The position numbers and the translations under genes are program-made. Shown here one piece after another: positions 1 through 34,592 of a DNA stretch of 34,592 nt. Under the pieces are notes generated by a model. That model saw only the letters and a program-made list of their open reading frames with translations. It was not told the origin of the DNA and did not search any database. Numbering within the stretch: the stretch's first letter is position 1; each line of letters begins with the position of its first letter. The DNA is from Rhodocyclaceae bacterium (GTDB lineage: Bacteria; Pseudomonadota; Gammaproteobacteria; Burkholderiales; Rhodocyclaceae). Location of the stretch: assembly GCA_020445665.1 (NCBI GenBank), contig JAGRGD010000137.1, positions 1 to 34,592 on the forward strand. Direction: 5' to 3'.

Positions 1-2273
1 AGCACGAAGTGGTTGCCGCCGCCGGTGCCGGTGTGGCGACCGTCGAGCATGAACTTCTCGGTGGTCATGCGCGCGTAGTGGGCCGCCTCGTAGAGGTGGG
101 TGGTCTGGTCGACCAGTTCGTCCCAGTCGCCCGCAGGGTGAATGTTGACCTCGACCACGCCCGGGTCGGGGGTGATGCGGAAATGCTTGAGTCGCGGGTC
201 GCGGGGCGGCTCATAGCCTTCGAGCAGGACGGGCTGGTGCATGGCCTCCGCGGTGGCCTCGATGGCGGCCACCAGCTCCAGGTAGTCTTCCAGACACACC
301 GTCGGCGGCATGAAAATGTAGAGCACGCCGTTGCGGGCCTCCGCGCACATCGCGGTGCGGGTCAGCCAGCCGGCCGATTTCTTGAACGACGGGTGGGTGT
401 CGGTGGCGATCGCGTCGGGGTTGAACTCGCCCGGGTCGCCGGTGATCTCGCTGCCATCGTGACGGCCCGCGAGGCGCGCACGGGCGGCAAGGGCTGCTGC
501 GCTGGACGCACCAGGTCCGCTTGCGCCGCCGGCGCCGCCCTCGCGCACGGAGCCGGGCAGGAACTGGCGGCGGATGTCGGCGTGGGCGGGCAGGTCCGCA
601 AATCGGTCGAAGGGGTCGGGCTGGTGAATCCAGGGATACTCCCCCTGGGTCACCCACGGCTGGCTGTCCAGGGGCAGGCGGTAGCCCATCGCCGAGTCGC
701 CCGGGACCAGGTAGCAGCGCTCGCTGCGCAGGAACCACGGGCCGGTCTGCCACTCGCCCGTCGATGTGTTGCGGGTGATCGGCAGCACGTGGCCGATGAC
801 CTTGTCGAGACCCTGGGTGAACACCTTCATCAGGCGCTCTCGCTCGAGGGGGTCGTCAACGCGCGAATCGAACGGGTCCACGTTCACCGGCAGCCGGCGT
901 TCGCGCCACAGGTAGTAGAAAACGTCCTCGAAGCCGGGGAACACGTAGTCCGCATCCAGCGCCAGACGCTCCGCCACGCCCTTCAGGAAACGGCCGGCGA
1001 TGGCTTCGTCGGCGATGCCGCCGACCCGTTCGTCGGCGATGAGGTCGCTGTTCAGCCAGATCGGCTCGCCATCCTTGCGCCAGAAGCAGTTCAGCGACCA
1101 GCGCGGCAGCTGCTCGCCTGGATACCACTTGCCCTGGCCGAAATGGACCAGCCCGCGCTGGGCGTACTTGCTGCGCATGCGATGGTAGAGCTCGGCCGAG
1201 AGGAGCTTCTTGGTGGGGCCGAGCGCGTCGGTGTTCCACTCGGCACCGTCCGGGTCGTCCACCGACACGAAGGTGGGCTCGCCGCCCTGGGTGAGCCGCA
1301 CGTCCATGGTGCGCAGCTCGCCATCCACCAGGTGGCCCAGGGCTTCGATCTCCTTCCACTGCTCGTCGGTATACGGCTTCGTGACGCGCGGCGCCTCCCA
1401 GATGCGGGACACCGACATCTCGTGGCCGAACGCCACCTCGCACTCGTCGAGGGCGCCGGAGACCGGTGCCGCCGAACCGGGCTCGGGGGTGCAGGCGATC
1501 GGGATGTGGCCCTCGCCGGCGAGCAGGCCCGAGGTCGGATCGAGGCCGATCCAGCCGGCGCCCGGCAGGAAGACCTCGCACCAGGCATGCAGGTCGGTAA
1601 AGTCCTTCTCCGGGCCGGACGGACCATCAAGGGACTTGACGTCCGGTGCGAGCTGGACCAGGTAGCCCGAGACAAAGCGCGACGCGAAGCCCAGGTGGCG
1701 CAGCAACTGCACCAGCAGCCAGGCCGAGTCGCGGCACGAGCCCGAGCGCTTGCCGAGGGTCTCCTCGGGCGTCTGGACGCCGGGCTCCATGCGGATCAGG
1801 TAGCCGATGTGATGCTGCAGGTTGCGGTTGAGGTCGACCAGGAAATCGATGGTGCGCACCTTGTCGCGGGGCACCGTTGCAAGGTACTCGGCGAACAGCG
1901 GGGTGGCCGCCATCTTCTTGCGGAACGGAGCCAGCTCTTCGCTCTGCCATTCCTCGTAGCTGATCGGGAAGTGCTCGGCGCGGGGCTCGAGGAAGAAGTC
2001 GAAGGGGTTGTGAACCGCCATCTCGGCGACCAGGTCCACCTCGATGTGGAAGCAGCTGGTCTTCTCGGGGAAGACGAGGCGCGCCTGGTAGTTGGACTGG
2101 GGGTCCTGCTGCCAGTTGATGAAATGGGTCTCGGGCTTGATCCGCATCGAGTAGGAGAGGATGCGGGTGCGGCTGTGCGGTGCCGGCCGCAGGCGGATGA
2201 TTTGCGGTCCGAGGTTGATCGGCCGGTCGTAGTCGTAGCGGGTGACGTGATGGAGCGCTACGTGGATGGACAT
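1..2273 (-). CDS. Transglutaminase family protein with DUF2126 (partial, C-terminus beyond window)
   Basis: The reading frame is open from the ATG at 2273 to the window edge: 757 codons with no stop, of a family usually near 1100 residues. Residues 1-90 match the bacterial transglutaminase N-terminal region (MSIHVALHHVTRYDYDRP). A transglutaminase-like core follows with a visible Cys-His-Asp triad: C180 (RSGSCRDSAW), H229 (DLHAWCEV) and D245 (GLDPTSG). From about residue 300 the sequence is DUF2126 (TQGGEPTFVS, later HTGTGGGNHFVL at the cut end). A GAGG ribosome-binding site lies 7-8 nt before the ATG. In other bacteria this gene sits with an alpha-E protein and a circularly permuted ATP-grasp protein, a set proposed to make or modify a peptide; those partners would lie to the left of this window. 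The substrate is unknown. No signal peptide is seen, so it is probably cytoplasmic. Confidence 0.9.
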   Translation of the reverse strand, partial: MSIHVALHHVTRYDYDRPINLGPQIIRLRPAPHSRTRILSYSMRIKPETHFINWQQDPQSNYQARLVFPEKTSCFHIEVDLVAEMAVHNPFDFFLEPRAEHFPISYEEWQSEELAPFRKKMAATPLFAEYLATVPRDKVRTIDFLVDLNRNLQHHIGYLIRMEPGVQTPEETLGKRSGSCRDSAWLLVQLLRHLGFASRFVSGYLVQLAPDVKSLDGPSGPEKDFTDLHAWCEVFLPGAGWIGLDPTSGLLAGEGHIPIACTPEPGSAAPVSGALDECEVAFGHEMSVSRIWEAPRVTKPYTDEQWKEIEALGHLVDGELRTMDVRLTQGGEPTFVSVDDPDGAEWNTDALGPTKKLLSAELYHRMRSKYAQRGLVHFGQGKWYPGEQLPRWSLNCFWRKDGEPIWLNSDLIADERVGGIADEAIAGRFLKGVAERLALDADYVFPGFEDVFYYLWRERRLPVNVDPFDSRVDDPLERERLMKVFTQGLDKVIGHVLPITRNTSTGEWQTGPWFLRSERCYLVPGDSAMGYRLPLDSQPWVTQGEYPWIHQPDPFDRFADLPAHADIRRQFLPGSVREGGAGGASGPGASSAAALAARARLAGRHDGSEITGDPGEFNPDAIATDTHPSFKKSAGWLTRTAMCAEARNGVLYIFMPPTVCLEDYLELVAAIEATAEAMHQPVLLEGYEPPRDPRLKHFRITPDPGVVEVNIHPAGDWDELVDQTTHLYEAAHYARMTTEKFMLDGRHTGTGGGNHFV

Positions 2274-2327
2274 ATTGGCGCCTCTAGCGGGGAAGATTCA
2301 GCTGTTTTTAGCAAGTAACAGACCACA

Positions 2328-2350
2328 CGGCGATTCGTCGGAAATCGCCG
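2328..2350. promoter_or_regulatory. Perfect 8-bp inverted repeat (hairpin or operator)
   Basis: CGGCGATT (2328-2335) and AATCGCCG (2343-2350) are exact reverse complements around a 7-nt loop. The repeat lies in the divergent region between the transglutaminase gene (minus) and the amidohydrolase gene (plus), about 55 nt upstream of the former's ATG. It may be an operator or a hairpin; no T-run follows on either strand, so it is not a classic terminator. Confidence 0.5.
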
Positions 2351-2376
2351 GCGACGGAGCTATCGGGTGGTTCCTT

Positions 2377-2406
2377 GCGGTGCAACCGACCGCATTATTG
2401 CACCGC
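2377..2406. promoter_or_regulatory. Perfect 9-bp inverted repeat, candidate operator
   Basis: GCGGTGCAA (2377-2385) and TTGCACCGC (2398-2406) are exact reverse complements separated by 12 nt, which places their centres 21 bp (two helical turns) apart. This geometry suits a dimeric DNA-binding protein. It lies about 105 nt upstream of both flanking start codons. Two shorter perfect repeats follow: GGCAT/ATGCC (2412-2425) and CGAAA/TTTCG (2435-2448). The half-sites resemble NtrC half-sites but are in the opposite order, so NtrC is not assigned. Confidence 0.5.
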
Positions 2407-2514
2407 GGTGAGGCATTCTGATGCCGTGACATTGCGAAAGCTATTTCGGCAGTCCACAGTGGTCGACATGGCCGGAATGATGTTGTGGCCGGTACACAGG
2501 ATCAAAAAAGGAAC

Positions 2515-3705
2515 ATGGATACTCGGCAAGTCATCGATGAGATTCACGCCGCGCTGACGACGTTTCGGCGCGACATCCACGCCCACCCGGAGCTCGCCTT
2601 CGAGGAGCACCGCACCGCGGAGCGGGTAGCCGCTCGCCTCGAGGCGCTGGGCATCGAGACCCACCGCGGCATCGGCCGCACCGGGGTCGTCGGCGTGATC
2701 CGCAAGGGCAAGGGGTCGCGCTCGATCGGACTCAGGGCCGACATGGACGCGCTGCCGATCACCGAGCGCAACAGCTTCCCCCATCACTCCCGCCACGCGG
2801 GCCGGATGCACGCCTGTGGCCACGATGGGCACACGACGATGCTGCTCGGCGCCGCCGAGGTGCTGGCCCGGCAGGCCGACTTCGACGGCACCGTGCATCT
2901 GATCTTCCAGCCGGCGGAGGAGGGCGACGGCGGGGGGCGCGAGATGATCGAGGACGGCCTCTTCGAGCGCTTCCCGATGGACGCAGTATTCGGCATGCAC
3001 AACTGGCCCGGCCTGCCGGCCGGCCACTTCGCGGTGCACGCCGGCCCGGTGATGGCCTCGGCGGATCATTTCGAGGTCGAGATCCGCGGCCATGGCGCCC
3101 ACGCCGCGATGCCGCACCTGGGCATCGACCCGGTGGCGGCCGGCGCGGCCCTCGTCCAGGCCCTGCAGACCATCGCCAGTCGCACCATCGATCCGGTCGA
3201 TCCGGTGGTGATCTCGGTCACCCAGTTCCACGCCGGCGAGGCCAATAACGTGATCCCGGACCGGGCGCTGCTGGGCGGCACCGTGCGCGCCTTCCGGCCC
3301 GAGGTGCAGGACAAGGTCGAGCAGGCCATGCAGCGCATCTGCGCGGGCATCGGCGCGAGCTTCGGTGCCAACGTGAATTTCCAGTATCACCGGGGCTACC
3401 CGCCGACCATCAACACCGCCGCCGAGGCGGCCAACTGTGCCGAGGTCGCGCGGGCGGTGGCCGGCGCGGCGGCGGTGCGCACCGACATGAAGCCCAGCAT
3501 GGGGGCCGAGGATTTCTCCTTCTTCCTGCTCCAGCGGCCGGGCGCCTACGTCTGGATCGGCAACGGTCCGGGCGAGGGCGGGTGCACCTTGCACAACCCC
3601 CACTACGATTTCAACGACGAGATCATCCCGGCCGGCGTCGCCTACTGGGCGCGGTTGGTCGAGACCCTGATGCCGGCCGGCGTGCCGGGAGCGGCCACGG
3701 CATGA
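2515..3705 (+). CDS. M20 family metallopeptidase / amidohydrolase (hippurate hydrolase-like)
   Basis: A 396-residue protein of the M20D amidohydrolase family, which hydrolyses N-acyl or N-aromatic acyl amino acids in the cytoplasm. Visible metal-site motifs are GLRADMDALPI near residue 80, MHACGHDGHT near residue 100, FQPAEEGDGGG near residue 137 and GMHNWPG near residue 163. The dimerisation/lid domain follows (GHGAHAAMPHLGIDPV) and the C-terminal metal-ligand segment is GAEDFSFFLLQRPGAYVWIGNG. The ATG at 2515 follows AAGGAA at 2508-2513 and gives the usual family N-terminus. A GTG at 2485 in the same frame would add ten residues without family support. The gene overlaps the next one by ATGA, so the two are probably co-expressed. 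The exact acyl-amino-acid substrate cannot be told from sequence. Confidence 0.92.
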   Translation: MDTRQVIDEIHAALTTFRRDIHAHPELAFEEHRTAERVAARLEALGIETHRGIGRTGVVGVIRKGKGSRSIGLRADMDALPITERNSFPHHSRHAGRMHACGHDGHTTMLLGAAEVLARQADFDGTVHLIFQPAEEGDGGGREMIEDGLFERFPMDAVFGMHNWPGLPAGHFAVHAGPVMASADHFEVEIRGHGAHAAMPHLGIDPVAAGAALVQALQTIASRTIDPVDPVVISVTQFHAGEANNVIPDRALLGGTVRAFRPEVQDKVEQAMQRICAGIGASFGANVNFQYHRGYPPTINTAAEAANCAEVARAVAGAAAVRTDMKPSMGAEDFSFFLLQRPGAYVWIGNGPGEGGCTLHNPHYDFNDEIIPAGVAYWARLVETLMPAGVPGAATA

Positions 3706-4040
3706 AGCTCGACGACCCCTTCGGCCGCAGCGCCGACAAGAACGAGCGGGACTACCAGAACCTGCGCGCGGCCCTCGTCGACGCCGGCATCGACAGCCCC
3801 GACCGCATCGCCTCGATGCGGGCCAACGTAGTGCGCAACGCGGTCATCGCCGCGGTGGTGGTGGCCGCGGTGGTCGGGCTGGTGGCGCTGCTCCTGCCCG
3901 ACGCGCTCGGCTTCGTCACGATCTGCGCGGTCGTGATCGGCATCTGGATCGCCGCCAGCACCGTGCGCGGGCGGGCCCACCTGGCCCGCTACCAGCGGGA
4001 ACTGGGCGGCAATGCCCTCAATGAGTGCGGCAATCATTGA
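3702..4040 (+). CDS. Small two-pass membrane protein of unknown function
   Basis: A 112-residue protein that I do not recognise. It has a polar, charged N-terminus (residues 1-44), two hydrophobic segments at about 46-65 and 68-87 separated by a short LPDALG turn, and a basic C-terminal tail (RGRAHLARYQRE). Both ends would lie on the same side of the inner membrane. Its ATG overlaps the stop of the amidohydrolase gene (ATGA at 3702-3705), implying translational coupling, and a product of just this size is sensible for the frame. The coupling suggests a link with the amidohydrolase, but nothing in the sequence gives a function. The gene ends just before the hairpin-rich convergent gap. Confidence 0.75.
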   Translation: MKLDDPFGRSADKNERDYQNLRAALVDAGIDSPDRIASMRANVVRNAVIAAVVVAAVVGLVALLLPDALGFVTICAVVIGIWIAASTVRGRAHLARYQRELGGNALNECGNH

Positions 4041-4077
4041 GGTGATTCCAGCTCAGGCAATATGTGGGCCTCTCGCG

Positions 4078-4100
4078 CCCTCCCCTCAAGGGGGCGAGGG
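4078..4100 (-). repeat. Palindromic repeat core (diverged unit of the 44-nt family)
   Basis: Read on the minus strand this is CCCTCGCCCCC, TTGA, GGGGAGGG. It resembles the CTTGAA-centred palindrome of the 4199-4242 unit but lacks the AACCCCATCCCC part. It stands in inverted orientation to that unit, so the gap carries a head-to-head pair. Lying between convergent genes, the hairpin could also end transcription. Confidence 0.5.
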
Positions 4101-4108
4101 CGGGAATT

Positions 4109-4159
4109 CGCAAGGCATCGCCTTGCGCCGCCAGAGCGGGCCGGCTGTGCAAAGCCGGC
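4109..4159. terminator. Two GC-rich hairpins in convergent gap (possible bidirectional terminators)
   Basis: The first hairpin is CGCAAGGC (4109-4116), ATC loop, GCCTTGCG (4120-4127). The second is GCCGGCT (4140-4146), 6-nt loop, AGCCGGC (4153-4159). Both stems are perfect. The gap separates the 3' end of the small membrane protein gene (plus) from the 3' end of the DMT transporter gene (minus). No clear U-tract follows, so intrinsic termination is plausible but not shown. Confidence 0.4.
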
Positions 4160-4176
4160 ACTGGACGGGCTGGGGT

Positions 4177-4213
4177 GGGGATGGGGCAAGTCGCGCGACT
4201 CAACCCCATCCCC
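4177..4213. repeat. Nested palindrome overlapping repeat unit
   Basis: GGGGATGGGG (4177-4186) pairs perfectly with CCCCATCCCC (4204-4213). Inside lies the self-complementary 12-mer AGTCGCGCGACT (4189-4200). The right arm is also part of the 44-nt repeat unit at 4199-4242. Such a structure could extrude as a cruciform or fold strongly in RNA. Confidence 0.6.
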
Positions 4214-4242
4214 CTCCTGGCCACCCGCTTGAAAGGGGAGGG
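4199..4242 (+). repeat. 44-nt dispersed repeat unit, copy A
   Basis: The unit is CTCAACCCCATCCCCCTCC (4199-4217), a 10-nt variable middle, then CTTGAAAGGGGAGGG (4228-4242). The copy at 32589-32632 matches 18 of 19 bases in the first block and 14 of 15 in the second, with identical spacing. This identifies a dispersed intergenic repeat family. Confidence 0.75.
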
Positions 4243-4277
4243 CTCTACCCGCAATCGTCACCTGTTTGATGGCCGGG

Positions 4278-5195
4278 TCAGTTGGCGCGGCGGCGGGCCT
4301 CGCCGCGGGCCGCCAGGTAGATGCCCGCCAGCAGCAGGCTGAAGCCGGCAAACTGGGGCACCGCGAAGCCCTCGCCGAAGATCAGCCAGGCGAGCAGCGC
4401 GCTGCCCACCGGCTCACCCAGCGTGACGACCGCGACGAAGGTCGCCGAGACGTGGCGCAGCGACCAGTTGTAGGCGGTGTGGCCGAGCAGCTGCGGGCCC
4501 AGCGCCATGCCCAGCAGCACCGCCCATGCGGTGGCCGAGTGGGCCAGCAGGTTTGCGCCGGCGAGGCCGCTCGCAGAAACCAGGAACAGCGCTGCGGCAC
4601 CATAGGCCAGCCAGATGTAGGCCGGCAGCCCCAGCCCGGCGCGCAGCCGCCGGCCGATCAGCAGGTAGGCCGAGAAGCACCAGCTGCCCACCAGCGCCAG
4701 GCCGTTGCCAAGCAGGGGCTGGCGACCGGGGCCGGAGAGCTGGCTGTCGCTCCAGAAGATCAGCACGCTGCCGGCCAGCGACAGGGCGATGCCGCCGACC
4801 ATCAGCCGGTGCGGCCGCTCGCCAAAGAAAACGAAGGCGGCCAGCCCGATCCACAGCGGGTTGGTGGTCACCAGCGCGGTGCTGGAGGCCACCGACGTGT
4901 ATTCGAGGGAGCTGATCCAGGTCGCGAAGTGCAGCGCCAGGAAGAAGCCGGCAGCCAGCGCCAGGCCGAGCTGACGACGGTCGAGGGCGCGCAGCTCGCG
5001 GCGGGCGTGGACCAGGGCCAGCGGTGTGATGATCAGGGCCGCCAGCCCCAGCCGCCAGCTCGCGACGACGAGGGAGCTGACCCCCTCGGCCTGGGCCAGG
5101 CGGGCGAGGATGGCGCCGAAGGAGATCGCCAGCAGCCCGACGCCGAGCACGACGAAGGGCGCCCAGCGCGGCGGCGCGTTGGTGGGGACGGACAT
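4278..5195 (-). CDS. EamA/DMT superfamily transporter
   Basis: A 305-residue, strongly hydrophobic protein with the pattern of ten transmembrane helices in two EamA repeats (about residues 15-145 and 160-290). The motifs fit RhaT/YdcZ-like DMT transporters: ISFGAILARLAQAEGVSSLVVASWRLGLAALI near the start, and LGEPVGSALLAWLIFGEGFAVPQFAGFSLLLAGI near the end. Members export amino acids or other small metabolites across the inner membrane, but the substrate here is unknown. The ATG at 5195 has only a weak ribosome-binding site and lies 19 nt after the livF stop, so it may be the last gene of the liv transcript. In that case it could serve as an overflow exporter; that is inference. Its 3' end faces the hairpin-rich gap at 4041-4277. 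Confidence 0.88.
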   Translation of the reverse strand: MSVPTNAPPRWAPFVVLGVGLLAISFGAILARLAQAEGVSSLVVASWRLGLAALIITPLALVHARRELRALDRRQLGLALAAGFFLALHFATWISSLEYTSVASSTALVTTNPLWIGLAAFVFFGERPHRLMVGGIALSLAGSVLIFWSDSQLSGPGRQPLLGNGLALVGSWCFSAYLLIGRRLRAGLGLPAYIWLAYGAAALFLVSASGLAGANLLAHSATAWAVLLGMALGPQLLGHTAYNWSLRHVSATFVAVVTLGEPVGSALLAWLIFGEGFAVPQFAGFSLLLAGIYLAARGEARRRAN

Positions 5196-5214
5196 GATCG
5201 GATCGCGTCAGGGG

Positions 5215-5927
5215 CTAGCCGTGACCGCCCTCCAGGTAGGCGGCGCGCACCTCGGGGCTGGCGAGGAGCTCGGCGCCGGTGCCGGCCAGCGTGATCCCGC
5301 CGTGCTGAAGGACGTAGCCCCGGTGGGCGACCCTCAGGGCCTGGTTGGCGTTCTGCTCCACCAGCAGGATCGTCATGCCGTGGTCCGCGTTGAGCTCGCG
5401 CACGATCTGGAAGATCCGCCGGATGTAGATCGGCGCGAGGCCGAGGGAGGGCTCGTCGAGCAGCAGCAGCTTGGGCCGGCTCATCAGGGCGCGGCCGATC
5501 GCCAGCATCTGCTGCTCGCCGCCGGACAGGGTGCCGGCGCGCTGGCCCTGCCGCTCGTCGAGGATCGGGAACATCGCGAAGACGCGGGCGATGTCCGCGT
5601 CGAAGTTGTCCGGCGCGGCGAAGCCGGCGCCCATCTGCAGGTTCTCCATCACCGTCATGCGCGGGAAGATGCGCCGCCCCTCCGGCACCAGCGCGATGCC
5701 CCGGTGGGCGATCTCGTGGGTGTGCAGGCGGGTGATGTCCTCGCCGTCGAAGACGATGCGCCCCGCGCTCGCCCGCGGGTTGCCGAAGAGGCTCATCATC
5801 AGCGTCGACTTGCCGGCGCCGTTGGCGCCGATCAGGGTCACGATCTCGCCCACCTGGACCTGGACGTCGATGCCCCGCAGGGCGTGGATGTGGCCGTAGT
5901 GGGCGTGCACGCCCTCCATCGTCAGCA

Positions 5928-5931
<4 letters not shown>
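5215..5931 (-). CDS. livF: Branched-chain amino acid ABC transporter, ATP-binding protein LivF
   Basis: A 238-residue cytoplasmic ATPase of the high-affinity branched-chain/polar amino acid importer. Visible motifs are Walker A GANGAGKST (about residues 36-44), Q-loop region NLQMGAGF, ABC signature LSGGEQQMLAIGRAL (about 137-151), Walker B LLLLDEPSLGLAP and the switch histidine region ILLVEQN. IYIRRIFQIVRELN and the short length separate it from LivG. The ATG at 5931 overlaps the livG stop (ATGA); a second ATG follows immediately. It pairs with LivG under the LivHM membrane channel. Confidence 0.95.
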
Positions 5932-6748
<817 letters not shown>

Positions 6749-6752
<4 letters not shown>

Positions 6753-8061
6753 GCCGGCGTCTCCTCGCGCTGGCCCAGCCGCACGGTCGGTTCGCGGTGC
6801 GACAGCAGGCCGCCCGGCTTCCACACCATGATCAGCACCATTGCGGCGCCGAAGAGCAGCATCCGGTATTCGGCGAAGTTGCGGCCGAACTCGGGGATCA
6901 GCACCAGCAGCGCGGCGGCCAGCACCACCCCGAGCTGGGAGCCCATGCCGCCGAGGACGACGATCGCCAGCACGATCGCCGACTCGGTGAAGACGAAGCT
7001 CTCCGGCGAGATGAAGCCCTGGCGGGCCGCGAAGAACACCCCGGCGAAGCCGCCCAGCATCGCACCGATGGCAAAGGCCGAGAGCTTGATGTTGGTGGTG
7101 TTCATGCCCATCGCGCGGCACGCGATCTCGTCCTCGCGCAGGGCCTCCCAGGCGCGCCCGACCGGTAGCCGCCGCAGTCGCGAGACGAACACATGGGTCA
7201 GCAGGGCGAGCACCAGGATCAGGTAGTAGAGGAAGATCAGGCGCTGCATCGGCGAATAGTCGAGGCCGAAGAAGGCCGCAAAGCTCTGCTCGCCCTCGGC
7301 CGGGCGCCGGGTGAATTCCAGGCCGAAAAAGCTCGGCCGCGGGATCGAGCTGATGCCGTTCGGCCCGCCCGAGAAGTCGGTCCAGTTCACCAGGATGATG
7401 CGGATGATCTCGCCGAAGCCCAGCGTCACGATCGCCAGATAGTCGCCCCGCAGGCGCAGGATCGGGTAGCCGAGCAGGATGCCGAAGGTCGCCGCCATGG
7501 CGCCGGAGACCGGCAGCGCCTGCCAGAAGCCCCAGCCGTGCTCGGTGGCGAGGATCGCGTAGCTGTAGGCGCCGACGGCATAGAACGCGACGTAGCCCAG
7601 GTCGAGCAGGCCGGCGAGGCCGACCACCACGTTGAGACCCCAGCCGAGCATCACGTAGATCAGCACCGTGGTGGCCGTATCGACCACGTAGCGGTTGTCG
7701 GAGAACAGGATCGGCAGGCCGATCGAGGCCCCCAGCGCGAACCAGCCGAGCCAGGTGGACACCCGTCGCGTGGTGCTCGCGGCGGTCGCCTCGCTGGCGC
7801 CCCGCGCCTGCTGGCGGGCGAGCTTGCGGGCCTTGAAGTGGTCGACCGTGGCGCGCAGGGCGATGCGTCCGCCAAAGGCGATGGCGACGAACAGCGCGAG
7901 CATGCCGAAGCGCGTCGACACCTCGAGCCGGCCGCCGGCATCGACCGTGGTCAGGCCGATCAGCGGGATGCCGAGGAGCAGCGCGACGAAGGCCACCCAG
8001 GCGGCGTCGCGGACCCGCTCGGCCGGGCTCATGCGGTGATGGGCGAAGACGACCGCGCTCA

Positions 8062-8062
<1 letters not shown>
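6749..8062 (-). CDS. livM: Branched-chain amino acid ABC transporter, permease LivM
   Basis: A 437-residue inner-membrane permease forming the channel with LivH. The N-terminal 110 residues hold two or three hydrophobic helices and a basic loop (FKARKLARQQARG). The conserved core starts near GWGLNVVVGLAGLLDLGYVAFYAVGAYSYAIL and includes the EAA-like ATPase-coupling segment GRAWEALREDEIACRAMGMN and the GGMGSQLGVVLAAALLVLIPE helix. The ATG at 8062 overlaps the livH stop as TGATG and gives the normal family start; the open frame up to 8560 overlaps livH and is not coding. It is translationally linked to livG by ATGA. Confidence 0.94.
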
Positions 8063-8976
<914 letters not shown>

Positions 8977-9076
8977 GGAGTCCCCCGTTCGGGTCAGGGC
9001 CGCGGCGGGTCAGGCGGCGGCGGGGGCGGGGTGAGGCGTGGGCGGGCGCCGCGCCAGCGGCTGCCCGCAGCGATCA

Positions 9077-9102
9077 GGCGGACCCGCCGCAGCGGGTCCG
9101 CC
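9077..9102 (-). promoter_or_regulatory. Strong intercistronic hairpin between livK and livH
   Basis: GGCGGACCCGC (9077-9087), tetraloop CGCA, GCGGGTCCGCC (9092-9102) form a perfect 11-bp stem just past the livK stop. No U-tract follows in the direction of transcription. It is therefore more likely an mRNA-stabilising or partial-termination element that keeps binding-protein expression above that of the permease genes than a full terminator. Confidence 0.65.
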
Positions 9103-9108
9103 GGTGAC

Positions 9109-10203
9109 TCACTTGGCGTAGTCGTACTGGCCGCCCTGCCAGCGATAGACGACGAAGCCGGGCGCCTGCTGGTCGCCCTTGGCGTCGAAGGCGAGATCGC
9201 CGATCACGGTCTTGAAGGTGCCGCCGCGCAGGGCCTTCTCGAGGGGCACATAGTCCGTGCTCTTGGCGGCCGTGGCGGCCTGCTCGAACAGCTGCATGGC
9301 GGCGTAGGCGTACAGCACGTAGCCCTCCGGCTCGACCTTGGCGGCGCGGAACTTCTCGACCACCGGGGCCGCGTCGGGGTTCTTGCGCGGATCCGGCGAG
9401 AACGTGAACAGGACCTTGTCGGCGGCCGGGCCGGCGGCGGTGACCAGCTCGGAGTTGGTCATCGTGTCGCCACCCATCACGGTCAGGTCGAGGCCGGCCT
9501 GCTGGGCCTGGCGCAGGATCAGCGCCACCTCGGTGTGGTAGCCGCCATAGGCCATCACCTCGACACCGTCCCGCTTGAGCTTGGTGACGAGGCCCGAGTA
9601 GTCCTTCTCGCCGGCCGTGATCGACTCCCGCAGCGCCGGCGTGGCGCCCTTGGCCGTCATGGCCTTGGCGATCTCGTCGGCGAGGCCCTTGCCATAGGCG
9701 CTCTTGTCGTCCACCACGGCGATCTTCTTGCCCTTGAACTGGGTGGCCAGATAGGTGCCGGCAACCATGCCCTGCTGATCGTCCCGGCCCATGATGCGGA
9801 AGATGTTCTCGAGGCCGCGCTCGGTCACCTGCGGGTTGGTCGAGACGGTGGCCATCGGGATGTCGGCCTCCACATAGACCTCGGAGGCGGGAATCGTGGA
9901 GCTCGAGCACCAGTGGCCATGCATGAAGACGATGCCCTTGTTGACCATCGTGTTGGCCACCGACACGGCCTGCTTCGGATCGCAGGCGTCGTCGCCCACC
10001 TCCAGCACCAGCTTCTCGCCCAGCACGCCGCCACGGGCGTTGATGTCGGCAATCGCCATCTCGGCGCCCTTGCGGATCTGGTCGCCGGCGGAGGCGTACT
10101 GGCCGGTCATCGGACCGGCGATGGCGACCGGCAACTCGGCATGGGCCGGTACGGCCAGCGCACCGATGGCGCCCAGGGCGGCAGCGAACAGCGTCTTCTT
10201 CAT
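9109..10203 (-). CDS. livK: Branched-chain amino acid ABC transporter, periplasmic substrate-binding protein
   Basis: A 364-residue periplasmic binding protein of the Leu/Ile/Val family (type I fold). The N-terminus is a clear Sec signal peptide (MKKTLFAAALGAIGALAVPAHA, cleavage after about residue 22). The mature start is ELPVAIAGPMTGQYASAGDQ, the family's first strand and ligand loop. C57-type and later cysteines (ACDPKQAVSVAN, GHWCSSSTIPA) fit the conserved disulfide region. A good AGGAG ribosome-binding site precedes the ATG at 10203. It is first in the liv operon and lies 130 nt after putA on the same strand. That proximity makes proline or another glutamate-family amino acid a possible ligand alongside branched-chain ones; this is inference. 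Confidence 0.94.
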   Translation of the reverse strand: MKKTLFAAALGAIGALAVPAHAELPVAIAGPMTGQYASAGDQIRKGAEMAIADINARGGVLGEKLVLEVGDDACDPKQAVSVANTMVNKGIVFMHGHWCSSSTIPASEVYVEADIPMATVSTNPQVTERGLENIFRIMGRDDQQGMVAGTYLATQFKGKKIAVVDDKSAYGKGLADEIAKAMTAKGATPALRESITAGEKDYSGLVTKLKRDGVEVMAYGGYHTEVALILRQAQQAGLDLTVMGGDTMTNSELVTAAGPAADKVLFTFSPDPRKNPDAAPVVEKFRAAKVEPEGYVLYAYAAMQLFEQAATAAKSTDYVPLEKALRGGTFKTVIGDLAFDAKGDQQAPGFVVYRWQGGQYDYAK

Positions 10204-10333
10204 GGATATCTCCTCGTTCTCGTGGTTATGGCCGGTTCTGGCCCGGCGGTGGGTGCGACGCGGCCGAACGGCCGGGGGAGCATACCCCCAACCGCTACCG
10301 CGGTGGCATCAGGGAAATCCGCGCGCGATCGAC

Positions 10334-13300
10334 TCACGCGCTCATCGCCATCAGGCTGGCGTTGCCGCCGGCCGCAGTCGTGTTGATGGTCCGGGTCCGC
10401 TCGTGCACCAGCAGCGTCGCCCCATAGCCGGTCGCTCCCGCCAGCACCACCGGCACGATCGGCCCGTCGCGTCTGGCGAGGCGCTGCGCCAGCGCGCGGC
10501 TGCCGTCGTCGTCGCGCTCGGCGAGGAGCGCAGAGATCGGTCCCTCGAGCCAGTCCGGCGCGCAGATGACGTGGTCGCCGACCGCGGCGGGCAGGGTGGC
10601 GATCAGCGTGCGCATCGCTTCGCCGTCGGGAAACACGATGCGGTTGCCGTTGGCCAGCGCAGCCAGCGCCTGGCGGAGCGCGCCCGGCGGCGTAGTGGCG
10701 TCGCCGGCGACGCTCCCGCGCGGGACAAAGGCCAGGCGGTTGTCCTCGCCGGTGGGGCCGGGCAGGCGCAGGACGCGTCCGGCGAGCGCCTGCTGTGACC
10801 AGTCCGCGGCTTCCGCCCTGAGCGCGGCCAGTTCGTCGGCGTTCAGCACCGCGTTGTCGGGCGCGTCGAGCCATGCGGCAAGGGCGGTGAAGGGGGCCGG
10901 CGGCGTCCACTCGCCGTCGAGGCTGGCGCCGTTGGTCAGGTCCGGGCCCGGGCCGTGGCGCAGCAGGCGCGGCAGGTAGAGGGGGCCGCCGGCCTTGGGG
11001 CCGGTACCCGACAGGCCTTCGCCGCCGAAGGGCTGCACGCCGACCACCGCGCCGATGATGTTGCGGTTGACGTAGAGGTTGCCGATCCGGGCGCGGGCGA
11101 CGACCCGGGCGACCGTCTCGTCGATGCGGCTATGGACCCCCAGGGTCAGGCCGTAGCCGGTGGCGTTGATGCGCTCGACCAGGGTGTCGAGCTCGCCGGC
11201 CGCGAAGCGCACCACGTGCAGGACCGGGCCGAACTGCTCGCGGCCGAGCTGCTCGAGGCGGGTCAGCTCCACCAGGGTCGGCGCGACGAAGCTGCCGCGC
11301 GCGCAGGCCGCCGGCAGGGGGCGGCGATGGACCTTGTTGCCCGCCGCCTGCATCGCCGCGACGTGGGCCTCGAGACCCAGGCGGGCGTCCTCGTCGATCA
11401 CCGGGCCGACGTCGGTTCGCACGTCGGCGGGGTCGCCGACGCGCAGGTCGGCCATGGCGCCGCGCAGCATGTGCAGCACGCTGTCGGCGATGTCGTTCTG
11501 CAGGCACAGCACGCGCAGGGCGGAGCAGCGCTGGCCGGCGGAGTCGAAGCTCGAGGCCAGCACGTCGCCCACCACCTGCTCGGGCAACGCGGTCGAGTCG
11601 ACGATCATCGCGTTCTGGCCGCCGGTCTCGGCGATCAGCGGCACATGGCCGCGACCGGCGAGCACCTGCTGGATGCGGCGGGCGACCTCGGTGGAACCGG
11701 TGAACATCACCCCTCGCACCCGCGCGTCGGCCACCAGCGTCGCGCCGACGGTCTCGCCGGCACCGGGCAGCAGCTGCAGCACCTCGGCCGGCACGCCGGC
11801 CTCATGCAACAGGTGCACGGCCCGGGCCGCGACCAGCGGCGTCTGTTCGGCCGGCTTTGCGAGCACCGGGTTGCCGGCGGCCAGGGCCGCGGTCACCTGA
11901 CCGGTGAAGATCGCGAGGGGGAAGTTCCAGGGGCTGATGCAGGCGACCGGTCCCAGTGCCACGTGGCTGTCGGCGCTGAAGTTCTCGGCCTGGGCAGCGT
12001 AGTAGCGGCAGAAGTCCACTGCCTCCCGCAGCTCGGCGACAGCGTTGGACCAGCTCTTGCCCGCCTCGCGCACGGTCAGCGCGATCAGCGCGGCGGCGTC
12101 GTCTTCCATCGCTGCAGCCGCGCGGCGCAGGCATTCGGCCCGCTCTGCGGCCGGGGTGGCGGCCCAGTTGGCTGCGGCGCCCGCGGCGTGCCGCAGGGCA
12201 GCGTCGATGTCGGCCGTGTCGGCCTCGATGACATGGCCGACCACGTCTTCCCGGTTGGCGGGATTGGTGACCGGCCGGGGCTCGGCGGTGCCCTGGGGCG
12301 CCGCCGCCGGGCGGGCCACCGGTGCCTCGCCGAGGGACACCTCGATGGCCTGTGCGATGCGGGCTCGCTCGCCCTCGCAGGCCAGGTCGATGCCGCTCGC
12401 GTTGCGGCGCCCGTCGCCGTAGAGCATCGGGGGGAGGGGAATCCGGGGGTGCGGCGCGCCGCCCAGCGGGCCCGCCAGCTCGACCGGGTCGGCCACCAGC
12501 TCGGCGATCGGGACGTTCTCGTCCACGATCCGATTGACGAAACTCGAATTCGCGCCGTTCTCGAGCAGGCGGCGGACCAGGTAGGCGAGCAGGGTCTGGT
12601 GGTCGCCCACCGGCGCATAGATGCGTACCAGGCGATGGCGCTCGGCGTGGCCGACGATCTGGTCGTAGAGGGGCTCGCCCATGCCGTGCAGGCACTGGAA
12701 CTCGTAGTCGCCGGGCTGCCAGTCGGCGCCGCCCAGGGTCATCACGGCCGCCAGGGTGTGGGCGTTGTGGGTCGCGAACTGGGGATAGACCACATCGCGG
12801 GCGCCGAGCAGCCGGCGGGCGCAGGCCAGGTAAGCCACATCGGTGTGCACCTTGCGGGTGTAGACCGGGTAGTCGGCCAGGCCGTCCTGCTGCGCGCGTT
12901 TGATCTCGGCGTCCCAGTAGGCGCCCTTGACGAGGCGCACCATCAGGCGGTGGCCGCTGTCGCGGGCCAGCGCGATGACATGGTCCACCACCGCCGGCGC
13001 GCGCTTCTGGTAGGCCTGGATGACGAATCCGAGCCCCTGCCATCCCGCCAGGTCGGCGTCGTGGGCCAGGGCCTCGAGGAGATCGAGGGAGAGATCCAGC
13101 CGGTCCGCCTCCTCGGCGTCGATATTGAGGCCGATGTCGTGGCGCGCGGCCGCCAGGCAGAGGTCCTTCAGGCGCGGGAAGACGTCGGCCATGACGCGCT
13201 CACGCTGGCTCCAGGTGTAGCGGGGGTGCAGGGCCGAGAGCTTCACCGAGATGCCGTTGCCGTCGATCACGCCGCGGCCGCGGGCGGCGGTGCCGATGGC

Positions 13301-14014
13301 GTCGATGGCGTCCTGGTAGGCGCGCAGATAGCGGGACGCATCCTCTGCGGTCATCGCCGCCTCGCCGAGCATGTCGAAGGAGTAGCGGTAGCCCTGCTGC
13401 TCGCAGTCGGCGGCGCGCTCGAGGGCCTCGCCGATGTCCCGCCCGGTAACGAACTGCTCGCCCAGCATGCGCATCGCCAGGTCCATGCCCTTGCGGATCA
13501 GCGGCTCACCGCCGCGGGCAATGAGGCGGGTGAGTGCAGTGGAGAGCCCCTCGCGGCTGTGGGTGGACACCAGCCGCCCTGTGACCAGCAGACCCCAGGT
13601 CGCGGCATTGACGAAGAGGGAAGGGCTGTGGCCGAGGTGGGCCCGCCAGTCGCCGCCGGCCAGCTTGTCGCGGATCAGGCGGTCGGCGGTGCTCCGGTCG
13701 GGCACTCGCAGCAGTGCCTCCGCGAGGCACATCAGCGCGACCCCTTCCTGGGATGACAGTGAAAACTCCTTCATCAGCGCATCGACGCCGCTGGCGCGGG
13801 TACGGCTGCCGCGCAAGGTGGCGACGAGCTCACCGGCGAGGGTGGCCACCGCCTCGCGCCGGGCCGGGTCGAGTTGCGCTTCGGCCAGCAGGGGCGGCAC
13901 GCACAGCGGCTCGGGTGGCCGCCACGCCGCCTCGATGGCCCGGCGCGACGCGCTGCGCGGCGACCGGGGCAGGGCGGCTTTCTCGGGTGCGGCGGGCAGC
14001 GGCGGGACAGGCAT
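10334..14014 (-). CDS. putA: Bifunctional proline dehydrogenase / L-glutamate gamma-semialdehyde dehydrogenase PutA (no DNA-binding domain)
   Basis: A 1226-residue enzyme oxidising proline to glutamate in two steps, peripheral to the inner membrane. The FAD-dependent PRODH barrel occupies about residues 160-500 (GRGVIDGNGISVKLSALHPRY, MVRLVKGAYWDAEIKRAQ, FATHNAHTLAAV). The NAD-dependent aldehyde dehydrogenase domain follows (about 560-1020), with catalytic E796 (AETGGQN) and C830 (AGQRCSALR), the usual 34 residues apart. The C-terminal ALDH-like tail ends in the conserved TINTTAAGGNASLM motif. The N-terminal ribbon-helix-helix of E. coli PutA is missing, so this is a 'type B'-like PutA that cannot repress itself; the divergent Lrp-type gene probably regulates it. 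The chosen ATG at 14014 has GAGGAG ten nt upstream; an in-frame ATG at 14083 would add residues of no family likeness. Confidence 0.95.
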   Translation of the reverse strand: MPVPPLPAAPEKAALPRSPRSASRRAIEAAWRPPEPLCVPPLLAEAQLDPARREAVATLAGELVATLRGSRTRASGVDALMKEFSLSSQEGVALMCLAEALLRVPDRSTADRLIRDKLAGGDWRAHLGHSPSLFVNAATWGLLVTGRLVSTHSREGLSTALTRLIARGGEPLIRKGMDLAMRMLGEQFVTGRDIGEALERAADCEQQGYRYSFDMLGEAAMTAEDASRYLRAYQDAIDAIGTAARGRGVIDGNGISVKLSALHPRYTWSQRERVMADVFPRLKDLCLAAARHDIGLNIDAEEADRLDLSLDLLEALAHDADLAGWQGLGFVIQAYQKRAPAVVDHVIALARDSGHRLMVRLVKGAYWDAEIKRAQQDGLADYPVYTRKVHTDVAYLACARRLLGARDVVYPQFATHNAHTLAAVMTLGGADWQPGDYEFQCLHGMGEPLYDQIVGHAERHRLVRIYAPVGDHQTLLAYLVRRLLENGANSSFVNRIVDENVPIAELVADPVELAGPLGGAPHPRIPLPPMLYGDGRRNASGIDLACEGERARIAQAIEVSLGEAPVARPAAAPQGTAEPRPVTNPANREDVVGHVIEADTADIDAALRHAAGAAANWAATPAAERAECLRRAAAAMEDDAAALIALTVREAGKSWSNAVAELREAVDFCRYYAAQAENFSADSHVALGPVACISPWNFPLAIFTGQVTAALAAGNPVLAKPAEQTPLVAARAVHLLHEAGVPAEVLQLLPGAGETVGATLVADARVRGVMFTGSTEVARRIQQVLAGRGHVPLIAETGGQNAMIVDSTALPEQVVGDVLASSFDSAGQRCSALRVLCLQNDIADSVLHMLRGAMADLRVGDPADVRTDVGPVIDEDARLGLEAHVAAMQAAGNKVHRRPLPAACARGSFVAPTLVELTRLEQLGREQFGPVLHVVRFAAGELDTLVERINATGYGLTLGVHSRIDETVARVVARARIGNLYVNRNIIGAVVGVQPFGGEGLSGTGPKAGGPLYLPRLLRHGPGPDLTNGASLDGEWTPPAPFTALAAWLDAPDNAVLNADELAALRAEAADWSQQALAGRVLRLPGPTGEDNRLAFVPRGSVAGDATTPPGALRQALAALANGNRIVFPDGEAMRTLIATLPAAVGDHVICAPDWLEGPISALLAERDDDGSRALAQRLARRDGPIVPVVLAGATGYGATLLVHERTRTINTTAAGGNASLMAMSA

Positions 14015-14150
14015 CGCGGCGGGACTCCTCGGCAGGGCCGGAAAACCCCGGCCGTCTGGTCCCATATTCTTCGTCAAATACAACAGTCATTGGCTCTGAA
14101 AATCCGACTATGAAAGCCATTTGGACTGAAATTTGTCTGATATGTAGACG
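14015..14150. promoter_or_regulatory. Divergent putA / lrp-type regulator control region
   Basis: This 136-bp gap contains an AT-rich stretch (about 14060-14145) that stands out from the surrounding GC-rich DNA. TGAAA occurs three times, at 14097, 14111 and 14127, and there is a small inverted repeat GTCT (14135-14138) / AGAC (14146-14149). Lrp/AsnC proteins bind AT-rich, weakly conserved sites in such regions, so this is the likely site of PutR-type control. No exact Lrp consensus or convincing -35/-10 pair was found. Confidence 0.45.
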
Positions 14151-14627
14151 ATGAGACTTTCCGTGATGGATCGAATCGATCTCAAGATTCTGGGCGAGCT
14201 GCAGGCCGACGCGCGCCTCTCGATGGTCGAACTGTCTCGCCGGGTGGGCCTGACGAAGACACCCTGCGCCGAGCGGGTGCGCCGGCTCGAGCGGGCCGGG
14301 GTGATTCGCGGCTACCACGCCGAACTCGACCCGGATGCGATGGGCGTCGGCCATATCGTCGTGGTGCAGGTGCTGTTGAGCAGTACCGCCGAGCGGGACC
14401 TGCTGCGCTTCAACGAGGCGGTGCGCAGGATCCCGGCCATCGAGTCCTGCCACATGATTGCCGGCGATTTCGACTACCTCCTCAAGGTGCGCACGCGGGA
14501 CATCCACGAATACCGACGGGTCATGGGCGAGGAGATCTCGGGTCTGCCCTGCGTCAAGCAGACCCACACCTACGTGGCGATGGAGGTGGTCAAGGACGAG
14601 CGGCGGCTGCCAGTCGCCGGCGCATAG
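14151..14627 (+). CDS. putR: Lrp/AsnC family transcriptional regulator, likely regulator of putA
   Basis: A 158-residue protein with an N-terminal winged helix-turn-helix (about residues 6-65: MDRIDLKILGELQADARLS, then VELSRRVGLTKTPCAERVRRLERAGVI). The C-terminal ligand-binding RAM domain spans about 70-150 (VVVQVLLSS, ESCHMIAGDFDYLLKVRTRDIHEYRRV). Its divergent position beside a putA that lacks its own DNA-binding domain matches the known PutR arrangement in alpha- and betaproteobacteria, where a proline-responsive Lrp-type activator controls putA. The start could be the ATG at 14151 or at 14166; neither has a clear ribosome-binding site, and the second gives the more typical N-terminus. The gene symbol is assigned from context and is tentative. 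Confidence 0.88.
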   Translation: MRLSVMDRIDLKILGELQADARLSMVELSRRVGLTKTPCAERVRRLERAGVIRGYHAELDPDAMGVGHIVVVQVLLSSTAERDLLRFNEAVRRIPAIESCHMIAGDFDYLLKVRTRDIHEYRRVMGEEISGLPCVKQTHTYVAMEVVKDERRLPVAGA

Positions 14628-14632
14628 ACGCA

Positions 14633-14652
14633 CCGCGAAGGGCCCCTCGCGG
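14633..14652. terminator. Hairpin between convergent regulator and kinase genes
   Basis: CCGCGA (14633-14638) and TCGCGG (14647-14652) form a perfect stem with an inner GGG/CCC extension. It sits in the 37-nt gap between two convergent genes, where a bidirectional terminator would be expected. No U-tract is seen. Confidence 0.4.
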
Positions 14653-14664
14653 CGCCACGGCCTG

Positions 14665-17600
14665 TCAGGCCTGAGGGGCGACGGCTTGCGTGGGGTTGCG
14701 CTCCAGCCACTTCAGGACCATGGCGTAGAGCGTGTCCGGCACCACCGGCTTGGCGATGAAATCGTTCATGCCGGCCTCGAGACAGCGCCGGCGGTCCTCT
14801 TCGAAGGCATTGGCCGTCAGGGCGATGATCGGCACGTCGGCGTAGCCGGGCAACTCGCGGATCCGGCCTGCGGCCTCCATGCCGTCCATCCTCGGCATCT
14901 GCACATCGAGGATCACCAGGGCAAATCGGTGACCGGCCGCCTGTTCGGTGGCCTCGATGCCGTCCCGGGCGAGGCTCGTTTCCAGCCCGACGTCGGCCAG
15001 CAGGCCGATGGCGACCTCGCGATTGACGGCTTCGTCTTCGGCCAGCAGAACGCGTCGCCCGGCGTGGCGTGACGCCAGGCGCCGCTCTGCGTCGCCCGCG
15101 TCTGCCGTGCCTGCGGCGGGGCCTGTCGTCGCCGCACGGGCCAGGCGGGCGGTGAACCAGAACGTGCTGCCGACCCCCGGCTCGCTGTCGCAGCCCGCGT
15201 CGCCGCCCATCATCTGGGCCAGACGACGGGTGACTGCGAGCCCCAGGCCGGTCCCGCCGTGCTGTCGCGTGTTGGTGTTGTCCACCTGCTCAAAGGGCGT
15301 GAACAGCCGGGTTCGCGCTTCGGCCGGTATGCCGATCCCCGTATCCGTCACCTCGAAGCGGATGAGCACCTGGCCGTCGTCGGCGGCGCGATGGCGACAG
15401 CGAACGCTCACATGACCCGCCTCGGTAAATTTGATCGCGTTCCCGATGTAGTTGATCAGGGCCTGCTGGATGCGGGTGGCGTCGCCACGCAAGCGCAGTT
15501 CCGGCGCCTCGATCTGCGCGGCGAGCGAGAGCCCCTTCTCGGCCGCACGCTCGCGAAACAGGGAGACGGCATCCTCGACCAGTTGACCGAGCCGGATCTC
15601 ATTGTCTTCGAGGGCAAACTTGCCGGCCTCGATCTTCGACAGGTCGAGCACTGCATTGATGATCTCGAGCAGGTGTTTGCCTGCGGCTTCGATCCGGGCC
15701 AGCCGACCCGATTGGTCGGCGGTGACACCGGTGCGGCGCAGGAGGTAGGTCATGCCCATGATGGCATTGAGTGGCGTGCGGATCTCGTGGGACATGTTGG
15801 CGAGGAAGGCGCTCTTGGCCACGCTGGCGGCCTCCGCCGCCTCCTTGGCGGCGTTCAGCTCTGCTTCGGCCTGCTTGCGGCCGGAGATGTCGGTGACGAA
15901 GGTGATGTAGCGCCCTTCCCGATCCGGCTGCTCCGGCATCAGGTAGCCGACGATCTCGACCGGCACCAGGTGCCCGTCCCTGGCCTGCATCGTCGATTCG
16001 AAATGGGCGCTGCCGCTCTCGAAGAGGCTGCCCGCGGCGTCCCGGAAGGCAGTCGCGGGGAAGTTCGGGTCGAGATCCGGCACGCTGAGGGTCTTCATCT
16101 CGCGCACGGAGTAGCCCAGCATCCCTGCGGCGTGGGCGTTCACGTACAGGAAGCGCCCGTTGTCGCTGCTGACCCAGTGGATGCCGATGCCCGCACGCTC
16201 CATCGCGAACTGGGTATCGTAGAGCTCGCTCGTGCGCTGCTCGACCAGCGCTTCCAGATCCTCCTGGTATCTGCGCAGCTCGATTTCACCGCGCTTGCGC
16301 TCGGAGATGTCGCGCGAAATCACGATGAAACGCGGCAGGTCGTCGGTCGATCGGGCCTTTCTGGCCACCGACAGCTCGAACCAGCGCTCGCCAACCGGCA
16401 GGTCCAGGCGGATCTGGCGGCCAATGCTGTAGCCGTGCTCGTCCGCCTCGCGCAGGGCGGCCATGCAGCACTCAGCCGTCTCCGGTGGCAGGACCTCTGC
16501 AACCGTCCGCCCGAGGAGCGCCTCGGGCGGTGCGGCAAGGAGGTCGGTGCGGGGAGAGCGGTAAGCGTGGTAGCGACCCTCAGCATCCAGCTCGAAAAGC
16601 AGATCGGGGAGGGCGTTCAGGGTGGCTTCCAGATCGTCCTTCAGGCGGCGGATCTCTTCCTCGTGACGCACCCGCTCGGTGACGTCGGCGAAGATCGTCG
16701 CGAAGTGGTCGGCCTGGGGCGACACCACCGACACGGCAAAGGTCTTGTCGAGGGCGGCGAACAGCCTGGCCTCGAAGTGAGCGGCGACCTGGCTGGTGGC
16801 GACTTGTGCGAAGGCGTTCAGGTGGGGCAGGGTTCCGAAAAGCGTGCTGGCCGGCTGGCCGATGGCCCGCTCGAGCGGTATGCCCGTGTGACGTGCAAAG
16901 GCCGGGTTGGCGTCCAGGAGCTCGTAATCGACAGGCTCGCCGTCCGCGTCCCGGACCAGCCGATGCACGGCCACACCCTCGGTCATCGCCGCATACAGCG
17001 CCTGGAAGCGGGCGCGACTCTCTGCCAGCTCGGCCTCTGCCCGGTTCCGCGCCGTGATGTCGTGGGCGATGCCCAGAACCCCGATGACCGTGCCGTCCTC
17101 CGCACGCATTTGCATCCGGGTGGTTTCGAACAGGCCGCGATACCCGTCGGCGGCGAAGTCCAGCCATGCTTCATTGACGAGCGGGCCGCCGGCCGTCGTC
17201 GCCTGGCGATCTTTGTCGCGGAACGCGTCGGCCAGGTCGGTGTTCAGGAAGTCGTAATCCGTCCTGCCCATGATCTGATCCTCGCGGGCGCCGAGAAATC
17301 GCTCGAAGCTCGGGTTGCAGGCGAGGAATATGCCGTCCGGGTCCTTCAGCCAGACCAGGTCCGGAATGGTGCGGATGAGGGCTTGCAGGAACCCCCGCTG
17401 GCGGGCCAGTTCATTCTGTGTCGCGGTCTGCCTGGCGAGTTCCTCCGCCAGCCGGGCGGTCTGTTCGCGTATCCGTCGACGAAGCAGGACGTTGATGCCT
17501 GCGGCCGCTGCACTCGCGCCGAGCAGGGCGACCACGGCCCACACCAGCCAGGTCGGGATTCTCGCTTCCGAGGCACCGACGGGGGCCATCCAGTGACTCA

Positions 17601-18357
17601 TCGCCTGCGCAAAGGGGGAGCCCGGCTCGTCGCGCCATGCCACCAGATGCCCGTCGATCGCGGCGAGCAGATCCTCATGGCGGCCCCGTGGCGTGGCGTA
17701 AAAGAGGCGGGAGGGCTGGAACAGGATGCGGGCCGGCGCGAGGCCGAAGCGGCCGAGATTCTGTTCGCCGAAGTAGTGATTCGCGACCGCGGCATCGACC
17801 CGGCCCTCCTGGGCCATCCGGAACCCTTCCTCGTAGCTCGTGACAGGAACCAGAGCGGCCGTCACCCCGAAGTCGCCCAGCATCTGCTCGAGAAAGCCCT
17901 GCTGGACCGAGTTGGCCAGGACCGCGATTCGCCCCCCGTTCAGGTCGAGAATCGACTCGAGCGGACGGCTGTGGGGCGAGTAGAGATCGGACCAGCTGTG
18001 CAGCGCCGCGTGCTGGTGGAAGCCGAACCGTTCTGCCCGATCGGCGGTGAAGGCGACGTCGGGCAGCAAGTCGATGCTGCCCTCTTCGAGCAATGTCAGG
18101 CAGTGCTTCCAGGCGCACCTCACCGAGACGAGCGTCCAGCCCTCCCGGCTCGCCATCTCTCGCAGCAGTTCACCCAGGATGCCGGCGGGGCGCCCCTGGG
18201 TGTCCATCGTGATCTTTGGCGGATTGTCGTAGACGCCAACCCGGACCTCGCGGCCGTCGGCAGCCGGTGCCGCGGCCATGAGTGCGGAAACCAGCGAGAC
18301 TGCCAGGAAGGGTGCCCGGAGGGCCTGAATTGGGCCCCGGCGCGGAATGGTATGCAT
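14665..18357 (-). CDS. Hybrid sensor histidine kinase with periplasmic SBP_bac_3 sensor, four PAS domains and a receiver
   Basis: A 1230-residue inner-membrane signalling protein. A signal/anchor lies at about residues 14-30, then a periplasmic solute-binding (SBP_bac_3) domain at about 37-255 (VRVGVYDNPPKI, PAGILGELLREM). One helix at 271-293 is followed by a basic stretch and a coiled coil. Four PAS-type segments lie at about 320-440, 455-565, 580-690 and 710-830. The kinase core has phospho-acceptor H857 (MSHEIRTPLNAI), N box (NYIGNAIKF), DTGIGI and GGTGLGL. The C-terminal receiver has D1151 (VILDVQMPRMDG). There is no HPt domain and no output domain, so the phosphate must go to a separate partner not in this window. 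The ATG at 18357 begins a sensible signal sequence but has no clear ribosome-binding site. It may be transcribed with the HD-GYP gene 191 nt upstream. Confidence 0.92.
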   Translation of the reverse strand: MHTIPRRGPIQALRAPFLAVSLVSALMAAAPAADGREVRVGVYDNPPKITMDTQGRPAGILGELLREMASREGWTLVSVRCAWKHCLTLLEEGSIDLLPDVAFTADRAERFGFHQHAALHSWSDLYSPHSRPLESILDLNGGRIAVLANSVQQGFLEQMLGDFGVTAALVPVTSYEEGFRMAQEGRVDAAVANHYFGEQNLGRFGLAPARILFQPSRLFYATPRGRHEDLLAAIDGHLVAWRDEPGSPFAQAMSHWMAPVGASEARIPTWLVWAVVALLGASAAAAGINVLLRRRIREQTARLAEELARQTATQNELARQRGFLQALIRTIPDLVWLKDPDGIFLACNPSFERFLGAREDQIMGRTDYDFLNTDLADAFRDKDRQATTAGGPLVNEAWLDFAADGYRGLFETTRMQMRAEDGTVIGVLGIAHDITARNRAEAELAESRARFQALYAAMTEGVAVHRLVRDADGEPVDYELLDANPAFARHTGIPLERAIGQPASTLFGTLPHLNAFAQVATSQVAAHFEARLFAALDKTFAVSVVSPQADHFATIFADVTERVRHEEEIRRLKDDLEATLNALPDLLFELDAEGRYHAYRSPRTDLLAAPPEALLGRTVAEVLPPETAECCMAALREADEHGYSIGRQIRLDLPVGERWFELSVARKARSTDDLPRFIVISRDISERKRGEIELRRYQEDLEALVEQRTSELYDTQFAMERAGIGIHWVSSDNGRFLYVNAHAAGMLGYSVREMKTLSVPDLDPNFPATAFRDAAGSLFESGSAHFESTMQARDGHLVPVEIVGYLMPEQPDREGRYITFVTDISGRKQAEAELNAAKEAAEAASVAKSAFLANMSHEIRTPLNAIMGMTYLLRRTGVTADQSGRLARIEAAGKHLLEIINAVLDLSKIEAGKFALEDNEIRLGQLVEDAVSLFRERAAEKGLSLAAQIEAPELRLRGDATRIQQALINYIGNAIKFTEAGHVSVRCRHRAADDGQVLIRFEVTDTGIGIPAEARTRLFTPFEQVDNTNTRQHGGTGLGLAVTRRLAQMMGGDAGCDSEPGVGSTFWFTARLARAATTGPAAGTADAGDAERRLASRHAGRRVLLAEDEAVNREVAIGLLADVGLETSLARDGIEATEQAAGHRFALVILDVQMPRMDGMEAAGRIRELPGYADVPIIALTANAFEEDRRRCLEAGMNDFIAKPVVPDTLYAMVLKWLERNPTQAVAPQA

Positions 18358-18548
18358 TTACAGAAAGACACAATGAGCGCAGCCCGCAGTGTGTGCCCAA
18401 CTCGCCTGGCTTGTCAGTGCCGAAATCTACGGAGGTGATGGGGTGCCCCCCGTTGCCGGGAGTCGCCGAGCGCTACCGTGATCGACACGACGCGCGCGAT
18501 CCGTTCCCGCGGCCCGCCCGCCCGCGCCATGCGATGTGGCGCGCCCGC

Positions 18549-19139
18549 TTACGCGTCGTCGAGCAGCCTGCAGAAGGCCTGCAGGACGTCGGGGTCGCGG
18601 CGGCTGCCCGCCTCGCTCTCGAGAATCGTCATGATCTCGGCATGCGGCCGTCGAGCGTGGTAGGGGCGGGCCTCGTCCATTGCGTCGTAGGCATCGACCA
18701 CGCTGACGATGCGGGCGCCGAGGGGGATCGCCTCTCCCCGCAGGCCATCCGGATAGCCCGTGCCATCCATGTTCTCGTGGTGGTGGCGGACAATGTCGGC
18801 CAGTTCGCGCGCGCCATCGAAGTCGCAGGCCATCAGGATGTCCGCGCCCATCGTCGGGTGATGGTGAATCGCCACCCAGTCGGCCGAACTCAGACGCCTG
18901 CGCTTCGACAGGATCTGGTCAGGGATGCCGATCTTGCCAATGTCATGGACGGCCGCGGCCACACGCAGGATCGCAAGCTCCCGCGCATTCAGTCCGCACA
19001 GGGCTCCCAGGCGAACCGCTCGACCCGCTACCCGTTCGGAATGGCGCGAGGTCGCTTCGTCCCGATATCCGAGGGCTACAGAAAGCGCGCTGGTCTGCCG
19101 TTGGAGGAACTGGTAGTAGGCTTCGTCGTGCATCTTCAC
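18549..19139 (-). CDS. HD-GYP domain protein (predicted c-di-GMP phosphodiesterase)
   Basis: A compact 196-residue protein that is essentially one HD-GYP domain. The family motifs are intact: TSRHSERVAGRAVRLG (first metal-site His), AAVHDIGKIGIPD (HD pair), HHHPTMGADIL, and HHENMDGTGYPDGLRGEAIPLGARIVSVVDAYDA, which includes the GYP motif. This supports hydrolysis of cyclic di-GMP in the cytoplasm. No receiver or other sensor domain is present, only about 20 residues before the domain, so activity would depend on expression or on a partner. It is divergent from a GGDEF protein across a 215-nt region with an ANR/FNR-type box, and upstream of the hybrid kinase on the same strand. Confidence 0.9.
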   Translation of the reverse strand: MKMHDEAYYQFLQRQTSALSVALGYRDEATSRHSERVAGRAVRLGALCGLNARELAILRVAAAVHDIGKIGIPDQILSKRRRLSSADWVAIHHHPTMGADILMACDFDGARELADIVRHHHENMDGTGYPDGLRGEAIPLGARIVSVVDAYDAMDEARPYHARRPHAEIMTILESEAGSRRDPDVLQAFCRLLDDA

Positions 19140-19276
19140 TCGATCATTGGATGCTGTCCGGGTTACGCCGACAGCATAATGGAGCGGCAGGCGGATATGC
19201 AGGGTCGCGAGGCGCTGTTGCCGAGCCCGCGCAATCTTTCTGCCGAACTGGCGTTGACGGACACATTCTATTACTT

Positions 19277-19290
19277 TTGATCCATGTCAA
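19277..19290. promoter_or_regulatory. ANR/FNR/DNR-type box (TTGAT-N4-GTCAA)
   Basis: TTGATCCATGTCAA matches the anaerobox consensus TTGAT-N4-GTCAA at all ten defined positions. It lies in an AT-rich part of the divergent region between the HD-GYP gene (minus) and the GGDEF gene (plus), about 71 nt upstream of the GTG at 19355. It would fit class II activation of the GGDEF gene with a start site near 19325, but the -10 there is weak. Which gene it controls, and whether it is used, is inference. Confidence 0.55.
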
Positions 19291-19354
19291 CATTGCTGAA
19301 CGCGGACTGGTGTGCAGTAGGCCCGCTGCCCGGAGTCGCCGAAGGGTGGCTCCG

Positions 19355-20704
19355 GTGACCGTCAACTCTGGTCCGGTGGGAGACGCCGTCGGCGAAGCAG
19401 AGGGGGCCCGAGCCGAGATGGAGGCAAGCCGACAGACCGTTGCGGAATCCGCCGAACCCCGCGGGGAGGCGCCTGCCATTGCGGTCGCGGACGATCCACG
19501 GATCCTCGCCTATCGCGACGCCATTCGCGCCATGCGAGAGGGCCACTACGGCTTCGGGGTCGACACTGGCGGCGACGACGCGCTGGGCGCCCTCGGCAAC
19601 GAGCTGCGGCGTCTGGCCGGTCACCTGGACTGGTACTTCTCCCACGCCAGCAAGCTGCAGGAGATTACCGACAATGTCGTCGGCGGCCTGCTGCTCAACG
19701 ACGTGCTCGAGCGCATCTTCGAGTCGTTCCAGACAGTCATTCCCTACAACCGGATCGGTTGCGCACTCCTCAGCGACGATGCCCGCTCGGTGCGGGCGTG
19801 CTGGGCACGGGCGGACTACGACAACCTGCTGCTCGTCGACGGCTTCGAGGCGAAGATCGCGGGCAGCAGCCTGGGCCAGATCATCGCCACCGGCCAGCCG
19901 CGCATCATCAATGACCTGGAAGCCTATCTCGCCGAACACCCGGAATCCCAATCGACACGGTTGATGGTCCGGGAGGGCATCCGCTCGAACCTGACCTGCC
20001 CCCTGGTGAGCGGCAGCAAGCCGATCGGATTCCTGTTCTTCTCGAGTGTCGAGCGCTACGCCTACGAGGGGGTGCATCAGGGCATCTACCTGCGCATTGC
20101 CGCGCAGCTGTCGGCGCTGATCGAGAAGGGGCGGCTCTATCAGCAGATCGTCGAGCTCAACCAGCGGCTGACAGTCGAGCAGGAAGAACTTCAGCACCTG
20201 GCGACCCGCGACGCCCTGACCGGCGTCCTGAACCGTCGTGGCATCCTGGACCAGCTCGACGGGCAATTCTCGCGCTCACTGCGGGACAAGGGGGCGATCG
20301 CGCTGATCCTCATCGATGTGGATCACTTCAAGGATGTCAACGATCGCTACGGTCACGCCGTCGGCGATTCGGTGTTGAAGGAGATCGCCTGGCGCATCGA
20401 CCACGATCTCCGGCAGTACAACCACCTGGGCCGGATCGGCGGTGAGGAGTTTCTGGTGGTGCTTGGCGACGCCGACAGCAGCCACGGCCCCGCGATCGCG
20501 GAGCGCCTGCGCCAGGTGGTCGCGCGGCGACCGGTATCGTGCGAAGGGACGGAGATCCCGATCACCATCAGCGCCGGCGTTGTCGAGGCACCCAACCCCG
20601 AGGCCATCGGCGACTACGAGACCCTGGTGGCGATTGCCGACCAGGCGCTCTACGAGGCCAAGAACGCGGGCCGGAACCGGGTCGCCCATCGACTCGTCGG
20701 CTGA
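19355..20704 (+). CDS. GAF-GGDEF protein (predicted diguanylate cyclase)
   Basis: About 449 residues. A low-complexity N-terminus (about 1-45) is followed by a linker, a GAF domain (about 95-260: LLLNDVLERIFESFQTVIPYNRIGCALL, NLTCPLVSGSKPIGFLFFSS), a short coiled coil and a GGDEF domain (about 280-449). The active-site loop is GGEEF at 362-366, and the substrate region IDVDHFKDVNDRYGHAVGDSVL is intact, so c-di-GMP synthesis from GTP is expected. The inhibitory site expected as RxxD nine residues before GGEEF reads RQYN, so product inhibition may be weak. The start is uncertain: the frame opens at 19151, but that would place the ANR box inside the gene. GTG 19355 and ATG 19418 are the better candidates. 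Divergent from the HD-GYP gene. Confidence 0.88.
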   Translation: MTVNSGPVGDAVGEAEGARAEMEASRQTVAESAEPRGEAPAIAVADDPRILAYRDAIRAMREGHYGFGVDTGGDDALGALGNELRRLAGHLDWYFSHASKLQEITDNVVGGLLLNDVLERIFESFQTVIPYNRIGCALLSDDARSVRACWARADYDNLLLVDGFEAKIAGSSLGQIIATGQPRIINDLEAYLAEHPESQSTRLMVREGIRSNLTCPLVSGSKPIGFLFFSSVERYAYEGVHQGIYLRIAAQLSALIEKGRLYQQIVELNQRLTVEQEELQHLATRDALTGVLNRRGILDQLDGQFSRSLRDKGAIALILIDVDHFKDVNDRYGHAVGDSVLKEIAWRIDHDLRQYNHLGRIGGEEFLVVLGDADSSHGPAIAERLRQVVARRPVSCEGTEIPITISAGVVEAPNPEAIGDYETLVAIADQALYEAKNAGRNRVAHRLVG

Positions 20705-20779
20705 GATCGCCCCACGGCGCCGGCTTGGCGCTATCGTGTCGCTGCCGAACTTGCCCCACCGCCGGATGTCCCACCCGCC

Positions 20780-23272
20780 ATGCCGACCCTGAGCCTTGCC
20801 TACCGCATGCTGCGCCGCGACTTGCGCGCCGGCGAACTGAACCTGTTGGTGATTGCGCTGCTGATCGCGGTGGCGAGCCTGACCAGCGTCGGTTTCCTCA
20901 CCGACCGGGTCGCCCGGGCCCTCGACCGGGAGGCCAACCAGCTCCTCGGTGGCGACCTGCTGCTGAAGGCCGACCACCCCTGGCCGGACGAGATCACCTC
21001 GGCCGCCCGCGAGCGCGGGCTCTCACTGGTCACGACAACCCAGTTCACGAGCATGGCGAGCGCGTCGGACGGCGCCCAGCTCGCCGGGGTCAAGGCCGTC
21101 GAGCCGGGCTATCCGCTGCGGGGCACCCTGCGCACGGCGCCGGGGCCGAACCAGCCTGACGGCCCGGCCGAGGGCATCCCGGCGCGGGGCGAGGCCTGGC
21201 TCGACGAGCGCCTCTTCGCGGCGCTCGCCATTGCCCCTGGCGACCCGGTCGGGCTCGGCAACCTCGAACTCGTGGCACGGGCGATGGTGAGCTTCGAGTC
21301 TGACCGGGGCGCCAACTTCTTTGCCCTGCTGCCACGCATCATGATCAACGCGGCCGATCTCGACGCGACCGGGCTGATCCAGCCGGGCAGCCGCATCAGC
21401 TACCAGCTCCAGATTGCCGGCGAGGCGGCCGCCGTCGATGCCTTCCGCGAGTGGATCGCGCCGCGCCTGGGGCGGGGCGAGCAACTGGAGTCGGTGGACA
21501 ACGCCCGGCCCGAGGTCCGCAACGCCCTCGACCAGGCCCAGCGCTTCCTGCGCCTCGCGGCCCTGCTGGCCGTGATCCTCGCCGCCGTCGCGGTCGGGCT
21601 GTCGGCACGTCGCTTCATGCAGCGGCACGTGGATGGCTGCGCCGTGATGCGCTGCCTGGGGGCGCCGGCCGGCCAGGTGACGCGCCTCGTGCTGCTCGAG
21701 TTCGCGATGCTGGGCGTGGTCGTCTCGCTCGTCGGCGCGGCGCTCGGATGGAGCGTGCAGTGGGGGCTCGGACGGATGCTGGCCGATCTGCTCGGCGCGC
21801 TGCTGCCGCCCCCGTCGATGCTGCCCCTGGCCCATGGCCTGGCGGTCGGGCTGGCGCTGCTGGTGGGCTTCGCCGGGCCGCAGCTGCTGCGCCTCGGTCG
21901 GGTACCGATGCTGCGCGTGCTGCGCCGGGAGTGGGGCAGCGTCGAGCCGGCCTCGTCGGCGGCGTGGCTGGCCGGCGGCGTCGTGCTGGTGCTGATGCTG
22001 GTGTGGATCGCCGGTGATCTGCGCCTGGGCCTCCTCGTCGCGGGGGGCTTCGCGATTGCCCTGGGCCTGTTCGCGCTGGCGGCGTGGGGCGTGCTGCACA
22101 GTCTCGCCCGACTGCGGGGCGGGCCGATGCGGGGTGGCTGGCGCTTCGGTGTGGCGGCCCTGACCCGGCGCATGGGCGGCAGCGTGGTGCAGGCCGTGGC
22201 CCTCGGCGCCGGGCTGGCGGCGCTGCTGCTCCTCACCGTGATCCGCGCCGACCTGCTCGACACCTGGCGCCGCACCACGCCGGAGGATGCCCCCAACCGC
22301 TTCGTCATCAACCTGCAGCCCGACCAGGCCGCGGCCTTCGAGCGCTTCTTCCTCGACAACGGCATGCCGCGGCCCGAGCTGATGCCGATGATCCGCGGCC
22401 GCCTGACCGCCATCAACGGCGAGGCGGTGAACCCCGACGACTACCCCGAGGGTCGGCCACGGCGTCTGGCCGAGCGGGAGTTCAACCTGTCGTTCATGGC
22501 CGACGAGCCGCCGGGCAATCGTGTCGTCGGCGGGCGCTGGCACGGGCCGGGCGAGGCGCTTGAGTGGTCGGTCGAGAAGGGCATCGCCGAGGTGCTCGGC
22601 ATCGACCTGGGCGACCGCCTCGAATACACCGTGGCCGGCGAGCGGGTCGAGGCCACGGTCACCAGCATCCGGGCCCTCGACTGGGACTCGATGCGCGTGA
22701 ACTTCTTCGTCATCGCCTCGCCCGGGGTGCTCGAGGGCCGGCCGGCAAGCCTGATCACGGCCTTCCACCTGCCGCCGGGCAGCCACGACTTCACGACCCG
22801 CCTGGTGGCCGCCTTCCCCAACGTCTCGCTGATCGACGTCACCGCTGTGATCGGGCAGATCCAGGCCATGATCGACCGCCTCATCGGCGTCGTGCAGTTC
22901 GTCTTCGGCTTCGCCCTGCTGGCCGGTCTGGTGGTGCTGTGGGCGGCGCTGCAGTCCACCCACGACGAGCGCGAGTACGAGCTGGCCATGCTGCGCACCC
23001 TCGGCGCCCGCAACGGCCAGCTGCGCCACGCGCTGATGGCGGAGTTCTCGGTGCTCGGCGTCGTCGCCGGCGTGCTGGCGGGCCTCGGGGCGACGGCCAT
23101 CGGCTGGGCGCTGGGCAACTACGCCTTCCGCCTCGCGGACTACCTGCCTGGCGCCACCGCGATGCTCCTCGGCGGCGCCATCGGCGGCCTCGGGGTGATG
23201 CTCGCCGGCTGGCTGGGCACCCGCGGGCTGCTGTCGCGGGCCCCGATGGCGAGCCTGCGCGCCCTCGGCTGA
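20780..23272 (+). CDS. FtsX-like ABC transporter permease (YbbP-like)
   Basis: An 830-residue inner-membrane protein with the YbbP/MacB-type plan: a helix near residues 20-40 (LNLLVIALLIAVASLTSV), a large periplasmic domain, a four-helix FtsX block (about 255-430), a second periplasmic domain (about 480-690) and a final FtsX block (about 700-825: FVFGFALLAGLVVLWAALQSTHDEREYELAMLRTLGA). The 'MLRTLGA' and 'MRCLGA' cytoplasmic loops are typical ATPase-coupling sites. YbbP normally pairs with the ATPase YbbA encoded just upstream; here the upstream neighbour is the GGDEF gene, so the ATPase must be elsewhere. Substrate is unknown; lipid or lipoprotein-related export is a family-level guess. No strong ribosome-binding site precedes the ATG at 20780. 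Confidence 0.88.
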   Translation: MPTLSLAYRMLRRDLRAGELNLLVIALLIAVASLTSVGFLTDRVARALDREANQLLGGDLLLKADHPWPDEITSAARERGLSLVTTTQFTSMASASDGAQLAGVKAVEPGYPLRGTLRTAPGPNQPDGPAEGIPARGEAWLDERLFAALAIAPGDPVGLGNLELVARAMVSFESDRGANFFALLPRIMINAADLDATGLIQPGSRISYQLQIAGEAAAVDAFREWIAPRLGRGEQLESVDNARPEVRNALDQAQRFLRLAALLAVILAAVAVGLSARRFMQRHVDGCAVMRCLGAPAGQVTRLVLLEFAMLGVVVSLVGAALGWSVQWGLGRMLADLLGALLPPPSMLPLAHGLAVGLALLVGFAGPQLLRLGRVPMLRVLRREWGSVEPASSAAWLAGGVVLVLMLVWIAGDLRLGLLVAGGFAIALGLFALAAWGVLHSLARLRGGPMRGGWRFGVAALTRRMGGSVVQAVALGAGLAALLLLTVIRADLLDTWRRTTPEDAPNRFVINLQPDQAAAFERFFLDNGMPRPELMPMIRGRLTAINGEAVNPDDYPEGRPRRLAEREFNLSFMADEPPGNRVVGGRWHGPGEALEWSVEKGIAEVLGIDLGDRLEYTVAGERVEATVTSIRALDWDSMRVNFFVIASPGVLEGRPASLITAFHLPPGSHDFTTRLVAAFPNVSLIDVTAVIGQIQAMIDRLIGVVQFVFGFALLAGLVVLWAALQSTHDEREYELAMLRTLGARNGQLRHALMAEFSVLGVVAGVLAGLGATAIGWALGNYAFRLADYLPGATAMLLGGAIGGLGVMLAGWLGTRGLLSRAPMASLRALG

Positions 23273-23285
23273 CGGGCGTGCCTGC

Positions 23286-23307
23286 GGCGGCGGGTATACT
23301 CGCCGCC
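23286..23307. promoter_or_regulatory. Inverted repeat enclosing a TATACT -10-like element upstream of rmuC
   Basis: GGCGGCG (23286-23292) and CGCCGCC (23301-23307) are exact reverse complements around GGTATACT, which holds a good -10 hexamer (TATACT, 23295-23300). It ends three nt before the rmuC ATG, so a promoter here would give a nearly leaderless mRNA. Alternatively the hairpin masks the start of rmuC on a read-through transcript. No matching -35 was found. Confidence 0.35.
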
Positions 23308-23310
23308 AGC

Positions 23311-24948
23311 ATGGATCCGGCCGCCTTTCCCCCCATCGAGATTCCCCACGTCGAGCTGTGGCTGCTCGGCGCCATCGTCGTGCTGGTGGCGGTCACCCTG
23401 TGGTTGTCGGTCCGGCTCGCGCGCCTGCAGGCGCAGCAGGCGGCGCTGCCCGAGGCGGTGGGCGAACGGATCGATGAGCGCCTGGCGGCCCAGCACCGCG
23501 ACATGCTGGCCGATCTCCAGGCTGGCTTCGAGCGCCAGGGGGATCGCCTTTCGGCCCACGCCACCGATCACGCGGATCGGCTCCAGGCCCGGGTGGGCGC
23601 CGACCTGGTCGCGACGCGGGAGTCGATGCAGGGTCTGCGCCTGTCGCTCCATCAGAACCTGGCCGATCAGCGCGAGACGGTCGCCCTGAAGCTCGCCGAG
23701 CTGGGCAGCGCGGTGGTGGGCCGGCAAGAGCAGTTGCGGGGCGAACTGACGGAGAAGCTCACCGCCACCCAGGCCGACGGGGCGGAGCGGCTGCGTGCCA
23801 TGGTGTCCCAGGAGCTGGGTGCGTCGCGCCAGCAGCTGGAAGCCCTGCAGCTGTCGGTGCAGGGCAGGCTGGATGCCCAGCGGGAGGACAGCACGCTGAA
23901 GCTCGCGCAGCTCGCGACGACCCTGACCGAGGGCCTCGCCCGGATGCGCGGCGAGGTGCTCGAGACGACCCTCGCGCGCATCTCCGAGCACGGCCGCAAG
24001 GACCGCGAGCTGCTGGCGGCCAGTATCGAGGCCCTGACCCGGACCATCAACGAGCGCATGGAGACCATCACAGGCAAGGTCAACGAGCGGCTCGACGAGG
24101 GCTTCAGGAAGACCAACGAGACCTTCGCCAACGTGATGGCGCGGCTGGCGACCATCGACGAGGCGCAGAAGAAGATCGATGGCCTGACCAGCAACGTGGT
24201 GAGTCTGCAGGAGCTGCTCGGCGACAAGAAATCCCGTGGCGCCTTCGGCGAGGTGCAGCTCGAGGCGCTGGTGATCAATGCCCTGCCGCCCGATGCCTAC
24301 GCCTTCCAGGCCGGCCTGCCCAATGGCGCGCGGGTCGACTGCCTGCTGACCCTGCCGGAGCCGACGGGCCGGGTGGCGGTCGATTCGAAGTTCCCGCTCG
24401 AGAACTACCAGCGGATGAATGCGCCGGACCTGGGCGAAGCCGACCGCAAGCTGGCCCAGGCGGCCTTCCGCAGCGATGTGAAAAGGCACATCGACGCCAT
24501 CGCAGACAAGTACATCATCCCGGACGTGACCTCCGACGGCGCGGTGATGTTCGTGCCGGCCGAGGCGGTCTTCGCCGAGATCCACGCCTACCAGCCGGAG
24601 ATCGTCGCCTATGCCCAGTCGAAGCGGGTGTGGGTGGTCTCGCCGACGACACTGATGGCGGTGCTGAACACGGCCCGCGCGGTGCTGAAGGACGTGGAGA
24701 CCCGCAAGCAGATCCACGTCATCAAGGACGCGCTCGGCAAGCTCTCGAAGGACTTCGCCCGCTTCGACGAGCGCATGCAGAAGCTCGCGACCCACATCGA
24801 GCAGGCCAGCAAGGACGTCAGGGACGTGCAGGTGTCGAGCCGCAAGATCTCCGGCCACTTCCACAAGATCGAGTCGGCCCGCCTCGACGAGCTGGAAGAC
24901 GACGACGGCGGCGAGGGCGACAACAGGCCGCCGCTGCTGAACGGCTGA
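23311..24948 (+). CDS. rmuC: DNA recombination protein RmuC
   Basis: A 545-residue protein. An N-terminal helix (about residues 17-37: LWLLGAIVVLVAVTLWLSV) probably anchors it in the membrane. A long coiled coil follows (about 40-270, rich in Gln, Glu, Arg and Leu). The conserved RmuC domain starts near residue 280 (LGDKKSRGAFGEVQLEALV) and includes VAVDSKFPLENYQRM, KYIIPDVTSDGAVMFVPAEAVFAEI and VSPTTLMAVLNTARAVLKDVETRKQIHVI. The domain has a PD-(D/E)XK nuclease-like fold, and the family limits inversion at short inverted repeats. The frame extends back to 22564 inside the permease gene; the ATG at 23311 gives the normal N-terminus. The acidic tail (DELEDDDGGEGD) is variable in the family. 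The gene converges on moaA with a 13-nt gap. Confidence 0.94.
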   Translation: MDPAAFPPIEIPHVELWLLGAIVVLVAVTLWLSVRLARLQAQQAALPEAVGERIDERLAAQHRDMLADLQAGFERQGDRLSAHATDHADRLQARVGADLVATRESMQGLRLSLHQNLADQRETVALKLAELGSAVVGRQEQLRGELTEKLTATQADGAERLRAMVSQELGASRQQLEALQLSVQGRLDAQREDSTLKLAQLATTLTEGLARMRGEVLETTLARISEHGRKDRELLAASIEALTRTINERMETITGKVNERLDEGFRKTNETFANVMARLATIDEAQKKIDGLTSNVVSLQELLGDKKSRGAFGEVQLEALVINALPPDAYAFQAGLPNGARVDCLLTLPEPTGRVAVDSKFPLENYQRMNAPDLGEADRKLAQAAFRSDVKRHIDAIADKYIIPDVTSDGAVMFVPAEAVFAEIHAYQPEIVAYAQSKRVWVVSPTTLMAVLNTARAVLKDVETRKQIHVIKDALGKLSKDFARFDERMQKLATHIEQASKDVRDVQVSSRKISGHFHKIESARLDELEDDDGGEGDNRPPLLNG

Positions 24949-24954
24949 GTACGC

Positions 24955-24970
24955 GGCGGCCTCAGCCGCC
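24955..24970. terminator. Hairpin at convergent rmuC/moaA ends
   Basis: GGCGGC (24955-24960), loop CTCA, GCCGCC (24965-24970) form a perfect 6-bp GC stem overlapping the moaA stop codon and just after the rmuC stop. It is placed to serve both convergent genes; no U-tract is visible on either strand. Confidence 0.4.
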
Positions 24971-26041
24971 GATGTAGGACATCTCGATCTTGCGCGCCGC
25001 CGCGGTCTCGGCGGTGCGGATCTCGGAGTAGTTGTCGCGGCGCCCGTGCCACACGGTGGCGATGGCGGCGCGCAGGCGCTCGTCGTCGGCGCCGCCCCGC
25101 AGCAGGCTGCGCAGGTCGTGGCCCTGCTGGGCGAAGAGGCAGGTGTAGAGCTGGCCTTCGGTGGACAGGCGCAGGCGCGTACAGGTCGCGCAGAAGGCCT
25201 GGGTCACCGACGAGATGACGCCGATCTCGCCCTGGCCATCCCGGTAGCGCCAGCGCTCCGCCACCTCGCCGTGGTAGTTGGCGTCGGCCGCCTCGAGGGG
25301 GAACTCGGCCGAGATGCGATCGACGATCTCCCGCGAGGGCACCACGTCGTCCATGCACCAGCCGTTGGAGCTGCCCACGTCCATGAACTCGATGTAGCGC
25401 ACGATGTGGCCGCTGCCGCGGAAGTGGCGAGCGAGGTCCATCACGGCGTGGTCGTTGACGCTGCGCTTGACCACCATGTTCACCTTGACCTGCGCGAAGC
25501 CGGCCTTCTCGGCGGCCTCGATGCCGGCCAGCACGTCGGCGACCGGAAAGTCCACGTCGTTCATGCGGCGGAAGGTGGCTTCATCGAGGGCGTCGAGGCT
25601 GATCGTGATCCGGTCGAGGCCGGCATCCTTCAGGCGCTGGGCCATGCGCGGCAACAGCACGCCGTTGGTGGTCAGCGTCAGCTCCAGGCCCCCCATCGCC
25701 GCCAGCGCCGCGATCAGGTGCTCGACACCGCGGCGCAGGAGCGGCTCGCCACCGGTGATGCGGATCTTGCGCACACCGTGGTCCGAGAACAGCCGCACCA
25801 GGCGCGTGATCTCCTCGAAGCTCAGCAGGTCCGGCCGCTTGAGGAAGGGATAGTCCTTGCCGAACACGCCCTTGGGCATGCAGTAGATGCAGCGGAAATT
25901 GCAGCGGTCCGTCACCGAGATGCGCAGGTCGCGCAGGGCCCGCCCGCGGGTGTCGGTGAATTCGGCGCCCCGGGCCACGCTGGGTCCGTCCGGGATCCGG
26001 CTGCGCTGGTCGACGATCTGGAAGGTGGGGCGGTCGGTCAT
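24962..26041 (-). CDS. moaA: GTP 3',8-cyclase MoaA (molybdenum cofactor biosynthesis)
   Basis: A 359-residue radical-SAM enzyme for the first step of molybdopterin synthesis, converting GTP to 3',8-cyclo-7,8-dihydro-GTP in the cytoplasm. The N-terminal [4Fe-4S] cluster motif is C47-C51-C54 ([10 protein letters not shown]). GGEPLLRRG is the SAM-binding segment. The C-terminal cluster cysteines are in [19 protein letters not shown], and the protein ends in the conserved double glycine (SYIGG). It is about 30 residues longer than E. coli MoaA, mainly at the N-terminus. The ATG at 26041 is preferred over one at 26101, because a good promoter (TTGTGG, 17 nt, GATAAT) lies between them. No other moa gene is adjacent. 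Confidence 0.95.
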
Positions 26042-26057
26042 GGTGCGGCGGGTGGGG

Positions 26058-26103
26058 TGGCGGCCAATCCGCCAATTATCCGGGCCGAGCGTCGCGCCCA
26101 CAA
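26058..26103 (-). promoter_or_regulatory. Predicted sigma-70 promoter of moaA with 6-bp inverted repeat
   Basis: On the minus strand, TTGTGG (26103-26098) and GATAAT (26080-26075) are separated by exactly 17 nt. Transcription would start near 26068, about 27 nt before the moaA ATG. TGGCGG / CCGCCA (26058-26063 and 26069-26074, 5-nt spacer) overlaps the expected start site and could be an operator or leader hairpin. Confidence 0.45.
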
Positions 26104-26140
26104 CCCTGCGCAGGGAAGGGGTTTGGGCGCGCCGTCCCCT

Positions 26141-27544
26141 TCAGTCGGCCGCGGCGGCCAGCGTGCCGCCGACGCGAAAGCGGCAGCTGAAGCGGGTCGT
26201 CCCCGCCGCCGAGCTGACGGCGATGTCGCCGCCGTGGGCGCGCACGATGGCCTGGGCGATGGCCAGGCCGAGGCCGGCGCCTTCGCTCTGGCGGTGGCGC
26301 GACGGGTCGGCCCGGTAGAAGCGGTCGAACAGGCGGGGCAGGGCGTCGGGTGGGATGTCCGCGCCGCGGTTGGTCACGCTGACGGCGATCTCGTCGGGGC
26401 CCGGTCGGGAGATGTCGACGCCGACCGCGCTGTTTGGCTCGGCGTGGCGGATCGCGTTGGAGACGAGGTTGGCCAGCGCCCGCCGCAACATCGGTCCGTT
26501 GCCGGTGAGCGTGGCCTCGCCGGCGCGCGACAGGCGGATGCCCCGATCCTCGGCCAGCGCCTCGAAGAAGGCGAGCAGCGCATCGACCTCGCGGTGCAGG
26601 TCCACCGGGCCGGGCTGGCCCGGCAGGCGCCCGTCGTCGGCCTTCGCCAGCAGCAGCATGTCGTCCACCATCCGCGACAGGCGCTCCACCTCCTCGAGCG
26701 TCGAGTGGAGCAGCTCCCGGTATTCGTCCCCGCTGCGGGACTTGCCTAGGGTCACCTCGGCCTGGGTGCGCAGGTTGGCCAGGGGCGTGCGCAGCTCGTG
26801 GGCGATGTCCGACGAGAACTCCGACAGGCGGCGGTAGCCGTCCTCGAGGCGCTGCAGCATGGCGTTGAAGGCCTCGGCCATCTGCAGCAGCTCGGCCGGC
26901 ACGTCGGTCGCCGGTACCCGCTCGGCGAGGCGGGTCGGCGCGATGGCCGTGATCTGGCGGGTCAGTCGGCGCAGCGGCAGCAGTCCGCTGCGGGCAACGA
27001 ACCAGCCCAGCACGCCCATGGCCAGCGCGACGGCGGCGATGGCCAGCCACAGGGCGCGCCGCAGGGCGGCCAGGAAGTGCTCGTGGTGGGTGATGTCCAG
27101 CAGGACCCCGACCCGCAGCTCGCCAATCGCCGGCAGGCCGCTGTCGATGCGCATCCCCAGCCCGCGGTAGCCGCGCTCGCTGTCCTTGAACTCGGTCGGC
27201 ACGTCGGCCGGCAAAGGGTGTTCGCGCAGGGTCTCGGCAAGGCGCTCGCCGACCGAGGCAAAGAGGATGTCGCCGTCCCTGTCCAGGAGCAGCACGCCCA
27301 GTTCGCCGTGGCCGACCAGCGAGCGGGCGAGCTCGGTGGGCAGCCGGTCGAAATCTTCGGCGGAGGCCTTGTCGGCGATCAGGTTGCGTACCAGCTCGAG
27401 TTTGCCCCGGATGTCGACCCGATCCTGTTCTTCGAAATGGTCCACCACCATCGCCGAGATCCACAGCCCGGCGGCGAACAGGATCAGGGCCGAGGCCGCC
27501 GCAAAGAGCAGCGCAATGCGCAGGGTGATCGACGGCGGGCGCAT
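26141..27544 (-). CDS. cusS: Heavy-metal (copper) sensor histidine kinase, CusS-like
   Basis: A 467-residue inner-membrane kinase. The first helix is at about residues 8-32, a periplasmic sensor domain spans about 33-160, a second helix lies at about 163-185, HAMP follows (about 187-240), and HisKA carries H249 (FSSDIAHELRTPLANL). The ATPase has an N box (ANLVSNAIRHAEP) and GAGLGLAIAQAIVRAHGG. The G1 region reads TNRGADIPPDALPRLFDRFYR, as is usual for the heavy-metal sensor kinase group (CusS/CopS/SilS). It overlaps cusR by one nt (TGATG), and the pair diverges from the copper efflux operon, so copper (or silver) is the likely signal. The periplasmic domain contains few Met or His residues that could be named as ligands with confidence. 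Confidence 0.92.
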   Translation of the reverse strand: MRPPSITLRIALLFAAASALILFAAGLWISAMVVDHFEEQDRVDIRGKLELVRNLIADKASAEDFDRLPTELARSLVGHGELGVLLLDRDGDILFASVGERLAETLREHPLPADVPTEFKDSERGYRGLGMRIDSGLPAIGELRVGVLLDITHHEHFLAALRRALWLAIAAVALAMGVLGWFVARSGLLPLRRLTRQITAIAPTRLAERVPATDVPAELLQMAEAFNAMLQRLEDGYRRLSEFSSDIAHELRTPLANLRTQAEVTLGKSRSGDEYRELLHSTLEEVERLSRMVDDMLLLAKADDGRLPGQPGPVDLHREVDALLAFFEALAEDRGIRLSRAGEATLTGNGPMLRRALANLVSNAIRHAEPNSAVGVDISRPGPDEIAVSVTNRGADIPPDALPRLFDRFYRADPSRHRQSEGAGLGLAIAQAIVRAHGGDIAVSSAAGTTRFSCRFRVGGTLAAAAD

Positions 27545-28224
27545 CAGTCGCCGGGCGCCTCGAGGACATAGCCCATGCCGCGCACGGTGCGGATCAGTCG
27601 CTGCCCGAACGGCTCATCCACCTTGGCGCGCAGGCGCCGCACGGCCACGTCGATGACGTTGGTGTCGCTGTCGAAGTTCATGTCCCAGACCTGGGAGGCG
27701 ATCAGCGAGCGGGGCAGCACCTCGCCCTGGCGCCGCAGCAGCAGCTCGAGCAGGGCGAACTCCTTGGCCGTGAGGTCGATGCGCTGCCCGTCGCGGGTCA
27801 CCCGCCGGCGCAGCAGATCGAGCTCGAGACCGGCAAGGCCGAGCACGGTCGGTTCGCTACCTGCCCGGCCGCGACGGAGCAGGGTGCGGACGCGCGCCAG
27901 CAGCTCCGAAAAGGCGAAGGGCTTGACGAGGTAGTCGTCGGCCCCGAGCTCGAGGCCGCGGACCCGGTCCTCGACCTGATCGCGGGCGGTGAGGAACAGC
28001 ACCGGCACGTCGCGCCCGGCGCCGCGGAGCGATTCGAGCACCTGCCATCCCGACAGGCCCGGCAGCATCACGTCGAGGACGATCAGGTCGTGTTCGGCCG
28101 TCAGGGCCGCATGAAGGCCGTCCGCGCCGTTGCGCTGCAGGTCGGTGGTGAAGCCGGCCTCCGACAGCCCCTGGCGCAGGTAGTCGCCGGTCTTGGTTTC
28201 GTCCTCGATGATCAGGATCTTCAT
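27544..28224 (-). CDS. cusR: Copper response regulator, OmpR family, CusR/CopR-like
   Basis: A 226-residue response regulator. The receiver (1-120) has E7-D8, phospho-acceptor D51 ([10 protein letters not shown]), T-loop FLTARD and K in [10 protein letters not shown]. The OmpR-type winged helix (about 128-222) includes [26 protein letters not shown] and [15 protein letters not shown]...[11 protein letters not shown]. This pattern is typical of CusR/CopR/IrlR. The ATG at 28224 gives the standard MKILIIEDE start; an in-frame ATG at 28266 is rejected. It should bind the palindrome at 28296-28315 and activate the divergent copper genes, perhaps also itself. Confidence 0.93.
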
Positions 28225-28295
28225 GTTCTTCTGTGTCGCGACGGTGCGCGGAAACTGCGTCGCCATTGTCGCCGAAGCGCCGTCCGACGTCCCCT

Positions 28296-28315
28296 GGATT
28301 ACGGATTTGTAATCC
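28296..28315. promoter_or_regulatory. CusR/CopR-type copper box
   Basis: GGATTAC (28296-28302), 6 nt, GTAATCC (28309-28315) is a perfect inverted repeat. The inner ATTAC...TTGTAAT closely follows the known cop box ATTACA-N-TTGTAAT pattern bound by CopR/CusR regulators. Its centre is about 82 nt from both the cusR ATG and the cupredoxin ATG. It is the probable operator for the whole copper operon. Confidence 0.75.
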
Positions 28316-28387
28316 CGATGTCAGGCTGGCGTCGACCGCCGCACCGCATCATGGCGCGGTTTGCATTGGAATCGGAGTGCTCGCGCC

Positions 28388-28885
28388 ATGAAGCGACTCG
28401 TTTTCGTCGGTGTCCTCGCCGCCCTGTCCTGCCCGCTGGCTGCCGTCGCCCATGGCACCAACAAGCACGCCCCGGCCACCGCCGATTCCGCCCTGGCGCC
28501 GGAACAGCACCCCTGGGGGATCGCGGGCGCGGCGAAGACCGTCGATCGCGAGGTGGACATCACGATGTCCGACACGATGCGCTTCACGCCCGATCGCCTG
28601 AGCGTGCGTGAGGGCGAGACGGTCCGCTTCCGCATCGCCAACGCCGGCAAGCTGATGCACGAGATGGTCATCGGCACGCCTGGGGCGCTGGCCGAGCATG
28701 CCGCGCTGATGAAGCGCTTCCCGAACATGGAGCATGACTCGCCCTATATGGCCCACGTGCCGGCCGGGACCGACGGAACCATCACCTGGACCTTCAACCG
28801 CGCCGGTGAGTTCGAGTTCGCCTGCCTCATCCCCGGCCATTTCGAGGCCGGGATGATCGGCGCCATCGTCGTCGAGGCGCGCTGA
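28388..28885 (+). CDS. Periplasmic cupredoxin (plastocyanin-like copper protein)
   Basis: A 165-residue exported protein. The signal peptide is MKRLVFVGVLAALSCPLAAVAHG (cleavage around residue 21). The cupredoxin fold follows, with a full type-1 copper ligand set: H91 (KLMHEMVIG), C146, H151 and M156 (FACLIPGHFEAGM). Many copper-resistance clusters have such a protein, thought to bind or shuttle copper and possibly to transfer electrons in the periplasm. A GGAG site lies ten nt before the ATG at 28388. It is the first gene after the copper box and abuts the cytochrome c gene with no gap (TGA then GTG), suggesting the two act together. Confidence 0.9.
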   Translation: MKRLVFVGVLAALSCPLAAVAHGTNKHAPATADSALAPEQHPWGIAGAAKTVDREVDITMSDTMRFTPDRLSVREGETVRFRIANAGKLMHEMVIGTPGALAEHAALMKRFPNMEHDSPYMAHVPAGTDGTITWTFNRAGEFEFACLIPGHFEAGMIGAIVVEAR

Positions 28886-29386
28886 GTGCCGACCGGGCCG
28901 TCAGAGCCGACCGATCCGGCAGACGAACTGCCGTCGGTTGTACCGTGGCTCCTTGCCGCCGCGCTTGCGGCCTGCGTGCTCGGCGGGCTGGCGTGGTGGG
29001 CCGCCGGCGACGGGCCCCTGATCGATCCGACCGATGCCGCGTCCGTCGCTCGCGGCGAGGGCCTTTACCGCGAGCACTGCGCCAGCTGTCACGGAGCCGA
29101 TCTGGCCGGGCAGCCGAACTGGCGCGTGCGCGGCCCCGACGGCAAGTTGCCGGCCCCGCCCCACGATACCAGCGGACACACCTGGCACCACCCCGACGCG
29201 ATGCTGTTCGGCATGGTCAAGGAGGGCTTCCAGAGCGGGCGCTATGCGCCGCCGGGCTACCGCAGCGACATGCCGGGCTACGGCGACCGCCTCACGGACG
29301 AGGAGATCGTCGCGGTCCTGGCCTACATCAAGAGCACCTGGCCCGAGGCACAGCGCGCCCATCAGGCCGCCTTGTCCCGACCCTGA
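28886..29386 (+). CDS. Membrane-anchored monohaem cytochrome c
   Basis: A 166-residue protein with a short N-terminal tail, one hydrophobic helix (about residues 18-42: VVPWLLAAALAACVLGGLAWWA) as uncleaved anchor, then a class I cytochrome c domain. The haem site is CASCH (about residues 65-69, EHCASCHGADLAG), and the distal Met is probably in DMPGYGDRLTDEEIVAVLAYIKS. The start is GTG at 28886, directly after the cupredoxin stop, so translation is coupled. It is likely the electron partner of the cupredoxin; a role in periplasmic Cu(I) oxidation is possible but is inference. Confidence 0.88.
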   Translation: MPTGPSEPTDPADELPSVVPWLLAAALAACVLGGLAWWAAGDGPLIDPTDAASVARGEGLYREHCASCHGADLAGQPNWRVRGPDGKLPAPPHDTSGHTWHHPDAMLFGMVKEGFQSGRYAPPGYRSDMPGYGDRLTDEEIVAVLAYIKSTWPEAQRAHQAALSRP

Positions 29387-29424
29387 CCGCCACCCCTTCG
29401 ACAAGACACTGACAGGAGACGACC

Positions 29425-29763
29425 ATGACTTTCACGCGTTCCGCCTTCGTCCTCGCCCTGCTGGGCACGCTCGCCGCGGGCCCCGCGCTCGCCGACTCGA
29501 GCCACGCCGGCCACGGCAACGGCACCATGGCCATGGATGGCGCGATGGCCGATGGTCTGGTCCGCAAGGTGGACAAGGCCGCCGGCAAGCTCACGATCAA
29601 GCACGGCCCCCTTAAGGCCCTCAACATGCCGCCGATGACGATGGTCTTCCGGGTCGCTTCTCCAGAGCTCCTCGACGGCGTCAAGGCCGGTGACAAGGTG
29701 AAGTTCGTCGCCCAGGATGTGGATGGGGCGCTGACCGTCACCGAGCTGCACGGCGCCAAGTAG
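29425..29763 (+). CDS. cusF: CusF-like periplasmic copper-binding protein
   Basis: A 112-residue exported protein with a signal peptide (residues 1-23, ending ALA-DSS), a His/Met-rich segment (SHAGHGNGTMAMDGAMADG) and the CusF beta-barrel. In E. coli CusF the Cu(I)/Ag(I) site is H36, W44, M47 and M49. Here the equivalents at the same spacing are H60, M68, M71 and M73, so the capping Trp is replaced by Met. It probably delivers Cu(I) to CusB. An AGGAG site precedes the ATG at 29425. Confidence 0.88.
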   Translation: MTFTRSAFVLALLGTLAAGPALADSSHAGHGNGTMAMDGAMADGLVRKVDKAAGKLTIKHGPLKALNMPPMTMVFRVASPELLDGVKAGDKVKFVAQDVDGALTVTELHGAK

Positions 29764-29773
29764 GGACCGGCCC

Positions 29774-31039
29774 ATGCTCCGCCGCGCGACCTCTGCCTGG
29801 CTGACCGGCCTGCTGCTCGGCTTCTCGGGGGGGCTGTGGGCCGCCGAGCCGACTCCCGGCGCCGATCTCGCCAGCCTGCTGGCCTATGCGCGCGAGCACA
29901 ACCCCGAGCTGCAGGCCCGTGCCGCCGATGTCGGCGCCGAGCGGGCGCGCATCGACGCGGCCACGGCGCTGCCCGACCCGCGGGTGCAGGTGGAGCTGAT
30001 GGATGTCACCAACGAGGTGGCCGGCGGCGGTGCCTCGCTGCTGCCCGGCGACGTGGGGGTGACCCGATACCGGCTGATCCAGCCGCTGCCGTACTTCGGT
30101 AAGCTGGCCCTGCGGGGCGAGCTGGCGGCGCGGCGTGCGGAGCGCGGCGAAGCGCGGCTCGACGTGGCGCGGGTCGACATCGAGGCGGCGATCGCGGCGG
30201 CGTATGTGCGCTACTACCGGGCGGTGTCGCAGGGGCGCATCCAGCGCGAGACCCTGGCCCTGCTCGAGGCCCTCGAGCGGCTCGTGCTGACCCGCTACGG
30301 TGTCGGCCTGGTGCCGCAGCAGGACGCGGTTCGGGTCCAGGCCGAGATCACCGCGGTCAAGATCGACCTGCTCGAGACCGAACGACTCGTCGAGGACGCC
30401 CGGGTCAGCGTCAATGCCGCGCTGCCGCGGTCGCCCGACGCGCCGCTGGCGGTGCCCGAGGCCCTGCCGGCGATGGCGCCGGTCGGTGCCTTCGACGCAT
30501 TGGCGGCCCGCGCCCGCGAGCGGGCGCCGCTGCTGGCGAGCCTGCGCAGCGACATCGCGATGGCCGAGGCCGAGCAGGCCATCGTCACCCGCGAGCGCTA
30601 CCCGGACTTCGCGCTGGGCCTCACCAACAACCGCCCGAAGCAGGGCGACGCGACCTGGGACGTGATGCTCGAGGTCACGATCCCGCTGCAGCAGAGCCGG
30701 CGACGCAGCGACGAGGCCAGCGCCGGCCAGCGGGTGCTGGCGGCCCGCGCCCGCGTCGAAGCCGAGGCCGCGCGCATCGACGGCCAGCTGGGGCGGGCCG
30801 TGGCGGCGTTCCGCTCGGCCCGGGACAAGGCCGAGATGCTGTCGCGCACGCTGTTGCCCCAGTCGCAGGCCAACCTGGAGGCGGCCGAGGCGGGCTACGA
30901 GAGCGGGCGCATCAACTTCAACACCCTGATCGAGGCGGAGCGCCAGATCCTGCGCACGCGGCTGGCACTGCTGGCGGCGCGGACCGACGCCAGGCTCCAG
31001 CAGGTGGAAATCCAACGTTTGACAGGGGCCGAATGGTGA
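29774..31039 (+). CDS. cusC: TolC-family outer-membrane efflux protein, CusC-like
   Basis: A 421-residue outer-membrane channel subunit. A signal peptide lies at residues 1-23 (LTGLLLGFSGGLWAAEP). Two outer-membrane efflux (OEP) repeats follow, with the typical long alpha-helical segments and strands, for example LLAYAREHNPELQARAADVGAERARIDAATALPDPRV and EAAEAGYESGRINFNTLIEAERQILRTR. It forms the exit duct of the tripartite CusCBA pump. It starts 10 nt after the cusF stop and overlaps cusB by seven nt. Confidence 0.9.
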   Translation: MLRRATSAWLTGLLLGFSGGLWAAEPTPGADLASLLAYAREHNPELQARAADVGAERARIDAATALPDPRVQVELMDVTNEVAGGGASLLPGDVGVTRYRLIQPLPYFGKLALRGELAARRAERGEARLDVARVDIEAAIAAAYVRYYRAVSQGRIQRETLALLEALERLVLTRYGVGLVPQQDAVRVQAEITAVKIDLLETERLVEDARVSVNAALPRSPDAPLAVPEALPAMAPVGAFDALAARARERAPLLASLRSDIAMAEAEQAIVTRERYPDFALGLTNNRPKQGDATWDVMLEVTIPLQQSRRRSDEASAGQRVLAARARVEAEAARIDGQLGRAVAAFRSARDKAEMLSRTLLPQSQANLEAAEAGYESGRINFNTLIEAERQILRTRLALLAARTDARLQQVEIQRLTGAEW

Positions 31040-32568
31040 GTCGTGCGACAGGCGTGACGATCGGCGCGATTCTGGTGGCCGCCGCGCTGGCGGGGGGCTA
31101 CTGGCTGGGCGCGCGGGGCAACGGGGCGGCGATGCCGGCCATGGTGGGAGGCGGCGGCGCAGCGCCGACCGAGGCGTCGACGTCCGGCGAAGGCGCGGCC
31201 GAGGCGCCGGCCGGCGAGCGCAAGATCCTCTACTACCGCAATCCGATGGGCCTGCCGGACACCTCGCCGGTGCCCAAGCAGGACTCCATGGGCATGGACT
31301 ACATCCCGGTCTACGAGGGCGAGGGGCCGGACGACTCCGGCGCCGTGGCGGTCAGCCCGGTGCGGATGCAGACCCTCGGCGTCAAGACCGCCCGGGTCGC
31401 CCGCACGGTGCTCGACGCCGCGGTGCGTTCGGTCGGTCGGGTCGAGGTCAACGAGCGGCGCATCCACGACGTGGCGCCGCGCTTCGAAGGCTGGATCGAG
31501 CGCCTCCATGTGGACGCCACCGGCGACCCGGTGCGCCGGGGCCAGGCCCTGTTCTCCGTCTATAGCCCGGAGCTGGTGTCGGCGCGCAAGGAACTGGCCA
31601 TCGCCAGCGCGCTGGCCGACGCCGCAGCGGAGGGTGACCCGGCCGCCCGCGACGGCGCCCGGCGCCTGGCCGAGGCGGCCCGCGAGCGCCTGCGGAACTG
31701 GGACGTGCCCGGCGCCACCCGCAGCAAGGACGAGCGCATCACCTTCACCGCGCCGGCCTCCGGCATCGTCCTCGACAAGAAGGCCGTCGCCGGCATGCGC
31801 TTCATGCCCGGCGAGGCCATCTACCGGATCGCCGACCTCTCCTCGGTGTGGATCATCGCCGATGTGTATGAACAGGACCTGGCCCGCATCGCAGTCGGCC
31901 AGGCGGCCGAGGTGACCATCGACGCCTTCCCGGACCGCCGCTTCGAGGCACGCGTCACCTACCTCTACCCAACCCTCAACGCGCCGACCCGCACCACCCC
32001 GGTCCGCCTCGAGCTGGCCAACCCGGAGGGCCTGCTGCGCCCCGGCATGTTCGCCCACGTGGACATCGCCGCCGCCGGCGCCGAGCCGCGCCTCGCGGTG
32101 CCCGAGTCGGCGGTGATCGACAGCGGCGAGCGCCAGGTGGTGCTGCTCGCCCAGGGCGAGGGCCGCTTCAAGCCGGTCGAGGTCCGCCTCGGGGTGCGCG
32201 GCTCGGACAACATCGAGGTCCTCGAGGGCCTGGCCGAGAACGACGAGGTGGTCGTCTCCGCCAACTTCCTGATCGACGCCGAGAGCAACCTCCAGGCCGC
32301 CCTGGCCGGCTTCAGCGAGGCCGAGGCGAGCGTGCCGGTCTATGAAGCCACCGGCTCGCTGGAGGACATCTTCGACGACGGTACGGTGATGATGAATCAC
32401 GACCCGATTCCGGCGCTCCAGTGGCCGGCCATGACGATGGAGTTCGGCCTCGAGTCGAAGTCCGTGCTCGAGGGCGTGACGCCCGGCGAGCCGCTGACCT
32501 TCCGCTTCGAGGACCGGGGCAACGGGGCGTTCGTCGTCACCGAGGTCGAGAAGCGGGGTGGGCAGTGA
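31033..32568 (+). CDS. cusB: RND periplasmic adaptor CusB with N-terminal metal-binding and C-terminal CusF-like domains
   Basis: A 511-residue membrane-fusion protein. An N-terminal anchor/signal lies at about residues 8-27. A heavy-metal-binding domain spans about 64-95 (ILYYRNPMGLPDTSPVPKQDSMGMDYIPVYE). The lipoyl/hairpin/beta-barrel core is at about 105-420 (APRFEGWIERLHVDATGDPVRRGQ, FTAPASGIVLDKKAVAGMRFMPGEAIYRIADLSSVWI). A fused CusF-like domain ends the protein, with an intact Cu(I) site: H456, W464, M467 and M469. This fused domain keeps the Trp that the separate CusF has lost. The protein links CusA to CusC and hands metal to CusA. The cusA gene does not follow directly: repeats and a DUF559 gene intervene. 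Confidence 0.93.
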   Translation: MVSRATGVTIGAILVAAALAGGYWLGARGNGAAMPAMVGGGGAAPTEASTSGEGAAEAPAGERKILYYRNPMGLPDTSPVPKQDSMGMDYIPVYEGEGPDDSGAVAVSPVRMQTLGVKTARVARTVLDAAVRSVGRVEVNERRIHDVAPRFEGWIERLHVDATGDPVRRGQALFSVYSPELVSARKELAIASALADAAAEGDPAARDGARRLAEAARERLRNWDVPGATRSKDERITFTAPASGIVLDKKAVAGMRFMPGEAIYRIADLSSVWIIADVYEQDLARIAVGQAAEVTIDAFPDRRFEARVTYLYPTLNAPTRTTPVRLELANPEGLLRPGMFAHVDIAAAGAEPRLAVPESAVIDSGERQVVLLAQGEGRFKPVEVRLGVRGSDNIEVLEGLAENDEVVVSANFLIDAESNLQAALAGFSEAEASVPVYEATGSLEDIFDDGTVMMNHDPIPALQWPAMTMEFGLESKSVLEGVTPGEPLTFRFEDRGNGAFVVTEVEKRGGQ

Positions 32569-32588
32569 TCGTTCGCCCTGTCGGCTGG

Positions 32589-32632
32589 CTCAACCGCATC
32601 CCCCTCCCATCCTCCCCCTTGAAGGGGGAGGG
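32589..32632 (+). repeat. 44-nt dispersed repeat unit, copy B
   Basis: CTCAACCGCATCCCCCTCC (32589-32607), 10 nt, CTTGAAGGGGGAGGG (32618-32632). It has the same layout as the 4199-4242 copy. It contains a perfect 10-bp stem: CCTCCCCCTT (32611-32620), one base, AAGGGGGAGG (32622-32631). It lies 20 nt after the cusB stop. Confidence 0.8.
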
Positions 32633-32750
32633 GGTGGGCATTTGGGCGCTGAGGCTGACGTCCGACGGTGTCGCGCGGCCCCTCGGGCTGCGCTCGCACG
32701 CTTGCCTGCTGGGTGGCCGGCGCAGCGCAACCAAGGCCCGCGCCGTCATC
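32633..32750. other. Spacer between inverted repeat copies, no gene seen
   Basis: The 118 nt between copies B and C, and the 85 nt from copy C to 32879, hold no convincing reading frame with a start and ribosome-binding site. The open frames crossing it run through the repeat palindromes in low-complexity Pro/Gly/Arg sequence. The non-coding stretch after cusB (32569-32879, 311 nt) is thus occupied by the repeat pair and spacer. Confidence 0.5.
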
Positions 32751-32794
32751 CCCTCCCCCTTCAAGGGGGAGGTCGGGAGGGGGATGGGGTTAGC
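32751..32794 (-). repeat. 44-nt dispersed repeat unit, copy C (inverted)
   Basis: Read on the minus strand: AACCCCATCCCCCTCC (32791-32776), 10 nt, CTTGAAGGGGGAGGG (32765-32751), with the same internal spacing as copies A and B. It forms an inverted pair with copy B across a spacer of about 118 nt. Its stem CCTCCCCCTT / AAGGGGGAGG (32752-32772) is perfect. It lies 85 nt upstream of the DUF559 ATG at 32880. Confidence 0.8.
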
Positions 32795-32879
32795 CGAGAG
32801 AAGCGTAAAGGTTGATGCGAATGGCATGAATGTCCCCGCCCGCGTTATCCTGCCCACCCGCTCCACGCCCCCCGACCCG

Positions 32880-33245
32880 ATGAAGGGACAAGCCAACCCG
32901 GCCCTGCGCCGTCACAAGCCCCAGCGCGCGCTGCGGCGGCGGTCCACGGACGCGGAGCGCCTCCTCTGGCGCCACCTGCGCGGTCGTCAGCTCGGTGGCA
33001 TGCGCTTCCGCCGCCAGCACCCGTTTCTCGACTACGTGCTCGACTTCGTCTGCCTCGAGGCCCGGCTGGTGGTCGAGCTGGACGGTGGGCAGCACCTCGA
33101 TTCGACCGAAGACGCCGCCCGCGATGCCCGCCTGCGCGCCGCAGGATTCGACGTGCTGCGTTTCTGGAACCACGAGGTGCTGGGCGAGACCGAGGCGGTG
33201 CTGACGCGCCTACACCTCGCCCTGGCAGAACGGAGCGATCGCTGA
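32880..33245 (+). CDS. DUF559 domain protein (Vsr/PD-(D/E)XK endonuclease-like)
   Basis: A 121-residue basic protein made almost wholly of a DUF559 domain. Typical motifs are [19 protein letters not shown] (about residues 22-40), [30 protein letters not shown] (43-72), and [21 protein letters not shown] (88-108). The likely metal/catalytic residues are E26, D55, E66 and D68, followed by QH at 71-72, matching the Vsr-like PD-(D/E)XK nuclease plan. Biological role is not established for the family. The start at 32880 gives the usual N-terminus but lacks a ribosome-binding site; ATG 32826, in frame, has AAAGG upstream. Its TGA overlaps the cusA ATG (TGATG). Nothing about it suggests copper; it looks like a passenger. 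Confidence 0.85.
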
Positions 33246-34592
33246 TGCTCGCGCGACTGATCGACTGGTCCGCCCGTAACGTCTTCCTGGTGCTGCTCGC
33301 CACGGCGGCCATCGTCGGCGCCGGCGTGTGGGCGGTGAAGCACACCCCGCTCGACGCGCTGCCGGATCTCTCCGACGTGCAGGTGATCGTGTTCACCCAG
33401 TATCCGGGGCAGGCGCCGCGGGTGGTGGAGGACCAGGTCACCTATCCGCTCACCACGGCGATGCTGGCGGTGCCCAACGCCAAGGTGGTGCGCGGCTTCT
33501 CGATGTTCGGCGCGTCCTACGTGTATGTGATCTTCGAGGACGGCACCGACATCTACTGGGCGCGCTCGCGGGTGCTGGAGTACCTGTCCACGGCGGCGGG
33601 GCGGCTGCCGGTGGGGGTGTCACCGCAGATCGGGCCCGACGCCACCGGTGTGGGCTGGGTGTACCAGTACGCCCTGAAGGGGGAGCAGCAGTCCCTGGCC
33701 GACCTGCGCAGCCTGCAGGACTGGTACGTCCGCTACCAGCTGACCCAGGCCGAAGGGGTGGCCGAGGTGGCCAGCGTGGGGGGCTTCGTCAAGGAATATC
33801 AGGTCACCGTGGATCCCCACCGACTGGCCAGCTACGGCATTCCGCTGGATCGGGTCAGCCGGGTCATCCGCGAGTCGAACCGGGACGTGGGCGGGCGGGT
33901 GATCGAGCTGGCCGAGAAGGAGTACATGGTCCGCGGCCTCGGCTACCTGGGCGGGCCGGCCGACATCGAGCAGCTGGTGCTGAAGAGCGAGGGCGGCACG
34001 CCGGTGCTGGTGCGTGACGTGGCGCGGGTGGAAATGGTGCCGGCGACCCGCCGGGGCGTGGCCGAGCTGGACGGCGAAGGGGAGGTGGCCTCGGGCATCC
34101 TCATGGCCCGCTTCGGCCAGAACGCCCTCGACGTGATCGCCCGCGTCAAGGACAAGATCCGGGAGATCCTCCCCGGCCTGCCGGCCGGCACCGAGATCGT
34201 GCCGGTGTACGACCGCTCCACGCTCATCGAGCGCGCCATCGACAACCTGCAGTGGACGCTGTTCGAGGAGAGCCTGATCGTCGCCGTGGTGTGCATTGTC
34301 TTCCTCATGCACGTGCGCAGCGCGCTGGTCGCGATCGTCACCCTGCCCATCGGCATCCTGATCGCCTTCATCGCGATGCGCGCGATGGACATGGGCAGCA
34401 ACATCATGAGCCTGGGCGGGATTGCGATCGCCATCGGCGCGATGGTGGACGCCGCCATCGTGATGATCGAGAACGCCCACAAGCGCCTCGAGCACCTGCC
34501 CCCCGACGCCGACGCGCGGACCCGGGGCAAGACGATGATCCGCGCCTGCCAGGAGGTCGGCCCGGCGCTGTTCTTCTCGCTGCTGATCATCA
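33245..34592 (+). CDS. cusA: Heavy-metal efflux RND pump CusA (partial, C-terminus beyond window)
   Basis: Open from the ATG at 33245 to the window end (449 codons of a family near 1040-1060). The N-terminus ([31 protein letters not shown]), [33 protein letters not shown] and GWVYQYAL are characteristic of heavy-metal-exporting RND proteins. The first periplasmic domain is followed by helices at about 335-425 and the proton-relay motif [20 protein letters not shown], typical of the HME-RND monovalent Cu/Ag type. It exports Cu(I)/Ag(I) using the proton gradient, with CusB and CusC. It is translationally coupled to the DUF559 gene rather than to cusB. Confidence 0.94.

What the first reader, a model, noticed from the sequence alone, without database searches (positions are those of the whole stretch)
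32566..33247. A repeat pair plus DUF559 gene appears inserted exactly at the cusB-cusA stop/start overlap
cusB and cusA are normally adjacent. Here 677 bp separate them, flanked by TGAT on both sides. Removing it restores TGATG, the same overlap seen at cusR/cusS and livH/livM. The insert leaves a new TGATG linking DUF559 to cusA, so coupling to cusA was kept. This looks like a precise insertion of a mobile or domesticated unit with a possible 4-nt target duplication. No transposase is present, so the mechanism would be new or act in trans. The DUF559 nuclease itself is a candidate mobiliser.
Basis: partly seen in the sequence, partly recalled or inferred. Interest (0 to 1): 0.72.

Follow-up and report, generated by a model that had tools for sequence, protein, structure and literature searches.

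The report
Repeat-bracketed nuclease gene inside copper operon
A small DNA-cutting enzyme gene, framed by short C-rich repeats, sits between two copper-pump genes, and the same gene-plus-repeat pairing recurs in many bacteria, which suggests the missing partner enzyme for a repeat family known from E. coli since the 1990s.

Summary
676 bp separate cusB and cusA; 3 of 3 congeners with a readable junction show the empty TGATG overlap. The insert holds two perfect "box C"/intrastrand-triplex motifs (TMs: pyrimidine/purine hairpin plus mirror-image purine tail) and a DUF559 (YcjD-like, Vsr-related) nuclease gene.

The larger finding, not met in my literature searches, is that DUF559 genes are usually bracketed by inverted TMs. 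Of 80 genome-contig loci, 71 have a TM within 300 bp, 48 on both sides, 42 with tails inward; for 189 control genes in those loci: 7, 0, 0. In 370 genomes, TMs accompany DUF559 (57/76 versus 41/254). Within the window's genus (6 genomes) only this genome has DUF559 and the TM family (31 places).

Likeliest: a REPtron-like unit whose nuclease disperses or processes TMs; the window copy lacks the downstream TM. Nuclease action on TMs is inferred, not shown. A 4-nt target duplication is not supported. In one genome the unit lies inside a terminal-inverted-repeat element with 9-bp duplications, so movement by another enzyme remains a rival.

The parts
31033..32568 (+). cusB (membrane-fusion protein with C-terminal CusF domain), upstream neighbour; stop TGA 32566-32568
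32566..32569 (+). TGAT at the left edge of the insert (stop codon plus T); not accepted as a target duplication
   Evidence: inference
32598..32631 (-). TM / box C-like triplex motif, tail toward cusB; reads CCTCCCCCTT-C-AAGGGGGAGG-ATG-GGAGGGGGAT on the - strand (10-nt arms, no mismatch)
32637..32746 (.). 110-nt spacer between the two repeat arms of the doublet
32752..32785 (+). TM / box C-like triplex motif, tail toward the DUF559 gene: CCTCCCCCTT-C-AAGGGGGAGG-TCG-GGAGGGGGAT (10-nt arms, no mismatch)
32826..33245 (+). DUF559 nuclease gene, 139 aa (start inferred); holds the columns invariant in alignment A2 (D73, F74, E84, D86, G87, H90, D96, R99, R112, W114 among them)
33243..33247 (+). TGATG overlap of DUF559 stop and cusA start; no downstream TM here, unlike most relatives
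33245..34591 (+). cusA N-terminal part (ACR_tran), downstream neighbour, runs off the window

Best explanation
The insert is one copy of a widespread unit in which a small PD-(D/E)XK (Vsr-related, YcjD-like) nuclease gene is framed by inverted TM elements (box C / intrastrand triplex motifs) whose tails point at the gene. Proposed mechanism: single-stranded DNA at a TM folds into a hairpin whose purine arm is read by the mirror tail; the DUF559 nuclease recognises that structure and cuts beside it, so that TM doublets, and now and then the whole TM-gene-TM unit, are copied or pasted into new intergenic sites. It is a REPtron-like logic with a non-homologous enzyme and a non-homologous repeat. 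In this lineage the unit entered the cusB-cusA junction after the split from its congeners, TMs spread to about 30 sites, and the downstream TM was lost, leaving DUF559 joined to cusA by TGATG. Shown: anatomy, empty sites, bracketing, co-occurrence, arm-tail and protein-TM covariation. Inferred: that the nuclease acts on TMs, that it drives dispersal, and the order of events.
For: Bracketing: 71 of 80 genome-contig loci have a TM within 300 bp, 48 both sides, 42 tails inward; nearest upstream TM is + in 52 of 62, nearest downstream - in 49 of 57 (binomial p 6e-8 and 3e-8). With long-loop TMs the totals are 75 and 45 of 80. Control genes of the same loci: 7, 0, 0 of 189. In the 30 best Pfam-ranked loci, chosen without regard to TMs: 24 either side, 19 both, 17 inward (260-bp limit, recounted from the rows). 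Genome level: TM>=2 in 57/76 genomes with DUF559 E<1e-20 against 41/254 without, OR 15.6. Control family Y1_Tnp: 87/255 against 21/115, OR 2.3. Genus: 0 of 5 congeners has DUF559; TM pattern 31 places here against 0, 0, 0, 1, 1. G174: only two pattern matches in the genome, both bracketing its DUF559 gene. Protein identity and adjacent-TM similarity correlate, Mantel r 0.26, none of 2000 permutations as high. Tail follows arm more than when arms are swapped: 0.41 against at most 0.25. Units lie at unrelated sites: 38 of 3160 locus pairs share a neighbour ORF. Empty sites.
Against: No cleavage or movement by DUF559 is shown. 41 of 254 genomes without DUF559 have >=2 TMs, and 29 have >=5, up to 95. 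14 of 76 genomes with strong DUF559 have no pattern match, and 9 of 80 loci have no TM by the strict rule, 5 also by the relaxed rule. In G090 the unit is inside a 9-bp-duplicating inverted-repeat element, which suggests a different mover. E. coli ycjD has TMs on one side only in the copies read, and most E. coli box C differences are block swaps with REP sequence, not clean insertions. The TM pattern was designed on DUF559-flanking repeats, query alignment A1 was picked partly from bracketed loci, and the tests are not corrected for phylogeny.
Confidence: 0.55

Rival explanations
1. Passenger model. The TM-DUF559 unit is cargo moved by a DDE-type transposase in trans or by host recombination; DUF559 does something else, and the TMs are landing pads or hitchhikers.
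For: In G090 three 98%-identical units lie inside inverted repeats CAAAGGTATCTACACAA... with 9-bp duplications (two exact, one with a mismatch). The same end occurs at 10 other places with 2-3 mismatches, some of them at contig ends, one as a short element of about 118 bp.
Against: Such ends were seen only in G090; I found none at the window unit, and no inverted repeat beyond the TMs was noticed in the loci inspected. No transposase was identified in G090 (ORFs listed only for L231 and L237, not searched against families). It does not explain why tails point at the gene in 42 of 80 loci or why TMs and DUF559 co-occur.
Confidence: 0.2
2. Repair model. DUF559 is a Vsr-like repair nuclease that resolves TM structures or mismatches; TMs arise by other means, and the gene is kept next to what it services.
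For: DUF559 is related to Vsr (weak TIGR00632 match, 23 bits; YcjD-Vsr profile match in PMC1189080, passages). The Caulobacter DUF559 protein VsrA is proposed as a mismatch-repair endonuclease (PMC12907096, passages). TMs are linked to genome instability in E. coli (PMC4666352).
Against: A repair enzyme need not be bracketed by inverted copies of its substrate at unrelated sites. The Caulobacter locus in my set (L170) has no TM, so that functional case may not carry over.
Confidence: 0.2
3. The gene is ancestral at cusB-cusA and was lost in the congeners.
For: Direction is not formally polarised; only three congener junctions could be read.
Against: No congener has DUF559 anywhere and none has the TM family; all three readable junctions keep the tight TGATG overlap.
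Confidence: 0.04
4. The TMs only act as terminators or RNA structures for DUF559 and its neighbours, with no role in movement.
For: They are stable hairpins lying between genes.
Against: The tail follows the arm, TMs are dispersed through the genome, and 0 of 189 control genes are bracketed.
Confidence: 0.05

Closest known systems
Box C / PIT / TM intrastrand triplex repeats of E. coli (Holder et al. 2015, PMC4666352; abstract, sections 15, 18, 19 and passages seen)
   Same: Same anatomy: pyrimidine arm, purine arm, mirror purine tail; intergenic, dispersed, often as inverted pairs of two types.
   Different: That paper ties TMs to no gene and says activities giving mobility were never found near them; its main text has 0 hits for 'nuclease' and 'DUF'. 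Here they frame a nuclease gene.
REPtrons: RAYT (Y1/HUH transposase) with GTAG REPs / REPINs (PMC3733652, abstract, sections 6, 7, 11 and passages; PMC3116915, search listing)
   Same: One nuclease gene framed by inverted copies of a dispersed palindrome; doublets as likely non-autonomous units.
   Different: Enzyme is PD-(D/E)XK-type DUF559, not HUH; repeat lacks GTAG and has a triplex tail.
CGTC REPs (PMC3733652)
   Same: Palindrome family reported without a dedicated transposase.
   Different: Tagged by CGTC, 8-9 bp stems starting AT, short CCA-like tails; the repeats here are not of that form.
YcjD/DUF559 and Vsr nucleases (E. coli YcjD, Caulobacter VsrA, N. gonorrhoeae structure 3hrl)
   Same: Same protein family: 3hrl E 1.2e-26, NF007294 100 bits.
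   Different: No repeat partner was mentioned in the passages seen; Vsr is a T:G mismatch endonuclease.
G090 inverted-repeat element with 9-bp duplication
   Same: Carries a TM-DUF559-TM unit.
   Different: Extra terminal repeats and duplications not seen at the window.

Membership tests
DUF559 (PF04480) | Pfam score above the curated cut-off | tested here: met
   128.2 against 20.6 bits
YcjD equivalog (NF007294) and Vsr (TIGR00632) | score above the curated cut-off | tested here: not met
   100.3 against 218 bits, and 23.3 against 97.85 bits
Box C / TM triplex repeats | hairpin with pyrimidine and purine arms plus purine tail mirroring the purine arm (A or T facing A) | tested here: met
   both window TMs have 10-nt arms and no mismatch; arm-to-tail letters G-G 970 of 989, A-A or A-T 280 of 291 in the hairpin set (the rule counts T as a match, which favours it)
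Box C / TM triplex repeats | dispersed intergenic multicopy | tested here: met
   31 places in the genome; that all lie between genes was not tested
Box C / TM triplex repeats | forms a triplex in solution | not testable with these tools
   shown for the E. coli motif in PMC4666352, not here
RAYT/REPtron | Y1/HUH transposase in the unit | tested here: not met
   only DUF559 and a sub-threshold related REase model match the gene; the genome has 2 Y1_Tnp matches, places not examined
RAYT/REPtron | GTAG tag on the palindrome | tested here: not met
   window TM sequences
RAYT/REPtron | gene bracketed by inverted dispersed palindromes | tested here: inconclusive
   met for the family in 42 of 80 loci; the window has TMs upstream only
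IS or MITE with terminal inverted repeats and target duplication | terminal inverted repeats and target-site duplication at the window unit | tested here: not met
   no TM or other repeat pair flanks the whole insert; TGAT is explained by the stop codons

The most novel reading that the evidence does not exclude
A transposase-free class of mobile DNA: a Vsr-fold PD-(D/E)XK nuclease that reads a DNA hairpin or triplex and disperses its own flanking triplex repeats, present in many proteobacteria and in other phyla, with E. coli YcjD as the model member and cognate enzyme of box C.
Probability: 0.42. Interest if true: 0.93.

Novelty: new variant of a known kind. Interest (0 to 1): 0.78.

Why it matters
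Box C/TM repeats have been known since the 1990s and are linked to genome instability, but the paper that catalogued them names no mechanism and found no mobility function nearby. A consistent nuclease partner with a member in E. coli K-12 turns that question into ordinary bench tests. If DUF559 does move TMs, bacteria have a second, non-homologous solution to the REP/RAYT problem, with a structure-reading nuclease in place of a transposase. It would also give a role to a very common domain of unknown function, and explain how a nuclease gene can drop into an operon junction while keeping the downstream gene coupled.

Tried and rejected
TGAT as a 4-nt target duplication: rejected, see the interpretation field. 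Rfam: one sub-threshold match to an unrelated lncRNA (E 0.19), so no family. PADLOC: no match, so no sign of a known defence system. Structure prediction: not obtained; the nearest solved relative came from sequence. Azospirillum plasmids for empty sites: the 7 records covering at least 80% of the query all span the unit, so no empty allele. E. coli within-species test of box C count against ycjD: attempted, but the chromosomes were not searchable by handle, so no result. Relatives for exact ends of dispersed TMs in the window's genome: intergenic DNA did not align well enough. Vertical inheritance of the units: the neighbour test argues against it for most pairs; 13 of 156 pairs with DUF559 identity of 60% or more do share neighbours.

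Full report
What is there. In the window cusB stops at 32568 and cusA starts at 33245; 676 bp lie between. They hold two repeat arms, 32592-32636 and 32747-32791, and a 139-aa DUF559 ORF. The ORF ends in a TGATG overlap with cusA, and a GGAG at 33232-33235 is a plausible ribosome site for cusA (sequence; inference). The congeners G001, G002 and G005 have cusB and cusA overlapping as TGATG with nothing between them; G003 and G004 were not readable at this junction.

What the repeat is. Each arm pair carries a three-part motif: a pyrimidine arm, a purine arm, then a purine tail that mirrors the purine arm with A or T facing A. Both window copies are perfect over 10 nt. This is the anatomy of the E. 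coli box C / PIT / TM element described as an intrastrand triplex motif (PMC4666352: abstract, sections 15, 18, 19 and passages). Around DUF559 genes the tail follows its own arm: 0.41 of hairpin readings have a matching tail, against at most 0.25 when arms are swapped among loci (each hairpin is read on both strands, so about 0.8 of hairpins have a tail on one side). The window's genome has 31 such places in two sequence types, many as inverted doublets mixing the types. Some doublets share their spacer as well: 85-86% identity over about 100 bp, so doublets seem to spread as units.

Association with DUF559. DUF559 was found in 19 of 61 relatives and in 0 of 5 congeners. In 53 DUF559 loci from two searches 40 have a TM near, 33 on both sides and 30 with tails inward. 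For the 30 of these that were ranked by Pfam score alone the counts are 24, 19 and 17. In 80 loci from genome contigs, whose record titles name Proteobacteria and also Nitrospirae, Chloroflexi, Dadabacteria, Aminicenantes and others, the counts are 71, 48 and 42. A form with a second hairpin in the loop before the tail brackets the Bradyrhizobium and Mesorhizobium genes and lifts the totals to 75 near and 45 inward. Of 189 other genes in the same loci, 7 have a TM on either side, 0 on both, 0 inward. At genome level TM>=2 occurs in 57 of 76 genomes with strong DUF559, 10 of 40 with weak matches and 41 of 254 without. Y1_Tnp, the RAYT superfamily, shows only OR 2.3. Within the window's genus, only the genome with DUF559 has the TM family: congeners gave 0, 0, 0, 1 and 1 pattern matches, the two singles unlike the family sequence. 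None of these tests is corrected for phylogeny. Against the association, 29 genomes without DUF559 have five or more TMs and 14 of 76 strong-DUF559 genomes have no pattern match.

E. coli. The E. coli member is ycjD, between sapF and fabI, with box C copies downstream. The sapF-ycjD-fabI query is covered to at least 80% in 3363 of 5426 genomes; another study reports the eefRABCD operon in place of ycjD in other phylogroups (PMC12817139, passages). Strain KE47 has 14 strict-pattern box C places. At soxR it carries a 178-bp box C insertion, flanked by a 24-bp direct repeat, that MG1655 lacks; in a spread list of 40 rows, 2 cover the whole query and 37 cover 82%. At gldA-yijF, argE-ppc, gabP-gabT and yraQ-dolP the other strains read have different sequence, REP-like by my reading, where KE47 has box C: block swaps, not clean insertions. 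Box C presence is thus variable, but E. coli does not show clean transposition.

Movement of whole units. Genome G090 has three units with 98%-identical proteins at three sites. They share ends CAAAGGTATCTACACAAGTTG... outside the TMs, and 9-bp direct repeats flank each: exact in two, one mismatch in the third. The same ends occur elsewhere in G090 without DUF559. Units of this kind can therefore be carried by an inverted-repeat element, probably moved in trans; no transposase was identified. In Sinorhizobium the unit sits between two genes that in Shinella are 10 bp apart with no TM; the direction there is not polarised. Across the 80 loci only 38 of 3160 pairs share a neighbour ORF. DUF559 protein identity correlates with adjacent-TM similarity (Mantel r 0.26, 2000 permutations), as expected if enzyme and repeat are cognate or travel together.

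The protein. The window DUF559 matches the solved N. gonorrhoeae endonuclease-like protein 3hrl at E 1.2e-26 and weakly matches Vsr. Sixteen alignment columns are invariant in 42 sequences, including acidic residues that fit a PD-(D/E)XK-type site; which residues are catalytic is recalled family knowledge, not tested. PMC1189080 places YcjD in that superfamily and reports a YcjD-Vsr profile match (passages). Caulobacter VsrA, a DUF559 protein, is needed for an SOS response in cells lacking a cytosine methyltransferase (PMC12907096, passages); the Caulobacter locus in my set has no TM.

How it likely works. The best reading is a REPtron-like pair: the nuclease reads TM structure and its cutting spreads TMs and sometimes itself. 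The arrangement usual in relatives is TM(+) gene TM(-), often with a second TM outside on each side. The window has the left doublet TM(-) TM(+) and the gene but no right TM, so the copy looks trimmed at the cusA side; whether it is still active is unknown. Steps shown are anatomy, empty sites, bracketing and covariation. Steps inferred are recognition, cutting, dispersal and the loss of the right TM.

Literature. Searches for DUF559 with repeats, REP with endonuclease and DUF559, ycjD, triplex with nuclease, DUF559 alone (14 papers listed), and box C with ycjD or DUF559 returned no paper stating this link in the titles, abstracts or passages seen. The library holds open-licence papers only, so a report elsewhere is possible. 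PMC3733652 (abstract, sections 6, 7, 11 and passages) describes a different palindrome class (CGTC) as lacking a dedicated transposase. PMC12308824 (passages) notes three repeated Legionella segments with a transposase and a DUF559 gene as recombination hotspots.

Noticed in passing
L292 about 2551-3900 (S. meliloti Ak57): An ISRm16 (IS4 family) copy lies inside a TM hairpin, and in other S. meliloti records the match extends about 15-20 nt past the element on each side, as if this IS targets TMs.
   Followed up: partly
L103 5881-6065; copies in L274-L288: A second dispersed repeat of about 190 bp in the window's genome abuts TMs and often occurs without a full TM.
   Followed up: partly
L202-L204 and L224-L239 (G090): An inverted-repeat element family ending CAAAGGTATCTACACAA with 9-bp duplications, several at GTTTGTAAC-like targets; three copies carry the DUF559 unit.
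   Followed up: partly
L161, L175, L187, L188: Alphaproteobacterial TMs with a 20-29 nt loop, itself a hairpin in several, between purine arm and tail.
   Followed up: partly
L091 2001-2070 (E. coli ycjD 5-prime region): A roughly 20-bp inverted repeat (CACCTCATTCTGACAAGA...TCTTGTCAGAATGAGGTG) just before ycjD, possibly regulatory.
   Followed up: no
L116 and L118 (Luteimonas): The unit lies at the same junction in two Luteimonas species, directly before a gene that looks like a biotin-dependent carboxylase subunit (my reading), again between adjacent genes.
   Followed up: no
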